Positions 1 through 64,000 of a DNA stretch of 64,000 bases are shown here, one piece after another; the first letter of the stretch is position 1, and each line of letters begins with the position of its first letter. The position numbers and the translations under genes were made by a program. Origin of the DNA: Oscillatoriales cyanobacterium (GTDB lineage: Bacteria > Cyanobacteriota > Cyanobacteriia > Cyanobacteriales > Laspinemataceae); NCBI GenBank assembly GCA_011390955.1, contig JAABRM010000012.1:62001-126000 (forward strand), read 5' to 3'. The notes under the pieces are model-generated. The model did no database searches and was not told where the DNA came from. It saw only the letters and a program-made list of their open reading frames with translations.

Positions 1-2
1 CA

Positions 3-470
3 AAACACGGACGCGATGCCCATTTAATTGCTGCCATCATTACGACATTGCTGGATAGCCAGGAACGGGAATACGATGCCTTTACGCCAGTAACGATGCA
101 ACTGCCAGAAGAAAGCGGCATCGAGCCGGACTATTGTTTTTACATTAACTATTGGCAAGCGGTTTCGGGTAAAGAACGGATTGATTGGCGCAACGATCCA
201 CCGCCAGATTTGGTATTGGAAATCGATGTCACCAGCTATTCAGATGTGCGGGATTATCTCCCTTATCGAGTCCCGGAAGTTTGGTTATTTCGTCAGCAAC
301 AACTGTTGATTTACCAGCTTCAAGGCGATGAATATGGGGTCAACTTCCAAAGCCAATATTTCCCAGAGGTGAGCCTTCCCGATCTCGTTACTCGGTATTT
401 AGCAATTGCCTATCAGCGTAATACCAGTGCGGCAATTCGCGAGTTGAACCAGCAGTTAGGAGTGTTTTAG
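3..470 (+). CDS. Uma2-family (DUF820) putative endonuclease, 5' end missing
   Basis: The reading frame is open from the left edge, so the gene starts before the window; the TTG at 48 is only an internal codon. The visible part matches the C-terminal half of Uma2/DUF820 proteins, a PD-(D/E)XK nuclease-like family hugely expanded in cyanobacteria. The core is seen as EPDYCFYI followed by PPPDLVLEIDVTSYS, where the EPD and the E of LEID would be the acidic metal-binding residues. A short charged tail ends in a TAG at 468-470. The biological role of the family is not established; many copies lie beside mobile DNA. No partner gene is visible. Confidence 0.8.
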   Translation, partial: KHGRDAHLIAAIITTLLDSQEREYDAFTPVTMQLPEESGIEPDYCFYINYWQAVSGKERIDWRNDPPPDLVLEIDVTSYSDVRDYLPYRVPEVWLFRQQQLLIYQLQGDEYGVNFQSQYFPEVSLPDLVTRYLAIAYQRNTSAAIRELNQQLGVF

Positions 471-704
471 GCGGGGAAAAGGATGCTAATGAAATAGGAG
501 AGAGGAAATAGGAAATAGGAAATAGTGATTAGGGTAGAGAAAATAATAACTAGAAAATTGGGGATTATTAGATCGATAGGGACGAAGCATTCCGGCAGAT
601 ATTTGTGGTTAAAAACAGAGATTTAATGCGGTCATGCTTCGCCCCTACGCAAAATATCTGCGCTATATAGTATTTTCAAATAAGAATAATACATTATTCT
701 GTAG

Positions 705-729
705 GTTGGGTTGAGGAACGAAACCCAAC
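705..729. repeat. short palindromic repeat (GTTGGGTT...AACCCAAC)
   Basis: Perfect 8-bp arms GTTGGGTT and AACCCAAC surround the sequence gaggaacga. This resembles a palindrome often seen between genes of filamentous cyanobacteria; it may be a REP-like element. Confidence 0.6.
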
Positions 730-880
730 ATTAGAATCCTTACAGGTAATAAATCGGTTTTTTTCACATATAGCGATCTCCAATAGCTGTATCACTTTTA
801 TGTGAAATTACTATATTCAACAAAACACCGCTGTAATTAATCCAAATATTAAATACAAAAAAATTATTTTTTTCAATAAA

Positions 881-914
881 AAAGCTAGGTAAATTGAAAT
901 AATTACCTAGCTTT
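881..914 (-). terminator. rho-independent terminator of the VWA gene
   Basis: Perfect 12-bp arms (AAAGCTAGGTAA / TTACCTAGCTTT) with a 10-nt loop. Read on the minus strand the stem is followed by a run of T residues, about 80 bp beyond the stop codon of the VWA gene, as expected for an intrinsic terminator. Confidence 0.75.
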
Positions 915-991
915 AATCAACAAAAAACATAATTTTTTGAATTTAAAATCAACAATTTTTTTGCCGCATTTACCGATTAATTGGCAGCATT

Positions 992-2242
992 TTACTGTAA
1001 AACAGTTTTAGAAACTATGCGGGTTTTCTTGCGATCGCCTTCGGAAAGTTCTTTGCCTTCTTGTAACTGAGTGGCACTGCCTTGTAAGACTGTTGCTGCC
1101 CCGCGATCGCCCATTTGCAGAGCAGTTTTGGCCGCAGTTTGTAACATCGTGGCAGCCCCCAGGCGATCGCCTTGTTGTAATTTTTGTTCGGCAATTTGCG
1201 TTTGGCGATATTTAGCCAAAGCTAAAATATGTTGTTGGACTTCCTCGTTCGGATTTGGTTGATAACTTGCCAGCACATTAGCATCCACTAAAACCGGATC
1301 GGATAATAAACCTTTTTCTCCGGTTGCCGGGTTATCATAACGAACTCGCAATTGCGCGATCGCCTGTCTGCCTTCGGGCAATTGACCAATATATAAATTA
1401 GTTAAAATCACCCGTTGACGTTCGGTCATTAAATCCCCTAAACGGACAGAAAATTCCCCATCTTTTTCTGGGTTAATCGGCAGTTCAATGGTTTCTGGGG
1501 CAACTTGGGCAATGGGTTTCAGTTCCGCTAAACGAACTTTTGGCATTAACTTAAATAACAGATAGGCATTGGTCAATGTCACCGACTGAATCCGAGTAAA
1601 AATCTCATCAAACACCTCGATCGCTCGATCGGGACGCTCAATATAGCTCAGAGTCCCACCGGCAGCATCGGCAATTTTTTCCATCACATCTTGGTTCCAA
1701 TGATCGCCAAAACCCAGGGCATTGAGGGTAAAGTTATGGTCAGCAGCGGACACAGCCAATTTCACACAGCGATCGTTACTACCATGTTCATTTTCCCCAT
1801 CAGTCAAGACAAAAGCCTGGGATACCGTATCTTTTGCCCCTTTGCGTAGTTCCTCTATGCCCAGTTTTATGCCTTCATCAATCGCGGTGCCCCCATCCGC
1901 TTTCAGGGCTTGAATCCGTTTTTTCACAGACTCAAGATTATCGATCGCTTGATTGGGGACAATCACTTTGGCTCGATGATCGAAAGCCACGACGGAAATG
2001 CGATCGCCCGGTTTGAGGCGATGCATCAAGCGTTCTGCTGCTGCTTTCACCGTTTCCAGGGGTCTTCCGGTCATCGAACCACTGTGGTCAAGAATTAAAC
2101 AGAGATTTATGGGCACCGAACTGGATCCAGCATGGGCGATCGAAGAAATAGCGGCAATAGAAGTACCCAGTTGACGCTGGTTATTAATTTGACCAGCATC
2201 AAGGTTCGCATCATTTAACGCAGACTGTAAATCAACTTTCAT
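992..2242 (-). CDS. von Willebrand factor type A domain protein
   Basis: A 416-residue protein with a VWA fold at about residues 44-210. The metal-ion-dependent adhesion site is intact: DHSGS at residues 52-56, and a later Asp in VLTDGENEHG. VWA domains bind protein partners through a divalent metal. The C-terminal half looks beta-rich (about 220-330) followed by a helical, Gln/Ala-rich tail. No signal peptide or membrane segment is seen, so it is probably cytoplasmic. It is transcribed alone, with its own terminator downstream, and is divergent from clpR with 159 bp between them. The partner and process are unknown; similar cyanobacterial proteins are annotated only by domain. Confidence 0.88.
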   Translation of the reverse strand: MKVDLQSALNDANLDAGQINNQRQLGTSIAAISSIAHAGSSSVPINLCLILDHSGSMTGRPLETVKAAAERLMHRLKPGDRISVVAFDHRAKVIVPNQAIDNLESVKKRIQALKADGGTAIDEGIKLGIEELRKGAKDTVSQAFVLTDGENEHGSNDRCVKLAVSAADHNFTLNALGFGDHWNQDVMEKIADAAGGTLSYIERPDRAIEVFDEIFTRIQSVTLTNAYLLFKLMPKVRLAELKPIAQVAPETIELPINPEKDGEFSVRLGDLMTERQRVILTNLYIGQLPEGRQAIAQLRVRYDNPATGEKGLLSDPVLVDANVLASYQPNPNEEVQQHILALAKYRQTQIAEQKLQQGDRLGAATMLQTAAKTALQMGDRGAATVLQGSATQLQEGKELSEGDRKKTRIVSKTVLQ

Positions 2243-2326
2243 CTAAATAGCCTCTTGGAGTAAAAAAAATCACAAGGGTCATGGTTCCATTGTATCGATC
2301 GCCCCAAAAACAGAGGCGATCGACTA

Positions 2327-2366
2327 ATTAACGCTGATTAACGCTGATTAACACGCTACTATAAAT
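2327..2366 (+). promoter_or_regulatory. candidate clpR promoter with direct repeats
   Basis: ATTAACGCTG occurs twice in a row (2327-2336, 2337-2346) followed by a third partial copy ATTAACACGCT, and then TATAAA (2360-2365) as a possible -10 element about 35 bp before the clpR start. The repeats could be an operator. No transcript evidence is available. Confidence 0.4.
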
Positions 2367-2401
2367 AAGAATATCGCCATGATTTCCCAGCACAACAGGA
2401 T

Positions 2402-3061
2402 ATGAACTCACCCATTCAGGCAGTTCAAGCTCCCTATCGAGGAGACGCTTACTATCGGACACCCCCCCCAGACCTACCCTCCCTTTTATTAAAAGAGCGG
2501 ATTGTCTATCTGGGTTTGCCCTTAGTGCCTGCCGTTACGCAACTGATTATCGCGGAACTGCTCTACTTGCAGTACGAAGATCCGGAAAAACCGATCAACA
2601 TCTACATCAACTCCACTGGCACCTCCAGCTATAGTGGCGAACCCGTTGGCTTTGAAACGGAAGCCTTTGCCATTTGTGACACCATGAGATACATCAAACC
2701 TCCGGTTCACACCATCTGCATTGGTTCGGCAATGGGAATGGCGGCAATGCTGCTCTCTGCGGGAACCAAAGGCTGCCGTGCTAGTTTGCCCAATGCCACC
2801 ATTGTCCTGCACCAGCCCAGAAGCTACACCAGAGGTCAAGCCACTGACATCCAAATTCGGGCGAAAGAAGTTCTGGCGAATAAACAAACCATGATTTCTA
2901 TTCTCAGTCGGAATACAGGTCAGCCGCCGGAAAAAATTATCAAAGATATGGATCGGATGTTTTATTTGACCCCACAAATGGCGGTCGAATATGGACTGAT
3001 CGATCGCGTCTTTGAGAGCAAAAAAGAATTACCCCACCCAATTCCAGCCGGTGTCAAGTAG
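2402..3061 (+). CDS. clpR: ClpR, inactive ClpP-like subunit
   Basis: A 219-residue ClpP homologue that lacks catalytic residues. Where ClpP has the nucleophilic Ser (GLAASMGS) this protein has GSAMGMAA, so Ser is replaced by Gly at about residue 112. The triad Asp is replaced by Met at about 186 (DRMFYLT), while the His is kept (LHQP, about 137). In cyanobacteria ClpR forms mixed rings with ClpP3, and the ClpP3/R core works with ClpC in essential proteolysis. The order clpR then clpP3 with a 114-bp gap matches the conserved cyanobacterial operon. The TAG stop codon lies inside the left arm of a GTAGGGGC palindrome. Confidence 0.93.
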   Translation: MNSPIQAVQAPYRGDAYYRTPPPDLPSLLLKERIVYLGLPLVPAVTQLIIAELLYLQYEDPEKPINIYINSTGTSSYSGEPVGFETEAFAICDTMRYIKPPVHTICIGSAMGMAAMLLSAGTKGCRASLPNATIVLHQPRSYTRGQATDIQIRAKEVLANKQTMISILSRNTGQPPEKIIKDMDRMFYLTPQMAVEYGLIDRVFESKKELPHPIPAGVK

Positions 3062-3086
3062 GGGCGAACGGCTGGAAAGCCCCTAC
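3058..3086. repeat. GTAGGGGC...GCCCCTAC palindrome
   Basis: The GTAGGGGC and GCCCCTAC arms enclose a short spacer. This copy overlaps the clpR stop codon. It belongs to the same family as the copies at 4309-4336 and 52077-52104. Confidence 0.6.
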
Positions 3087-3175
3087 TTAGACCAATTTGA
3101 GAACCCAAAACTCTCTTTCCTGAGAGATATTGCTGATTGCTGCCCTCAAAAGAATTGAAAACGGAGAATTAATTT

Positions 3176-3772
3176 ATGCCAATTGGTGTCCCTAAAGTTC
3201 CTTACCGGATGCCCGGGTCTACTTATACTGATTGGATTTCTATTTACAGTCGCCTCGCTAGAGAGCGAATCATTTTCATTGGCGAACAAATTGATGATGA
3301 ATTGGCCAATGAAGTCATCGCTATCTTGCTGTATCTTGATTCTGAAGATGCGGGCAAAGATATTATTCTCTATATCAACTCCCCAGGGGGTTCTGTCACC
3401 TCTGGCATGGCGATTTATGACACCATGCAGCACATTAAATCCGATGTGGTGACGATTTGTGTGGGCTTGGCGGCTTCAATGGGATCCTTCCTGCTGGCAG
3501 CGGGTGCAAAAGGCAAGCGTTTAGCTTTACCCAATTCTCGGATTATGATTCACCAACCTTCTGGTGGCACCCGAGGACAAGCGACGGATATTGAGATTGA
3601 AGCCAGAGAAATTATTCGGATTCGTCAGCAACTCAATCAAATTTATGCGGATCGCACGGGTCAGCCTCTGCAAAAGATTGAGAAAGATATGGATCGCGAC
3701 TTTTTCATGTCTGCGGCAGAAGCCAAAGAATATGGGTTGATCGATCGCGTCATTGAAGAACGTGCTGATTAA
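3176..3772 (+). CDS. clpP3: ATP-dependent Clp protease proteolytic subunit (ClpP3)
   Basis: A 198-residue ClpP with all three catalytic residues: Ser101 in GLAASMGS, His126 in MIHQP, and Asp175 in MDRDFFMS. The oxyanion-hole GGSV motif lies near residue 72. It forms the active half of the ClpP3/ClpR ring, receiving unfolded substrates from ClpC. It lies directly after clpR and is probably co-transcribed. The symbol clpP3 rests on this pairing, since other ClpP paralogues of the genome are not in the window. The downstream gap holds tandem repeats rather than a clear terminator. Confidence 0.93.
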
Positions 3773-3796
3773 TCCCTAACCTCCGGGGGGTGTGGG

Positions 3797-3943
3797 GAGC
3801 AGAGGAGCAGAGGAGCAGAGGAGCAGAGTGAATAATTGATAATTGATAATTGATAATTGATAATTATGTTTAATTGTCAATTGTCAATTGTCAATTGTTA
3901 ATTGTTAATTTTTTTCCCCCGCTCCCCCGCTCCCCCGCTCCCC
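3797..3943. repeat. block of four short tandem-repeat arrays
   Basis: Four arrays follow one another: an 8-mer (ggagcaga, about 4 copies), the heptamer aattgat, the heptamer aattgtc, and an 8-mer ccccgctc. The two heptamer arrays are nearly complementary if G-T pairs are allowed, so the transcript could form a long hairpin. It separates clpP3 from the J-domain gene. Confidence 0.8.
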
Positions 3944-4011
3944 TGCCGATGGCGGGCCCCTATTTCTCCGCAGCATTTGTGATAACAGGCGGCTTTTTTT
4001 TTGAGCAAACA

Positions 4012-4680
4012 ATGAATATTGGAGATTGTTATCAAATTTTAGGATTAAGCTCAAATGCCACGATCGCCGAGGTAAAGAATTCTTACCGTCGATTGGCAAG
4101 GCAGTATCATCCTGATGTGAATCCGGGAAATTCCCGATCGCAAGAACAGTTTATTCAGATTAATCAAGCCTATCAGAATCTAATGCACTGGTTGGCGCAA
4201 AATAGTCAGCAAATTGCGGGGATTCCTGCCCCACCGTCGGCGGAAAATTCCCCAACAGAACCCCGCCAAAAATCGGCTCAACCGGCGGCTTCAAATCCTA
4301 CCCCCGAAGTAGGGGCGATTCACGAATCGCCCCTACAATTTCAACATCATCCGAATTTGTCGGAATTTGACAAATTGCTCAAGCAACGGGCTTATGTGCA
4401 ATTACAACAATTATTAAAATATCAACGGTTTGCCCGGGCGATCGCCTTGGTTGAAGGCTTAGTCCAACGCATTCCTCAAGATACGGAAGTGCGGCAATGG
4501 CAGGCGATTACTTATCAACGTATGGGCAGATATTTAATCGATATCGGTGACTTTGAGAAAGCACAAATTTATCTCAAAAAAGCTATCCGCACCGATCCTT
4601 TGAATCGTTCTCTCTTATCGGAAGTGCAAAAAGATTTCTGGCGTTTACAAACTTTAGTGCCTTCATATCGATCGATTTAA
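4012..4680 (+). CDS. J-domain protein with C-terminal TPR region
   Basis: I place the start at the ATG at 4012, giving 222 residues; the frame extends further upstream but only through repeat DNA. Residues 4-65 form a DnaJ J domain with HPD at 33-35 (YHPDVN), the motif that stimulates the ATPase of a DnaK partner. There is no Gly/Phe region or zinc finger, so it is a class C J protein. The C-terminal 90 residues look like TPR helices (FEKAQIYLKKAIRTDP). The linker contains a perfect GTAGGGGCGATTC palindrome, translated in frame, which looks like a repeat insertion. It may recruit DnaK to a specific client. Confidence 0.85.
   Translation: MNIGDCYQILGLSSNATIAEVKNSYRRLARQYHPDVNPGNSRSQEQFIQINQAYQNLMHWLAQNSQQIAGIPAPPSAENSPTEPRQKSAQPAASNPTPEVGAIHESPLQFQHHPNLSEFDKLLKQRAYVQLQQLLKYQRFARAIALVEGLVQRIPQDTEVRQWQAITYQRMGRYLIDIGDFEKAQIYLKKAIRTDPLNRSLLSEVQKDFWRLQTLVPSYRSI
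4309..4336. repeat. perfect 13-bp-arm palindrome inside the J-protein gene
   Basis: Arms GTAGGGGCGATTC (4309-4321) and GAATCGCCCCTAC (4324-4336) with a 2-nt loop. It is in frame and encodes roughly VGAIHESPLQ in the linker between J domain and TPRs. A near-identical copy is intergenic at 52077-52104. Confidence 0.9.
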
Positions 4681-4736
4681 CGATTAAATTAGCCTTCATA
4701 TTATTTTTAATAAATTTTTAATATTATTTTATATTG

Positions 4737-4766
4737 TTTCGTTGATAATTTTAATTATCAACGAAA
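4737..4766. terminator. perfect palindrome, possible terminator of the J-protein gene
   Basis: Two 14-bp arms (TTTCGTTGATAATT / AATTATCAACGAAA) with a 2-nt loop, 57 bp after the J-protein stop codon. It lies between two convergent genes. The stem is AT-rich and lacks a U-tract on the plus strand, so terminator activity is uncertain. Confidence 0.5.
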
Positions 4767-4776
4767 TGAAGCAAAA

Positions 4777-4805
4777 AAAATCCACAGGCGATCGCCGTGG
4801 ATTTT
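4777..4805 (-). terminator. rho-independent terminator of the small minus-strand gene
   Basis: Stem AAAATCCAC / GTGGATTTT around a HIP1 palindrome (GGCGATCGCC). On the minus strand the stem is followed by a run of T residues, about 35 bp after the stop codon at 4840. Confidence 0.75.
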
Positions 4806-4839
4806 AAATATTTTTTCTGAAAAATGACTGATAAATTAA

Positions 4840-5058
4840 TTAATAGCTACTGACTAAATAGTGCTGATTTTCCAGCAGATAATTTTTCGACTCTTGTGGT
4901 AAATAACCGTAATTTAATGCCTGCTGCAAATCAATCAGCGCATCGATGTCGTCTAACTGACAACTCTGGTACAGTTGGCGAATGTTTAATTCTGCCTCGG
5001 CAGATAAATAGTCACTCTGAAAAGCCTGTTGGACAACCTTGCGAATCATAGTTAACAA
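4840..5058 (-). CDS. small conserved cyanobacterial protein (72 aa)
   Basis: A 72-residue acidic helical protein with no recognised domain. Its N-terminal part (IRKVVQQAFQSDYLSAEAE) resembles the beginning of the ComFB-family protein encoded at 47182-47724 (IQKIVEQALQDGYLTPAMEA), including a shared LxxxY-L pattern. It may therefore be a stand-alone copy of that N-terminal module. The ComFB core itself is absent. A well-formed terminator follows, supporting a real gene. Function unknown. Confidence 0.7.
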   Translation of the reverse strand: MLTMIRKVVQQAFQSDYLSAEAELNIRQLYQSCQLDDIDALIDLQQALNYGYLPQESKNYLLENQHYLVSSY

Positions 5059-5453
5059 TAAATTGCTTTGTTTCTTTCCTCTCTAGATTAATTGTCCCCC
5101 GGTTGGCGGGAAATAGCAGTGATGAAGGTTGGGCAAGGTTGGTGAAATTTAGCATAAGTTTGAGCGATCGCGTTCTCAAGTTGGTTGTGATCTACTTCAC
5201 AATCAACTTGACCAGGAAACCCATTTTGCCGACATGATGGTTTTAGATCCCCTGCCATTGACGGTTATAGCCGAAGCGATGGCCATTATGTCATAAAATC
5301 TTGACGTTGCAGAAACCCGGTTCCTTTAAGAAACCGGGTTTCTCTATCATTAGCATCATCAGGGAAAATCCCGTGTTGGGTGGGGCGGATGCCAAAAATA
5401 TTTGCAGCAAGCTAAACTCGAAACCATTACCCGCAGTACCCAGGGAGAAGACG
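5059..5453. other. intergenic region with AGAAACCCGGTT palindrome
   Basis: The only structure seen is an inverted repeat AGAAACCCGGTT / AACCGGGTTTCT at about 5311-5343, a repeat also found near 58.9 kb. The SGNH-hydrolase frame runs open through it, but this DNA is repeat-derived and is taken as upstream region. Confidence 0.55.
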
Positions 5454-7049
5454 ATGCTAACCCTCAATGATTTATTTGATGAATCCTATTATTTAGGGAG
5501 AAACCCAGATGTGGCGGCAGGAGTTGCCAATGGCGCGATCGCCTCTGGATTTAGCCACTTTGAGATATTTGGTTCGGTGGAAGGTCGCAACCCCAGCGCT
5601 TTTTTCGACAGCCAGTATTATTTAGCCCAAAATCCTGATGCGGCAGCGTCAGTGGCGAGTTTTGACTTCACGGCGATCGAGCATTTCATTGAGTTTGGTC
5701 AATTCCAAGGTCGAGTCACCACACCGTTCTTTGACCGTAACTTTTATCGGCAGAACAACCCCGATGTTGCCAATGCCGTAGATCGAGACTTCATCACCGG
5801 AGAATTTGAACATTTTGTTAAATCCGGTGCCAGTGAAGGCCGCAGTCCCAATTTATTCCTGGATACCAACTATTATCTCAAGACCTACGGCGATGTTGCC
5901 AATGCCGTTAACCAAGGAATTGTCACTGGTTTTGAACATTTTGTCGGCTTTGGTCAATTTGAGGGACGGAACTCTCATCCTTTACTGGACGCGAATTTTT
6001 ATTTAAATACCAACCCCGATGTTAGGAATGCGGTGAATCAAGGCATCACCACCGCCTTTAAACATTTTACCGAAGCTGGGCAATTTGAGGGTCGGAACCC
6101 CAGTCCCTTCTTTGATACAGCATTTTATTTGGGTCGCAATCCCGATGTGGCAGCGGCGGTGCAAAACCGACAGTTATCGGCGATCGCGCATTTCATTCAA
6201 TTCGGTCAGACTGAGGGGCGGATTCCCCGGATTCTGTTTAATCAAATGTATGTGTTTGGGGATAGTTTGTCTGACAATGGGAATACTTTTACCGCTACAG
6301 GTGGACTTATTCCCCCCAGTCCTCCTTACGTTAATGGACGAGCCAGCAATGGGCCAGTTTGGGTGGAAACCCTGGCACCGGCTTTAGGGTTAGTGGACAA
6401 TCCGAGTAATAATCGGGCCTTCGTTGGAGCTTTATCTGGAACCCTAAATACTCAAAATTTAGCGTTTCCCCAATTACCGACTTTGCCCGGATTGCAAGGA
6501 CCGGTGAATGATTTTGTGGCGGCTAATCCATCGGCGGACGCTAACGGATTATATGTGGTCTGGGCTGGAGCTAATGATTATTTTGCTCAGGTGGAAACCA
6601 ATCCAGAGGTGGTGGTGAATAATTTGGCGACGGCAGTCAATAATTTGGCGGCAGTTGGGGCGAGAAACTTTATGGTGCCTAATTTGCCCGACCTGGGAAA
6701 TACTCCCGGAGCGAGAGAACGGACTGCGGAAGCGCAGCAAGGATTAACGCTACTTTCTAATGGTCATAACACTGCCTTGACCGGGGCGATCGCTAATCTG
6801 GAGCAAAATCTCAATATTAATATTATTCCCCTCGATGTGAGAACTCTGGTAGATAACGCGATCGCCAATCCCAGCCAATTCGGTTTCACCAATGTCACCA
6901 ACAGTTTCTTACAATCCGATGCCACCAATGCCAATCAATTTTTATTCTGGGATGACGTACATCCGACCAACTCTGGACATAATCTGATTGCTGACTTAGC
7001 ACTGAAGACCATTACCAGTATTCCCGAATTAACCAGTCTGCGAATTTAA
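5454..7049 (+). CDS. SGNH/GDSL-family hydrolase with six N-terminal repeats
   Basis: The start at 5454 is chosen because GGGAGAAG lies just upstream and the open frame before it is repeat DNA; this gives 531 residues. Residues 1 to about 262 hold six ~45-residue repeats of the form FDxxYYLxxNPDVAxAV...HFxxFGQxEGR, found in many cyanobacterial surface or secreted proteins. Residues from about 265 to the end form an SGNH hydrolase: FGDSLSD with Ser271, GAND with Asn374, and DDVHPT with His503 as the catalytic pair to Ser271. It is probably an esterase or lipase, close to PEP-CTERM-type GDSL enzymes. No signal peptide is seen. The substrate is unknown. Confidence 0.88.
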   Translation: MLTLNDLFDESYYLGRNPDVAAGVANGAIASGFSHFEIFGSVEGRNPSAFFDSQYYLAQNPDAAASVASFDFTAIEHFIEFGQFQGRVTTPFFDRNFYRQNNPDVANAVDRDFITGEFEHFVKSGASEGRSPNLFLDTNYYLKTYGDVANAVNQGIVTGFEHFVGFGQFEGRNSHPLLDANFYLNTNPDVRNAVNQGITTAFKHFTEAGQFEGRNPSPFFDTAFYLGRNPDVAAAVQNRQLSAIAHFIQFGQTEGRIPRILFNQMYVFGDSLSDNGNTFTATGGLIPPSPPYVNGRASNGPVWVETLAPALGLVDNPSNNRAFVGALSGTLNTQNLAFPQLPTLPGLQGPVNDFVAANPSADANGLYVVWAGANDYFAQVETNPEVVVNNLATAVNNLAAVGARNFMVPNLPDLGNTPGARERTAEAQQGLTLLSNGHNTALTGAIANLEQNLNINIIPLDVRTLVDNAIANPSQFGFTNVTNSFLQSDATNANQFLFWDDVHPTNSGHNLIADLALKTITSIPELTSLRI

Positions 7050-7055
7050 AGCAAA

Positions 7056-7134
7056 TTGGTTACTGGTTATCGGTTATTGGTTATTCCCTCCCAATAACCA
7101 ATAACAAATAACTAATAACCAATAACCCATAACC
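7056..7134. repeat. paired heptamer repeats, ggttatt and aataacc
   Basis: Copies of ggttatt-type units are followed by their complement aataacc, giving a potential long hairpin between two convergent genes (SGNH hydrolase and HEAT-repeat gene). It may serve as a transcription end for both. Confidence 0.75.
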
Positions 7135-7163
7135 TCATTTCCTGGGTGGCTAATCATTGATGA

Positions 7164-7907
7164 TTACAACAATCCGTCCATTTCTAACTCTTCAATCACT
7201 TGTAAGCCACGGGGATCTCCTACCCGCAACAAGGAAGACTTGGCATCTTCGCGGACTCCCATATCGGTATCTTCTTCCAAGGCTTCAATCAGAGAATCAA
7301 TGGCACCCGCATAGACCACATTTGAGGGGAGTTCCCGACAAAGCTGTCCGATCGCCCAAGCACAGTTACTTCGCACGGCGGCAATGGGGTCTCTGAGTAA
7401 TGCTTGAATTAAGGGAGGAATGGCAGAAACCACCGCATCATAGCCCAGGGAGCCAAGTTGTCCCAGGGAACTGGCAGCCCAAAGCCGAACGGCGGAAATA
7501 TCAGTTTTTAAGGCATCCAAAAGGGGATTGAGGGCGCGGCGATCGCGACAGTTACCCAAAGCCCAAACCACTCCTTTCCGCACATAGCCATTCCAATCTT
7601 GATTCAGCCGTTCAATTAAAGATTCCACCGCATCAGCACTGGGATTTCGACCCAAGGCATAAGCAGCACTCACCCGAATTAAGGGGCAAGGTTCTTTTAA
7701 GAGATTAATTAAATGGGGAATCGCTCGTTCATCTTGAATTTCACAGAATGCTCGTGCGGCGATCGTGCGTTGTTGGGGATCTGGTGATGTTAACAATGGC
7801 AACATGACCTCTGGATCTGGCTTAACCTCCGCTGACGGGTCAATCAGATCCAGAGGACTTTCAATTTCAGAAGCATTCATCTCTGTGTTTAGATCGTCAT
7901 CATACAT
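7164..7907 (-). CDS. HEAT-repeat protein
   Basis: I use the ATG at 7907 (MYDDDLNTEMNASE), giving 247 residues; the frame extends to 7976 but that part has the look of non-coding DNA. From about residue 40 onward it is a run of five or six HEAT repeats (for example DERAIPHLINLLKEPCPLIR and AALGRNP-type helix pairs). Related cyanobacterial HEAT proteins include bilin lyase and NblB-like phycobilisome factors, but nothing here identifies a bilin pocket, so only a protein-binding scaffold role is supported. It is monocistronic, with a MITE-like element upstream. Confidence 0.85.
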   Translation of the reverse strand: MYDDDLNTEMNASEIESPLDLIDPSAEVKPDPEVMLPLLTSPDPQQRTIAARAFCEIQDERAIPHLINLLKEPCPLIRVSAAYALGRNPSADAVESLIERLNQDWNGYVRKGVVWALGNCRDRRALNPLLDALKTDISAVRLWAASSLGQLGSLGYDAVVSAIPPLIQALLRDPIAAVRSNCAWAIGQLCRELPSNVVYAGAIDSLIEALEEDTDMGVREDAKSSLLRVGDPRGLQVIEELEMDGLL

Positions 7908-8084
7908 ATTTCTGTTACATCCCGAACCCTTGATTTTTCCGTCAACGAACCTGATGAACTGTTGATTAATCTGCACATAATCCGCAATTTCTTATATATT
8001 TTATCAGATTCGATGCAGTGTTATATGACCGAGATATGAATGTGCCATCCAGATATATTGCCCACCAGGAATCTGGCTCACTCA

Positions 8085-8208
8085 TGGTGAACATAATTAA
8101 TTGCACTTTTCGTTCCCCGCCGATAGACTGTGGATTCCCGCCCGAAGCGGGAATGACAGTTTTTCTTCTGATATGGTCTCTGGTGCATTTATTTCTGCTC
8201 ACCTACTT
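8085..8208. mobile_element. MITE-like element, copy A
   Basis: A ~124-bp element with an internal hairpin (GGATTCCCGC...GCGGGAATGACA), a conserved block GCACTTTTCGTTCCCCGCC, and the end CACCTACTT (complement of AAGTAGGTG). Copies B (11808-11935) and D (52884-53002) share this order in inverted orientation, and partial copies lie at 16248-16332 and 44868-44928. It encodes nothing credible and sits between the HEAT and pentapeptide genes. Confidence 0.8.
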
Positions 8209-8237
8209 AATGCGGAAAAAATCACCTTGATGCTGAG

Positions 8238-9080
8238 TTACTCGGTTCGATAATCAGGCAGAATCGCACCTCTCAGGTCGGCTCCATCCAAACAAGTCCG
8301 GGTTAAGTTGGCGCCCCGCAAGTCCGCCCCGACTAGATTTGCTTGTTTTAAATTAGCGTCTGTCAGGTTGGCTTCTCGCAGGGTAGTCCGACTTAAATCC
8401 GCCCAACTGAGATTCGCACCCGTCAGATCCACTTGATTTAAATTAATCCCACTGAGATTTGCCCGACTGAGGTTAGCTGAGGTTAGGTTCACCCCCGGAC
8501 AAATGGCGTAAGCGCCCGCCGAATTTGGATCGAATCCTTCGGGAAACTGGGTCTGTGAATCCCAAAGGGCTGCCGTGAGATCCGCATCGGTTAAATTACA
8601 CTGACTCAGATCGGCACTTCTTAAATCAGCGTGGGCTAGGTAAGATTCACTCAGGTGACAGTATGTAAGTTTTGTCCAGCGAAAATCAACTCCCATGAGA
8701 AATGCGTTGCTCAAATCGCTGTCGGGGCTAATGAAATAAGCTCTCATCACCTTGGGATCGAAGCCTTCAGGAAATTGGGTCTGCATATTGTACAGAGACT
8801 GGGAAATATCTGTGCCGCCCAGATCCGCCCATCGTAGGTCGGCGCCGCGTAGGTCGGCCCCTTTGAGGTAGGAACCCCGCAGGTCAGCCCCTTTGAGATC
8901 GGCGCCGCGAAAATCTACTCTTCTGAGGTAGGCAACACTCAAATTTGTGGCGGTGAAGTTGCTATCCCGGAGAATTGCGCCGGTGAGATTGACCCCACTG
9001 ATATGAAGTTGGCTAAAGTTTTGTTTGGTAAAAACCCGTTCTCCACTGGCATATCGCGTCAAGATTTCATTAATTTCCAT
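8238..9080 (-). CDS. pentapeptide-repeat protein
   Basis: Nearly the whole protein (280 residues from the ATG at 9080) consists of A(D/N)LxX pentapeptides, for example ADLRGADLKGADLRGSYL, which fold as a right-handed quadrilateral beta-helix. Two short breaks (QTQFPEGFDPK and QTQFPEGFDPN) repeat the same insert, suggesting an internal duplication. The start MEINEILTRYASGER is typical of cyanobacterial members; an upstream ATG at 9116 is the alternative. These proteins are very common in cyanobacteria and their roles are mostly unknown. No membrane segment or signal is seen. Confidence 0.88.
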   Translation of the reverse strand: MEINEILTRYASGERVFTKQNFSQLHISGVNLTGAILRDSNFTATNLSVAYLRRVDFRGADLKGADLRGSYLKGADLRGADLRWADLGGTDISQSLYNMQTQFPEGFDPKVMRAYFISPDSDLSNAFLMGVDFRWTKLTYCHLSESYLAHADLRSADLSQCNLTDADLTAALWDSQTQFPEGFDPNSAGAYAICPGVNLTSANLSRANLSGINLNQVDLTGANLSWADLSRTTLREANLTDANLKQANLVGADLRGANLTRTCLDGADLRGAILPDYRTE

Positions 9081-9137
9081 GAGTTTTTCATTGCTTCTTG
9101 GGCCTTTGAAAATCATACAAGGGAAGGGGAATCTATA

Positions 9138-9262
9138 GTTATTGGTTATTGGTTATTGGTTATTCGGGTGTGGGGCCGCCATCGGCCGCCATCGGCCGCC
9201 ATCGGCTGCCATCGGCAGAGGAGCAGAGGAGCAGGGGGGATTTCGCACCCCCGCACCCCCGC
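9138..9262. repeat. tandem repeats: attggtt heptamers and GGCCGCCATC decamers
   Basis: A short heptamer array is followed by four copies of the decamer GGCCGCCATC (about 9176-9216) and then gaggagca units. Single decamer-like cores recur at 3950, 31673 and 38190, suggesting a dispersed unit. Confidence 0.75.
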
Positions 9263-9266
9263 TCCC

Positions 9267-11627
9267 TTATATTGCTTGTACCATGCGACCAGAAATAGCT
9301 TCCCAAGTACCTGGGGTAATATTTCTCGCCACATCACGACACTTAACCAGCAAATAACAGGCGGAAAAATAATCAGTCAGGGTTTGTTTTTCCCCTGGGG
9401 TTAAATCTAACAGTTGGGGATCGAGTTGAAAACTATTCAACCAAGTTTCCCAGAGCAATTGGCGAAATTGGCAATGAACTTCAGACGAGTCATTGTTACC
9501 GGGAATTTGTGCTTGTAGCTCATCCAATGCCCCCATCAGGGGTGAAATATCCCCAAAAACAGACATTGTTTGTAATTGTTGGGCGACAATTCCCACAAAT
9601 GCTAAATCCCTGGCTCGATCTAAAGATATTTCCGGTTGATTGGCTAAGACTCGATCGAAACTTAATGAGAGATAACGCGCTCGATCTTGGGCGAGTTTTC
9701 GGGCTAGACTTCGGGTTAAATTTCGGGATAATTTATCAATATCTAACGGGTGCGATAAGGCAAATGTGAGATTTTGCCGAAAATCATTGGTGAGTCCACG
9801 AGTGTTGTGGATGATATCAGTCAGATTCAAACCTAAGATGTTACTTAGTTTTAAGCTGTTAATTAACAGCAGATCGTTGTTCAGGGTTAAATCTAATTCA
9901 TTAATTAATGGGTTTTCCTGCTGAAAAGTTTGCTGGAGGGCAAATGCGGTAAATAGGGCGGCGGTTCTTTTGGCTGCCGGAATGATGGTTTCTGAATTGT
10001 TGGCACTGGTGCTGGTGGTGGCTTGCTCGGCCCAATTTAAGAGCGATCGCAGTTTGTTAGCATCTTTTTTTAGTTCCAGTTTGCTATCGTTTTGAGTATC
10101 CCTTTCCGGGTTAAGATATTCTTGGGTACTTGCTTCTATTAATAATAGCAATTTATCAGCATTAGGATTTTTTAACCCGGAAAAAAATAGCAATACTTCT
10201 TGCCAGCGCCAAACCGTGAGAGATTCTGTAACAATATTGGCAATTAACCGACGATCTATGATATATTCGGCGGCAAAAACCTCTTGTAAAGTGGGATGAG
10301 CAAAGGTTAATAAATCGGCAGAAATCGGCAATAATATCCCGGTTTTTATGGCGATCGCGTTGAAAATATCTTCGGGATTTTCTTTCGTTTCGGCATCGCA
10401 GATTTGCCCCGGCATTTGACTGATTAAATCGGAGCGGGAAAAGCAAAATTTTTCCGCGACTAACCCTTGATAAGCAATCTGGGAAAGCCAAGATTTGACC
10501 AAACTTTGATTCAGTTTTAGGGTAATTTTTCCCAGGACAATTTGTAAGGCTTGCTCATAAAGTAAAATCCGGTTTTCTGGCAGATTGTGGTCGTTAAAAT
10601 AGAGAAAACACAACAAATTTAGTAATAGCGGCACCTGGGCAAATATTTTGTGGCGTTGATATTCTGGCTGTTCCAATGCTTCAATAAAAGATTTGGCTAA
10701 AATATTAGCTTTAATATTAGCTTTTGGCGTCTGGGGTGGAGACAAGAGATTGTTTTCCCTGTCACCTACCACGGTAAACCAATGATGAATCGCTTCGGCA
10801 ATTTGCTGAAGCGAAAAATGGCTCAGGGCTACGGGGATAAACTTTTGCCACGGGTTAGGATGACCAATGCGATCGCTGGCAATAAAATAGTTGTTGGGGT
10901 ATTGCTCGATAAACCGTTCAATTTGGGCGATCGTTTTTGGCCGTTGTTCGCTGTCTAATTCATTCACCCCATCCAGCAAAATTAATAGTTTTCCTTGTTC
11001 CAAGGCTTTTTTAGTCAGTTTTTCTGCCAAGGGAAAACCGGCACTGCGAAACAGATCCACCAAGCATTTTTCTAGATTTAGTTCTGGGAGTTTCAGGGTT
11101 TTACAGGAAATCAAAACCGGAAAATAAGTCCGAGGCAAAAATTTGCCCAGCTTTTTGCCTTGAAGGGTATCGAGGCCAATTTTCCGCAAAAAAGTAGACT
11201 TACCCGCACCGGCTACCCCAAAGACGACTAAATATTGGTGTTCATGCACCATATCGAGGGCTAATTGTTTATCGATCCAGGGATCGTTGGCAAACTCCCC
11301 TGACCGAATAGGTAGGCTATTTTCTGGTCGAGGATTTTCTAGGGAGTTGAGTAATTCTGGCTGAGGAGACAGCCAGCAATACATCTCGGTATAAAGTTCG
11401 TCCAATGGCACTGAAGCATCAAAGCCAAAGAGATTGATTTGGCCGTATTTTTCTAAATATTGTTCGACATAAAGAGTAGATGCAGCCGCGATCGCTTGTT
11501 CAGTTTTTTTGCCCAGACGTTTCTCAAAAATGCCTAAAAATTTACTTTCTCCCTGATTCAAGGTTTCCAGGGTAATCTGATGAATATTTTTGGCAGCCTG
11601 AGAAATTAATGTTTGAAGTCCAGTCAT
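9267..11627 (-). CDS. NACHT-domain NTPase, putative antiphage/STAND protein
   Basis: A 786-residue protein with a central NACHT NTPase. Walker A is GVAGAGKS (137-144) and Walker B is LLILLDGVNEL (from about 214). The N-terminal 120 residues are helical with the segment LYVEQYLEKYG...VPLDELYTEMY, seen before NACHT domains of cyanobacteria. After the NTPase comes a winged-helix-like region and a long helical C-terminal part that would act as sensor. NACHT proteins belong to the STAND class, and several bacterial ones have been shown to protect against phage. No recognisable effector domain is present, so the output is unclear. It stands alone, with a MITE-like element just upstream. Confidence 0.87.
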   Translation of the reverse strand: MTGLQTLISQAAKNIHQITLETLNQGESKFLGIFEKRLGKKTEQAIAAASTLYVEQYLEKYGQINLFGFDASVPLDELYTEMYCWLSPQPELLNSLENPRPENSLPIRSGEFANDPWIDKQLALDMVHEHQYLVVFGVAGAGKSTFLRKIGLDTLQGKKLGKFLPRTYFPVLISCKTLKLPELNLEKCLVDLFRSAGFPLAEKLTKKALEQGKLLILLDGVNELDSEQRPKTIAQIERFIEQYPNNYFIASDRIGHPNPWQKFIPVALSHFSLQQIAEAIHHWFTVVGDRENNLLSPPQTPKANIKANILAKSFIEALEQPEYQRHKIFAQVPLLLNLLCFLYFNDHNLPENRILLYEQALQIVLGKITLKLNQSLVKSWLSQIAYQGLVAEKFCFSRSDLISQMPGQICDAETKENPEDIFNAIAIKTGILLPISADLLTFAHPTLQEVFAAEYIIDRRLIANIVTESLTVWRWQEVLLFFSGLKNPNADKLLLLIEASTQEYLNPERDTQNDSKLELKKDANKLRSLLNWAEQATTSTSANNSETIIPAAKRTAALFTAFALQQTFQQENPLINELDLTLNNDLLLINSLKLSNILGLNLTDIIHNTRGLTNDFRQNLTFALSHPLDIDKLSRNLTRSLARKLAQDRARYLSLSFDRVLANQPEISLDRARDLAFVGIVAQQLQTMSVFGDISPLMGALDELQAQIPGNNDSSEVHCQFRQLLWETWLNSFQLDPQLLDLTPGEKQTLTDYFSACYLLVKCRDVARNITPGTWEAISGRMVQAI

Positions 11628-11807
11628 GGTGAAATAAGGGTGCTGACGGATGGGTCAATTGACTTATGCAGATGTTTAAATTCTAGCAACAATTCTCTGG
11701 TCGCAAAGGGATCGCTGACCGCTTTGTCATCAAGTCATCGCCAAAATTTTGGCGGATCCGCTCGAGGACATCTCATGTCATACCATAATTCTCCGCATTT
11801 ACTCGGT

Positions 11808-11935
11808 AAGTTTACGGGCAGAAATAAATGCACCACAGACCATATCAGAAAAAAAAACTGTCATTCCCGCGAATGCGGGAATCCAAAGCCTATCGGTGGG
11901 GAACGAAAAGTGCCATTAATTATTTTCACCTACTT
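11808..11935. mobile_element. MITE-like element, copy B
   Basis: Same order of blocks as copy A, on the opposite strand: AAATAAATGCACCACAGACC, a GTCATTCCCGCGAATGCGGGAAT hairpin core, GGGGAACGAAAAGTG and CACCTACTT. It ends 2-3 bp from the stop codon of the PhnD-like gene, so it may supply that gene's 3' end. Confidence 0.8.
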
Positions 11936-11937
11936 AT

Positions 11938-12819
11938 TTACTCGATTAACTTGCTTTCGCCCATCTCTTGATAAACCTGACGAATCATCAGGTAATCACT
12001 ATCCGATGCGGGGACTAACTTTGAGCCTTGATACTTATGAGTTTTTTCCCCGCGAACCAGTGCTTGAATCAATGTTTCTTGGCGATCGAGCATTCGCTGT
12101 TTATAGTCAGCAATTAATCTCGGATCTAACTGGGAACTGGCGACAAAAATATCATTGGGAAGTGGCAGCCCGGTGGCCAATATCCGATATCCACTTTCAG
12201 AGTTTTTTGGCTGATTAATTAGTTGTTCGTAGTCGATCGCCGAGCCGCCCCAAGCATCCACTTGACCACTGTTTAAAGCTGCTACACTGCCTTCATCTCC
12301 TAACATGATAGTTTTCACATCAGACTTGGGATTTAAACCCGCATCGACGATCATCTTAATTGGGCCAAGATGACCACTGGTTGAACCAATATCTGATAGG
12401 GCGATGGTTTTACCACTTAAGTCAGCCACCGATTGAATCGGACTATTCACTGGCACCACAATTAATGAGTGGTAATTAGGGCGAGTAATTCCCATCAGGG
12501 GAATTGCATTTGTTCGGGCGTGAATAATCACATATTCCGACGGGCCAGTGAGTACCAGGTCTACATCTCCCGACTGTAAAGCCACCGCAGCAGAAGTAAA
12601 GCTTTGTACCGGAAAAAACTCAACTTTTGTCTCTAAAACTGTTTCCAATGCTTCCCGGAACTTGCCGTAATTTTGCGATAATTTTTCTACTTCTAAAACA
12701 TCGGTGACTGCCAACCGAATTTTTTCTGGTTTTCTGACATTTGAATCAGCGGTCAGATTCGATGCCGCGCAGCTAGTCGCAAATAAAAAAGTAAACCAGA
12801 TAAACTGACGACGTTTCAT
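11938..12819 (-). CDS. PhnD-type periplasmic substrate-binding lipoprotein
   Basis: A 293-residue protein of the PhnD/SsuA/transferrin-like binding family. The N-terminus has two Arg and a hydrophobic stretch ending in FATSC, a plausible but imperfect lipobox with Cys at about 17, so it would be anchored on the periplasmic side. The binding-protein core is seen in QSGDVDLVLTGPSEYVI, SDIGSTSGHLGP and LNSGQVDAWGGSAIDYE. The family binds oxyanions such as phosphonate or phosphite. No ATPase or permease follows; instead the gene comes directly after a histidine kinase on the same strand (114-bp gap), suggesting a sensory rather than transport role. Confidence 0.85.
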   Translation of the reverse strand: MKRRQFIWFTFLFATSCAASNLTADSNVRKPEKIRLAVTDVLEVEKLSQNYGKFREALETVLETKVEFFPVQSFTSAAVALQSGDVDLVLTGPSEYVIIHARTNAIPLMGITRPNYHSLIVVPVNSPIQSVADLSGKTIALSDIGSTSGHLGPIKMIVDAGLNPKSDVKTIMLGDEGSVAALNSGQVDAWGGSAIDYEQLINQPKNSESGYRILATGLPLPNDIFVASSQLDPRLIADYKQRMLDRQETLIQALVRGEKTHKYQGSKLVPASDSDYLMIRQVYQEMGESKLIE

Positions 12820-12933
12820 AGGATTTTTTAAATTATTTCTAAATTATTTCTAAATTTGTCTAAGATATACCATCAGTCTTTTAATTAGAGCGATCGCCCA
12901 TATATTTGCTGGAATATCAACCCTATACTAACA

Positions 12934-14802
12934 TTAACCATCAGACTTTTGGGCAAAGCTAATTGGCAGAGTAATTGCAAATTCCGATCCTTGGCCTAAG
13001 ACTGAATTTAGTTCTATGTTACCTTGGTGTTTTTCAATAATTTGATAAGAAATTGCTAAACCTAGTCCAGTTCCTTTGCCCGGTGCTTTGGTGGTAAAAA
13101 AGTGGTCAAATATTTTGGCTTGAATGTCGGCGGGAATTCCCCCGGCATTATCGGCTATTTTAACACAAATATGCCCAGAGTCAACTTGGCTGGTAGAAAT
13201 GGTAATTTCCTTGGCAGGCTGGGAATCCCCTGGGGAAAGATCGCGCATTTCTAAGGCATCGATCGCATTAGCGACGATATTCATAAAAACTTGATTAAGT
13301 TGAGCCGGATAACATTCGATTAAAGGTAAATTACCATAGGTTTTATGTAGTTTAATGCCTGCTTTATTAAACCGATTGTTCAAAATTAGTAAAGTATTAT
13401 CCATCCCTTCGTGCAGATTGACTTCTTTCATCTCCGCTTCATCGAGACGGGAGAAATTACGCAAGGATAAAACAATTTGCTTGATGCGATCGCCCCCCAT
13501 TTTCATAGAATCCAGAACCTTGGGCAAATCTTCTAGTAAAAATTCTAGATCGATCGCTTCGATATGGTCTTGAATTTCTGGGACAGGATGGGGATAATGT
13601 TGCTGATACAGTTGGACCAACTCTAGGATATCTTGAGTATAATCTTTCGCGTGTTCTATATTGCCATAAATAAAACTGACTGGGTTATTAATTTCATGGG
13701 CAACCCCAGCCACCATTTGTCCCAAAGAGGACATTTTTTCATTTTGAATTAGTTGGGCTTGAGTTTGCCGCAAATCGGCAAAAGCATTTTCTAATTCTTG
13801 GGTATATTCTGCCGCCCATTTGATTAATTGATTCAGAGAATGAGCTAATAGTCCCACTTCATCTTCTGTGAGCACGGGGGCTTGCTGGTCAAATGTCCGA
13901 GATCCGGTGACTTGTTGGGCGACTTGAGTAACTTTCTTCAGAGGCAAAACAATGGCACGACTGGTGTAAAAAGCCAAAGCAGCAGCGATCGCAGCCGAAA
14001 GCAACATACTGGCTGCAATAATTTTAATTCGCAAATACTTAGCGTGAATTGCTTGACCATAAGCGGTTTGTTTTTCTGCTTCTGCGAGAGCATTTAATTG
14101 GGTTAAATGTTCGGAAATTCGCTCAAATTGCACGGAAATGTCATTGGCATTTTTCTGAGTCATCACCGATAAAACATATTGCTGAGATGCCGGAATATCT
14201 TCAGAGTCTAATTTAGCCGGATCGACTGCTTCCCAGACTGACTCAACCAACTGACGATAAGATAAAATAGTCGCCTCGTAATCCTCTACTAAATCAATTA
14301 AAGCGGCTACTGCTGTGGCGGAATATTCTGATTTATTTTGCCGGTTAGCCAGTTTAATTGTTTTCAAGCGGACATCAACTTGGCTAATGCGATCGTAAAA
14401 TTTATCTTTTTCATATTGAAACCAAATAGAATTACCCAGAGTGGGGACAAGGGCTTGTGGATGTAATCGGAGTTGGGTCACGACTTTATCTAAATGATTT
14501 AGGATAATTTGCTGTTCGCTGATAAATTTTAACCGTTGTTCAGCCGCTTCTTGGTAATAGTCACCGAGAAGTAAACCGCCTGTTGTGCCACAGATGGCAA
14601 TGCCAATCGCTAAGGTATAACTATAAGCAAATTTCTCGGTAATTCCCCAGCGATTAATAAATTTTTGTTGGAAAAACAATAATATTTTTTTCACGGGACG
14701 ACTGTGGAAAACTTTTTGAGGTTCTTTAATCGAAGTTGAAGCAGAGTTGATGTTAAATTTTTTGGTTTCTGATAAACCTGGTTGAAATTGACCAGACATC
14801 AT
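12934..14802 (-). CDS. membrane sensor histidine kinase (HAMP-HisKA-HATPase)
   Basis: A 622-residue kinase with two membrane segments (about 59-81 and 260-280) flanking a ~180-residue periplasmic helical domain, then HAMP (281-330), a coiled coil, HisKA with the phosphorylated His369 in GVAHEINNP, and a HATPase domain with its G1/G2 boxes (DNAGGIP, GKGTGLGLAISYQI). A ~30-residue insertion follows the H box, as in other cyanobacterial NtrB-like kinases. No response regulator is adjacent. The next gene encodes a PhnD-type binding protein, which could present a ligand to the periplasmic domain. The partner regulator is unknown. Confidence 0.9.
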   Translation of the reverse strand: MMSGQFQPGLSETKKFNINSASTSIKEPQKVFHSRPVKKILLFFQQKFINRWGITEKFAYSYTLAIGIAICGTTGGLLLGDYYQEAAEQRLKFISEQQIILNHLDKVVTQLRLHPQALVPTLGNSIWFQYEKDKFYDRISQVDVRLKTIKLANRQNKSEYSATAVAALIDLVEDYEATILSYRQLVESVWEAVDPAKLDSEDIPASQQYVLSVMTQKNANDISVQFERISEHLTQLNALAEAEKQTAYGQAIHAKYLRIKIIAASMLLSAAIAAALAFYTSRAIVLPLKKVTQVAQQVTGSRTFDQQAPVLTEDEVGLLAHSLNQLIKWAAEYTQELENAFADLRQTQAQLIQNEKMSSLGQMVAGVAHEINNPVSFIYGNIEHAKDYTQDILELVQLYQQHYPHPVPEIQDHIEAIDLEFLLEDLPKVLDSMKMGGDRIKQIVLSLRNFSRLDEAEMKEVNLHEGMDNTLLILNNRFNKAGIKLHKTYGNLPLIECYPAQLNQVFMNIVANAIDALEMRDLSPGDSQPAKEITISTSQVDSGHICVKIADNAGGIPADIQAKIFDHFFTTKAPGKGTGLGLAISYQIIEKHQGNIELNSVLGQGSEFAITLPISFAQKSDG

Positions 14803-15345
14803 TCCTCCTGGGTGGTAATTTTAAATTTGTTAATTATTGAGTCATTCAGCGGATTTTAGGGAATTCAATATCTCAGTTGCGAGATGATTTCAAGGGAACC
14901 GATCTGAAGGATCGGTAAATTCTCTCTGACTCCTGAGCAATGATTCGTGCAGTTATTTTTTCCGTTACTTTTTTCTTTCCGAAAAGTCTGAGTCGCCAAA
15001 TTTACAAATATTAAAACTTTGCCGAAACTTGCTAGACTTACTGCGGATTCGAGAAAATATTTTTTGCCCATAATTTTTCCTGCATCATTTAATATCCATT
15101 TTAACCGTAAAAATATTTACTTTGCCGCACTACCGGATACCATACCACGTTATGTCCGTAAAAATACGCAAACACTTCCGTATTTTTACGGAAACAATAA
15201 GCTTGGTGAAGCAAGGCCGAAAAATCCCGATCGCAGATTAAGTGTTAATTAAGTCATAATTAAGTAATAAATTTATGTAAAAACTCGGAACTAGGCTGAT
15301 TTCTAGTTGCGTCCGGTATTGCGAAAAAACAAGGTTGTTGATCTG
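14803..15345. other. intergenic region between divergent kinase and permease genes
   Basis: No credible gene. It contains repeated CCGTAAAAATA sites and the perfect palindrome at 15155-15192, so it may be a control region. Confidence 0.55.
15155..15192. promoter_or_regulatory. perfect 14-bp inverted repeat TCCGTAAAAATACG
   Basis: Arms TCCGTAAAAATACG (15155-15168) and CGTATTTTTACGGA (15179-15192) separated by 10 bp, with another half site (CCGTAAAAATA) near 15107. It lies about 150 bp before the permease start, in a divergent promoter region. It could be an operator for a dimeric regulator or the end of an RNA; there is no U-tract. Confidence 0.5.
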
Positions 15346-16236
15346 ATGTCAAATTTGATGAAGCGATCGCCCGAACATCTGCCCAAAAGTTCGCCAAAAC
15401 ACCCAAAACCCCCAAAACACCCAAAAAAATATTTATCGCCCTCGGTTTTTTGGAGTATTCGCCAAGGGTTTCCCCCCAGTCTGAAAATTATTTTAACGGT
15501 GACGGCGTTCGGCGTACCACTATTATTGTGGACAATTCTCACTTATAGTGGCTTAGTTGCCCCGATCTTACTGCCCACCCCAACGGCAGTATTAAACGCT
15601 GCCATAGAAATGTTTTTTCGCGAGAATCTTTGGGCAGATATTCTGGCCAGTTTTGGCCGGGTTTTAGGGGGATTTGGGGCAGCGGCAATTGTCGGAATTC
15701 CTCTAGGAATTGCGATGGGAACTTTTTATAGTATGGAAAGTTTATTTAGCCCGCTGGTGGGAACAGTCCGTTATATGCCCGTTGCCGCGTTTATTCCCTT
15801 AGTTATCCTCTGGTTTGGCTTGGGAGAAATAGCAAAAGTGGTGATTATTTTTTTGGGAATTGTTTTCTACAATGCCATAATGATTGCCGATGCGGTTAAG
15901 TTTATTCCCAATGAGTTATTGAACGCCGCTTATACTCTAGGGGCGAATCGTAAAGATATTTTATTTAAGGTAATTTTACCGGCGTCATTTCCCAGTATTC
16001 TCGATACTTTACGGGTGAATGTGGCCGGGGCTTGGAATTTTTTAGTCATTTCTGAATTGATTGCCGCCGATCGAGGATTGGGATTTAGAATTGTTAAAGC
16101 CCAGCGTTATGTTCAAACCGATCGCGTTTTGGTGAGTATTATCGCGATTGGGGCGATCGGACTTTTATTAGATTATGGGTTTAAACTGCTTTCTCAAGAG
16201 TTGACTCCTTGGGCAGAACATAGCCGGAATAGTTGA
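15346..16236 (+). CDS. ABC transporter permease, SsuC/TauC/NrtB type
   Basis: The start is placed at the ATG at 15346 (296 residues); a TTG at 15307 is the alternative. After a Lys/Pro-rich tail (PKHPKPPKHPKK) encoded by a low-complexity repeat come six membrane helices of the nitrate/sulfonate/taurine permease family. The EAA loop that contacts the ATPase is seen as ELLNAAYTLGANRKDILFKVILPASFP. It sits alone: no binding protein or ATPase is next to it on this strand, although a PhnD-type binding protein lies 2.5 kb away in the other direction. The substrate is not determined. Confidence 0.9.
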   Translation: MSNLMKRSPEHLPKSSPKHPKPPKHPKKYLSPSVFWSIRQGFPPSLKIILTVTAFGVPLLLWTILTYSGLVAPILLPTPTAVLNAAIEMFFRENLWADILASFGRVLGGFGAAAIVGIPLGIAMGTFYSMESLFSPLVGTVRYMPVAAFIPLVILWFGLGEIAKVVIIFLGIVFYNAIMIADAVKFIPNELLNAAYTLGANRKDILFKVILPASFPSILDTLRVNVAGAWNFLVISELIAADRGLGFRIVKAQRYVQTDRVLVSIIAIGAIGLLLDYGFKLLSQELTPWAEHSRNS

Positions 16237-16247
16237 TTTTAGTCCCT

Positions 16248-16332
16248 AGACCCCATGAGATAAAAAGCTGTCATTCCCGCGAAAGCGGGAATCCAAGGAT
16301 TTACGTCGGGGAACGAAAAGTACAATTGATTC
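16248..16332. mobile_element. MITE-like element, partial copy C
   Basis: It contains ACCCCATGAGAT, the GTCATTCCCGCGAAAGCGGGAAT hairpin core and GGGGAACGAAAAGTAC, but lacks the outer ends. It lies between the permease and radical SAM genes. Confidence 0.7.
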
Positions 16333-16374
16333 AGCATTCGCCTCGACAACCGTTAACAGTAAATAGTCAACCTT

Positions 16375-17277
16375 ATGCCTCTAACCATTCTTTATCGCGG
16401 ACCATTAAATAGTTGTAATTATGGCTGTGAATACTGCCCTTTTGCCAAACAATCCGCCAATGTTTCCCAATTAGCGGAAGATCGAGTAGCTTTAGAACGG
16501 TTTACCCGTTGGATTGCGGCGCAAACTAACGATAAGTTGGCGATTTTATTCACCCCTTGGGGAGAGGCATTGATTTATGATTGGTATCAAACAGCTTTAA
16601 GCCAATTGAGTCATTTGCCCAATGTAAAAAAAGTGGCGATTCAGACTAATTTATCCGCTGATTTGGACTGGGTGAAAGGGGCGAATCCTCAAACTCTGGC
16701 ATTTTGGGCAACTTTTCACCCCGAATGGGTTTCTAGACCAGATTTTTTGCGCCAATGTCAAATTTTAAATGACTGCCAATTTAAGTTTAGTGTGGGGGTG
16801 GTTGGTTTTGCTAAATTTAAAGCAGAGATTGCGGCATTGCGTCAGGAATTACCGCCACATATTTATCTGTGGATTAATGCGGTGAAGCGAGATTTAGCCA
16901 CACTTTCTCTGGCCGATCGCCGCTTTTTTGAGCAGATCGATCCCCTTTATCCTTTGAATACTCGCGATTATCCTTCATTGGGTAAGTTTTGTCGGGCAGG
17001 AAGTTCGGTGATTTCTGTGGATGGGGATGGGACGATGCGTCGTTGTCATTTTATTAAAGAACCAATTGGTAATATTTACGATCGCAATTTTGCCGAGGCT
17101 TTATGCGATCGCCCTTGTTCTAATGCAACTTGTCACTGTCATATTGGTTATGTTCACTTGGACTATTTACACCTCGATCGCGTGTTTGGGGACGGAATTC
17201 TCGAACGCATTCCCCAGGGGCAATTTTCTGTTTTTGATTCACTGATTCCCTTTGAATCATCGGGTCGATCGAAATAA
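16375..17277 (+). CDS. STM4011-family radical SAM protein
   Basis: A 300-residue radical SAM enzyme. The [4Fe-4S] motif CNYGCEYC lies at residues 14-21, directly after ILYRGPLNS, as is typical of STM4011-type proteins. A Cys-rich C-terminus (RRCHFIKEP, CDRPCSNATCHCHIGYVHLDYL) probably holds a second cluster, like a reduced SPASM domain. The family is named after a Salmonella gene in a STM4009-4013 cluster of unknown product. None of the usual partners (STM4012, STM4013) is present here, so the gene is an orphan. The substrate is unknown; the genes around it give no clue. Confidence 0.85.
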   Translation: MPLTILYRGPLNSCNYGCEYCPFAKQSANVSQLAEDRVALERFTRWIAAQTNDKLAILFTPWGEALIYDWYQTALSQLSHLPNVKKVAIQTNLSADLDWVKGANPQTLAFWATFHPEWVSRPDFLRQCQILNDCQFKFSVGVVGFAKFKAEIAALRQELPPHIYLWINAVKRDLATLSLADRRFFEQIDPLYPLNTRDYPSLGKFCRAGSSVISVDGDGTMRRCHFIKEPIGNIYDRNFAEALCDRPCSNATCHCHIGYVHLDYLHLDRVFGDGILERIPQGQFSVFDSLIPFESSGRSK

Positions 17278-17641
17278 TATCCCTCAAAATAATCCGGTGA
17301 TTGGGGGGTTTCCGATCGAAGAAGCGATCGCGATCCTTTGATAACTCCATCATCGATCGGTGTTGATTGCCTAAAATACTCTCAAGAGAAAAAAACCCTA
17401 TAGGTGACAACAAGGAACAATCTAGGTAACATAACTGGCAGATCGAAGCCGTAGAGCCAATGGTTAGAAATTTGCCCGAAAAGTAGGGACGATCGCCAGG
17501 GCTTAAGCTAAAGTAGAAATAATCGCTCGTGGCTGAAGCCCATGCCTGAAAATGAACATTAACCAAGGGCTTCAAAACAAACGGCCTGCCGGGGGTAATT
17601 TTTAGATTTAAGTCAGAGATACTTAGGCCAGAGGTGATTTT
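17278..17641. other. intergenic region before the large hybrid kinase
   Basis: No credible gene is seen. The last bases before the kinase start contain GAGGTGA, a good ribosome-binding site. Confidence 0.55.
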
Positions 17642-20600
17642 ATGATAGTTCACTCGTTGCGTCTCCTGCTGGTTGATAGGCAAGAAGAGTCTTTTTCACG
17701 GATTAAACAGTTACTCAGTGAAATTGACTTATTCACCAGTTCCCTAGACTGGCAAACCAGCGCGAGTGGCGCGATCGCCTCGATCGCGGCCCAACTTTAT
17801 GATGCCTATTTGGTAGATGCTAAATTGGCGATCGCTAATAGTCATCAATTCTTCACAAAAGTATTTACCCCCCAAAGCAGCGCCCCAGTCTTATGGCTGG
17901 TTGATAGCCTGGAGGAGGGAATTGCTGCGTTAAAAGCTGGTGCAACGGACTATTTGATTCGCAGTCAATTAAGCACTCCTGTCTTAGAACATTCTTTGCG
18001 CTTAACCGTGGAATTGGCGCGGTCAAAAGCGCAACTGAGTGCGTACAAAACTTGCTATCAAAATAACCTAGAAACAAGCCCAAAATCCGCGCTGATTGAC
18101 TTACCCCAGATCGAGAATAAACCGGGTTTTTGCGACAATTTATGCTTCTTACCAATAGCTTGGTTAAGAAACAAGGTTGCTGGAGACCCGATGTTTATTA
18201 CAGATATTGAGGGTTTTTTCCAGTTTGTTTGTCCTGGGGATAGCGGACTTTTTGGCTATACTTCTGGCGAAATTCATGCATTAGGAAATATTGCCAAACT
18301 GTTAGGTAAAAATATATTTAATATCAGAGATTTAGAGAAACAAAAAGAAATCAGAAATATTGAAGTAAAACTCGTCGATAAATTTCACCAAATTCATCAT
18401 TTATTCGTCACGGTTAAGTTAATTTTTGCTCCGCCAGAAGCCGCTGTTGGGCAGAGTATTCTTTATACCTGCCATGAAATCAAGGGAACCCCACCGGAAG
18501 GATCTGAGATCGACCTGACCAGTAAATCTCAGGGGAATTCTGGGCAAGAATTGACTCAAGGCATTCAAGCACTGCGAGATTTAGAAGATGCTTTGCGGGA
18601 AAGTGAAGAGCGGTTTCGGATTACCTTTGAAGAGGTGGGAATTGGTCTATGTCATTTATCAACCACGGGACAATGGTTGCAAGTGAATGATAAGTTTTGC
18701 CAGATTGTTGGCTATCGCCAAGAAGAACTCTTAGCCAAAAATTGGCAGGAGATTACGCCACCAGAGGATGTGGAAAATTCCCTTAATTATTTCGCTGAAT
18801 TATTAGCGGGTACAATCGATCGCGTCTGTTTAGCACAACGGTTTATTCGTCAGGATGGTCAGGTGGTTTGGGTTCAGATTACCACCACATCTTTACGGGA
18901 TGGGATGGGCAACACAAAATATTTGATTCAGGTGGTAGAAGATATTACCGACCGCCAAGAAACCCAAATGCAAATTCAAAAATTAGCGGAGCGATTATTC
19001 ACGGTGATTGATACGGTGGGAGAAGGAATTACCCTGAGCGATCGCTCTGGAAACTTTATTATTTTTAATCAAAAAATGCAGGAAATTACGGGCTATAGTC
19101 CCGCAGAAGCGAATAATAGCCATGATTTTCTAGGGTTACTTTATCGAGAAAAAGAGGAAGAGTGTAAAGCGAGAGAACATTTGTCGGAGTTATTGCAAAA
19201 AGGCCAAACTTATAATATTGAAACCACAATTATCGCCAAAGATGGCAGCCGGAAAACTTTACTGGTTTCCAGTAATTTACTGCAACTGGGGGAAGAACCT
19301 TGTTTTCTCAGTGCCTATCGAGATATTACCGAACGTCAGGCAAATCAAAAAGAATTGGCCAAACAGAAAGCAAATCTGGCAGAAGCCCAAAAAATTGCTC
19401 ATTTAGGCAATTGGGAATTAGATATGCCAACCCACAAACTTACTTGGTCAGAAGAGACGTTTAGAATTTTTGGTTTTGATGCCCAACAACCAGAACCGGC
19501 TTATGAAACCATTTTATCCCTAATTCATCCCGATGATTTGGCGTATTGGCAATGGGTGCAAAAACAGGCGATCGCCGACCAAAAATCTTATGAGGTGGAA
19601 TTACGCATTTTTCGCCCGGATGGTTGTTTGCGGCATTTAGTCAGCAAAGGCAACCCCATTGTGAATTCAGCGGGGCAGGTGACGAAGATATTCGCCACAA
19701 TTTTTGATATTACCGAACGTCAACGCATGGAGGAAGAATTGCGTCAAAGCAAACTATTTATTGAAGCGATCGCCGATGCTTCCCCAGATATTTTATATGT
19801 TTACGATCTCTCCACCAAGGAAAACATCTATGTAAATCATCGAATTTATCAAATCTTGGGATATAAACCGGAAAAAGTGCTAAAACAGGGGTTTCAATTT
19901 TTCCGAGAAACCGTTCATCCCGAAGATCAAAAATATACCCACGAAGCCTATAAAATTTTCTCAAATCTGCAACCGGGAGAAGTCTATGAGAAGGAATATC
20001 GGCAACAACACGCCGATGGTTCTTGGCATTGGTTCCGTTCTCGGTCTGTGGTATTTACTCGTGATGCTGAGGGGAACCCACAACAAATTATTGGCACCGC
20101 CATTGAGATTACTCAAGAAAAGCGGATTCAGATGCAACTGAAAGAAAGTGAAACTCGCTTAAACACGATTATCAACAGTATTTCTGATGGGATTTTAATT
20201 GTCGATCGCCACGGCAAAGTCAGATTTGCCAACCCCGCAGCCAGTAAAATATTTGGTCGTTCCCTTCAAGAACTGCAAAATCACGATTTGGGATGGCCTG
20301 TGGTAGTGGGAGATACTGCCGAATTAGGGATTATTTTACCCACGGGAGAAGTCAGTTTTGGGGAAATGACTGTAGCGGAAACCGAATGGGACGGCGAATC
20401 AGTTTATGTGGTTTGTTTGCGCGATATCCAACAACGACGCAAAGCCGAAATCGCCCTCCGAGAAAGTGAAGAACGATTTCGGCAATTAACCGACAACATT
20501 GAAGCGATGTTTTGGTTAATTGATGCTCAGACCCAAGACATTCTTTATGTCAGTCCCGCCTATGAAAAAATCTGGGGACGCAGTTGCCAATCTTTCTACG

Positions 20601-23600
20601 CAGATCCGAATAGTTGGATGGCGGCGATGATGCCAGAGGATCGCGAAAATATTCTCGGTAAAATTTGCCAAACCCAACCCGCAGAGTTGACCACGATGGA
20701 GTATCGAATTATCCGACCGGATGGGGCAATCCGTTGGATTGGGGCGAGAACTTTTCCGATTATTAATGAAGAGGGGGCGATCGCGCGAATTGCCGGAATT
20801 GCTGAGGATATTACCGAGCGCAAATGGCAACAAGAACAACTAGAAAAATACCGTCATCGTCTAGTAGAACTGGTGAGAGAACGCACCAGCCAACTAAAAA
20901 CCGAAGTCAGCCAACGGCAGCAAGCGCAATCAGAAATTCATTTTCAAGCCCGGTTATTAGATGTGGTGAATCATGCGATTATTGCCACGGATTTATCCGG
21001 GGTGATTATTTATTGGAATCGATATGCAGAAACCCTGTATGGTTGGTCGGCGAAAGAAGCATTAGGCCAGAATATTATCGATGTAATGTCGATTCAGCAA
21101 AGCCGCGAAGAAGGCTGGAAAGTCTTTGAACAACTCCGGGAAGGACAAACTTGGGCTGGGGAATTCTTAGTGCAGCATAGAAATGGCCGGACATTTCCCG
21201 TGATGGTGAACAATGCTCCTTTTAGAAACCAAGCCGGTGAACTGATTGGGGTTGTGGGGATTTCTTACGATCTTTCCTCGCAAAAGCGGGCAGAAGAAGC
21301 GTTAAAAAAAGCCAATGCTTCCCTAGGAATTGCTGTAGAAGAACGCACGAAAGATTTAGCCGGGGCGATCCAACGGCTGCAAGAAGAAATTATCCAGCGG
21401 AAAGAGACGGAAATTGCCTTGCGCGATAGCGAACAACGGTTTCGGGCGATGTTTGAACAGAGTGCCGTGGGGATGGTGTTAACCGATCGCACGGGGCAGT
21501 GGCTTCAGGTGAATCAAAACTTTTGTGAATTTTTAGGTTATTCCGAGTCAGAGTTATTAAAGCTGTCATGGGAAAAAATTACCTATTCCGAGGATATACT
21601 CAAATCCACCAATCTGGTGCGGCAGTTCTTCAAAGGTGAAATTAATAGCTTCACCCTGGAAAAGCGCTATTTGTGTAAAAACGGTGAAGTTAAATGGGGA
21701 CATTTAAGCTTTTCTTATGTGCGATCGCCTTCAGGGGATCCGATTTACTGTTTAGGGGTGGTTGAGGATATTTGCGAACGAAAACAAGCGGAAACTCTGT
21801 TGCGCGATCGCCTGCGCTTAGAAACTGCCTTGGCGGAAGTTTCTCGCGAGTTAGCCAGTCAACAAATAGCGAATTTATCTCGCGTCTTGCAAATGCTAGG
21901 TCAGGCGGTGCAAGCTAACCACGCTTACTTAATTGTCTTTGAGTTAGAGAGTACCCAACTCAAGGAAGTCTATGATTGGTCTGATTTCGACCGTCCCGAA
22001 AATCTGGATCGATTCTTCAAAATCAATCGCGCATTATTACCTTGGTGGAGCGAACAATTAAAGCAGAAACAAAACCTGATAATTTCCCATCGCAAAAATT
22101 TGCCCCCCGCCGCAGAAATTGAGCAAAATATTCTCCAAGCTTTGAATATCTGCTCCATGATTGCGGTGCCAATTCACAGCCCATCGGGACAACTTTGGGC
22201 AGAAATTGGCTTTATTACCCAGGGAGATAACTTCAAAGATTGGTCGGACCAAGATGCCCAGTTATTAAGAATTGTGGGAGAGATGCTTTCTAGTTATTGG
22301 ACGAATCAGCGCGATCGCGAAAAACTCCGGAACTCAGAAGAACTTTACTCCGGCATCTTTCAACATTCTGCCGAAAGCATTTTTTTGTTAAAGCTGACTC
22401 CGGACGCTCGGTTTATCTATGAAACCATTAACCCTAGCTATCAAAAAACTTTTAAATTGACAGATCGAGCAGTGTTTGGGAAATACTTAGAGGAAATATT
22501 GCCCAAAAAATTAGCTCGAAATTTTCGGCTAAAGTTTCATAACTATCTCAAACAAGCCGAAGCTATTAGCTATGAAGAAGCGGTAGAATTTCCCGATCAA
22601 ACCCGAATCTTACGCACGATTCTTTTACCCATCAAAGATGAATCTGGCCAAATTGTCAAATTACAGGGTAGTTCACGAGATATTACCGAAGAAAAACAAT
22701 TTCAAACCGAACTAGAACAGGCGAAAATGGCCGCCGAAGCCGCCAACCGAGCCAAAAGTGAATTTTTGGCCAATATGAGCCATGAACTGCGAACTCCCTT
22801 GAATGCAATTCTCGGATTTACCCAACTGATGCAACGGGACATGAATTTATCAGAAACCCACCGAGAACAATTATCCATTGTGCATCGGTCAGGGGAACAT
22901 TTACTCTCCTTAATTAATGATATATTAGACCTATCGAAAATCGAGCTAGGTCGAATTTACCTGGACTTCCATAATTTTGACTTTTATCTGATGCTGGCTA
23001 CACTCAAAGAAATGTTACAAGTTAAAGCGGAGGCTAAAAATTTAGACTTTAGGATTGAATGTGCTTCAGACGTTCCCCAATATCTAGAAACCGATGAGAA
23101 AAAATTACGCTCAACTTTAATTAACTTAATCGGCAATGCGATTAAATTTACCGAATATGGCAGTATTGTCTTACGAGTCAGTTTGGCGGACTATGGATAT
23201 TTTCCCCCAGCGGAGTTCAGCGGCTTCAGCCTTAACCCCCAAAAGTTAAAACTGCATTTTGAAATTGAAGATACTGGACCGGGGATTGCTTTGGCAGAAA
23301 TGGACACTTTATTTCAACCATTTATTCAAACCAAAACCGGGGAAAAATCGGCGGAAGGCACCGGTTTAGGTTTAGCCATTAGCCAAAGGTTTGTGCGATT
23401 GATGGGTGGAGAAATTACCGTCACCTCTAAAGTAGAGATGGGATCGATTTTTAAATTTGATATTCTTTGTAGTGAAGGAACTGAAAGAAAGTTACTTGTC
23501 CCAGAGGTCTCTCAAAGAGCGATCGCCCTTGCCCCCAACCAACCCACCTATCGAATTCTGGTGATCGAAGATCAATGGACTAACCTAAAACTGCTTACCA

Positions 23601-24280
23601 GTATCCTGGAACCTGTGGGGTTTGCCGTCTGTGAAGCCCAAAATGGTTTAGAAGGATTGGAAATTTGGCAGCGTTGGCAACCCCACTTAATTTTCATGGA
23701 TCTGAGAATGCCCATCATGGATGGTTATCAAGCCACTCAACAAATTAGGATTAAAGAACAACAGCGGCGCCAAGCCAAATTCACCCGTCAAGCCAGCATT
23801 TTTGCTGGGGATAACTTGACGCCCGCATCATCGGTTAATCCCCAAGACCCGGTGGATCGTACCGTGATTATTGCCTTAACTGCTAGTGCCTTTGAATCCA
23901 ATCGATCGGTAGTCTTAGACGTGGGTTGTGATGACTTTATCTCTAAACCCTTTGAGGAAAATTTACTCTTAGAAAAAATCGCCCATCATTTGCAAGTGCA
24001 GTATATTTATGAAAGCCGGAATGATTCATTGTCATTCAGCGATCGATTCCCGCAAACGAAAACCCCTGAAGCGATTACCTCAGAAAGTTTGAGTGTCATG
24101 CCGAATGAATGGATTATGGAACTGCGTCAAACGGCGCTGGCGGCTCGAGAACAACGGATTTATAAATTAATTGAGCAGATCCCTGAAGAGGATCGATGGT
24201 TAGCTTCAGGTCTAACCAGTCTAGTAAAAAATCTTCTTTTCGATCGGATAGTTGACTTAACCCAACCCTATTATGAATAA
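17642..24280 (+). CDS. giant multi-PAS hybrid histidine kinase/response regulator
   Basis: One 2212-residue protein. Order: a degenerate receiver-like domain (about 5-125), nine PAS/PAC units (from about 180 to 1390; for example ERFRITFEEVGIGLCHL and ERFRAMFEQSAVGMVLT), a GAF domain (about 1400-1545), a tenth PAS, HisKA with His1714 in NMSHELRTPLNAI, HATPase (DTGPGIA, GTGLGLAIS), and a C-terminal receiver with Asp2020 in IFMDLRMP. No membrane helices, so it is a soluble sensor. The many similar PAS units suggest internal duplication; several could bind flavin or haem but no ligand residue is decisive. Its stop codon overlaps the next gene by 8 bp, implying co-translation. Confidence 0.92.
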   Translation: MIVHSLRLLLVDRQEESFSRIKQLLSEIDLFTSSLDWQTSASGAIASIAAQLYDAYLVDAKLAIANSHQFFTKVFTPQSSAPVLWLVDSLEEGIAALKAGATDYLIRSQLSTPVLEHSLRLTVELARSKAQLSAYKTCYQNNLETSPKSALIDLPQIENKPGFCDNLCFLPIAWLRNKVAGDPMFITDIEGFFQFVCPGDSGLFGYTSGEIHALGNIAKLLGKNIFNIRDLEKQKEIRNIEVKLVDKFHQIHHLFVTVKLIFAPPEAAVGQSILYTCHEIKGTPPEGSEIDLTSKSQGNSGQELTQGIQALRDLEDALRESEERFRITFEEVGIGLCHLSTTGQWLQVNDKFCQIVGYRQEELLAKNWQEITPPEDVENSLNYFAELLAGTIDRVCLAQRFIRQDGQVVWVQITTTSLRDGMGNTKYLIQVVEDITDRQETQMQIQKLAERLFTVIDTVGEGITLSDRSGNFIIFNQKMQEITGYSPAEANNSHDFLGLLYREKEEECKAREHLSELLQKGQTYNIETTIIAKDGSRKTLLVSSNLLQLGEEPCFLSAYRDITERQANQKELAKQKANLAEAQKIAHLGNWELDMPTHKLTWSEETFRIFGFDAQQPEPAYETILSLIHPDDLAYWQWVQKQAIADQKSYEVELRIFRPDGCLRHLVSKGNPIVNSAGQVTKIFATIFDITERQRMEEELRQSKLFIEAIADASPDILYVYDLSTKENIYVNHRIYQILGYKPEKVLKQGFQFFRETVHPEDQKYTHEAYKIFSNLQPGEVYEKEYRQQHADGSWHWFRSRSVVFTRDAEGNPQQIIGTAIEITQEKRIQMQLKESETRLNTIINSISDGILIVDRHGKVRFANPAASKIFGRSLQELQNHDLGWPVVVGDTAELGIILPTGEVSFGEMTVAETEWDGESVYVVCLRDIQQRRKAEIALRESEERFRQLTDNIEAMFWLIDAQTQDILYVSPAYEKIWGRSCQSFYADPNSWMAAMMPEDRENILGKICQTQPAELTTMEYRIIRPDGAIRWIGARTFPIINEEGAIARIAGIAEDITERKWQQEQLEKYRHRLVELVRERTSQLKTEVSQRQQAQSEIHFQARLLDVVNHAIIATDLSGVIIYWNRYAETLYGWSAKEALGQNIIDVMSIQQSREEGWKVFEQLREGQTWAGEFLVQHRNGRTFPVMVNNAPFRNQAGELIGVVGISYDLSSQKRAEEALKKANASLGIAVEERTKDLAGAIQRLQEEIIQRKETEIALRDSEQRFRAMFEQSAVGMVLTDRTGQWLQVNQNFCEFLGYSESELLKLSWEKITYSEDILKSTNLVRQFFKGEINSFTLEKRYLCKNGEVKWGHLSFSYVRSPSGDPIYCLGVVEDICERKQAETLLRDRLRLETALAEVSRELASQQIANLSRVLQMLGQAVQANHAYLIVFELESTQLKEVYDWSDFDRPENLDRFFKINRALLPWWSEQLKQKQNLIISHRKNLPPAAEIEQNILQALNICSMIAVPIHSPSGQLWAEIGFITQGDNFKDWSDQDAQLLRIVGEMLSSYWTNQRDREKLRNSEELYSGIFQHSAESIFLLKLTPDARFIYETINPSYQKTFKLTDRAVFGKYLEEILPKKLARNFRLKFHNYLKQAEAISYEEAVEFPDQTRILRTILLPIKDESGQIVKLQGSSRDITEEKQFQTELEQAKMAAEAANRAKSEFLANMSHELRTPLNAILGFTQLMQRDMNLSETHREQLSIVHRSGEHLLSLINDILDLSKIELGRIYLDFHNFDFYLMLATLKEMLQVKAEAKNLDFRIECASDVPQYLETDEKKLRSTLINLIGNAIKFTEYGSIVLRVSLADYGYFPPAEFSGFSLNPQKLKLHFEIEDTGPGIALAEMDTLFQPFIQTKTGEKSAEGTGLGLAISQRFVRLMGGEITVTSKVEMGSIFKFDILCSEGTERKLLVPEVSQRAIALAPNQPTYRILVIEDQWTNLKLLTSILEPVGFAVCEAQNGLEGLEIWQRWQPHLIFMDLRMPIMDGYQATQQIRIKEQQRRQAKFTRQASIFAGDNLTPASSVNPQDPVDRTVIIALTASAFESNRSVVLDVGCDDFISKPFEENLLLEKIAHHLQVQYIYESRNDSLSFSDRFPQTKTPEAITSESLSVMPNEWIMELRQTALAAREQRIYKLIEQIPEEDRWLASGLTSLVKNLLFDRIVDLTQPYYE

Positions 24281-25463
24281 CGTTCCCACATTTGCGTATG
24301 CTGGTGATATTTTGATTGTTGACGATCATTTAGAAAATTTACAAATATTGTTTTCTATGTTGACTGACTATGGTTACGAAGTCCGACGCACGATCAATGG
24401 TCAGCAAGCTTTGAATGTCGCCATGTCTGAACCGCCAGATATTATTTTATTAGATATTCTCATGCCAGAAATGGATGGTTATGAAGTTTGCCGCCAGTTA
24501 AAATCTCAGAAAAGTACGGCGAGTATCCCCGTAATTTTTTTGACGGCACTAGATGATGAGTTGGATAAATTAAGAGCCTTTGAAGTGGGCGGAATTGACT
24601 ACATTACCAAGCCTTTTCACATTAAAGAAACGATCGCTCGCATTGAAAACCAATTAACCATCCAAAAACAACGACGGGCGATCGCACAGCAAAATCAACA
24701 ACTCAAAGTCCAAAACCTCCGCTTAGAGGAGTTAAATGCTGAATTAGTCAAATTAAACACTAAGTTAGAACAATCAAACCAAGACCTAGAACAATTTGCT
24801 TATATTGCCTCCCATGATTTGCGATCGCCCTTGCAAACCATTCTGGGCTTTACCCAAATTTTAAAGCAAAAATACCATGAAGCCATCGACGACAAAGGCA
24901 AACATTATCTAGACCGCGTTATCACCGGGGCTTATCGGATGAACAAACTGATTACTGCCCTGTTAGAATATTCCCGGATCGGCAACAAAAATTTAGAATT
25001 TAAGCCCGTAGATGGTAATGGTATTCTCGATCAAGTGTTAGAATCCTTACAAGCAGAAATAGAACAAAGTAGCGCGGTGATTCTGCGCGATCGCCTGCCA
25101 ATCTTGCACGGCAATGAAGTACAAATCGGACAACTATTTCAAAACCTCATTGGCAACGCGATCAAGTATCGCCATCATCATGTCAAACCCCAAATTAAAA
25201 TCACTGTGGAACAAAGAATTAACTTTGAATACTTGATTGGCATCCATGACAATGGCATCGGCATCTGCGCTGAGGATTTTCAGCGGATCTTCCAAGTCTT
25301 TCAGCGGTTAGAACATTCAGAAGAATACTCAGGCACCGGCATTGGGTTAGCGGTCTGTCAAAAAATTGTGGATAACCACGGGGGACGGATCTGGGTTGAA
25401 TCCGAAGAAAACCAAGGCACTAGCTTTTACTTTACCTTGCCCGGTGAGAAAACTATGGGGTAG
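24273..25463 (+). CDS. response regulator-histidine kinase (REC-HisKA-HATPase)
   Basis: A 396-residue protein. It has an N-terminal receiver (Asp61 in LLDILMPEMDG, Lys in TKPF), a coiled coil (about 125-172), a phytochrome-class HisKA with His181 in ASHDLRSPLQTI, and a HATPase domain (HDNGIGI, GTGIGLAVCQKI). It overlaps the giant hybrid kinase gene by 8 bp, so the two are translated together. The likely path is phosphate transfer from the hybrid kinase, or its receiver, to this receiver, which would then control this second kinase. No output regulator follows. Confidence 0.92.
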   Translation: MNNVPTFAYAGDILIVDDHLENLQILFSMLTDYGYEVRRTINGQQALNVAMSEPPDIILLDILMPEMDGYEVCRQLKSQKSTASIPVIFLTALDDELDKLRAFEVGGIDYITKPFHIKETIARIENQLTIQKQRRAIAQQNQQLKVQNLRLEELNAELVKLNTKLEQSNQDLEQFAYIASHDLRSPLQTILGFTQILKQKYHEAIDDKGKHYLDRVITGAYRMNKLITALLEYSRIGNKNLEFKPVDGNGILDQVLESLQAEIEQSSAVILRDRLPILHGNEVQIGQLFQNLIGNAIKYRHHHVKPQIKITVEQRINFEYLIGIHDNGIGICAEDFQRIFQVFQRLEHSEEYSGTGIGLAVCQKIVDNHGGRIWVESEENQGTSFYFTLPGEKTMG

Positions 25464-25601
25464 CCACCGATGGAACCCAACTAATTTGGCGGCATTTTTT
25501 AGCGGAAAAATCACGGAAAAATTTTGGCTGTGCCTGATTATTGGCATCAATATGCCTTACAATACTCTCGATCGCCAAACTCAAGACAGACATACTGAAT
25601 A

Positions 25602-25805
25602 ATGGATAATAACGCAGTTAAATTTTTGCTAAAAGTCATGGTCGCTTCTGCCCTAATTTCCCTAGGAATTAAGTATATTGGGCCATTATTAGGCATTCCG
25701 ACCAATTCCGCGATCGCCCTGATTGCCGTCTTACTGCCCCCTTTCTTCCTCGGTGGACTCTTAAGTTGGCGAGTTTTCCGTCCCACCAGCAAACCATCGG
25801 CTTAA
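25602..25805 (+). CDS. small two-helix membrane protein (67 aa)
   Basis: A 67-residue protein with two hydrophobic segments (about 9-30 and 36-58, joined by IPTNSA) and a short basic tail. It starts at an ATG at the end of an AT-rich spacer and lies 80 bp before the AI-2E family gene, in the same direction. The pattern resembles small conserved membrane proteins of cyanobacteria, but I do not recognise the family. Function unknown. Confidence 0.7.
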   Translation: MDNNAVKFLLKVMVASALISLGIKYIGPLLGIPTNSAIALIAVLLPPFFLGGLLSWRVFRPTSKPSA

Positions 25806-25885
25806 AACCGGCATCACCGCCGATGCCGGTTGCCTCAAAATCAATCATTGCCGTTGTAATTAGCAAATAATCAGGAGCGATCGCC

Positions 25886-27199
25886 ATGAACCTAGGTCAA
25901 TGGATTGGTCTATTAGTTTTTATCCTATCGTTTTATATTCTCTGGCAAATTCGCCAGATATTATTACTGGTCTTTGCCGCCGTAATTTTAGCCACCGCCT
26001 TAAACCGATTCGCCAGATTTTTACAAAAGTGGAAAAAGCTTAAGCGATCCTGGGCGGTATTTTTATCAATTAGTTTTTTGGTACTAATTTGCACCATTGT
26101 GGTACTGATCATTGTACCACCATTTGTCGTCGAATTCCAACAGCTTACCAACAGATTTCCCCAAGGGATTAATAAAGGCATTCAAACCTTAAATGATTGG
26201 GTAAATCAGCTTGAATATCGTTTTTCTGGAGAACTCGCCCAACGAGTTCTGGATTTATTCAAAATCGAAGACTTAATCAGACAAGTCCAAAATCTCATCA
26301 ATCAAATTGCCGAAGGAATTGGGGCATTTCTGGGTGGAACCGTGGGGTTTGTCGGCGGCACCGTCGGAGTATTCCTCAGCTTTTTGCTGGTGGTGATTTT
26401 ATCCATTATGATTTTAGCGGAACCCTTGGCCTACCGCAAAGCATTTGTCCGCTTATTTCCCTCATTTTATCGGCGCCGAGTCGAATATATTTTAGATCGC
26501 TGTGATGTAGCCTTGGGGGGATGGCTGGTGGGGATCTTGCTGAACATGACCGCCATTACGGTATTAAGCTGGGTTGGTTTATCAATTTTGGGTGTGCGTT
26601 TATCCCTCGCTCATGCGGTTTTAGCTGGTTTACTAACCTTTATTCCCAATATTGGGCCGGGGCTGAGTGTCCTGCCACCAATGGTCATTGCTTTTTTAGA
26701 TGACCCTTGGAAATCTCTCGCCGTGTTAATTCTCTACATTTTAATTCAACAAGCCGAGAGTAATTTTCTCACCCCATTTGTCATGGCTCAACAGGTTTCT
26801 CTTTTGCCTGCTGTCACCTTATTAGCTCAACTATTTTTTGCCACATTTTTTGGCTTTTTCGGTTTATTTCTCGCTTTGCCTTTGACCGTAGTGGCTCAAG
26901 TCTGGTTACAAGAAGTATTAGTGAAAGATGTTTTAGACCATTGGGAAAACGCCGACATAGAAAAAACTCGTAAATTTGAGCAAGTTAATGATAGTTTAGG
27001 CGATGAACCAGTGAATTCTTTAATATCATCGACTCAGCCAGAACCGATTTCAAAACCCACCAATTCAGCACCGACAAAATCGGGGCTGGTAGAAATTACT
27101 GACCAGTCAGAAACCATAGAAACCGCGCCGGAAAATCCATCGACTCAACCGAATCAAGCAGATTTACCCGAATCTCCCGAAAACTTACCCCAGGCTTAA
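25886..27199 (+). CDS. AI-2E family transporter (PerM/YdgG type)
   Basis: A 437-residue membrane protein with about eight helices: a pair near the N-terminus, a long amphipathic central part (FQQLTNRFPQGINKGIQTLN), and a C-terminal helix block containing the family motif FIPNIGPGLSVLPP. The family includes exporters of autoinducer-2 and Na+/H+ antiporters; the substrate here is not known. About 85 C-terminal residues form a Pro/Ser/Glu-rich disordered tail, longer than usual. AGGAGCGATCGCC precedes the start as ribosome-binding site. It may be co-transcribed with the small membrane protein before it and the DUF39 gene after it. Confidence 0.9.
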   Translation: MNLGQWIGLLVFILSFYILWQIRQILLLVFAAVILATALNRFARFLQKWKKLKRSWAVFLSISFLVLICTIVVLIIVPPFVVEFQQLTNRFPQGINKGIQTLNDWVNQLEYRFSGELAQRVLDLFKIEDLIRQVQNLINQIAEGIGAFLGGTVGFVGGTVGVFLSFLLVVILSIMILAEPLAYRKAFVRLFPSFYRRRVEYILDRCDVALGGWLVGILLNMTAITVLSWVGLSILGVRLSLAHAVLAGLLTFIPNIGPGLSVLPPMVIAFLDDPWKSLAVLILYILIQQAESNFLTPFVMAQQVSLLPAVTLLAQLFFATFFGFFGLFLALPLTVVAQVWLQEVLVKDVLDHWENADIEKTRKFEQVNDSLGDEPVNSLISSTQPEPISKPTNSAPTKSGLVEITDQSETIETAPENPSTQPNQADLPESPENLPQA

Positions 27200-27250
27200 G
27201 CTAGTTTTCGATCATTTTTAATTTATGCCTTTATTGATTAAGGATTTAAA

Positions 27251-28426
27251 ATGCGATCTCTTGCGGAAATTAACCAAAAAATTAAAGAAAAACGTGCAGT
27301 TGTTTTAACAGTAGAAGAATTAAAAGCCCGGGTCGCGGAAACCAGCGTGGCTCAAGTGGCTAAAGAAGTGGATGTGGTGACGACGGGCACTTTTGAGCCA
27401 ATGGAGTCATCGGGAGCAATTATTAATTTAGGGCATACGGATCCGCCCATCAAAATTAGCCGCTGTTGGTTAGATGGAGTATTAGCTTATTCTGGTTTTG
27501 GGGCGGTAGATTTGTATTTAGGCGCCACAGAAATTAGTGAAGATACGGACGAACACAAAGAAATTGGTGGCGGTCATGTGATTGCTAATCTAATTGCGGG
27601 CAAACCCGTGCATTTGCGTGCGATCGGTCAGGCGACTGACTGTTATCCCCGGGCATCTTTTGAAACTACCATCTCCCGCGATACCATTAATCAGTTTTAT
27701 TTATATAATCCTCGTAATCTTTACCAAAATTTTATTGTTGGGGTGAATGGAGGCGATCGCCTTCTTTATACTTACCTTGGCCCCTTACAACCCCGTCTCG
27801 GTAACGCCGTTTACTCTAACATTGGGGCCTTATCTCCCCTCCTCAACGACCCAGAACTCAAACTGATCGGCATTGGTAGCCGCATTTTCCTGGGCGGTGG
27901 CATTGGCTATGTCGCCTGGGAAGGCACCCAACATTTTCCCCTGCAAAAGCGCCTCCCCAACCAGACACCCATCGGCCCTGCGGCCACCTTAGCCCTGATT
28001 GGGGATGCCAAACAAATGAATCCCAAATGGGTACGGGGCTGCTACTTCAAAAACTATGGCCCTTCCATCATGCTCGGAGTTGGTGTTGCCTTCCCAGTCT
28101 TAAACGAAGCGGTGGTTCAATGCTGTGCCGTCTCTGACAAAGAAATTGTCGCCCCGGTAGTAGATTTCTCCATCCCCCGCCGAGTTCGGCCTACCTTTGG
28201 TTTAGTTAGCTACGCTCAACTCAAAACCGGACGACTAAAAATAGAGGGCAAACCCGTGCGGGTTGCCCCTTTAGCCAGTATCTACTTATCTCGTCAAGTC
28301 GCCTTAGAACTCAAACAATGGATTGCTCAAGGGGAATTCACCCTCACTGAACCCGTCGCCCCCCTGGACATGAATCGATCTTTTCTGCCCCAAAATCTTT
28401 GGGGATCTCAAATGACTTTAGATTAG
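27251..28426 (+). CDS. homocysteine biosynthesis protein (DUF39)
   Basis: A 391-residue DUF39 protein, close to full length for the cyanobacterial form and without the CBS domains of archaeal versions. DUF39 proteins, with a ferredoxin-like partner, convert aspartate semialdehyde to homocysteine using sulfide in methanogens. Conserved family segments seen include DVVTTGTFEPMESSGA, a GGGHVIANLIAGKPVHL stretch and GIGSRIFLGGGIGY. No NIL/ferredoxin partner is adjacent. Two GTAGGGTGGGC palindromes follow the stop codon. Confidence 0.85.
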   Translation: MRSLAEINQKIKEKRAVVLTVEELKARVAETSVAQVAKEVDVVTTGTFEPMESSGAIINLGHTDPPIKISRCWLDGVLAYSGFGAVDLYLGATEISEDTDEHKEIGGGHVIANLIAGKPVHLRAIGQATDCYPRASFETTISRDTINQFYLYNPRNLYQNFIVGVNGGDRLLYTYLGPLQPRLGNAVYSNIGALSPLLNDPELKLIGIGSRIFLGGGIGYVAWEGTQHFPLQKRLPNQTPIGPAATLALIGDAKQMNPKWVRGCYFKNYGPSIMLGVGVAFPVLNEAVVQCCAVSDKEIVAPVVDFSIPRRVRPTFGLVSYAQLKTGRLKIEGKPVRVAPLASIYLSRQVALELKQWIAQGEFTLTEPVAPLDMNRSFLPQNLWGSQMTLD

Positions 28427-28428
28427 GC

Positions 28429-28503
28429 GTAGGGTGGGCATGATTGCCCACCTTATATATATGCGTAATATATGCGTAGGGTGGGCAATCATGCCCACCC
28501 TAC
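28429..28503. repeat. two GTAGGGTGGGCA palindromes
   Basis: Two imperfectly matching hairpins, each with a GTAGGGTGGGCA arm (28429-28453 and 28476-28503), separated by a TATATATGCGTA spacer. They lie between convergent genes. A degraded third copy is at about 30233-30292. Confidence 0.75.
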
Positions 28504-28546
28504 ATATATCTAATATCCGATCGCCAGGTTTAGCGCAGATTTGACA

Positions 28547-29629
28547 TTAGGTTTCACTTTCGGGTTTCTGACGCTTTTTAATCGCGGGTTTGGGAACGGC
28601 GCTAGACCGAGTTGGCGGTGAGAACTGAGCGGGCTTGCGATCGGGACGCTGAAAGCTTTTCTGGTAACGAGGGGCGGTGCCTCCACCCGGTCGCCCACCA
28701 GCGGGCTTGCTGCCTTTCTTCGCCTTGGTCGGCCCGACCAGACCCAAATCATTCCCCTGTTTAATGCTCAGGTTTTGGCCTTCCCGTTGCAAATGTAAGT
28801 CCCAAAAACGACCCACCGCTTTTCCTTCGAGACTGCCTTGCAGTTTTAACTTGAAAAACTTCGGTTCATCAGAGGGTTGGCGGGGATGCTGCTTAATTTT
28901 GATAATGATATATGGTGGCTCCTGGTCTTCAGATGGTTCTGATTGATAAACCACTTCACCGCGAATGGAAAAATACCCATCGTCCAGGGGTGGATATTCC
29001 GAGGTTTCAACGGTTTTGGCATCTGATGGCGAGCCTTGGTCTGGGGTAGCCTCTGCACTCAGGTCGCTATCTTCAATGGCTTTATACTTAGGACTGAGTT
29101 GTTCGGGTTCCCAAATTCCCACAATTTGTAAGTGCAATTCACCATTTTTTTGTCTAGTGCGAGGATAAACCACCCAAAGATGATTTTCTTTTAGGTCAAT
29201 ATGATTTTTTACTAAACTCATTACCCGTCCCAAGAGAACGGCATCAATTTCCGTGCCATCGGGGGTGATGAGGGCACCTTTGGTAAATTGGTCGTCTGAT
29301 GCCCGGTAATGGCCATGAACTAACCCAATCGCCCGATACTGCTTGGGTTCTGATGGCGGGGGAATGGGATGTTGCCGCCCAATGGATTCGATTTCTGAAG
29401 CATCGTCGCGATCGCTGCCGACAATTTCGTGGTTGGTTTCAGGATTAGTTAGAGCACTCACAGGTAATGATGTTGGTATTTCTTCATGGTTTGGGGACTC
29501 AGGAGCACTGGCAACCGACGACGGTTTCTGTGCTTCAGGGACTTGAGTTGACTTTGGTTCTGCGGCCAAAGAGCGTATTGAACTTGCGGATTTAGTTGAC
29601 TTGGTAAACTCATTCGGAGAGGAATTCAT
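28547..29629 (-). CDS. conserved cyanobacterial protein with basic, Gly/Pro-rich tail
   Basis: A 360-residue protein of unknown function. The first ~95 residues are Ser/Pro/Glu-rich and probably disordered. Residues ~97-300 are more conserved-looking and may form two folded parts, starting RAIGLVHGHYRASDDQFTKG and ending RFWDLHLQREGQ. The last ~50 residues are strongly basic with Gly, Pro and Lys (KAKKGSKPAGGRPGGG), which suggests binding to nucleic acid. No catalytic motif, signal peptide or membrane segment is seen. Confidence 0.72.
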   Translation of the reverse strand: MNSSPNEFTKSTKSASSIRSLAAEPKSTQVPEAQKPSSVASAPESPNHEEIPTSLPVSALTNPETNHEIVGSDRDDASEIESIGRQHPIPPPSEPKQYRAIGLVHGHYRASDDQFTKGALITPDGTEIDAVLLGRVMSLVKNHIDLKENHLWVVYPRTRQKNGELHLQIVGIWEPEQLSPKYKAIEDSDLSAEATPDQGSPSDAKTVETSEYPPLDDGYFSIRGEVVYQSEPSEDQEPPYIIIKIKQHPRQPSDEPKFFKLKLQGSLEGKAVGRFWDLHLQREGQNLSIKQGNDLGLVGPTKAKKGSKPAGGRPGGGTAPRYQKSFQRPDRKPAQFSPPTRSSAVPKPAIKKRQKPESET

Positions 29630-30752
29630 AAAACCTCCAGATTCAGCGGAGACACATCCCTATATGGGTAATTATTTAAACGATACGTTGCGATCTTCAC
29701 CCCGATCGGTACAGGGACTTGAGCGATCGACTTGGATAGGGAGAGCAAAAAAAATCGATTGGGACTTCTTTGCCTCTCATTTTCTCTGAATGGCGCTGTT
29801 TCTTGGGGAGAAACCGAACCAAACAACAGATCAATATAACTGATGATATAGGATACACAGATATTTCGGTTTTCTCTGTCTTTGATTGGAGTCTGTGACT
29901 CTTGAACATCAGCCTGCTTATTTTACTCAATCCAAGGATGCTATACCAAAATCCGTATTATTTCTACTTTGACTGGCAAAAAAATCTTCGGTTTCTACCA
30001 AAATCTAGTGGTTCCACCCGTTCGGCTTTCTGAGTGAGAGGGAATCGCGTTTTTTGACTGACCATTTTTTTTCTTTGTTCTCTCAATTATGGTTTAGCTG
30101 TTGACATCTTCTAGTCCTGATTTTCCAGAGATTTCCCTAGTGCTATGCCCGAAACCGGATACATTATTCACAGATTTTTCTCCTTCTAACCATTACATCT
30201 TACATTTTAACTTATGGCACAAGTATTTATATTGTAGGGTGGGCAAAAATTCACCATCATATATGGTAGGGTGAGTAAAATATGCCTGCCCACCCGAAGA
30301 ATGTTAGGGGCGGTTGGATGAATTTTTGTAAATGTTATAACTTATGGCATAAGTAGTTTTTGTGGCATTGTGGATGATAAAATCATTAATTTTCTAGATA
30401 CTGATGGTTTTTTACCATTGATTTCACCGTACATTGTTGGCGAATTTATCTATCAGAAACAGTCTGATATTTGCCAAGTGGAATCAGAAGAGTTGAAGGC
30501 TGTTCAATTGGCAATTTTCCAGCGCAGCCCGTTAGATGAAAATTTTTCACTAACTGGTTGATTAAATTCCAGAAACGATCGCCGAAATTATGGGAAATTA
30601 TGGGGCGAACCAAGCCGCCACCTCGGAGTCATGCCTGATTCCGTTGCGGTGGGGAGTGATTCCGCTTTGAGCGGATCCCCCTTGGGCGAATCGCTCTTGC
30701 CGTTACCGAGCAAGAATGTCAGGATAATATTAATCGAGTTCAATGTAATTCC
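29630..30752. other. long intergenic region, no clear gene
   Basis: About 1.1 kb with no strong coding signal. It contains a degraded GTAGGGTGGGC repeat (30233-30292), two ACTTATGGCA(C/T)AAGTA sites (about 30210 and 30341), and a weak 63-residue frame at 30370-30561. It may hold remnants of lost genes or a regulatory RNA. Confidence 0.5.
30370..30561 (+). CDS. possible small hypothetical protein or gene remnant
   Basis: A GTG-started frame of 63 residues (starts MDDKIINFLDTDGFLPLI). The composition is protein-like, but there is no clear ribosome-binding site and no known family. It may be a fragment of a lost gene in the surrounding long gap. Confidence 0.25.
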   Translation: MDDKIINFLDTDGFLPLISPYIVGEFIYQKQSDICQVESEELKAVQLAIFQRSPLDENFSLTG

Positions 30753-31664
30753 GTGTCAGAAAACCGCAATCGTTGGGTAACGGTGCTCGTAATGAGCATC
30801 GGGCTAATCTCTTTTCTTGGGCTAGGAATGGCTCCCTTTATTCAAGGGCTGATTGGTTCGGATCGGACCGCCAATCAGACAACACCGGCTCAAACTCAAA
30901 CTGCTAATGCTTTTCCACGAGAAGAATTAGAAGCACAGGCACGAGGATATGAACTGGTTTTGCAGCGAGAACCGGATAATGAAACCGCCCTGCAAGGATT
31001 ATTGGAAGTTAAACTTCAGTTGCAAGATTTACCAGGATCGATTGATGTCTTAGAGAAATTAGTCCGGCTGAAGCCAGAGCAAACCAATTATGCGGTGTTA
31101 TTGGCTCAAGCCAAGGAACAAACCGGCGATCGCGAGGCAGCAGCCCAAGTTTATCGTCAAATCCTCACCGCTCAACCTGGTAATGCCAATGCCCTGGATG
31201 GCATGGTGAAATTGTTGATTGCCGAAAATCGTCCAGAGGCGGCGATCGGCTTGTTACAAGAAACCTTGAAAACCGCTCCTCAAGCGAATCAGATTGCGCC
31301 GAATACCATCGATGTGGTTTCCGTGCAAACGATCTTGGGTCAGGTTTACGCCCAGCAAGAACGCTACGCTGAGGCGATCGCGGTTTACGATGAAGCCATG
31401 AAAGTGGATCAAAAAGATTTTCGCCCGATCCTCGGCAAAGCTCTCGTCCTGAAACGCCAAGGCAAAACGGAAGAAGCCAGTCAACTGTTTAAGGTTGCCG
31501 GAGACTTGTCTCCCGCACAATATCGCGATCAAATTAAACAATTAGCGGCTCAACCGCCCGTTCCCGCTGCCCCTCCCGCAACTCCTCCCGCAACTCCACC
31601 GGCAACTCCTCCCGCAACTCCTCCCGCAACTCCACCGGCTCCAGAAAAGCCAGCGTCGCCGTAG
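30753..31664 (+). CDS. membrane-anchored TPR protein with PPAT repeats
   Basis: A GTG-started 303-residue protein. Residues 8-30 form one membrane helix, so the rest is exposed on one side of the membrane. Residues ~50-265 hold about six TPR motifs (for example AQVYRQILTAQPGNANALDGM and YAEAIAVYDEAMKVDQKDFR), a platform for protein contacts. The C-terminus is a run of PPAT units (APPATPPATPP) encoded by near-identical 12-bp repeats, a flexible and probably unstable tail. TPR proteins of this layout in cyanobacteria often help assemble membrane complexes, but no specific role can be assigned. Confidence 0.82.
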   Translation: MSENRNRWVTVLVMSIGLISFLGLGMAPFIQGLIGSDRTANQTTPAQTQTANAFPREELEAQARGYELVLQREPDNETALQGLLEVKLQLQDLPGSIDVLEKLVRLKPEQTNYAVLLAQAKEQTGDREAAAQVYRQILTAQPGNANALDGMVKLLIAENRPEAAIGLLQETLKTAPQANQIAPNTIDVVSVQTILGQVYAQQERYAEAIAVYDEAMKVDQKDFRPILGKALVLKRQGKTEEASQLFKVAGDLSPAQYRDQIKQLAAQPPVPAAPPATPPATPPATPPATPPATPPAPEKPASP

Positions 31665-31687
31665 AACGGGGGCCGCCATCGGGGGAA

Positions 31688-31836
31688 TAATTAACAATTG
31701 ATAATTGACAATTGACAATTAAATAAAATTATCAATTATCAATTATCAATTATCAATTATCAATTAACAATTAACAATTAACAATTATTAATTATTTTCT
31801 CTGCCCCTACACCCTACACCCTACACCCTACACCCC
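31688..31836. repeat. paired heptamer arrays and ccctaca array
   Basis: AATTGACAATTGA-type units are followed by the complementary TTATCAATTATCAA and AATTAACAATTA units, able to form a long hairpin. A ccctaca heptamer array (about 31806-31835) ends the block. It separates two convergent genes. Confidence 0.8.
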
Positions 31837-31848
31837 GGAAGTTCCCCA

Positions 31849-32664
31849 TTAGGGCAGTAATTCTACAAATTCTTGTAAAGCGGCAGAATAGCGATCGCCT
31901 GCGACCCACATCACATCATTATGTCCAGCCCCTTCGACCCACAAAGAACGCTTAGGTTCTGGGGCAGCGGCAAACAATGCCTGTCCGTGCCAAAAGCGCA
32001 CCACCTCGTCTTCCGTACCGTGCATCACCAAAACGGGGCAATTCACTTGTTTAATTTTGGCCAAATTTTCAAACTTATCAAAGGGATAAAGAGGGACTTT
32101 AGTTAAAGCGCGGAAGGCACTGACAAAAGTGCTCTCTAAAATCAAACCAGCTACCGGCTGACGGGCGGCTAGATCCACCGAAGGCCCGCCCCCCACGGAA
32201 CGGCCATAGATAATAATTTGATTTGGGGGAATGCCTAAAGTCTGAGTCAAATAATGATATGCCGCATCAATATCTTGATAACTTCTCTCTACCGTGGGCT
32301 GACCCCCCGAAGTGCCATATCCTTGATAGTCATAGGAAAATACGGCAAACCCCATTGCTTGAATTTCTTGGAGCGCAGGCCGAATATCGCCCAAGTCTTC
32401 TGCATTGCCGTGGCTGTAGAGGATCGTATATTTGGCCTGCTCGTTGGGCAAATATACCCCTGAAATCAGCATCCCGTTGGCGGATTTCAGTTTGAGAATT
32501 TCTGAGTTGTCAGAATAAGTCGCAGGTTGAGGTTGAAAAATTAAGGAATTTGAGAAAAAATAACCCCAAACCCCAATGGCCACATAAACAAAGATGATGG
32601 AACGAACTAATCGTTGCCAGGAAAATTCTCCGATGAGCAACTGGCGTAATTTTTTTTTGTTCAT
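31849..32664 (-). CDS. alpha/beta hydrolase, ABHD17-like serine hydrolase
   Basis: The start is set at the ATG at 32664 (271 residues); a TTG at 32697 is possible. There is an N-terminal membrane anchor (about 20-40). The catalytic Ser156 lies in YGRSVGGG, the Asp in HGTEDEVV and the His in GAGHNDV, with the oxyanion-hole segment YSHGNAEDLGD. This is the eukaryote-like ABHD17/Bem46 group, whose known members include depalmitoylases, but bacterial substrates are unknown. It is probably an esterase or thioesterase facing the cytoplasm or the periplasm. It converges on the TPR gene across a tandem-repeat block. Confidence 0.87.
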   Translation of the reverse strand: MNKKKLRQLLIGEFSWQRLVRSIIFVYVAIGVWGYFFSNSLIFQPQPATYSDNSEILKLKSANGMLISGVYLPNEQAKYTILYSHGNAEDLGDIRPALQEIQAMGFAVFSYDYQGYGTSGGQPTVERSYQDIDAAYHYLTQTLGIPPNQIIIYGRSVGGGPSVDLAARQPVAGLILESTFVSAFRALTKVPLYPFDKFENLAKIKQVNCPVLVMHGTEDEVVRFWHGQALFAAAPEPKRSLWVEGAGHNDVMWVAGDRYSAALQEFVELLP

Positions 32665-32915
32665 CTCTGGGCAACTTAAACTCGATAGTTTAGGCAATAA
32701 TCTGTACGGGGATATCTAGGCAATTGTTTCGAGATGACGACCAAGGAAAACCATCCCGGATGACAACAGTTAAGTAACAGGCGAACATCTCAACCAATTC
32801 ACCCGACTTTTGGGTAGTCTGTGTTGAGATAGTCTTTGTCGATCTGGATCTGGTTTTAGATGCGATCGCCTGAATCTGACTAATCCCCAATTAATCATTA
32901 TACAGAGGAAAAAAC

Positions 32916-33308
32916 ATGGTGTTGGAATATCCAGATGACTTGAAATATCTAGACTCCCATGAATATGTCCGACTTGATGGCGAAATTGCCACCATTGGTA
33001 TCAGTGCCTATGCCATTGACCAACTCGGTGACATTGTGTTTGTGGAGTTGCCGGAAGATGGTGATGCCGTAGAAAAAGGTGAACCCTTTGGCAGCATTGA
33101 GTCGGTGAAAGCAGTAGAAGAGATGTATGCCCCCGTCTCTGGGACGGTGATCGAACGCAACCAAACAGTGATGGATGGGCCGGAGATTCTTGGGGAAGAT
33201 CCTTATGGAGAAGGTTGGTTACTCAAAGTTCGGATTACGAATGAAGATGAATTGCAAGATGCCTTAACCGCTAGTGAGTATAGAGAACAAGTAGAAGGGG
33301 AAGCGTAA
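32916..33308 (+). CDS. gcvH: glycine cleavage system H protein
   Basis: A 130-residue lipoyl-carrier protein. The lipoylated Lys is seen in [18 protein letters not shown], at the tip of the hybrid beta-hairpin; the rest ([31 protein letters not shown]) is typical of full-length GcvH. It shuttles the aminomethyl group between GcvP, GcvT and the dihydrolipoamide dehydrogenase. No other gcv gene is adjacent, which is common in cyanobacteria. GAGGAAAAAAC just before the ATG provides a ribosome-binding site. A hairpin terminator follows at 33356. Confidence 0.96.
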
Positions 33309-33355
33309 GTCCTGAGTCCTGGAGTACCGGGCATTTTAACGGAATTGTTGGCGAT

Positions 33356-33383
33356 CGCGCTACCAGTCGGTAGCGCGATTTTT
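33356..33383 (+). terminator. rho-independent terminator of gcvH
   Basis: Stem CGCGCTACC / GGTAGCGCG (9 bp, loop AGTC) followed by ATTTTTG, 47 bp after the gcvH stop codon. Confidence 0.85.
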
Positions 33384-33407
33384 GTCATTCGTGATTCGTC
33401 ATTCCCT

Positions 33408-33521
33408 CCCAACAACTTGCCAACTTGCCAACTTGCCAACTTGCCAACAATCAACAATCAACAATCAACAATCAACAATCAACCAACAACCAACAACCAA
33501 CAACAAACAACAAATAACATT
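33408..33521. repeat. tandem repeats caacttgc and caacaat
   Basis: Four copies of an 8-mer (caacttgc) followed by caacaat and ccaacaa heptamers, ending beside the stop codon of the convergent prohibitin-like gene. Confidence 0.8.
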
Positions 33522-34359
33522 ATTTTTCCAGTTCGTTGAGATTAAAGATAAATGGCACACTGGCAGATTTATCTCCCATAATCAAAACTTTGGGCATTTG
33601 AGCACCCCCTTCCCGCCAAGCTTGAATGGCTTCTTTCTGGAGTACCAATTGCCCCCCTTGGGCTTTCAAAGTTTCGGCTAACAGTTTTTGAGCTTCCGCT
33701 TTTCCTTTGGCGCGATTAATATCTGCTTGGGCTTCTTGTTCCGCCTCTTGAGCAGTATAAACCGCTCGTTGGGCTTGTTGCTCGGCAATTTGTTTTTCTT
33801 CCACAGCGCGAGCAAAGTCTTTGGAAAAATTCAAATCAATCACACTGGTATCGAGTACAAGAATGCCATATTTTTTTAACCGTTGCTCCAAGGCATTATC
33901 AAAATCTTGTTTCAGTTGGTTGCGTTGGGTAATCGATTCTTCGGCGGTGCGTAATGCGGCAGCAATTTTAAAAGATTCCTGGGTTTGGGGGGCAATAATT
34001 TTGGCGACAATATTCTCTAAACTCCCTTGAGTTCTTTTAATTGTCACCACTTGGTCTGGATCGAGCCGGAAGTTAATGGCAAATCTGGCGGTTAGTTCTT
34101 GCAGGTCTTTGGTAGAACTTTGGGCGGGAACTTCAAATTTTTGTACGGTGACATCATAGATATCGACGGTGGAAATAAACGGCGGTTTAAGGTGAATTCC
34201 TTCTAGTAAAGCCCCGTCTTGGGCTTTGCCTAAAATTCTGATTACTCCCGCTTCACCGGGGTTAATAATCGCAAAAGAACTCAAACTAATTAGAATCACT
34301 AATGCGGTAATAATTCCGGCAACTAATAAGGAGAAACTTTGAGTGTAAGAATTTTTCAT
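33520..34359 (-). CDS. prohibitin-family (SPFH/band 7) membrane protein
   Basis: The start is set at the ATG at 34359 (279 residues); the open frame before it is not protein-like. A membrane anchor at about 8-28 is followed by an SPFH domain (NPGEAGVIRILGKAQDGALLEG as its start) and a long C-terminal coiled coil (EQQAQRAVYTAQEAEQEAQADI). It matches cyanobacterial prohibitin homologues such as the Synechocystis protein Slr1106. The family forms large rings at membranes and helps with quality control of membrane proteins. No protease gene is adjacent. Confidence 0.88.
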   Translation of the reverse strand: MKNSYTQSFSLLVAGIITALVILISLSSFAIINPGEAGVIRILGKAQDGALLEGIHLKPPFISTVDIYDVTVQKFEVPAQSSTKDLQELTARFAINFRLDPDQVVTIKRTQGSLENIVAKIIAPQTQESFKIAAALRTAEESITQRNQLKQDFDNALEQRLKKYGILVLDTSVIDLNFSKDFARAVEEKQIAEQQAQRAVYTAQEAEQEAQADINRAKGKAEAQKLLAETLKAQGGQLVLQKEAIQAWREGGAQMPKVLIMGDKSASVPFIFNLNELEK

Positions 34360-34849
34360 TGAACTACCATTGAAGCAATATTGTATGAACGACTTTTGGA
34401 TGACAATTTGGCTGAAATTTGCCGCATAAATTTGGTGACTGAAATTTGGTGACTGAAACCGAGACTGGTGGGGTAATTTATGCCTTGCCTCTACCAGATA
34501 TATAGGTTTAAAGTAATTCCCCATTTAGCGATCGCTGTATTCAGATCGAGGCAATTGATTTCGCCGAGAAATCACTGGTCGATCGGTTGCGGGTCATTTT
34601 GCCAGTTAAGCATGGATGGGTATTGTCTGAAAAATCCGATCGCAGTTTTCCACAGATGGGGTGAATTTTCCACAGATTTTGGTCAGTTTTCCACAAATTT
34701 CCACAAAGCTATGATGAAAATCCCCAACCAGGGGAAAGCGATCGCCTAAAAAAGTTAGATGATCCTGGTTGCTTTCCCCTCGGTCGATGATGGGTTGAAA
34801 GCGATCGCCCCTGCCCCGGTTTCTTTGTCCTTTTGTCCCTAATAGAGAA
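34360..34849. other. intergenic region with DnaA-box cluster
   Basis: The gap between guaA and the prohibitin-like gene, both on the minus strand. It carries two copies of AAATTTGGTGACT (about 34428 and 34442), the four DnaA-box-like sites at 34646-34705, and an inverted repeat AGGGGAAAGC / GCTTTCCCCT (34730-34780). No gene is seen. Confidence 0.6.
34646..34705 (+). promoter_or_regulatory. cluster of four DnaA-box-like 9-mers, candidate oriC or DnaA-binding site
   Basis: TTTTCCACA occurs at 34646, 34666 and 34687, and ATTTCCACA at 34697, all in the same direction. The first three are 20 and 21 bp apart, about two helical turns. TTTTCCACA is a known form of the cyanobacterial DnaA box. An AT-rich, repeated stretch lies 200 bp to the left. 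This is what an origin, or a DnaA-titrating or regulatory site, would look like. dnaA and dnaN are not in the window. Confidence 0.55.
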
Positions 34850-36481
34850 TTATTCCCATTCAATCGTTCCCGGTGGCTTAGAGGTGACATCATAAACCAC
34901 CCGGTTTACCCCTGGAACTTCATTCACAATTCGGTTAGAAATAGTTTCCAAGAAATCATAAGGAACGCGAGACCAGTCAGCGGTCATGCCATCTTCACTG
35001 GAAACAAAACGCAGCACAATCGGATAAGCATAAGTGCGCTGATCTCCCATCACCCCAACGCTGCGGATCGGCAGCAAAACCGCGAAGGCTTGCCAAAATT
35101 TGCTATACACTCCTTGTCGGTTAATTTCTTGCCGGACAATGTGATCCGCATCCCGGAGAATTTCCAGCCGTTCTTCGGTGACTTCACCGAGAATCCGAAT
35201 GGCCAATCCGGGGCCGGGGAAAGGATGACGGTTGATAATTTCTTCCGGTAAACCGATGGATTTGCCCACTTTCCGCACTTCATCTTTAAATAGTTTGCGT
35301 AAGGGTTCAATCAATTTGAAGCGCAAATCTTTGGGTAAACCGCCGACATTATGATGGCTTTTAATTTTTACCGCCACTCGTTCGCCAGTTTTGGGATCGA
35401 CGTTGGTATCGGCAGATTCAATCACATCAGGATAGAGGGTTCCTTGGGCGAGATAGTCAAAGGGGCCAAGGCGTTTGGATTCTTCTTCAAAGACGCGGAT
35501 AAACTCATGGCCAATGCGCTTGCGTTTTTCTTCGGGATCGGTGATTCCGGCAATTTTGACTAAGAAGCGATCGCGGGCTTTGACATGAACCACGGGGATA
35601 TGGAATTGTTCGTGAAATAGTTTGACTAACCGTTCGGGTTCATTTTTCCGCATAAACCCTTGGTCAATAAACATACAAGTTAGCCGATCCCCGATCGCCT
35701 TATGCAGCAAAAAGGCCAAGGTACTGGAATCAACCCCTCCAGACAGGGCTAATAACACCCGCTTGTCTCCCACTTTGGCGCGAATTTCCCGAGTCGCTTG
35801 CTCGACAAATGCGGCCATTGTCCAAGTGGGCTCACATTCACAAATATGATAGACAAAGTTGCGGATTAGGGCTTGACCGCCGATAGAATGCACCACTTCG
35901 GGATGGAATTGAACCCCATAGAGTTGTTTCTCGTGATTGGCGATCGCGGCACAAGGGGTATTTTCTGTATGGGCTAAGACCTCAAAACCTTCGGGCAACT
36001 GCTTCACGGAGTCCCCATGACTCATCCACATCGTTGTCCCATCTTCTACATTCGTGAGTAAATCCGTGGGATCGTCGATTACCAAGGATGCCTTACCATA
36101 CTCACCCCGTTCGGCCCGTTCTACGCTGCCCCCTAATTGTTGAACCATCAACTGCATCCCGTAGCAGACTCCCAGAATCGGAATCCCCAAGTCCCAAATC
36201 CCCGGATCGCACTGAGGTGCGTTCGCATCGTAAACGGAATTTGGCCCGCCAGACAGAATAATCCCTTGGGGATTGAGTTGTTTGATTTGTGCAATCGTGG
36301 TTCGGTAGGATAAAACTTCCGAATACACCTGCGTTTCCCGAATTCGTCGGGCAATTAATTCGGAGTATTGAGAGCCAAAGTCTAAAATCACTAGCATCTG
36401 GCGACTGAGTGATTCCATCTCGGACTCGTTGATGCTTGATTCCTGCTGAGGAGTTGGTTGAGTAGATGTTTGTGCAATCAC
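34850..36481 (-). CDS. guaA: GMP synthase (glutamine-hydrolysing)
   Basis: A 543-residue bifunctional enzyme converting XMP to GMP. The N-terminal glutamine amidotransferase has its nucleophile Cys in [10 protein letters not shown] and His/Glu in QFHPEVVHS. The ATP pyrophosphatase has the P-loop [10 protein letters not shown], and the C-terminal dimerisation domain ends in the conserved [12 protein letters not shown]. It has a short Gln/Ser-rich N-terminal extension (about 27 residues) before the amidotransferase. It appears to be monocistronic. The end of the gene is followed by the DnaA-box cluster. Confidence 0.97.
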
Positions 36482-36830
36482 GGCGAAATCCTTTAAAAAG
36501 ACTGATGTGGATATGGTCGATCGCTAAATTTTAGCCAAATTATTCGGCGCTAAACATTTGTTGAACGATTGGCGATCGATCGAGTGGGCAATTTTACGGC
36601 GGTTTTTTCTGTCTCTATTGACTAGGGGAATAGTTGAGCAGCATATCTGAACGGCAATTCAGGAATTTGCCTCAGATGCTAAGAGCAATCCTAAGCATTT
36701 CTGGCGCCAACAATCTTTGCAGAAATTTTTCGGCCATCGATTCAGGCTTCGATCGGACTTTTCGGGTCTAATTTCGGTCAAGATCGATCGAATTCCTGAT
36801 AACTTTAACTTTTAATTTATGTTGCCTAGA
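36482..36830. other. intergenic region upstream of guaA
   Basis: No gene or strong structure recognised; it should hold the guaA promoter. No purine-type riboswitch was recognised. Confidence 0.5.
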
Positions 36831-38000
36831 TTAGCACAGTTTTGGGAGTAATGCGTCGCCTCTTTTGCTTTTAATTATAATTTGACGGCGGCGATCAAAT
36901 AATAGACAACCGACTTGAACTTCTCGGTTGCTGTGGATGCGAATGTAGTCTTGCGATCGCATATCGATTCGATCGGCGATCGCGCCATAGACCCGATCCA
37001 CCCAATCACTGTTCGTCGAGATATCCAGATCCCGCAAAACTTGCAAGGCTGCCTCTGCCGTCTCACTGGCAAAAATTTGCTGTAATGTCACGGTCGGTAA
37101 GCCTAAATTGCCACAATGAGCCGCCAAAATTTCGCGCCGACCATCAGCCAAGTAGTGATGGGTGTGAAAAATCCCCCCAGCCAATTTCATTAACTTACCA
37201 TGATAACCAAATAGCAAAATTGACTTGACATTTTCCTCACTTGCTGCTACCAACAAAGGCCCGATCCAGTTGGCCATTTTGACCAACCGCCCCGAATCAA
37301 TCCCCATTTTCGCCGCCAAATCTAAGCCATTTTCGCCAATACAGAAAACTAAACTATCAAACTGACGGGCTTTAATCGCCAACTCTTGACGATACGCTTC
37401 CAACTGTCCGGGACTACTCAGGGGTTCAGAAATCCCCGTAGTTCCCAACAGGGATAAGCCTTGGACAACGCCAAAGGCTTCATTAGACGTGCGTTGGGCG
37501 AGTTGACGACCTTCTGGCAAGATAATCGTTACGGTAATTTTGTCGGTGGATGCTAATAAAGGAGTGAGGTTTTCGCGCAACAATCGCCGTGCATAACCAT
37601 AAATCGCGGCTTGGTCATTGTTGGCGTGACGGCCAATTCCTTCCCCTCCTTGGATGATAATTTGCGGCGATCTTTGCGCCGATCGCTCACTAGGTGCTGT
37701 TGTCGGGTCAGCAGTCGGTTCAGCGAATTCCACCATTGCCCAAATCGGCGTATTCCGAGTTAAATCTAGATTATCTCCCGGATCGCTGCGGGCGATCGCC
37801 AGAGCGGTTCCTGGTTTTAACCGGGACACTTGTTCAATGGGAATTTCTACGGTTTGGGGAGGATCGAGTAAATCCACAGATACCCGATCGATTGATTCCC
37901 CAGGGGATAGATGCGATCGCCAAGATTTGACAGCAGCGATCGCCGCTGCACAAGCAAACACCGGCAAGGTATAACCAGATCGAGGCAAAGAATTCGGCAT
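36831..38000 (-). CDS. cbiD: cobalt-precorrin-5B C1-methyltransferase
   Basis: A 389-residue CbiD of the oxygen-independent cobalamin pathway, which methylates C1 of cobalt-precorrin-5B using SAM. Family features include the start RSGYTLPVFACAAAIAA, the Gly-rich IIQGGEGIGRHA segment, and GTTGISEPLS. It differs from many CbiDs in having Tyr-Thr-Leu-Pro in place of the usual Gly-rich TTG stretch near the N-terminus; this may be normal for cyanobacteria. No other cbi gene is adjacent and no cobalamin riboswitch box was seen upstream. A strong palindrome lies 28 bp before the start. Confidence 0.9.
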   Translation of the reverse strand: MPNSLPRSGYTLPVFACAAAIAAVKSWRSHLSPGESIDRVSVDLLDPPQTVEIPIEQVSRLKPGTALAIARSDPGDNLDLTRNTPIWAMVEFAEPTADPTTAPSERSAQRSPQIIIQGGEGIGRHANNDQAAIYGYARRLLRENLTPLLASTDKITVTIILPEGRQLAQRTSNEAFGVVQGLSLLGTTGISEPLSSPGQLEAYRQELAIKARQFDSLVFCIGENGLDLAAKMGIDSGRLVKMANWIGPLLVAASEENVKSILLFGYHGKLMKLAGGIFHTHHYLADGRREILAAHCGNLGLPTVTLQQIFASETAEAALQVLRDLDISTNSDWVDRVYGAIADRIDMRSQDYIRIHSNREVQVGCLLFDRRRQIIIKSKRGDALLPKLC

Positions 38001-38027
38001 AATTCAGCATAAAAATAATGGTTCTAT

Positions 38028-38072
38028 TATGATAAAACCCTCAACTCGTAAGGGGTTGAGGGTTTTATCATA
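38028..38072. promoter_or_regulatory. 18-bp-arm perfect palindrome upstream of cbiD
   Basis: Two perfect 18-bp arms around CCCTCAAC / GTTGAGGG with a 9-nt loop (38046-38054). It lies in the divergent region, 28 bp before cbiD. It would form a stable hairpin in the cbiD leader; it may be regulatory or simply a REP-type repeat. Confidence 0.6.
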
Positions 38073-38159
38073 TATGTGCTTAAATCTTGTTATCTTAGCA
38101 GGTAGGCGATCGCCAAGGAAGTTTCACCAACTATAGCTATCCGTGCAGGATTTATGAAC

Positions 38160-38188
38160 TCCCCTCTCCCAGAGGGGAGAGGGGTCCG
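38160..38188. repeat. CCCCTCTCCC hairpin repeat
   Basis: Arms CCCCTCTCC(C) and GGGGAGAGGGG form a GC-rich hairpin, followed by GTCCGCCATCG. It is a dispersed-repeat-like element in the promoter region of the plus-strand gene. Confidence 0.6.
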
Positions 38189-38270
38189 CCATCGTGAGGG
38201 TTTATTTCACGATTGATTTAGGATTGCTATATCAGCGGTCAGCTTAACAACAACAGGAGCGCATTAAACA

Positions 38271-39413
38271 ATGGAAATACGCGGCATTTGGCTAACGAAT
38301 ACGGACAGCCAAGTTCTCACCTCTAAAGATAAAATCACCGAAGCAATGGAATTCCTTGCGGCAACCGGATTTAATGTGGTATTTCCCGTGGTTTGGAGCC
38401 AAGGATACACCCTCTATCCTTCCCAAATTATGCAGGAAACTTTTGGCCATCAAATCTTGCCGAAATTTCCCGGACGCGACCCCCTAGGGGAAGTCTGCGA
38501 AGCCGCCAAAAAAGTGGGATTAGCGGTGATTCCTTGGTTTGAATATGGCTTTGCTTGTTCCTACCGGCAAAAAGGGGGCAAAATTCTGGCGGCAAAACCC
38601 CATTGGGCAGCCCGCGATCGCGCCGGAAATCTTTTAAGCAAAAATGGCTTTGAATGGATGAATGCCTTTGACGTAGAAGTGCAACATTTCCTCAGTTCGT
38701 TAGTTTTAGAAGTAGCCAAAAATTATCCTATTGATGGCATCCAAGGGGACGATCGAATGCCTGCATTGCCCAGTGAAGGGGGCTACGATCCAAACACTAT
38801 CCAAGCCTATCGTCAAGTCTTTGACTGTGACCCCCCAGAAAATCCTTATGATTATCGTTGGCTGAAATGGCGGGCGGATCTTTTAACCAACTTTTTATCC
38901 AGGCTTTACCAGAATGTCAAAGAAATCAACCCAAATTCGATCGTTTCTTTATCTCCCAATATCTATAAATGGTGTTTAGATGAATATTTACAAGACTCGC
39001 AAACTTGGTTAAATCGTAACTTAGTCGATTTGATTCATCCCCAAGTTTATCGCCGAGATTTAGCCAGCTATAAACGCACCATTACCTATATCACCAAATT
39101 AGAATATAAATCTGAACATATCCCCCGGTTAGCCCCAGGAATTTTAATCAAAATCGGCAACTATCGGATTACTGAATCAGACTTAATCGAAGCGATCGCC
39201 TATAATCGTTACTGTGGGATTTACGGAGAGGTCTTATTTTTCTATGAAGGTTTACGGGAAAATAATGATGCCTTGGCAAAAGCCCTCCGTTCCGGCCCTT
39301 ATGCCCGCAATGCCGAATTTCCCTCGGTGCAATATTTAGAGAAACTTGTCAACCAAAAGCGATCGAAATCAATTTTCAGTAAAGCGATGGATCGTTTTAA
39401 AGATTTTATGTAA
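38271..39413 (+). CDS. GHL10-type glycoside hydrolase family protein (DUF187-like)
   Basis: A 380-residue TIM-barrel protein of the family-10-like glycosyl hydrolases. Typical segments are the start EIRGIWLTNTDSQVL, WFEYGF, and IDGIQGDDRM, where the acidic pair would be catalytic. YDYRWLKWRADLLTNFLSRL and LSPNIYKWC also fit the family. No signal peptide is seen, unlike many relatives, so this version may act in the cytoplasm. Substrates of this family are poorly known; peptidoglycan or storage glycans have been suggested. It is divergent from cbiD. Confidence 0.87.
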   Translation: MEIRGIWLTNTDSQVLTSKDKITEAMEFLAATGFNVVFPVVWSQGYTLYPSQIMQETFGHQILPKFPGRDPLGEVCEAAKKVGLAVIPWFEYGFACSYRQKGGKILAAKPHWAARDRAGNLLSKNGFEWMNAFDVEVQHFLSSLVLEVAKNYPIDGIQGDDRMPALPSEGGYDPNTIQAYRQVFDCDPPENPYDYRWLKWRADLLTNFLSRLYQNVKEINPNSIVSLSPNIYKWCLDEYLQDSQTWLNRNLVDLIHPQVYRRDLASYKRTITYITKLEYKSEHIPRLAPGILIKIGNYRITESDLIEAIAYNRYCGIYGEVLFFYEGLRENNDALAKALRSGPYARNAEFPSVQYLEKLVNQKRSKSIFSKAMDRFKDFM

Positions 39414-39483
39414 AGATTCCTGGGCGGCATTTCACCAGATTCGCTGCCAGAAATTGACCATGATTTTTCGGGGCTGATTTCGC

Positions 39484-40551
39484 TCAGATTAATTCCATCG
39501 ATAACAAATGCTTGATTAATTTCGGAATCTGTATTTCTACCAAATATGATAAGCCTATTAAAATCAGCAAACTTAGGACTAAATCTTCCCAAGGAATTCT
39601 CTCCATTGCGGAAAAGTTCCGCAGCCCCCATTGTACCAAAATCGGATAATGTAACACATATAAAGCATAAGATATTGGATATATTTTATTAAAAGGAATT
39701 AGCAGATTTTTTACCCAATTATTCCAGTTTACCATAAAAGCAAAAATACTAAAACACAATAAAAATAAGGCGATCGAGAAATGACGCCAAATTAAAAAGG
39801 GATAGTAACCTAATTGAATTTCTGGTATCCCAAAAATCGGCAATCCGGTCAAAACAACCATTCCTAAAATAGCGATTAAACAATGCTGAGTATTTTTCAG
39901 GGTTAACCGCCGCTCCATTGCATAAATAGAACCTAACTCAATCCCCAGCCATTCCAAAATAAAATAAGTTAAAATTAAACAAATTTGATTGGGGAAAATT
40001 ACATAAATTAAATAGGCGATACTTGAAAATATTAATACTAAATAAATTCGGTATTTCTGTCTAGGTAAGCAGCGATACAGCGGGTAAACTAACAGATAAA
40101 ACCACCATTGATAAGAAAGAGACCATAACGGTAAATTTCCCAGAAATGGGTAGAACCAAGTCCCTGGTTTTACACTGCCAAAATCTTGCAGTAAAAGTAA
40201 ATTACCGATCAAGTCTTTCCAGGTAAATAGCTTAGATAAAGACCCCGTAAAATATCCAATGACCAGGGAAACTAAGAGTGATATTAGGAAAGGAATATAA
40301 ATGCGCTGAAATCTTTTGAGTAAAAATTTTTTAAAAGAGAAATATTTGCGTTCTAAGGAGAAAAAGATTAAAAATCCACTCATTAAGAAAAAGCCAACTA
40401 CAACTTCTTGACCCAAGGAGGCGATCGCCTTTACCGGGAAAGGCACGATATCTAAATGATATAAATTAACGGTGACATTATGAAAGATAATATAAACACA
40501 AAAACCACCTCGAATTTGATTGAGGATTTGAAAATCAAAGGTTTTTTGCAT
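39484..40551 (-). CDS. acyltransferase 3 family membrane protein
   Basis: A 355-residue protein with about ten membrane helices and the family signature near the N-terminus: LNQIRGGFCVYIIFHN, where His is thought to be catalytic, then FFLMSGFLIFFSLERKYF. Related enzymes (OatA, WecH, NolL) move acetyl or other acyl groups onto sugars of the cell wall, polysaccharides or lipids. No glycosyltransferase is nearby, so the acceptor is unknown. It is transcribed alone. Confidence 0.86.
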   Translation of the reverse strand: MQKTFDFQILNQIRGGFCVYIIFHNVTVNLYHLDIVPFPVKAIASLGQEVVVGFFLMSGFLIFFSLERKYFSFKKFLLKRFQRIYIPFLISLLVSLVIGYFTGSLSKLFTWKDLIGNLLLLQDFGSVKPGTWFYPFLGNLPLWSLSYQWWFYLLVYPLYRCLPRQKYRIYLVLIFSSIAYLIYVIFPNQICLILTYFILEWLGIELGSIYAMERRLTLKNTQHCLIAILGMVVLTGLPIFGIPEIQLGYYPFLIWRHFSIALFLLCFSIFAFMVNWNNWVKNLLIPFNKIYPISYALYVLHYPILVQWGLRNFSAMERIPWEDLVLSLLILIGLSYLVEIQIPKLIKHLLSMELI

Positions 40552-40675
40552 AATTAATGAGAAACTTTTAACCAGTTTGGCGAGGGATTGTTCTAACAGA
40601 AAACCACAAAGACACTTTTAACACAAAGATGATATTCTCTGTGTTTTCTGGGTCTTTGTGGTGATTCAAAATTGA

Positions 40676-42055
40676 CTAATCTTGAGCTCCGGCTTGTTGA
40701 AGTAAACGCGCTATTTTTCTATAGCGGTTGAATTCAGCGATCGCCAATGCGGTATAGCCGCCTTGATTCTTGACATTCAAATCTGCCCCGGCGGAAATCA
40801 TTATTTGAACAGCCCCTTCACGACCGCGAGACGCCGCCCAAATTAAGGCGGTTGCCCCGGCATCATCTTGCTGGTTGACATCAGCCCCAGCCTCGATTAA
40901 CGCCTGCATCACGAAAATATGATTTCGATCGGCGGCTCTCATTAAGGAGGTTTTCCCTTCGGAGACCTTGGTATTAGGGGATGCACCGGCATCGAGTAAC
41001 ACTTTCACGGTCTTGATATGGCCATAAGTCGCCGCAAGAGTCAGGGGAGTTTCATTAAAGTTTCTCACGTTAATATCCGCTCCTCTTTGTAGCAGCAACG
41101 CCACAATATCGTGATGTCCTTGCAACGCTGCAACTAACAGGGGTGTATCACCAAGTCGGTTGCGCTGTTGAAAGTTGGCACCGCGATCGAGGAGTACCTG
41201 GACTACATCCAAGTACCCTTCTACTACGGCCAGATTTAATGCGGTTTCATCATCCTTGTCTTTGGCATTAATTTGGGCGCCAGCATCTAATAAAATATGC
41301 ACCAATTCCACATTGCCACTGGCCGCTGCCGCCATTAATGGGGTTTCCCCTTCTAAGTCTGGGGCATTGACATTGGCACCGGCATTTAATAAAGCTTTGA
41401 CAATCTGAGTTTTTTGATGCTCAACAGCTAACAACAATGGGGGTTCACTGTCTTCGTTTTGGCAATGGACTAACTCTGGCTTATAGGACAGCAGGGTTTG
41501 AATCATGGCCAAATCCGCTTTGGTGACAGCGGTCAGGAATGCGGCTATTCCTTCGGGTTCACTGAGTTGAGCGTTGGCATGGAGTAAAATCTCTACCACA
41601 TCGGCAAAGCCGAGGTTTAAGGCAATTTTCAGGGCAGTATCCCCATCTCGATCCGATACATTGGGGTCAGCCCCGGCATCAAGCAATAGATGCACTAGGA
41701 CGGCTTTGCCTTTCATGGCAGCGGCCATTAATGCGGTGCTACCATCATCGTTTCCATCATTAACATCCGCACCTCTCGATAGTAAAAATTTCACAACATC
41801 TAGCTGGTAGTTAGCACAAGCCAACATGAGAGCAGTGACGCCATATTTTTTTCTTCGAGCATTGACTTTGGCACCAGCATCAACCAAGATTCGCACGATT
41901 TCTGTGTAGCCTTGAGACGCGGCAAACATTAAAGCTGTTGTACCTTCTGGATCCGTGCTGTTCAGATCAGCACCTTGGGCAATTAATGCTGAAATTGGAG
42001 TGATTTGGCCACTTCGGACTGCCTGTAGTAATAAAATATCTTGCTGAGAGGGCAT
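40676..42055 (-). CDS. ankyrin-repeat protein
   Basis: The start is set at the ATG at 42055 because AGAGG lies eight bases before it (459 residues). The whole protein is about 13 ankyrin repeats (for example TALMFAASQGYTEIVRILVD and TPLMAAAASGNVELVHILLD), with one degenerate unit around residues 170-200. There is no other domain, signal peptide or membrane helix. Such proteins bind partners through a curved repeat surface; the partner is unknown. A slightly extended start (42073) is possible. Confidence 0.88.
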   Translation of the reverse strand: MPSQQDILLLQAVRSGQITPISALIAQGADLNSTDPEGTTALMFAASQGYTEIVRILVDAGAKVNARRKKYGVTALMLACANYQLDVVKFLLSRGADVNDGNDDGSTALMAAAMKGKAVLVHLLLDAGADPNVSDRDGDTALKIALNLGFADVVEILLHANAQLSEPEGIAAFLTAVTKADLAMIQTLLSYKPELVHCQNEDSEPPLLLAVEHQKTQIVKALLNAGANVNAPDLEGETPLMAAAASGNVELVHILLDAGAQINAKDKDDETALNLAVVEGYLDVVQVLLDRGANFQQRNRLGDTPLLVAALQGHHDIVALLLQRGADINVRNFNETPLTLAATYGHIKTVKVLLDAGASPNTKVSEGKTSLMRAADRNHIFVMQALIEAGADVNQQDDAGATALIWAASRGREGAVQIMISAGADLNVKNQGGYTALAIAEFNRYRKIARLLQQAGAQD

Positions 42056-42342
42056 ACGGGAGCCTCTTGTCACCTAAAACAATTGGGCAATGTTGATCAG
42101 AGTAACCCATTGGTTATGGGCTTGAACCAGTGGTCTGAGTTGCTGCGCTAGAAAAGCCGTTAGCAATGCTAAAGGGCTATGTTCCGCAAGGAGAAAAACT
42201 CATCCTGGTTGCGATCGCTTCCGCCGGGTCAGTCTGGCTTTTGATTACCTCTAGATTAAAGTTAAACAATGAATTTGATCCCTGGATCCTAAATTTATGA
42301 TAAGTTTTATGAAGATTTTCGGCTAACTAATAGAGAATTACC

Positions 42343-42819
42343 ATGCGAATTGAAGTTCTTCCCGAACCACTGCAAACTTATGTGCTGCCTTTCTTACACC
42401 CAGTTTTGATGTGGGTGATTTTTGCCCTGACGATCTATGCTCTGGTTCTGGGGGTAAAAGCCAAGAAAACCAGACAAGCGACCGGGGAAGAGAAGAAAGA
42501 ACTGATTAAAGGCAAATACAATACGAAACACTATCAAGTGGGTTCGATCCTTTTGGCCCTGATGGTGCTGGGTACGATTGGCGGGATGGCTGCTACTTAT
42601 GTGAATAATGGCAAGTTGTTTGTGGGGCCGCATTTGTTGGTCGGTCTGGGGATGACTGCCATGATTGCGACTTCCGCTGCTTTGGCGCCTTTTATGCAGA
42701 AAGGTGCTGACTGGGCGCGATCGCTCCATGTGGGCTTGAATATGATTTTGGTGGTGCTATTTGCTTGGCAAGCTTTTAGCGGTGTCCAAATTGTCCAGAA
42801 ACTTGTCAGCAGTCTGTAA
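42343..42819 (+). CDS. DUF4079 membrane protein
   Basis: A 158-residue protein with four membrane helices, with two conserved His-containing helix ends (LPFLHPVLMW and GPHLLVGLGM, and ARSLHVGLNMI). The histidine spacing resembles b-type cytochromes, and DUF4079 proteins, found in cyanobacteria and plastid-bearing organisms, have been suggested to be of that kind; this is inference. It is monocistronic and followed by a palindrome and a terminator. Confidence 0.85.
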   Translation: MRIEVLPEPLQTYVLPFLHPVLMWVIFALTIYALVLGVKAKKTRQATGEEKKELIKGKYNTKHYQVGSILLALMVLGTIGGMAATYVNNGKLFVGPHLLVGLGMTAMIATSAALAPFMQKGADWARSLHVGLNMILVVLFAWQAFSGVQIVQKLVSSL

Positions 42820-42890
42820 TATTTTTCTGCCTAATTCTGGATCGATCCCCCCAACTTAAGGATCTGGGGCAGGATTTACCGGAAATTGGT

Positions 42891-42920
42891 CTCGTTCCCA
42901 GGCTCCAGCCTGGGAACGAG
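42891..42920. repeat. CTCGTTCCCAGGCT palindrome
   Basis: Perfect 14-bp arms with a 2-nt loop, after the DUF4079 gene. It resembles a dispersed palindrome common in cyanobacteria. Confidence 0.75.
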
Positions 42921-42931
42921 GTTACGAGGGT

Positions 42932-42971
42932 AAAAAAAGGAGGCGATATTTAGCGATCGCCCTCTTTTTTT
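42932..42971. terminator. bidirectional terminator with HIP1 in the stem
   Basis: AAAAAAAGGAGGCGAT pairs with ATCGCCCTCTTTTTTT (one mismatched pair region), so both strands end in a T-run. It serves the two convergent genes DUF4079 and DUF1997. Confidence 0.8.
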
Positions 42972-43015
42972 GTCTTTTTTCGCAGGTTTTGTGGCTTTTT
43001 TGTGCGGTTTTAGAG

Positions 43016-43810
43016 TTAGGGGTTAACTTGTTCGCAAACCCCACGACCTTTGGTTTGTTGCCAATGTTTTTTAAAGAGTTTCAAGGTGGCTTCCCCTTGG
43101 CTGGTGTGAAAATCTTCCTGGACTTTATAGGTGAGACGATTAGAAACCAGTTTGACGATTTGAGCCAAAATGCGATCGCCGGTTTTTTGAATCACCGCTT
43201 CCGGTAATTTTTTAATAAATTGGGGAAAGCAGACGCCAACTTTGAGGTCTAACTGCCACTCCACACGAGTCATTTTGCTTGGCAGAGTTGAACCATCTGC
43301 CGCTAATTCTTCTGAAGGCTCAAACGGAAGTTCTACCAAGGTTTGTACCGCTTTAAAGTCCACTTCATACCCAGGGGGCGTATAGTTGGGTACGGGGATC
43401 GTTTCAATCCGATAAACTCCCTCATCTTGGGGCAACAAATGCAGGCCAATTTTGGGTTCCACCTGATAACCAAAGGAGCCAAACTTGCCAATGGTTAAAG
43501 CATAACCATTTGTGCCAATTGGTTTGGCTTTCATCGGATGAGCACAACGGATAAACCATCCTTGGTGAGCGTCAAAATATTCAGCGGCAGTTTTGGCATC
43601 AGCGAACATTTCCATACAGCCAATAAAGTGGGTTTGAAACCAAGTCGGTTCATTCGTTACGGATGCGTCGATTCCATCGGCATTTGTCGGAGTTGGCATT
43701 GCAGTCATAATTGGCTCATGCGTCAGTGGTTGCATCACCCGCTTTTCCTTAAAATAATCCTTTAACTGAGATTCGGCGAGGGATTCAGGGCGGTTTGGTT
43801 CATCCTCCAC
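43016..43810 (-). CDS. DUF1997 family protein
   Basis: A 264-residue protein; the GTG at 43810 is uncertain and the ATG at 43735 would give 239 residues. The family, shared by cyanobacteria and plants, resembles lipid-binding START-like (SRPBCC) folds. Seen here are FIGCMEMFADAKTAAEYFDAH, the VEPKIGLHLLP segment and a C-terminal amphipathic helix. No function is proven. The N-terminal 50 residues have low complexity. Confidence 0.8.
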   Translation of the reverse strand: MEDEPNRPESLAESQLKDYFKEKRVMQPLTHEPIMTAMPTPTNADGIDASVTNEPTWFQTHFIGCMEMFADAKTAAEYFDAHQGWFIRCAHPMKAKPIGTNGYALTIGKFGSFGYQVEPKIGLHLLPQDEGVYRIETIPVPNYTPPGYEVDFKAVQTLVELPFEPSEELAADGSTLPSKMTRVEWQLDLKVGVCFPQFIKKLPEAVIQKTGDRILAQIVKLVSNRLTYKVQEDFHTSQGEATLKLFKKHWQQTKGRGVCEQVNP

Positions 43811-43889
43811 GACTCAATTCTGTGCAAAACCGGCTATTAATAGCTATTAATAAAATATAGTTCCAAAGATATTGGTCGATCGTCAACAC

Positions 43890-44549
43890 ATGAAAGCATT
43901 TGTAGCCGGAGCAACCGGGGAAACCGGGCGCAGAATTGTCAAAGAACTCTTAAACCAACAGATTCCTGTCCGAGCCCTAGTGCGTAACCGGGAACTTGGT
44001 CAAGAAGTTCTGCCCCCAGAGGCGGAATTGGTCGTCGGAGATGTCCTGAAGCCAGAAACCATTCGTGAGGCGATCGCAGATTGCACCGTCTTACTTTGTG
44101 CCACTGGCGCCCGACCCAGTTTGGATCCTTTCGGTCCCTATCAAGTGGACTACGAAGGCACCAAAAACCTAGTCGATGTGGCCAAAAGCCAAGGAATCGA
44201 GCATTTTGTTTTCGTCTCATCGCTTTGTGTCTCTCAGCTATTCCATCCACTCAACCTGTTTTGGTTGATTTTGGTCTGGAAGAAAAGGGCAGAAGAATAT
44301 CTGCAAAAAAGCGGGCTGAAATATACTATAGTCCGTCCGGGGGGTCTAAGAAACGATGAAAGTAGCGATCGCCCGATCCTGTCCAATGCGGACACCCTAT
44401 TTGAAGGCAGTCTTCCCCGTACCCAGGTCGCCCAAGTTTGCGTCGCTGCCCTCTCCGAACCCGCATCCCACAATAAAATTGTGGAAATTATCGCCAAACC
44501 CGACGCACCGGCTAAAACTTTTAGCGAATTATTTGCCAATGTTCGGTAA
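43890..44549 (+). CDS. NAD(P)-binding atypical SDR (Ycf39/NmrA-like)
   Basis: The start is placed at the ATG at 43890 (219 residues). The N-terminus is the dinucleotide-binding motif AGATGETGRRIVKELL, and the rest is a shortened atypical SDR: VVGDVLKPETI, VFVSSLCVSQ and YTIVRPGGLRNDE. It lacks the active-site Tyr-Lys pair of classic SDRs, as do NmrA-type sensors. Close relatives in cyanobacteria are annotated as SDR or NAD-dependent epimerase; Ycf39 itself, a photosystem II assembly factor, is longer. The gene is followed by a long repeat block. Confidence 0.82.
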   Translation: MKAFVAGATGETGRRIVKELLNQQIPVRALVRNRELGQEVLPPEAELVVGDVLKPETIREAIADCTVLLCATGARPSLDPFGPYQVDYEGTKNLVDVAKSQGIEHFVFVSSLCVSQLFHPLNLFWLILVWKKRAEEYLQKSGLKYTIVRPGGLRNDESSDRPILSNADTLFEGSLPRTQVAQVCVAALSEPASHNKIVEIIAKPDAPAKTFSELFANVR

Positions 44550-44800
44550 TTGTTGTTGGTTGATGGTTGTTCGTTCTTCGTTGTTGGTTGGTTGTTATTT
44601 GTTATTTGTTATTTGGCTAACCAACAACCATCAACTATCAACCAAGCAACAACCAACAACCTTGATGCGGAATCACCCGTTGGCATCTTGAAGCTAAAAT
44701 CAAAGGTGGGACAAAATCCTCACCTTTTTGTTGTTTGTTGGTTGTTGTTTGTTATTTGTTCTTTGTTCTTTGTTGTTTGTTATTGGGTATGATAAATTTA
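44550..44800. repeat. paired heptamer-type arrays (TTGTTGG and CCAACAA)
   Basis: TTGTTGGTTG and GTTATTT units are followed by their complement (AACCAACAACC), then again by TTGTTTGTTGG units, in the gap after the SDR gene. Long hairpins are possible. Confidence 0.75.
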
Positions 44801-44867
44801 CTCTCAATTAGAAATAACACCCAATCCGGTTGTCGTAGACTGACTACTCTCCTTACCTAAAACGCTT

Positions 44868-44928
44868 GTGGATTCCCGCCCCCCGCCTTCGCGGGGGCAG
44901 GCTTCGCGGGAATGACAGATAACTTTAT
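44868..44928. mobile_element. MITE-like element, degenerate partial copy E
   Basis: TTGTGGATTCCCGCC...GCGGGAATGACAG resembles the hairpin core of the MITE-like family, with a longer GC-rich loop. It sits between two repeat arrays. Confidence 0.55.
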
Positions 44929-44954
44929 AAAAGGGTTTTGATAACCGTATTTGG

Positions 44955-45100
44955 TATAACAACCAACAAAGAACAACCAACAAAGAACAACCAACAAAGA
45001 ACAACCAACAAAGAACAACCAACAAAGAACAACCAACAAAGAACAACCAACAAATAACAACCAACAAATAACAACCAACAAATAACAACCAACAAATAAT
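44955..45100. repeat. 14-bp tandem array (aacaaccaacaaag)
   Basis: About ten copies of a 14-bp unit made of two heptamers, the last third with ataacaaccaacaa variants. It could pair with the TTGTTTGTTGG units before the MITE fragment, putting that fragment in the loop. It ends about 17 bp before the GH104 start. Confidence 0.85.
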
Positions 45101-45116
45101 TAGAGATATTTGATTA

Positions 45117-45770
45117 GTGAATTCATCATCAAAATTAGCCCAACCTAAATTATTCAACCGGATTGTTGCTGCCACTGCCGCCATTAGTTTGGTATTACTC
45201 CTGCAACATTGCCAAAGTAGAAAATCAGCCAACTTAGACTTGTCAGAAAGGGGTTATCAAGCCCCTTTAGTTATGCGCGGTGGCGACCCCTATATTCGCG
45301 CTTTAATGCGGACAATTTCCGCTAGTGAATCTAATGTATCTCGACCTTATTGGGTGATTTATGGGGGAAACTATGTCAAAAAACTCGATCGCCATCCCGA
45401 TATTTGCGAACGAATTTCCGTTGGCCCAAATTATGGCAATTGCTCAACTGCTGCGGGCCGCTATCAGTTTATTACGACTACTTGGGAAGAAATGGCCGAA
45501 CGCTATCACCCAAATCAGCACAAATTTTTGTTTTGGGAATCCTATAGTTTTGAACCGGAATATCAAGATCGGGTGATTTATGCTTGGTTAAGTGACCCAG
45601 AGGCTTGGGGAGTCGATATTCCTCAACTCTTGCGGGAAGGGAAAATCGATGAAGTTTTATGGTTGCTTTCCGGCACTTGGACGAGTTTAGGTTATGGCAT
45701 TGAAACTAATTCTATGAGTCGATATTTACCAGAAATATACGCAGAAATTTTGCAAGAAGAACTGCGGTAA
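45117..45770 (+). CDS. GH104 lysozyme-like lytic transglycosylase (lambda R type)
   Basis: A 217-residue protein starting at a GTG. Residues 14-32 form a membrane segment ending in LLLQHC, possibly a lipoprotein-like anchor, so it faces the periplasm. The catalytic domain resembles the phage lambda endolysin: ASESN (catalytic Glu), then the conserved STAAGRYQF and a C-terminal WTSLGYG. It would cleave peptidoglycan, giving anhydro ends. No holin or phage genes are nearby, so it is more likely a cellular wall enzyme. Its upstream region is a 14-bp tandem array, so the promoter may be unusual. Confidence 0.83.
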   Translation: MNSSSKLAQPKLFNRIVAATAAISLVLLLQHCQSRKSANLDLSERGYQAPLVMRGGDPYIRALMRTISASESNVSRPYWVIYGGNYVKKLDRHPDICERISVGPNYGNCSTAAGRYQFITTTWEEMAERYHPNQHKFLFWESYSFEPEYQDRVIYAWLSDPEAWGVDIPQLLREGKIDEVLWLLSGTWTSLGYGIETNSMSRYLPEIYAEILQEELR

Positions 45771-45891
45771 TTATGGCAATATTAGCGCAGTTGCTATAGA
45801 ATAAAATTAGCACATTTAATCACGAATCGATCTATCGATCTAAGGACAAAGGCTATACAAAGGCTTTTTGTAATTTGCTAGGAGGTATGGA

Positions 45892-46959
45892 ATGAATTGG
45901 TGGAAAAAACTGAAGAAAAATCCTTTAGCTCGATTTGGTGCGGTATTATTGATTGTTTTTTACGTCGCGGCGATCGCTGCTGATTTTGTGGCTCCTTACG
46001 ATCCCTATTTTCAACAGGCGAATGGGTCATTGTTACCGCCAACCAAAATATATTGGAAAACTGAAGCGGGGGAATGGATTGGTCCTCACGTTTACCCCAC
46101 CACTCAGGGGGCAATTGACTTGGAAACAGGCGATCGCGAACTAATTGAAAACAAAGACCAACCCTCACCGATTCGTTTGTTTGTCAAAGGATCAACCTAT
46201 AACATATTCGGATTGATTCCCTTTAATTTACATTTATTTGGCACCACAGGAGAGGCCACAATTAACATCTTGGGAACAGACGATCAAGCCCGCGACCAAT
46301 TCAGTCGCTTAATTCATGGGGCGAAAATTAGCTTATTTATTGGTCTAGTCGGTATTGCGATTTCTTTTCCCCTGGGCATGATTGTTGGCGGTATTTCTGG
46401 CTATTTTGGTGGCATCGCCGATACGATCATCATGCGTTTATTAGAAGTAATGATGACCATTCCTAGTATTTATTTGTTAGTAGCATTAGCCGCTGTCTTA
46501 CCCCCAGGAATCAGTAGTACCCAGCGATTTTTATTAATTGTGATGATTACTTCTTTTATTAGCTGGGCTGGACTAGCGCGGGTGATTCGCGGACAAGTTC
46601 TTTCTATTAAACAACAAGAATATGTTCAAGCAGCCCTGACAATGGGGGCGCAACCGTTCTACATTATTATTCGTCACGTCCTGCCCCAAACCGCCACTTA
46701 TGTGATTATTTCTGCCACCCTAGCGATCCCCGGATTTATTGTTGCCGAGTCAGTCTTGAGTTTGATTGGTTTGGGCATCCAGCAACCGGACCCCTCTTGG
46801 GGCAATATGTTGTCTTTAGCCACGAATGCCTCAATTTTAGTGCTGCAACCTTGGTTAGTTTGGCCTCCAGCGTTGCTGATTATTCTCACGGTACTTTCAT
46901 TTAATTTGCTCGGAGATGGTCTACGGGATGCCCTAGATCCTCGCAGTTGGCAACGTTAG
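45892..46959 (+). CDS. ABC transporter permease, OppC/DppC type
   Basis: A 355-residue permease preceded by a strong AGGAGG site. The first helix (about 15-37) is followed by a ~100-residue periplasmic segment and then five helices, with the EAA loop EYVQAALTMGAQPFYIIIRHVLPQ. The periplasmic insert (TKIYWKTEAGEWIGPHVYPT) is typical of cyanobacterial members. It would form a peptide/nickel-type transporter together with an OppB-like permease, a binding protein and ATPases, none of which is adjacent. Substrate unknown. Confidence 0.92.
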   Translation: MNWWKKLKKNPLARFGAVLLIVFYVAAIAADFVAPYDPYFQQANGSLLPPTKIYWKTEAGEWIGPHVYPTTQGAIDLETGDRELIENKDQPSPIRLFVKGSTYNIFGLIPFNLHLFGTTGEATINILGTDDQARDQFSRLIHGAKISLFIGLVGIAISFPLGMIVGGISGYFGGIADTIIMRLLEVMMTIPSIYLLVALAAVLPPGISSTQRFLLIVMITSFISWAGLARVIRGQVLSIKQQEYVQAALTMGAQPFYIIIRHVLPQTATYVIISATLAIPGFIVAESVLSLIGLGIQQPDPSWGNMLSLATNASILVLQPWLVWPPALLIILTVLSFNLLGDGLRDALDPRSWQR

Positions 46960-46960
46960 G

Positions 46961-47176
46961 TATTGGTTGGTGGTTGTTGGTTGTTGGTTGATTGTTGATT
47001 GTTGGTGGTTGATTGTTGGTGGTTGATTGTTGATTGTTGGTGGTTGTTAGTTGTTTGTTGGTGGGTAGGGATTCTTTTGCTTGACTATCGATAACAAATC
47101 ACAAATAACCAACAGCCAACAACCAATAACCCATAACAACCAACAACCAACCAACAACGAACAACCAACAACAAAT
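46961..47176. repeat. paired arrays of TTGTTGG- and CCAACAA-type units
   Basis: TTGGTTGTTGGTGG-type units (46961-47060), a 40-bp spacer, then the complement ACCAACAACCAAC (to 47176). It lies between convergent genes and could fold into a hairpin of over 100 bp. Confidence 0.8.
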
Positions 47177-47181
47177 TTAGC

Positions 47182-47724
47182 TTAATTCCCCGATGTTTCA
47201 AATCGAGGGGCATAAGCTTCCAGGAGGCTGCTGACTTGAGACAAGGTTTCGCTGCCAGATGTTTTACCGAGGACTTGACGTTCAGGATAAAATTGCGGTC
47301 TATCTAAGTAGCGTCCGATCCCCTCTTCCACCTGTTTGCCAATCAACTCATCCAGTTCTTCTTTGGCTTTATTGCGTTGGAAATTGGCCCCTTCTTCCGT
47401 GGTGGCATAGAGGGGTGGGAGTCGGTTGAGGGCGTAGGCGGCAATGTCACCCACATCTAAGGTTTGATCGCTGGTAGCTTCGATTTCCGCCACACGAGCG
47501 ATCGCTGCTGAGAGCACCAACTCTTCCATCACGTTAATAAACTGTTTGCGGGGGAGGACGACCACTTCACCCGTTAACAGAGATCCCATCAGGCGATCGA
47601 GGGCCATGTACTCTTCAATGGAGAGTTCGGAAGCGGTATTACAAATGCGCCCTACTTCCGCTTCCATTGCTGGGGTTAAATAACCATCTTGAAGCGCTTG
47701 TTCAACAATTTTCTGGATACTCAT
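47182..47724 (-). CDS. late competence development ComFB family protein
   Basis: A 180-residue protein. Residues ~60-130 form the ComFB domain: FINVMEELVLSAAIARV and DIAAYALNRLPPLYATTEEG. The family is a recently recognised class of cyclic-dinucleotide receptors; cyanobacterial members bind c-di-GMP or c-di-AMP and influence cell size or competence. The N-terminal part is shared with the 72-residue protein encoded at 4840-5058. It is monocistronic and followed by a repeat block. The ligand is not certain from sequence. Confidence 0.85.
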   Translation of the reverse strand: MSIQKIVEQALQDGYLTPAMEAEVGRICNTASELSIEEYMALDRLMGSLLTGEVVVLPRKQFINVMEELVLSAAIARVAEIEATSDQTLDVGDIAAYALNRLPPLYATTEEGANFQRNKAKEELDELIGKQVEEGIGRYLDRPQFYPERQVLGKTSGSETLSQVSSLLEAYAPRFETSGN

Positions 47725-47874
47725 AATTCCTCTGCTGTTTCACGGGACTTTTTGATATTGGTCAGCTTGCTTTGATTTTGCCAGACAATCGATTTTAAAA
47801 TAAACCTCTAACCAAAAAAGGTTAGAGAATATTTTTTTCTTGGGGATGTGGATGATGTTTCCGAGGGAGAAATC

Positions 47875-48825
47875 TTATTCAACTCCTTCATATCGCCAAG
47901 GAACCGGATCGACTGACTGTCCGTTCACATAAAGACCCCAATGTAAATGTGGCCCCGTAGAAGCGCCAGTGTTTCCCACTGTACCGATCGCCTGACCCGC
48001 TTTGACCATATCTCCTTCCTGGACATAGATTTGACTCAGGTGGATCATAATGCTCACGACCCCCTGACCATGATCGATGCCAACGGTGTTGCCATGAATC
48101 TCAAATCCGTTTGATTCCCGTCCGACCAATGCCACTCGACCCGCAGCGGGGGCTAATACTGGGGAACCATAAGCACCAGCATAATCCACACCCCGATGAT
48201 AATAGTCGTCGGCAAAAACACCATTATAGTATCTTTGGACACCATAGATAGTGCTGATATATCCTTCATTGGGTCTGAGAAATGGTCCATTCCAGAATTT
48301 TTGTGGCGTGACCAATGCTTTGAAGGCATCGACTAAATCAAATTCATAGTCAGTTCCCAGATCCTCTTTATCCGGAGGCAGCCAAATTGATTGGGTGGGA
48401 AAGCTGCGATCGCGTATGGAAACGGCAATATTTCTCACCTCGTTCGCACCGATCGCCCGGATTTCCCGTCTTCCCGGTCGATCCAAGGGAGTCGTCGGCA
48501 ACAAGGCCCGATATTTATTTTCTCTGAGGGGAAAGACTGGATAAGTTTTGTCTAACATTGTCACCTCAGTCGGTGCCGCTTCTCCCGGATTTACCAGAAT
48601 TTCTACCGATAGGGTATCCCCCAGTTGCGGATTAGAAGGTTTGACCGTGACTTCTAGGGCGAACAGTGGCGTGGCGATCGCCCAAAAAAAGGAACAAGTC
48701 ATCAGTAACAGACTGGCGGATTTTTGGCCAACAGGTGCCGCCGGTTGGGTTTGTTGCGAGGTTGGTTGCGGTGGTTGAGAACTTTCGGCGTTCCCACCCA
48801 GTCTATTGAGCAGTTTCATCATCAT
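47875..48825 (-). CDS. M23-family (LytM-type) metallopeptidase
   Basis: A 316-residue protein. An N-terminal segment at about 37-57 (SASLLLMTCSFFWAIATPLFAL) is a signal peptide or membrane anchor, so it acts in the periplasm. After an Ig-like domain (about 58-140) comes the M23 domain with zinc ligands His210 and Asp214 (HRGVD), and HLH (293-295; His295 binds zinc). It would cut peptidoglycan cross-links. It differs from the NlpD/EnvC type by lacking a coiled coil. It is monocistronic. Confidence 0.9.
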   Translation of the reverse strand: MMMKLLNRLGGNAESSQPPQPTSQQTQPAAPVGQKSASLLLMTCSFFWAIATPLFALEVTVKPSNPQLGDTLSVEILVNPGEAAPTEVTMLDKTYPVFPLRENKYRALLPTTPLDRPGRREIRAIGANEVRNIAVSIRDRSFPTQSIWLPPDKEDLGTDYEFDLVDAFKALVTPQKFWNGPFLRPNEGYISTIYGVQRYYNGVFADDYYHRGVDYAGAYGSPVLAPAAGRVALVGRESNGFEIHGNTVGIDHGQGVVSIMIHLSQIYVQEGDMVKAGQAIGTVGNTGASTGPHLHWGLYVNGQSVDPVPWRYEGVE

Positions 48826-49089
48826 CTACATTCTTGGTTTGATTGTGCAAACTTGATTCATTTTATGCTTATACTCTGGATTTAGATGGGATTCCAGAAA
48901 ATTTAGTTTCTATTTGACCCCCAATTTATCATTTCATAGCGTTTTCATCGGGTATATCTCAATGAAAGCAGAACATCCAACTCCAGGCTGGCTTTGAGTC
49001 ATGGTTCACCTCTTTCCTCTCCATCGGCCAATTCCTCCCGGGAATGATTCCGATTAAAAATCAAAAAAATGTTGTTTTTGTCAATCAAA

Positions 49090-50658
49090 ATGAGTTTAGA
49101 AACTATCACAGGTCAAGGATCTATTAACCAAAATTTAGAGCGCTTTTTATTAGTGCTTTCGGTCTCGTTAAGCGTGGCAACTTTACCGCAAATATTTAAG
49201 ATTTTTCGACAGATACCTTATACCTTACTCTTGGTAATTGTCGGATTAGGTTTAGCTTTCGTGGATGTGAGATTGGTGAATTTATCCCCAGAGTTAATCC
49301 TCTCAATTTTTTTGCCACCTTTGCTATTTGAAGCGGCATGGAATCTGCGGTGGCAAGATTTAAAACGGGATTTAGCCCCGGTGATTTTGTATGCTATTAT
49401 AGGTGTAATTATTTCTGTGGTAGGCATTGCCTGGGCGCTGAATTATTGGGCGGGTATTCCGCTGACGACTGCTTTGTTACTGGGGGCGAGTTTGTCAGCA
49501 ACCGATCCGATTTCAGTGATTGCCCTATTTCGAGAATTAGGGGTAGATCGACGGTTGTCTACTTTAATGGAGGGGGAAAGTCTATTTAATGATGGGGTGG
49601 CAGTTGTTGCCTTTAGTTTGTTGGTGGGATTGGCTTTAGGGACAGACAATTTTACGATTCAAAGTACCGTGGCCAGTTTTTTGGTATTTGTGGGAATTGG
49701 CGTAGGAGTGGGTGGTTTAATTGGCTTTGGGATTTCTTATTTAACCCAACGGTTTGATTTACCCCTGGTTGAACAATCTTTAACTTTGTTGTCTGCTTAT
49801 GGCACTTATTTAATTACTGAAGAATTGGGCGGTTCTGGAGTGATTGGGGTGGTGACAGTTGGGTTGATTTTAGGCAATTTTGGCTCCCGAATTGGCATGA
49901 ATCCCAGAACCAGACTGATTGTGAGTGAATTCTGGGAGTTTTTAGCGTTTTTTGTCAATTCAATTGTTTTTTTGTTGATTGGGGATCAAATTCAGTTTGC
50001 AAGTTTGGCGGCAAATTTGGATACGATCGCTATTACGATTCTGGCAATGTTGGCAACTCGGGCGATCGCGATTTATCTCCTGGGAGCATTCAGCAATTGG
50101 TTGACCAAATCTGCGATTAGTTTGCCAGAACAAACGGTACTCTGGTGGGGAGGACTCCGAGGTTCCGTTTCCATTGCTTTGGCTTTAAGTGTGCCGATGA
50201 TTTTAGACGCACGAGAGGAAATTATTGCCACGGTGTTTGGGGTGGTTTTGTTTACCTTGTTAGTGCAAGGATTGACGACGCAACCATTGCTGGCTAAACT
50301 TTCTCTGTTGGGTAAACAGTCACGACAGCAAGAATATTCCGAGGCGATCGCCCGACGCACGGCTTTAATTCGCGTACTCAACCATCTCCAGCAGCAGAGC
50401 GATCGCCCCGATGTCGATCCGGAATTTTACCGCTATCAAACCGTATTGCTACAGGGGCAAATCACCAATGTGGAAAAACAAATCAATCAACTGCGATCGC
50501 AAGAACCTACATTACAACAGTTTGCTGAAAAGCAAATGCGGGAAGAATTACTAGCGATCGAAGCCGATACCTATGCAGAGTTTGTTCGCTCCGGTCGTTT
50601 AAATAAAGAACTAGCTCCTTTTTTGCCACAAGTTATGGCTCAAGATCCAGAAAATTAG
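49090..50658 (+). CDS. Na+/H+ antiporter, CPA1 (NhaP) type
   Basis: A sodium/proton exchanger of about 522 residues from the ATG at 49090 (an ATG at 49069 is also possible). Twelve or so helices are followed by a 100-residue soluble tail. The ND-type active site is seen as ATDPISVIALFRELG and ESLFNDGVAVVAFSLL, as in CPA1 proteins. The cytoplasmic tail is Gln-rich and helical. It belongs to the NhaP-like exchangers of cyanobacteria, which control sodium and pH. It converges on sasA with a 4-bp overlap. Confidence 0.9.
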   Translation: MSLETITGQGSINQNLERFLLVLSVSLSVATLPQIFKIFRQIPYTLLLVIVGLGLAFVDVRLVNLSPELILSIFLPPLLFEAAWNLRWQDLKRDLAPVILYAIIGVIISVVGIAWALNYWAGIPLTTALLLGASLSATDPISVIALFRELGVDRRLSTLMEGESLFNDGVAVVAFSLLVGLALGTDNFTIQSTVASFLVFVGIGVGVGGLIGFGISYLTQRFDLPLVEQSLTLLSAYGTYLITEELGGSGVIGVVTVGLILGNFGSRIGMNPRTRLIVSEFWEFLAFFVNSIVFLLIGDQIQFASLAANLDTIAITILAMLATRAIAIYLLGAFSNWLTKSAISLPEQTVLWWGGLRGSVSIALALSVPMILDAREEIIATVFGVVLFTLLVQGLTTQPLLAKLSLLGKQSRQQEYSEAIARRTALIRVLNHLQQQSDRPDVDPEFYRYQTVLLQGQITNVEKQINQLRSQEPTLQQFAEKQMREELLAIEADTYAEFVRSGRLNKELAPFLPQVMAQDPEN

Positions 50659-51839
50659 GGCTGATAAACTGGCAAAGTAAAGTGAAAAGTGCTGCCTTTT
50701 AATGGCTGAGAATCTACCCAAATCTGCCCATAGTGACTGCGGATTAACTGCCGACAAACCGATAAACCAATGCCATATCCTTTCTGGCTGCGATCGCGTT
50801 GTAACCGAAAGCGATCTTTAAAAATATGCTCTTGATTCTCCAGGGGAATTCCTGGCCCTCGATCGGAAATACTCACTTGAACTTTTTGGCTGGTACGGTG
50901 TAAAATGGATAGCCGAATGTTGCCTCCTTCCGGGCTATATTTGCAGGCATTATCCAGGAGATTAATCATCACTTGCCGCACCCGTTCTGGATCGGCATAA
51001 ACCAATGGGAGATCGTTGGGAATGTCTGTGAGCAAGTTTAAAGATTTTTTCTCTAATTGATGAGAAAAATCCTCCAATATTTCTTGGCACAAACAGCCCA
51101 GGCTTAGTTGTTGGCGATGCAGATAAAATTGGTCGCGATCGCCCCCGGTTGCTTGCAAGATGTCTTCGATGAGTCGGTCAATGGCTTTGGCTTGGTTGCG
51201 AGCGTGTTGGATTAAGCGGTTGAATAAACTGGGGGCGATCGGGGTTTTTTTCCCATCCGCAGATGTGGTGGCTTTGGTTAAAGTTTCTAAAGCCAAGGAA
51301 ACCGCTGTTAAAGGATTGCGAATATCGTGAGCTAACATAGCAATCATCTGGTCTTTAAATCGCAGTTGATCCAAGAGTTCTGCTTTTTCCTGTTTCAGCC
51401 GAAATACTTCGTCGGATAAGCGGATCATTTCCGCTGAGTCTGCCACCGAGCTATTTTTCGCAATCTGAGTGGGTTCATGGTGATTAACCACACAGTTAGA
51501 CTCCCGCAATTGAGTATTCAGATGCTCCTTTAATGTAGATTGCCAGCGCACCCACCATTTATCTAGTTGGGCGACAATATTATTGCCGGTGAGCACCTGC
51601 CTCGGTTCGGGATAAAGTTTTAGCAAGGTGGGGGTGGCAATTAATTTATAGTGTTCCGCTAAATAGGGTTCTTCAACCACATTGATGATTTCCAGATTGT
51701 AGGGAAATTCTGTCCTCCACTGTTTTAGGTAATTGCGGATTTCTTGGATTTGTTCTGCGGAATGTGGACGGCTATCAACGAATAGCAGCAGTTGTAAGGC
51801 TAATTTCGTATTCGTGGTTTGATTAGGAATCACGTGCAT
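50655..51839 (-). CDS. sasA: circadian clock output histidine kinase SasA
   Basis: A 394-residue kinase. The N-terminal KaiB-like thioredoxin fold (about 13-103; LLLFVDSRPHSAEQIQEIRNYL and IATPTLLKLYPEP) binds KaiC. A coiled coil leads into HisKA with His171 in AMLAHDIRNPLTAV and a HATPase domain (DRGPGIP, GYGIGLSVCRQL). SasA passes the state of KaiC to the response regulator RpaA. A loop of low similarity separates the KaiB-like domain from the kinase. kai genes are not in the window. Its 3' end overlaps the antiporter gene by 4 bp. Confidence 0.95.
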   Translation of the reverse strand: MHVIPNQTTNTKLALQLLLFVDSRPHSAEQIQEIRNYLKQWRTEFPYNLEIINVVEEPYLAEHYKLIATPTLLKLYPEPRQVLTGNNIVAQLDKWWVRWQSTLKEHLNTQLRESNCVVNHHEPTQIAKNSSVADSAEMIRLSDEVFRLKQEKAELLDQLRFKDQMIAMLAHDIRNPLTAVSLALETLTKATTSADGKKTPIAPSLFNRLIQHARNQAKAIDRLIEDILQATGGDRDQFYLHRQQLSLGCLCQEILEDFSHQLEKKSLNLLTDIPNDLPLVYADPERVRQVMINLLDNACKYSPEGGNIRLSILHRTSQKVQVSISDRGPGIPLENQEHIFKDRFRLQRDRSQKGYGIGLSVCRQLIRSHYGQIWVDSQPLKGSTFHFTLPVYQP

Positions 51840-52138
51840 TTCATCTCATCACAGCGCAGTGGCAGGACTAATTATGAAGATTTTTTACGAAAGCGGAAAG
51901 GATATGAGTTCAGGTAACTTTGTTTCTTTTTTTTTATATTTTATCTAAATTTGACCCAGATCGATCTGCCAAGGGGTTTATTGTGAGACAAATGGGTTTG
52001 GCTGGCTATTCTCATCATGGGGTGATGCGATCGCGCCCAAAGTGGCGATCGGTTGACTGGCAAATTCCCTTGTCAAGTAGGGGCGATTCCCGAATCGTCC
52101 CTACGGGAGAACCGGATTTTGGATGACAGTCCCATTGC
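51840..52138. other. intergenic region with GTAGGGGCGATTC palindrome
   Basis: No gene. It contains the palindrome copy at 52077-52104 (one mismatch between the arms) and lies upstream of sasA and at the 3' end of the SanA-like gene. Confidence 0.5.
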
Positions 52139-52804
52139 TCAAGAATTTTTTTCCCCCTGATTTAAACCGATGGGTCGAGGACGAGTGAGATGAACTTGCC
52201 AAAGCGCCTTGGCGGTGGCCACGATCTCGCGCAATGTATGATAACTGATGGAGTCGATCCCGTACCATCCCCAGTCACGGGTGCCTAAGCCGTTCGCCTG
52301 AATACCCATCGCCCGACCAATATAGACTGCGCGGGGTAAGTGAAAATTTTGGGTGACGAATACCGCTTGGGTGATGCCAAAAATTTCTTTTGCCCGTCGG
52401 CAAGTTTCGTAAGTGTTAAAACCGGCGTAGTCTAAGATGATATCTGCGGTGGGGACGCCCAAGCTTTCGGCATAACTCTGCATGGCTGTGACTTCATCGT
52501 AATCAGGCCCGCTGCGATCGCCACTCATTAGCAATTTTTTTACTTTTCCCCGTTGGTACAAGGCTACTGCCCCAGTCAGGCGATCGGCTAACATAGGGGT
52601 GGGGGTGCCATCAGCCCAAATCCCCGCCCCAAAAACGATCGCCACAGGAGTTTTTGGCACTTTCTCTGGATGGCAAGAGCGAAATTTTTTGGTGGTCACA
52701 TAGACATAGCCACGGAGTGCTAAAGGAATTAAAATTAGCGCGATCGCTAAACTAAGCCAGGGCAAAATTTTTGACCAATTAACCATTAACCAATGATTCA
52801 TCAT
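52139..52804 (-). CDS. SanA/YdcF-like membrane protein (DUF218)
   Basis: A 221-residue protein with one N-terminal membrane helix (about 11-32) and a DUF218 domain: VAIVFGAGIWADGTPTPML, LLMSGDRSGPDYDEVTAMQ and FVTQNFHLPRAVYIGRAMG. SanA and its relatives affect envelope barrier function in enterobacteria; biochemistry is unclear. The domain faces the periplasm if the helix is an anchor. It is monocistronic, with a MITE-like element upstream. Confidence 0.87.
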   Translation of the reverse strand: MMNHWLMVNWSKILPWLSLAIALILIPLALRGYVYVTTKKFRSCHPEKVPKTPVAIVFGAGIWADGTPTPMLADRLTGAVALYQRGKVKKLLMSGDRSGPDYDEVTAMQSYAESLGVPTADIILDYAGFNTYETCRRAKEIFGITQAVFVTQNFHLPRAVYIGRAMGIQANGLGTRDWGWYGIDSISYHTLREIVATAKALWQVHLTRPRPIGLNQGEKNS

Positions 52805-52883
52805 GCTTCAAATCTACAAACTTATTTGGTTGTAGCGCAAATTCTGCTCATTTTGCGGCAGGGGAAATCATAGTTTTTCCTAT

Positions 52884-53002
52884 AAGTAGATGTAATAAAT
52901 TCACCACAGACCCCATTAGATGCATTGTCATTCCCGCGAATGCGGGAATCCACAGACTATCGGCGGGGAACGAAAAGTGCAATTAATTATGTTCACCTAC
53001 TT
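52884..53002. mobile_element. MITE-like element, copy D
   Basis: The best copy: AAGTAGATGT and the complementary CACCTACTT at the ends, a GTCATTCCCGCGAATGCGGGAAT hairpin core and GCGGGGAACGAAAAGTGCAA. It lies between the SanA-like gene and the RloAB-type operon. Confidence 0.85.
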
Positions 53003-53196
53003 AGTATCAGTAACATGATATAGCGGTTATGATCCCGATGAAGTACAGAGGTATTCTGGATTCTAGCGGGCGCGGGAATGACAGAGTTTTTTTACTTCAT
53101 AACTCTGCCAAGTGCTATATACTGAATCAGTCAATATCAGTCAATTTATTAAGATTAGGCAAAATTACTTTTTGAAATTTATCCGGTGACGAAATC

Positions 53197-54462
53197 ATGC
53201 TCATTGAATTTACAGTTGGTAATTATCGATCTTTTAAAGAACCTGTCACTTTTAGTATGGTTGCTGCGGATTTGAATGCCACAGACGATCCCGCTAATCC
53301 CGATCCGGTTTTCCCGGTAAATAGCCAACTCAAGTTACTGAAAAGTGCGGCAATTTATGGAGCAAATGCCAGCGGCAAAAGCAACCTCGCTCGCGCCCTG
53401 AAATTTATGCAATGGTTTATGATTAACTCTTCCAGGGCAACCCAAACGACTGATAAAATCAAAGTTGAACCCTTTAGATTAAGTCTTGAAACAGAAAACC
53501 AGCCGTCTTTTTTTGAAATTGTGATGATTATCGATGGAAAACAATATCGATATGGATTTGAAGTGACTTCAGAACAAGTAATCTCAGAATGGTTGTTTTA
53601 TGTTCCCAAAAAGCAAGAAACTGAACTATTTAACCGGGTTAAAGATAAAATTATGATGAAAAAAAATCTCAAAGCCGAGGGCATCGATAAGAGAACCCGA
53701 CATAATTCTCTGTTTTTATCGGTTGCCGCTCAATTTAATGTGGCGATCGCCGAGAAAATTCTTCAGGGTTTTGACGAAAATGTACATATCATCTCTGGCT
53801 TAAACGATGGCAACCTATCCGCATATACCGTTGAATGTCTTTTGTCTGACATCAATCGACAAGCAATTGTAAATTTGATTAAAACTCTCGATTTCAATAT
53901 CAGCAATATACAACTTAAGACTTTTGAACAAAAAGATATTAATTTTCCCGATGGAATTCCTGATTTTTTCAAAGATTACTTATTCAAGGATAGTGGTAAT
54001 CAAATGGTTTTTGTGCAAACTTTACATGATAAATTTGATGCAGGGGGAAATATCATTGGTCAGGAAAAATTTGATTTAATTGAGCAAGAATCCGAAGGCA
54101 CCCAAAAAGTTTTTGCCTTGTCCGGTTTGATTGTTGACGTTTTAAAACAGGGACAAACGACGATCGTGGATGAGTTTGACGCTAGACTTCATCCCCTCAT
54201 TGGTAAAGCGATTATTCAATTATTTAATTCCCCCGAAACTAATCCCCACAATGCCCAAATCATTTTGATGACTCACGACACCAATTTATTGGATTCTAAA
54301 CTTTTTCGGCGCGATCAAATTTGGTTTACTGAAAAAAATCGCTATGGGGCTACTGATTTATATTCTTTAGCAGAATATAATGTGAAAAATGATGCGCCCT
54401 TTGAACAGGATTATATCAAAGGTCGATATGGTGCTATTCCCTTTATCGGTAATTTAATTTGA
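53197..54462 (+). CDS. AAA-family ATPase, RloA/AbiLi-type
   Basis: A 421-residue ATPase of the AAA_15/AAA_21 (SMC-like) group. Walker A is GANASGKS (55-62), with LKSAAIYG before it. Late in the protein come QESEGTQKVFALSG (signature-like) and TTIVDEFDARLHPLIG (Walker B). The starting MLIEFTVGNYRSFKEPVTF is typical of RloA- and AbiLi-like proteins. It is followed 12 bp later by an RloB-family gene, so the two form one operon. By analogy with AbiL and PARIS systems the ATPase may sense infection and control the Toprim-like partner. The function is not demonstrated here. Confidence 0.9.
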   Translation: MLIEFTVGNYRSFKEPVTFSMVAADLNATDDPANPDPVFPVNSQLKLLKSAAIYGANASGKSNLARALKFMQWFMINSSRATQTTDKIKVEPFRLSLETENQPSFFEIVMIIDGKQYRYGFEVTSEQVISEWLFYVPKKQETELFNRVKDKIMMKKNLKAEGIDKRTRHNSLFLSVAAQFNVAIAEKILQGFDENVHIISGLNDGNLSAYTVECLLSDINRQAIVNLIKTLDFNISNIQLKTFEQKDINFPDGIPDFFKDYLFKDSGNQMVFVQTLHDKFDAGGNIIGQEKFDLIEQESEGTQKVFALSGLIVDVLKQGQTTIVDEFDARLHPLIGKAIIQLFNSPETNPHNAQIILMTHDTNLLDSKLFRRDQIWFTEKNRYGATDLYSLAEYNVKNDAPFEQDYIKGRYGAIPFIGNLI

Positions 54463-54474
54463 TGAAAAAATCTG

Positions 54475-55092
54475 ATGAATAAACGTCGTAAACCAGAGAA
54501 TAAGGCAAAATCCAGGTCGGGATATGCTCAAAGAAAGGTGAATAACCGAGAAATTAGAAAAGTATTTTTAATTGTCTGTGAAGGAACCCAAACTGAGCCG
54601 AATTATTTCCGCAGCTTTAGGGTTCCTAAAGAAGTCATTGAAATTAAAGGAATTGGCAAAAGTCCTAGACAAATTATCGAAGAGGCTGACTCGATGAATC
54701 AAAATGGCGATTACGATCGCGTATGGTGTGTTTTTGACCGGGACTCATGGACTCCAGCAGAATTTAAGCAGGCGATCGATCTGGGCAAAAATAAAGGATT
54801 TGCGATCGCTTATTCCAATGAAGCATTTGAATTATGGTATTTGCTGCATTTTCAATTTGTCAATACCGGAATATCCAGACAACAGTATAAGAAAAAATTA
54901 GACTCTCTGCTAGGAGATTCCTATCAAAAAAATAGTGATAATATGTATGAAAGGCTACAGAAAAACCAAGCTACAGCGATTAAAAATGCGGAGAAATTGC
55001 TTAAGGAGTATGATATTATCGATCCCACTAATAATAATCCTTCGACAACGGTACATTTGCTGGTACAAGAGTTAAATCAGTATATTGTGTAG
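54475..55092 (+). CDS. RloB-family Toprim-like putative nuclease
   Basis: A 205-residue RloB protein: a basic N-terminus (MNKRRKPENKAKSRSGY), then RKVFLIVCEGTQTEPNYF with the Toprim Glu, an acidic cluster at YDRVWCVFDRDSW (DxD of a Toprim fold), and NEAFELWYLLHF. Toprim proteins such as OLD and AriB act as nucleases on nucleic acids, which fits a toxic effector. Its start follows the ATPase stop by 12 bp and is preceded by a short overlapping frame. The pair matches RloAB/AbiL-like modules. Confidence 0.88.
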   Translation: MNKRRKPENKAKSRSGYAQRKVNNREIRKVFLIVCEGTQTEPNYFRSFRVPKEVIEIKGIGKSPRQIIEEADSMNQNGDYDRVWCVFDRDSWTPAEFKQAIDLGKNKGFAIAYSNEAFELWYLLHFQFVNTGISRQQYKKKLDSLLGDSYQKNSDNMYERLQKNQATAIKNAEKLLKEYDIIDPTNNNPSTTVHLLVQELNQYIV

Positions 55093-55291
55093 AGATATTG
55101 TGTAGAGATTTATTTAGGTCAATCTAGGCGTTCGCGAAGCGGCGCGGATGCGCCATCGCGCAACTTTTTTCCTAATGAGACTATCTTTTAAAGTAAATGT
55201 TTAACATGGTTAGCTGGGGAAAATTTTTCGCTCCTGACAAATAACCAATAACCAATAACCAATCACACCCATTCACCATTAATGGCTACAA
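55093..55291. repeat. intergenic repeats: GCGTTCGCGAAGCGGC palindrome and aataacc heptamers
   Basis: A GC-rich inverted repeat (about 55128-55163, GCGTTCGCGAAGCGGCGCGG) and an aataacc heptamer array just before the cyclase gene. Both are typical of cyanobacterial intergenic DNA. Confidence 0.65.
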
Positions 55292-56179
55292 ATGGCTACA
55301 AACTCTCTCTTAACCTCTATTCTTGTGTTTTTTATTGCCCTAACCAGTTCTAGTTGTCTAAAACAAGCACCAAAAGATTCCCAAATTCCAGCGGGAAATG
55401 CAGCGGCTATCGCGCAAACTTCTGCCGAAAATACGGTTCAATTGCCGAACGAAACTCCTGAGAATCAAAGTCCAAAAATCCCTGTTCAAGGATATAAAAT
55501 TATCAACACTTATCCCCATGACCCCAAAGCTTTTACCCAAGGATTAGTTTATCATCAAGGGGTTTTTTATGAGGGGACGGGTTTAGAGGGACAATCTTCT
55601 TTACGCAAAGTTGAGTTAGAAACCGGCAAGGTTTTACAAATTCATCGTTTAGCGGATCAATATTTTGGAGAAGGGATTGTCATTTGGCAAGATAAAATTA
55701 TTCAGCTTACCTGGACTTCTCAAGTAGGTTTTGTCTACGATTTAAAAACTTTTGAGCAAGTGAGTGAGTTTAATTATCCCACAGAAGGCTGGGGGATTAC
55801 CCATGATGGGGAAAAATTAATTATGAGTGATGGTACGGATACCCTCTATTTTTTAGATCCAGAAACTTTTGAGGAAATTGGCCAGGTTAAAGTAAAATAT
55901 GGCAATCAGCCGGTGAACCGATTGAATGAGTTAGAATATATTAATGGGGAAGTTTTTGCTAATGTTTGGATGACCGATTGGATTGTGCGAATCGATCCGA
56001 AAACCGGTCAAATTGTCGGGGTAATTGATTTATCAGGGTTACATCACGCATCTGGGCAAAAAATGCAAGGAAATGATGTCCTTAATGGTATTGCTTACGA
56101 TCCAGAAGGCGATCGGCTTTTTGTCACTGGCAAACTTTGGCCAAATTTATATGAAATTGAGTTAGTGCTCAAACCCTAA
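55292..56179 (+). CDS. glutaminyl-peptide cyclotransferase (plant-type)
   Basis: A 295-residue beta-propeller enzyme of the plant-type glutaminyl cyclase family. The N-terminal hydrophobic segment ends in SSSC (Cys at about 22), so it is probably a periplasmic lipoprotein. The catalytic region shows YPHDPKAFTQGLVYHQGVFYEGTG, LRKVELETGKVL, and LNELEYINGEVFANVWMTD. It would cyclise N-terminal Gln of secreted proteins to pyroglutamate. It is monocistronic. Confidence 0.87.
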   Translation: MATNSLLTSILVFFIALTSSSCLKQAPKDSQIPAGNAAAIAQTSAENTVQLPNETPENQSPKIPVQGYKIINTYPHDPKAFTQGLVYHQGVFYEGTGLEGQSSLRKVELETGKVLQIHRLADQYFGEGIVIWQDKIIQLTWTSQVGFVYDLKTFEQVSEFNYPTEGWGITHDGEKLIMSDGTDTLYFLDPETFEEIGQVKVKYGNQPVNRLNELEYINGEVFANVWMTDWIVRIDPKTGQIVGVIDLSGLHHASGQKMQGNDVLNGIAYDPEGDRLFVTGKLWPNLYEIELVLKP

Positions 56180-56199
56180 AGAGTGGGAATTTGTATTAT

Positions 56200-56400
56200 T
56201 TTGTAGGGGCGAAGCATAAGGGCAGGTAAGGGCAACCACCGCCATCGGATTGCCCCTACTGTTGAAAATATTGTAGGGGCGAAGCATTCCGGCAGATAAC
56301 CTATTGCTGAAAATATTAATCTGACTGCCAGAATGCTTCGCCCCTACGGAATGCTTCGCCCTTACTGCCGGAATGCTTCGCCCTACACCTCATGGTCGTA
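56200..56400. repeat. cluster of TGTAGGGGCGAAGCAT repeats
   Basis: Several direct and inverted copies of TGTAGGGGCGAAGCAT and GAATGCTTCGCCCCTAC follow the cyclase gene. A single copy is at 583-648. These are dispersed REP-like repeats. Confidence 0.75.
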
Positions 56401-56458
56401 AAAAATAAGCAGATGATACCGTTTCCAATTAAAAATGCAACATTATTTCCCCAATTCC

Positions 56459-56791
56459 TCAGTATAGGGTTAATATTCCCAATGATGAATCATCAAACAA
56501 TGTTTGAATTTCATTAATGTGTGTTTTCAGCATTGCTTCAATTTCTGAGGTTGAGCAGTTTCCGCGTCTGATCCAAATTATTTTAGGTGGAAAACCACGG
56601 AGGATCAGAAGCTCGTTGTAGTCGCTATCTTTAGTCGCGATCGCGAAACCATTATTTTTGGCATAAACCCACACTGCCCGATCATCCGCTTGTGCCAAAC
56701 CTAAGTTATCTACATGATTTGAATCAGGAAGAATATCTGCCAATCGGTTAACTAATCGAGGAGAAAGATTATGATCGAATAGTAGTTTCAT
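56459..56791 (-). CDS. DUF5615 PIN-like toxin
   Basis: The start is the ATG at 56791 (110 residues), inside a longer frame. The protein begins MKLLFDHNLSPRLVNRLAD and contains ATKDSDYNE, the acidic residues of a PIN-like ribonuclease site (DUF5615). It overlaps the upstream DUF433 gene by 4 bp (ATGA), the usual organisation of this toxin-antitoxin family. The toxin would cleave RNA when the antitoxin is lost. Confidence 0.87.
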   Translation of the reverse strand: MKLLFDHNLSPRLVNRLADILPDSNHVDNLGLAQADDRAVWVYAKNNGFAIATKDSDYNELLILRGFPPKIIWIRRGNCSTSEIEAMLKTHINEIQTLFDDSSLGILTLY

Positions 56792-57018
56792 GGCTGAACT
56801 AATAAAATTTGTCTCTCGCGATCGGCTGCATAGCTCAAACAAGCTAAAATATCTGCTTGAGTCAGATAAGGAAAATCATCAAGAATTTCTTGGTAAGTCA
56901 TTCCTGATGCTAAATAAGACAACACATCATAAACGGTAATCCGCATTCCGCGAATGCAAGGTTTACCACTTCGTTTCCCGGGTTCGATCGTGATGATTTC
57001 TTGATAGTTCATCGTCAT
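56788..57018 (-). CDS. DUF433 antitoxin
   Basis: A 76-residue DUF433 protein with a helix-turn-helix-like fold: SGKPCIRGMRITVYDVLSYLASGMTYQ is the family signature. It neutralises the DUF5615 protein encoded next and probably represses the shared promoter. The stop codon overlaps the toxin start (ATGA). Confidence 0.88.
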   Translation of the reverse strand: MTMNYQEIITIEPGKRSGKPCIRGMRITVYDVLSYLASGMTYQEILDDFPYLTQADILACLSYAADRERQILLVQP

Positions 57019-57056
57019 GCTTACCTCTCATTTAAATAAATATCGTTTCACACAAG

Positions 57057-57434
57057 CTATTGTAACCACTGTACCAATATGGATGTTGTCACAGTATTTT
57101 CACCAGCGTAATTATCCCCTAACTCGTGGTACAAATAGACTGATTGATTAGGGTCGGCAGAGCAAATTAGTCGGACTTCAGATTCAGGTTCTAGTTTACT
57201 CCATGTTAGCCGAATACCACCTCGATCGTCCGTCGAAGCTGATGCTTTCGGAAAACTATCACCCATTATTTCATAAGCTTCTACAACTAAGCGCATTGCC
57301 GATTTAAAGGCTGATTGACTTGGCTGTAAAATTCCATAATCATCTGTCTCATCTTCTTCTAGGAGAGCCAGGAGTCGTTTCAATGTGACTGTAATATTAC
57401 TGCTAAAAGGTTTGGCTGACTGAGCAATGGTCAT
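57057..57434 (-). CDS. hypothetical protein (125 aa) upstream of the toxin-antitoxin pair
   Basis: A 125-residue protein, acidic, with a helical half (TVTLKRLLALLEEDETDDYG) and a beta half (GGIRLTWSKLEPESEVRLICS). Small proteins of this look are common in cyanobacterial accessory regions but I know no function. It lies 38 bp before the DUF433 gene, so the three may be co-transcribed. Its upstream region contains a 139-bp repeat shared with the next gene upstream. Confidence 0.65.
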   Translation of the reverse strand: MTIAQSAKPFSSNITVTLKRLLALLEEDETDDYGILQPSQSAFKSAMRLVVEAYEIMGDSFPKASASTDDRGGIRLTWSKLEPESEVRLICSADPNQSVYLYHELGDNYAGENTVTTSILVQWLQ

Positions 57435-57460
57435 AGTATATTTAAGTTGAACTTATTCAT

Positions 57461-57599
57461 TAGTCTAACATGAGAGATTGATTTTGCCCAAGAGAAAAAA
57501 AAGAAAGCCTTAGAGACTTTCCCATCAGGTGAATATCACAAATTTTTACTGATTTGCTCGCATAATCGCAAACTTGCCATCGCTAACAAAGCCTGCGAT
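57461..57599. repeat. ~138-bp direct repeat, copy 1
   Basis: Matches 58627-58764 over about 138 bp with few changes, from TAGTCTAACAT to AAAGCCTGCGAT. Each copy lies just upstream of a minus-strand gene. Confidence 0.9.
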
Positions 57600-57673
57600 A
57601 AATAGCGTATTTAGCTGCCCCCCAGAAAACACTATATTGCTCTTAAAATACTTTTAACGCCCCGACAAGATAA

Positions 57674-58567
57674 TTACTCGAATGCTTCGCCCTTACCAAT
57701 ATGAGATGATCCCCCAGATTCTCTTAGGGCTTGCACAAGTAGTTCTGTTAAATTTAATCTTTTACCCCATTCTTGAAGATAGTCAAAATCGAGGTTTTCC
57801 CCTTGTAATTTTAAGACACCCAAGATATCTCGCCACTGTTTTTGGGATTCGCTGTTAGCCATCCGAAACCAGAGAAGTTTTTGCAGTATTGTATCTTCCG
57901 GTGTGCAGAGATAAAAAGATTTACTCATATCTCCATCAGGACAGTGAAGTACACGACGAGACATTTGGGAAAGGGAAAATTCATCGTCTTTCATCACAAA
58001 AATGTCTGCTTTTTCGGTTGTAGTCAAATGGATAACATTAAAGGATGAAGTCTTTCTATTCACCGCTTCTTCTACAGCGATATCGCTGATATAAAATTGA
58101 TCTGCGATCGCCTTAATTAGTGGCTGAATCTGACTAGCTTGGATGTTGACTACTAAATCTAAAGCCTGTGTAAGTCTGACTTCCCCTTGGAGAGAACTAG
58201 CAACTGAGCCTCCTACATAATAAGGGATGTCCAATGAATTCAAGATAGATGCTAACTCAAGTGCTAACCAAATTGGATCTTCTATCATTAAATCTCCCTG
58301 ATATGTTAAACCAGATAAAAATTTAGCCCATTTCTCTCCTAAACGCTTTCTGATATAGTGTTGTCTGATTGTATCTTTTGAAGCGTTAGGAAACTGACTT
58401 TTAATGCCTGCTAATGCCAATGTAGCCCCTCGTTTTGCTATGCGCTTAAACAGAGATTCTTTTTGGCTGGGAGTCATTTTTCGCCAGAGTTTAAACTGTA
58501 CTTGTTCAGCTTCAATCGAAGTATCTATAGATTGTGTTCGGTAGTTAATCCGGTTGATAACTGTCAT
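57674..58567 (-). CDS. nucleotidyltransferase-like protein, possibly inactive
   Basis: The start is set at the ATG at 58567, with GAGG six bases before it (297 residues). The C-terminal two thirds resemble the nucleotidyltransferase fold of MNT/AbiEii-type proteins: IPYYVGGSVASSLQGEVRLTQALDLVVNI. The usual acidic D-x-D after the glycine motif is A-L-D here, so the first metal ligand is missing. The N-terminal part (LWRKMTPSQKESLFKRI) is a helical domain seen in relatives. It may be a degenerate toxin or an antitoxin-like regulator. It lies between the two 138-bp direct repeats. Confidence 0.75.
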   Translation of the reverse strand: MTVINRINYRTQSIDTSIEAEQVQFKLWRKMTPSQKESLFKRIAKRGATLALAGIKSQFPNASKDTIRQHYIRKRLGEKWAKFLSGLTYQGDLMIEDPIWLALELASILNSLDIPYYVGGSVASSLQGEVRLTQALDLVVNIQASQIQPLIKAIADQFYISDIAVEEAVNRKTSSFNVIHLTTTEKADIFVMKDDEFSLSQMSRRVLHCPDGDMSKSFYLCTPEDTILQKLLWFRMANSESQKQWRDILGVLKLQGENLDFDYLQEWGKRLNLTELLVQALRESGGSSHIGKGEAFE

Positions 58568-59140
58568 AGTTAGCCTCGGTAAAGCCATCAATTCGGTGTT
58601 TAATTCTCACCCTTGAGCCTATGGGTTAGTCTAACATAAGGAATTGATTCTGCCCAAGATAAAAAAAGAAAGTCTTAGAGAATTTCCCATCAGGTGAATA
58701 TCACAATTTTTTACTGATTTGCTCGCATAATCGCAAATTTGCCATCGCTAACAAAGCCTGCGATCGCTCACTTTAATCGATCGGCATTACTTACCAATAC
58801 TAGCCAGAACATCAGCCCCTATTTGAGCAATAATGCCCTCCTCGCAAGCAAATAAACCGGGTTGCTTCACAAATATCTGGGTAGTCAGATAAAAGTTATC
58901 ACAGAAACCCGGTTTCTCCTCTCAGAGGCGATTCCACCCAGCGAATCCCGACGCGGGAATCGCACCTCAAGCAAAAGAAACCGGATTTTTTCAAAAACAT
59001 AGGATTTACAGCTTCTGCTATAGATACTGATTTGCTAGACGTTTTCCCAAAACGAGTCCATTCAAAATTATCTAAAGGTCTAAAAACAATCAAGCACAAT
59101 AAAAATCTTAAGCAAGTCAGCCATATTCTAATGATTTTAT
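58568..59140. other. intergenic region with repeat copy 2 and AGAAACCCGGTTTCT repeats
   Basis: Contains the second ~138-bp repeat (58627-58764), AGAAACCCGGTTTCT palindrome copies (58854-58990), and a GCGAATCCCGACGCGGGAATCGC segment. A weak frame on the minus strand (58899-59099) is repeat-derived. No gene is supported. Confidence 0.6.
58627..58764. repeat. ~138-bp direct repeat, copy 2
   Basis: The partner of 57461-57599. It ends at a HIP1 site (GCGATCGC), where the first copy has GCGATAAA. It sits upstream of the nucleotidyltransferase-like gene. Confidence 0.9.
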
Positions 59141-59551
59141 TTATATATCAGGCCGATCTATGATTTGTTTTAAAGCATTAAGAAATTTACCATTAAGATT
59201 CATAAAATCCTCCCACTTAAAGCCGCCAAACTCATCTCCCCAACCATGTGGAAGAAATACTTGACGATCGTCTAGCTTGAACCATTCTGCCGCCTCATGA
59301 AGTTCAAAACTTGCCACAAGGTTCGCAAAAGCGTGTAAGGCATCTGATGATGTTATGATAGCTGACAATTTTACTGTGTTATTAATTGTTAAGCCAGCCT
59401 CTTCACCCTTTTCTTGAGAATTAGGTAACGATGGACATCTAAGTGAAATAAAAGCTTTTTCGTTATCTATTCGACGGATTGAAAAGCTGTACCCAGGCTT
59501 ATACGATATTCTTTTTGCTAACTCACTCAATATCAGAAAATTTTCTTCCAT
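59141..59551 (-). CDS. unknown small protein at the 3' end of the RiPP-like operon
   Basis: A 136-residue protein from the ATG at 59551 (a GTG at 59560 is possible). It is helical, with a C-terminal Gly/Trp/Phe-rich segment (HGWGDEFGGFKWEDF). It is not recognisable as a known family, and lacks the FxSxx-type C-terminus of known FxsA precursors. Its distance (~120 bp) from the oxygenase gene makes operon membership uncertain. It might be a modified peptide, an immunity protein or unrelated. Confidence 0.5.
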   Translation of the reverse strand: MEENFLILSELAKRISYKPGYSFSIRRIDNEKAFISLRCPSLPNSQEKGEEAGLTINNTVKLSAIITSSDALHAFANLVASFELHEAAEWFKLDDRQVFLPHGWGDEFGGFKWEDFMNLNGKFLNALKQIIDRPDI

Positions 59552-59671
59552 GATCTTCACTATGTTGTTTGCTTAGTAATTAGACCAGCATTAACTGGCT
59601 TATTGCAATGTTCCTTTCTACTTATTTAGGTTTCGCGTAATCTAGTAAGAGGGATTGAGTGGGGGATCGCA

Positions 59672-60511
59672 CTACATAACAAAACTTTGCTGTACTCTAC
59701 CCTGGTAATCAAAAATAGCTCGCAAGGTGAAAAATACATCAAGACTATTTGTTCCCTCCGTACACCCATCATGAGTAATATGTTCTGTAGGAGCTATATA
59801 AGCCTCTCCTGGTTCTACTTTTAATTTAACAACAGGATAATTTGGGAAACGCTGCATAAATGCCCTGCAAATTCTTGAACTACCCGAAGTTTCACTAACT
59901 AGATTACCATCAATTTTAACAACCAAGCTATAAAGCTGCTGAATTGATAGATTGATGAATAAAAAATAGCGGGGTTCAGAGCCAAGATTGATTAAGATTC
60001 GATGGAGCGATGAACCACGCGGATTATCAATGTGGAGACCAACTCTGCAATCTCTATTGCCAACAGTTACAGTCATCTGGTTAGGGGCATTCCACCCAAT
60101 TCCATATTTAGTTAGGTCTGCACTTTGAAGACGGAAGGTTTCAATATGATCCTGAATTAGACCGATCCCTTTATTAACCCGATCTTTTTGTAAAAAATAG
60201 TTCAAGTTTTTCTGGTTTTTGACACTACTTATCTCATTAAAATGACCTAAAATATTTTGAGGAATACTGAAAACACTTACATAAAGATTTGATGAATTAT
60301 CAAATTGACTGCTGAAAAGTATTTGTTGTTCTAAGTCCGTAAGTTTTCGCCACGGTAATCGAGGGATAATTGCATCCCGACAGTAAGGAGTAGAACATCG
60401 ATCTGTTGAAACACTAGCTTCCTCTGTTCCTGAACTTAATAAAACTCGCTCTGACAAAATTATGTTATTATAACTCGGAAATATTTTTACCCCTTCAATA
60501 AGTTGATCCAT
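59672..60511 (-). CDS. 2-oxoglutarate/Fe(II) oxygenase-like protein
   Basis: A 279-residue protein with a metal-binding HxD in GLHIDNPRGSSLHR and a distal His in EHITHDG, followed by an Arg in FFTLRAIF that could bind 2-oxoglutarate. These are the features of cupin-type (jelly-roll) dioxygenases. The order HxD...H...R is right, but the spacing to the second His is long, so this is a motif-level call. It lies 47 bp after the glycosyltransferase gene on the same strand, and would hydroxylate a peptide or sugar in this operon. Confidence 0.65.
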   Translation of the reverse strand: MDQLIEGVKIFPSYNNIILSERVLLSSGTEEASVSTDRCSTPYCRDAIIPRLPWRKLTDLEQQILFSSQFDNSSNLYVSVFSIPQNILGHFNEISSVKNQKNLNYFLQKDRVNKGIGLIQDHIETFRLQSADLTKYGIGWNAPNQMTVTVGNRDCRVGLHIDNPRGSSLHRILINLGSEPRYFLFINLSIQQLYSLVVKIDGNLVSETSGSSRICRAFMQRFPNYPVVKLKVEPGEAYIAPTEHITHDGCTEGTNSLDVFFTLRAIFDYQGRVQQSFVM

Positions 60512-60557
60512 ATATTATTTACTTCTAGATAGTATAAACTCAAAATTTGCTGGTAAA

Positions 60558-61523
60558 CTAACATAAGCACATCAGAGCGTCAAAGACCTGTTGTGATGTA
60601 ATAGATGTAATAGAATCAGAAGTAATATGTTTATGGGGGGCAAACCGAAAACCCCATTTTTGGGGATTAGTTGGTCCAAAAATACCTACTCCTGGTACAC
60701 GAAATAAGTCCGCAGCATGAAGCATACAGGAGTCAACACCCAGGAAAAGGTCAGCAACACTTAATAAAGCAAATGATAATTCTAGAGGAATGCCAGATAC
60801 ATCAAAAATTCGATTTTTATAATATGCCAATTCCAAAGGTAAGTTGTGATGCATACCTACAATAATAACTATGTAGTCAGTCTGAACTGACAAAAATTTA
60901 TCTATTGTCCTTATGAATTTGTCCGCTGACCATATTTTTCTTGGCTTAGTATCTGTGTGTACAATGAGGAGTTTATTTTTTTTCATAGACACTTTTAAAT
61001 CTTGAACTAGCGTTAAATATTTTTTTTCTATATAGGGAGGATTACTAAAATCTTCAATGTTGATTTGAGGATTGAATAAATGATTTACACAAAAAATACT
61101 ATCAAAACAATTTATTTTTTCTGATAATTTATAAGTAAATGTAGGATAAAATCCCACAGAAACAGGAGGTGATAAATTTTCAATAAAACGTTCTAAATAA
61201 GGTGAAGTCCATAAACAAAGAGAGATAAACAAGTCACAGCCACTAGCTTCTTTAGCTAATACTTCATAATCAAAGGGAGTTAATTCTCTTCCTATTTTCT
61301 GCATTATATGAACACCTGACGATCCAAAAGTTTTTATAAACCATACAGATTCAAAAACAATATCTGAGAAAATCTGTGTGTACGCTTCCTCTACGACAAT
61401 CAATGATAATCGACCTGAGAAAATGTTAGAAAGCGCACGAATAGCTGGTAATGCGATCAGGTGATCGCCAATACCATTAGCAAAAAAAACTACTGGCTGC
61501 TTAAAATTTTTAGGATCTAGCAT
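60558..61523 (-). CDS. GT9-like glycosyltransferase (heptosyltransferase fold)
   Basis: A 321-residue glycosyltransferase of the GT-B heptosyltransferase group. The N-terminal FANGIGDHLIALPAIRAL is the acceptor-side loop, and GVDSCMLHAADLFRVPGVGIFGPT is the nucleotide-sugar-binding signature. Heptosyltransferases normally build LPS; in this setting it may glycosylate the modified peptide. Its start codon shares one base with the stop codon of the HExxH gene (TGATG), a strong sign of coupled translation. It is AT-rich and free of HIP1. Confidence 0.85.
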   Translation of the reverse strand: MLDPKNFKQPVVFFANGIGDHLIALPAIRALSNIFSGRLSLIVVEEAYTQIFSDIVFESVWFIKTFGSSGVHIMQKIGRELTPFDYEVLAKEASGCDLFISLCLWTSPYLERFIENLSPPVSVGFYPTFTYKLSEKINCFDSIFCVNHLFNPQINIEDFSNPPYIEKKYLTLVQDLKVSMKKNKLLIVHTDTKPRKIWSADKFIRTIDKFLSVQTDYIVIIVGMHHNLPLELAYYKNRIFDVSGIPLELSFALLSVADLFLGVDSCMLHAADLFRVPGVGIFGPTNPQKWGFRFAPHKHITSDSITSITSQQVFDALMCLC

Positions 61524-62767
61524 CAGCTATTTTTACCTTCTTTAACTACAGAATGTAAATTATCAACACAAGCACTAACTAAAAGCTTGCCTGCATCAGT
61601 TAACGCTTCAGACTTTATTAAACCTTGATAAGCTACATCGGCAAAACTAAGTGTTTCAACCCAGTAACTCTCAGCTTGCGAGTACAAATTTCCCGATGAA
61701 AAACAAGGAGAAGATAAAAGTTTAGTCCATACAGCCGCTCCTGCTGAAAAGGTCATTAGAGCATGAATAACCTGTCTGAGGGGACGGTTTCTGTTTTTCC
61801 AGGGAGAGAAGACCTCTGGTGAATTCCCTTCTGTTGTGTAAAGGCGCACATTTTTTTCTACCAGATTAACTTTAGTATGGAAAAACTCATGCACCATTTG
61901 TACGCATAAGTGGCATCTTTCTTCGAGCCGATCGATTTCAGAATCGAAGTCTTGCCAAGCCCAACCAGGCAACGATGATACAGAACCAGCTTTGCGTATA
62001 GTAGGAGAGTAACGAGGCAAAACAGTGTACACCTTCATCGCCCGACTCATACTTACACCAAGCCCCATATCTAAGAATGGAAGTATGTCTAAGCAGAGCC
62101 GGATCTCATTATGCCTAGTGTTGACAACTGTGATACTATCGACATAGTTTTTTTCAATAAAGTTAAACTCATTTCCCGCTGCGGCTGGTTGAGTTATCGC
62201 TGTGGAAATACGAATTCCTGACCGCGTAAAGCTGTCTGGCAGCCAAGTTATGCAATCAGATCGATCGTCAAACAGTAGGTTAATTATTTGTTCTGTAATT
62301 TCTCCTAGATCGCTATCTCGCTTTACAGCCGCAACGCCAGCTAAGGTAGGAAAGCAAACAAGAGAGCCAACAGTGACCTTTACTTTTTTGAGAGGTTCTA
62401 ACCCTAAACTAAAGCCTCCACTCAGCGGTGAAAACAAAGCATAGAAATCAATTAGGCCATTATTGATACTATCAGTTTCACCGCTGACATAAGCTTGGAA
62501 AAGTGAGTTAGATTTTGCTTCAAGTTCCCTATATTGCAGAAACAAACCGCTCAATATATTCACGTCCTCACTTTGCTTGAGAAGCGCCGCCGCTAACTCA
62601 TAACCTTGATTGCTAAGAATATGCAGCATAGCTAGGTGTCGAGTAGCTGACTGCTCGGCATATTCAATTAAAGCATTTTGATAGAACAGTTGAGTGTCAT
62701 CTAACTTACAGGTCAATTCCAAGTCAACAGTCCCAATTTTAGTTTCTTGCTTTGGGCAAATGCTCAT
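61523..62767 (-). CDS. HExxH-type putative peptide beta-hydroxylase
   Basis: A 414-residue protein with HEFFH at residues 293-297, in MVHEFFHTKVNLVEKN, followed by FSPWKNRNRPLRQVIHALM. This is the signature of the HEXXH putative peptide-modification family described beside FxsB-type radical SAM proteins; recent work assigns related proteins 2-oxoglutarate-dependent beta-hydroxylation of peptides. Upstream regions are variable. It follows the radical SAM gene by 12 bp and overlaps the glycosyltransferase gene by 1 bp, so it belongs to the same transcript. Confidence 0.88.
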   Translation of the reverse strand: MSICPKQETKIGTVDLELTCKLDDTQLFYQNALIEYAEQSATRHLAMLHILSNQGYELAAALLKQSEDVNILSGLFLQYRELEAKSNSLFQAYVSGETDSINNGLIDFYALFSPLSGGFSLGLEPLKKVKVTVGSLVCFPTLAGVAAVKRDSDLGEITEQIINLLFDDRSDCITWLPDSFTRSGIRISTAITQPAAAGNEFNFIEKNYVDSITVVNTRHNEIRLCLDILPFLDMGLGVSMSRAMKVYTVLPRYSPTIRKAGSVSSLPGWAWQDFDSEIDRLEERCHLCVQMVHEFFHTKVNLVEKNVRLYTTEGNSPEVFSPWKNRNRPLRQVIHALMTFSAGAAVWTKLLSSPCFSSGNLYSQAESYWVETLSFADVAYQGLIKSEALTDAGKLLVSACVDNLHSVVKEGKNS

Positions 62768-62779
62768 AACTTAATGTTT

Positions 62780-63958
62780 TTATGAGATAGCTGAAAGTTC
62801 AGTGGATAAGTAATTTCTGATATGCTCGATGAGAATCATCATATCTTCGCAATAAACTGATTCCCTATTAAAGCCATTTTGGGAACTATAACGATGCGGA
62901 AGATATCCGCCACCACAAATTTCAAATAATTGACAATCAAAACACTTCTGAGGTGCAGAAAAACGTTTTATAGATAGTGCTTTGACGAGAGGCAAAGACT
63001 CTAAAGTCTCAATCGGATCGGATTCCAGCGACATCCCTGTTTTGGTTGCGCCATGATAGGCTGTTTTGAGAACATCTAGCCCGTGATAAGTGCCATCGGT
63101 TTCAACTATGATTACTCCATTACTTAATGCCCCATAGGAATCATAGCCTCTCTGTCCACCGATTAAAAGCTTCATTAGAGTTCTGAATATACGAATTTCC
63201 ATACTGGTTTCTGAAGCTATCCAATAATCGAAAAGAGAGGATAGCCATCGACCAAACGTTCCTGGGAGATACTTATCGTATGGAAAAGTATCATAGTTAA
63301 AGTCGGGCAGAAGAAAATCTATAGAAGTGGTGTTTAATTTTTCAAAAAATGTCAATAGCTCATAAGGATCTATTTCTGGATTTGCAACGGTGAGAAAACC
63401 TCCAAACACAGACGCGCCAGACTTGGGATTACGCAACTTTTCTACACCAGCTATAACTTGAGAAAAGCTTCCATTTCCTTTTGCGTCAACTCGCATACGA
63501 TCGTTCCATTCTTGCGGTCCATCAATACTTACACCCGCACGAACATTAAAGTCTTGGAGTACCTGCACAATGTCATCGTCTACCAGCGTTGCATTCGTTT
63601 GAAGTCCGAATCCGAACTTTACATCCGCTTCAATATTATGAAAATTATTCGACAAAATTGTGAAGAACTCTCTAAGTCTAGCGGCTCCGAGTAGAAGAGG
63701 CTCACCGCCATGAAAGACCACAAGAATCTGTTTTAACTCACGAATACGAACATAGCTGCTGAGACGATCTGCTAGAAGCTGGATCGTCTCAGCAGTCATA
63801 AAGACTGGCTGATCTCGCCAAGTTTGATCTGGGTGTTCGTACATATAGCAATAAGAACACTTGAGATTGCAACGACTCACGACTTTAACTACAAAAGTTG
63901 TTATCGGTTGCACTTCGTAAAACTCAGTTCTCTGGGGTAGAAGCAACTCAAGTGACAT
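62780..63958 (-). CDS. FxsB-like radical SAM/SPASM peptide maturase
   Basis: I start at the ATG at 63958 (392 residues), with AAGGAAAG just before it; the frame stays open to the window edge. The radical SAM motif is CNLKCSYC (Cys30, 34, 37) in VVSRCNLKCSYCYMYEHPDQTWR, characteristic of the FxsB group. The C-terminal SPASM-like part has CFDCQLFEICGGGYLPHRY and VYCEDMM, binding an auxiliary cluster. FxsB enzymes and relatives form carbon-carbon or cyclophane links in small precursor peptides. The precursor gene is expected upstream, outside the window. Confidence 0.9.
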   Translation of the reverse strand: MSLELLLPQRTEFYEVQPITTFVVKVVSRCNLKCSYCYMYEHPDQTWRDQPVFMTAETIQLLADRLSSYVRIRELKQILVVFHGGEPLLLGAARLREFFTILSNNFHNIEADVKFGFGLQTNATLVDDDIVQVLQDFNVRAGVSIDGPQEWNDRMRVDAKGNGSFSQVIAGVEKLRNPKSGASVFGGFLTVANPEIDPYELLTFFEKLNTTSIDFLLPDFNYDTFPYDKYLPGTFGRWLSSLFDYWIASETSMEIRIFRTLMKLLIGGQRGYDSYGALSNGVIIVETDGTYHGLDVLKTAYHGATKTGMSLESDPIETLESLPLVKALSIKRFSAPQKCFDCQLFEICGGGYLPHRYSSQNGFNRESVYCEDMMILIEHIRNYLSTELSAIS

Positions 63959-64000
63959 AAATCTTTCCTTTAAAGCTACATTATTGAAAAACCAAATCAT

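Follow-up and report, generated by a model that had tools for sequence, protein, structure and literature searches.

We found that a group of three consensus DnaA boxes beside guaA, in the genome of an Oscillatoriales cyanobacterium, is real, conserved and located away from the origin of replication. We think it rather likely that this triplet is a conserved off-origin site of cyanobacteria that would act on DnaA itself, be it by titration or through its nucleotide state, and not on the neighbouring genes. In this reading, DnaA would bind at the triplet, and the output of the site would be the control of DnaA.

The window, i.e. the whole stretch of 64,000 nt that we analysed, contains six exact copies of TTTTCCACA, compared with a mean of 1.15 copies in 100 shuffled sequences (the largest number in a shuffle was 5, and none of the 100 reached 6). 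Three of these copies form the group beside guaA, together with an imperfect fourth box (Table 1); the remaining three, at 14703, 18769 and 50469, are all found on the reverse strand, each of them singly. In 300 windows of the same length generated with an order-2 Markov model, no pairs or triplets with gaps of up to 30 bp occurred at all. The box group is beyond chance. Exact matching reproduced what had been predicted for this place, namely four boxes with their positions, spacings of 20 and 21 bp, a shared forward direction and adjacency to guaA; also the description of TTTTCCACA as a cyanobacterial form of the DnaA box holds, as this is the usual form according to passages of PMC4674748. 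Beyond the triplet, on the side away from guaA, lies a gene for an SPFH protein, with an ORF open to 34524 and a probable start at 34359. Many relatives have a gene for a cation-efflux (CDF) transporter here instead, encoded on the other strand.

Table 1. Features of the box group beside guaA and its surroundings (positions in the window)
Feature	Position	Strand	Remarks
DnaA box B1 TTTTCCACA	34646-34654	+	exact match; identical in same-genus genome G001, present in G002
DnaA box B2 TTTTCCACA	34666-34674	+	exact match; starts 20 bp after B1
DnaA box B3 TTTTCCACA	34687-34695	+	exact match; starts 21 bp after B2
Imperfect fourth box ATTTCCACA	34697-34705	+	seen at this place in this genome only
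Intergenic region with triplet	34525-34849 (325 bp)		AT 0.538; peak AT in 50 bp 0.68
guaA, GMP synthase	34850-36481	-	Pfam GATase and GMP_synt_C; 3' end faces the boxes
SPFH/Band_7 gene, far side of triplet	33520-34359	-	Band_7, E 5.6e-34

Comparison with G001 revealed identity at 27 of 27 positions in the boxes, but at only 18 of 23 in the spacers, 88 of 130 in the left flank and 57 of 150 in the right flank; in guaA, 1532 of 1626 positions are identical. The fourth box is probably incidental. The alignment with G001 has a gap at this box, which is absent from both same-genus genomes (G001 and G002) and was seen at the matching place in none of the other genomes among 57 guaA 3' regions. On these comparisons, the conserved unit is the triplet at 34646-34695. 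Its box spacing equals two helical turns. Among the 19 guaA-side triplets that we compared, spacings of 20 and 21 bp occur 11 times, 20 and 22 bp four times, 21 and 21 bp three times and 19 and 22 bp once, i.e. B1 and B2 are 20 bp apart in 15 of 19 and B2 and B3 are 21 bp apart in 14 of 19 triplets. A stretch following B3 (AAAGTTAA...) recurs in some lineages; because it is absent in others, we do not claim it as part of the element. The intergenic region gave no match in a plasmid collection, and a search for RNAs near the clusters found none at Rfam gathering scores and no tRNA (11 loci, including the C95 and C72 stretches of our genome).

The original prediction regarded the box group near guaA as a possible oriC. 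We reject this reading, since dnaA and dnaN and the box-bearing gap between them are located on another contig. The genome (7.12 Mb in 113 contigs, 95.1% complete) has one DnaA (C42:157846-159171) and one DnaN (C42:156306-157442), encoded by neighbouring genes, whereas the triplet lies on C72. The gap between dnaA and dnaN, which is the usual position of the cyanobacterial origin according to passages of PMC4674748, spans 403 bp and contains five exact boxes and one GTTTCCACA in both orientations, including one one-turn pair. The triplet site, with three exact boxes and ATTTCCACA, is the tighter group, but it neither lies at dnaA/dnaN nor holds the largest number of boxes in the genome. Both the gene context and the denser cluster at dnaA/dnaN are thus what had been named beforehand as evidence against an origin at guaA. 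The alternative offered at the same time, a DnaA-titration or regulatory site, fits our findings, with a mechanism that we infer.

GC skew, which had been named along with these, was uninformative: 20 samples of 20 kb from the complete genome of the same genus (G002) were without clear polarity, the window is without a sustained shift, and irregular GC skew is common in most cyanobacteria according to an excerpt of PMC7198777. In six related complete genomes, the triplet site is separated from dnaA by 0.393, 0.445, 0.429, 0.498, 0.319 and 0.085 of the chromosome. The guaA/CDF cluster thereby lies in the origin-distal half in five of the six (in G007, the sixth, it is only a pair), a number of genomes that is too small for a claim on position relative to oriC.

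For the analysis of conservation we used 59 genomes, our own included, in which a box-pair pattern together with guaA positions first showed similar triplets near guaA in many genera. The regions were then fetched by gene and not by boxes, and exact boxes were counted in the 700 bp past the stop codon. On the 3' side of guaA, 14 of 57 genomes have two or more exact boxes; the number is three in each of these 14, and the boxes are on the other strand than guaA. For CDF the corresponding number is 18 of 45 genomes, 11 of them with three boxes, on the strand of CDF. By contrast, no genome has two boxes in the 700 bp on the 5' side, be it of guaA (57 genomes) or of CDF (45 genomes), a few stretches being cut by contig ends (nothing is left of the guaA 3' region in G015 and of the CDF 3' region in G003, and 33 bp of the guaA 5' region in G043). 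Nine genomes carry the cluster at guaA alone, 13 at CDF alone (eight of these belong to one genus) and five at both, in total 27 genomes from 17 of 44 genera by our own count. Neither guaA nor CDF is therefore needed, since the cluster is found with either gene alone or with both, and the boxes persist where the guaA or the CDF gene no longer adjoins. Also the partner on the far side varies: we found CDF, SPFH, an alpha/beta hydrolase-like ORF and an Rpn-family-like ORF (both named by eye) and an ORF of 118 aa. We infer that in the older gene order the boxes stood between converging genes (CDF> B1 B2 B3 <guaA), an order also present in two genomes outside the order of our genome, G086 and G174, of four whose far side was examined. 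No cluster at either place is present in 22 of the 49 dnaA-bearing genomes, with G003 and G015 cut by contig ends and some genomes carrying a triplet elsewhere. Taken together, an off-origin, non-coding cluster of DnaA boxes with a kept position is present in 27 of 49 dnaA-bearing relatives and in five of nine class-level genomes examined. As a side observation, CDF and the triplet are often accompanied by the gene of a conserved cyanobacterial protein (~118 aa, no Pfam match), which lies 0.1-1.9 kb before the boxes (L074, L076, L077, L079, L081, L089 and others).

Within a sample of 146 genomes of the phylum, the exact triplet occurs in 19, namely in 14 of 50 genomes of the order (own genome included), in five of 14 from the class outside the order and in none of 82 from the rest of the phylum. 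Searching with a reversed pattern as control gave a single match in one of the 59 and in one of the 146 genomes. All five class-level genomes with a triplet were then examined with guaA, and in each of them the triplet is located 109-411 bp past the guaA stop codon, as predicted; four other class-level genomes have no triplet at guaA (nine of the 14 were examined for guaA). Only five of the 14 triplet genomes of the order carry it at guaA/CDF (G000, G014, G017, G026 and G045), four have an exact triplet upstream of a DUF2811 gene (G017, G029, G040 and G051), and others have it elsewhere; the 18 sampled genomes of the large family f33 all lack an exact triplet. A scan of 84,980 species yielded at least 117 triplet loci. 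Among the loci listed, at least 30 are near the 3' end of CDF (up to 1 kb) and/or of guaA (up to 600 bp; our own count, which includes some records identical to genomes of the relative set), and at least 33 have dnaA and/or dnaN in the same stretch, many of them non-cyanobacterial. The spaced triplet itself is not unique to cyanobacteria, and therefore the special part is its place at CDF/guaA. As loci L091-L207 were fetched by the exact triplet, they serve as context only, as do the box pairs listed for the 59 genomes, and our rates come from the gene-based counts and the class-level check.

Some single cases deserve mention. Picosynechococcus PCC 7117 (L144/L088) and L303 (G128, same genus group) have an exact triplet with 20/21 spacing near neither guaA nor CDF; for PCC 7002, dnaA has been reported as dispensable in passages of PMC7198777. 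G086 and G097 contain three exact triplets each. Those of G086 are found at guaA/CDF, at a distance of ~690 bp to a dnaN match and close to an ORF resembling DUF2811 by eye, while one of those of G097 lies at guaA.

We compared the presence of the guaA/CDF cluster with that of dnaA. None of ten dnaA-less relatives has the cluster, against 27 of 49 with dnaA (Fisher p 0.0012), and dnaA is also present in each of the eight other exact-triplet genomes that we checked. However, the p-value is weakened by the guaA tree, which leaves only three usable independent pairs on supported branches and in which the association is not significant. Eight of the ten dnaA-less genomes belong to a group with weak support, in which only two of 24 rows have the cluster. 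The association between cluster and dnaA is confounded by phylogeny. Among the dnaA-less genomes, G034 has a triplet elsewhere (its assembly may not include the dnaA gene), G052 has one elsewhere that reads as a 21-bp tandem repeat, and G028 has a box pair.

DnaA at these boxes might instead regulate transcription: it could form a roadblock where the genes converge with their 3' ends, act at a promoter reading antisense into guaA or, in our genome, occupy an operator of the SPFH gene, whose likely start lies ~290 bp downstream of the cluster. Indeed, the stretch 34360-34860 contains three promoter-like matches (0.8 expected), one of which (TTTCCA, 16 nt, TATGAT; 9/12) overlaps B3, and one terminator-like site on the reverse strand at 34736-34721 (0.8 expected). 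guaA is a purine gene, and the DnaA regulon of E. coli includes nucleotide synthesis according to passages of PMC11317965, but the same passages state that E. coli DnaA was not found within guaB by ChIP. A purL-like ORF adjoins the triplet in G015, and the second conserved cluster described below sits 5' of a gene. However, the usual place of the triplet is 3' of guaA and/or CDF, without a second box upstream of either gene in any genome, so that the boxes are not 5' of a constant target gene; the partner on the far side is not constant among relatives either, and at 47 sites inspected by eye no -10 motif follows B3 at a fixed distance. We consider regulation of transcription unlikely. Much less probable still is that a protein other than DnaA recognises the boxes, or that they are direct repeats left behind, for instance iterons of a plasmid. 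An array of TTTTCCACA with a 21-bp period, possibly iterons, does exist on the 4.4-kb plasmid pSOE2 of the endosymbiont Candidatus Pantoea edessiphila (L121), but the same exact 9-mer is present in the dnaA-dnaN gap of our own genome, the spacers have diverged while the place is fixed over several orders, and all ten dnaA-less genomes are without the cluster at guaA/CDF. A second or backup replication origin is likewise very unlikely: three exact boxes are as many as in the studied Cyanothece oriC (passages of PMC4674748), and several replication origins are used in Synechocystis 6803 and Nostoc 7120 (passages of PMC7198777), but the dnaA-dnaN gap on C42 holds more boxes and a peak AT in 50 bp of 0.74 against 0.68 at the triplet (a small difference), and no sustained skew shift is seen in the window, though in this genus skew carries no information.

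We therefore return to a function of the site itself, which we prefer to a promoter operator because the place is usually at gene ends, a constant target gene is missing and the site occurs with either neighbour alone. In line with such a function, 10 of 10 dnaA-less genomes have no cluster at guaA/CDF, and 8 of 8 further triplet genomes have dnaA. The boxes were kept while the surrounding genes changed, and therefore the site would probably control available DnaA. Three consensus boxes in direct repeat, two turns apart, would line up DnaA molecules in one direction along one face of the helix. The triplet might then hold DnaA away from oriC (titration), or it might assemble DnaA such that its nucleotide state is changed, in a DARS-like or a datA-like manner; titration, DARS-like and datA-like action are indistinguishable from sequence. 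In E. coli, the density of boxes peaks near oriC, as suits titration (passages of PMC12371093). The origin-distal place in five of six complete genomes is thus a poor fit to titration and a slightly better one to a distal control site. The gaps between the triplet boxes measure 10-13 bp, unlike the gaps of 2-3 bp in the box pairs that E. coli DnaA prefers (excerpt of PMC11317965).

Our genome has one other off-origin pair of boxes, C95:313-342, in the cluster stretch C95:292-342 (L009); the small gene that lies ~400 bp downstream of the pair encodes DUF2811 (PF10929). In relatives (L344-L393), this cluster lies 220-600 bp upstream of the gene, with a spacing of mostly 21-22 bp. Within the 700 bp upstream of DUF2811, at least one exact box is present in 46 and at least two in 32 of the 48 relatives in which dnaA and DUF2811 occur together (one genus contributes eight of these), and all boxes point to the gene; no exact box was found in these 700 bp in the three genomes that have DUF2811 but lack dnaA. 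The gene itself is found in 48 of 49 dnaA-bearing but only in three of ten dnaA-less relatives (Fisher p 2.7e-6), a link that is not significant when the tree is considered (one or two of three pairs agree, none disagrees; p 0.5-1). Among 14 control genomes, only Synechococcus elongatus has DUF2811. Comparing both sites in the 48 dnaA-bearing genomes with DUF2811, we found two or more boxes at both in 18, at guaA/CDF only in nine, at DUF2811 only in 14 and at neither in seven.

DUF2811 may thus be regarded as a candidate DnaA-linked protein, and we take its sequence to resemble a ribbon-helix-helix protein; a search of the open-licence literature returned no paper on it. The gene after DUF2811 in our genome belongs to the Amino_oxidase family, and depending on the genome, the gene following the second cluster is of the Amino_oxidase or the UPF0093 family (L009, L163, L166, L203, L206, L342 and others), which are unrelated. 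Presumably, the former is a hemY-like protoporphyrinogen oxidase and the latter is hemJ-like, in which case both would serve the same enzyme step. Tentatively, and with more doubt than confidence, we suggest that cyanobacteria possess an off-origin DnaA control system of two old fixed sites, the CDF/guaA triplet and the cluster upstream of DUF2811, that DUF2811 may encode a DnaA-linked regulator and that the system degenerates where DnaA is no longer required for replication. If our reading of the triplet as a DnaA control site is true, datA/DARS-like or titration control, as known from E. coli, would extend to cyanobacteria; a conserved off-origin DnaA-box site also offers a defined target for deletion. 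The accessible parts of the open-licence literature contain no report of such a cyanobacterial site that we could find. Off-origin DnaA clusters are known in kind; as far as this literature reaches, place and lineage are new.

The triplet shares features with several known systems. The cyanobacterial oriC at dnaN/dnaA in Cyanothece 51142, Anabaena 7120 and S. elongatus uses the same 9-mer TTTTCCACA, with three boxes in Cyanothece (passages of PMC4674748). However, it occupies another locus, and the dnaA-dnaN gap of our own genome has boxes in both orientations and a one-turn pair, whereas the triplet runs in one direction. Clusters of DnaA boxes outside oriC in B. subtilis have a titration role. 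They are like the triplet in being intergenic; eight intergenic DnaA-bound regions regulate transcription in this organism, as cited in passages of PMC7198777. The triplet differs from them in belonging to another phylum, in having other neighbours, in lying usually at gene ends and in lacking a constant target gene. Titration by box density in E. coli (passages of PMC12371093) resembles our reading of the triplet in that boxes are proposed to hold DnaA, but there the enrichment is spread around oriC (same source), whereas the triplet is compact and origin-distal in five of six complete genomes. DARS1, DARS2 and datA of E. coli are off-origin DnaA-box clusters that reset or hydrolyse the nucleotide bound to DnaA. 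IHF takes part at both DARS2 and datA, and Fis at DARS2 (passages of PMC4245941). The triplet differs from them as a direct repeat two turns apart, and the resemblance is one of kind, not of any sequence kinship shown; like them it is non-coding, lies off the origin, consists of few DnaA boxes and has kept its place, and the target that we propose for it would likewise be DnaA itself.
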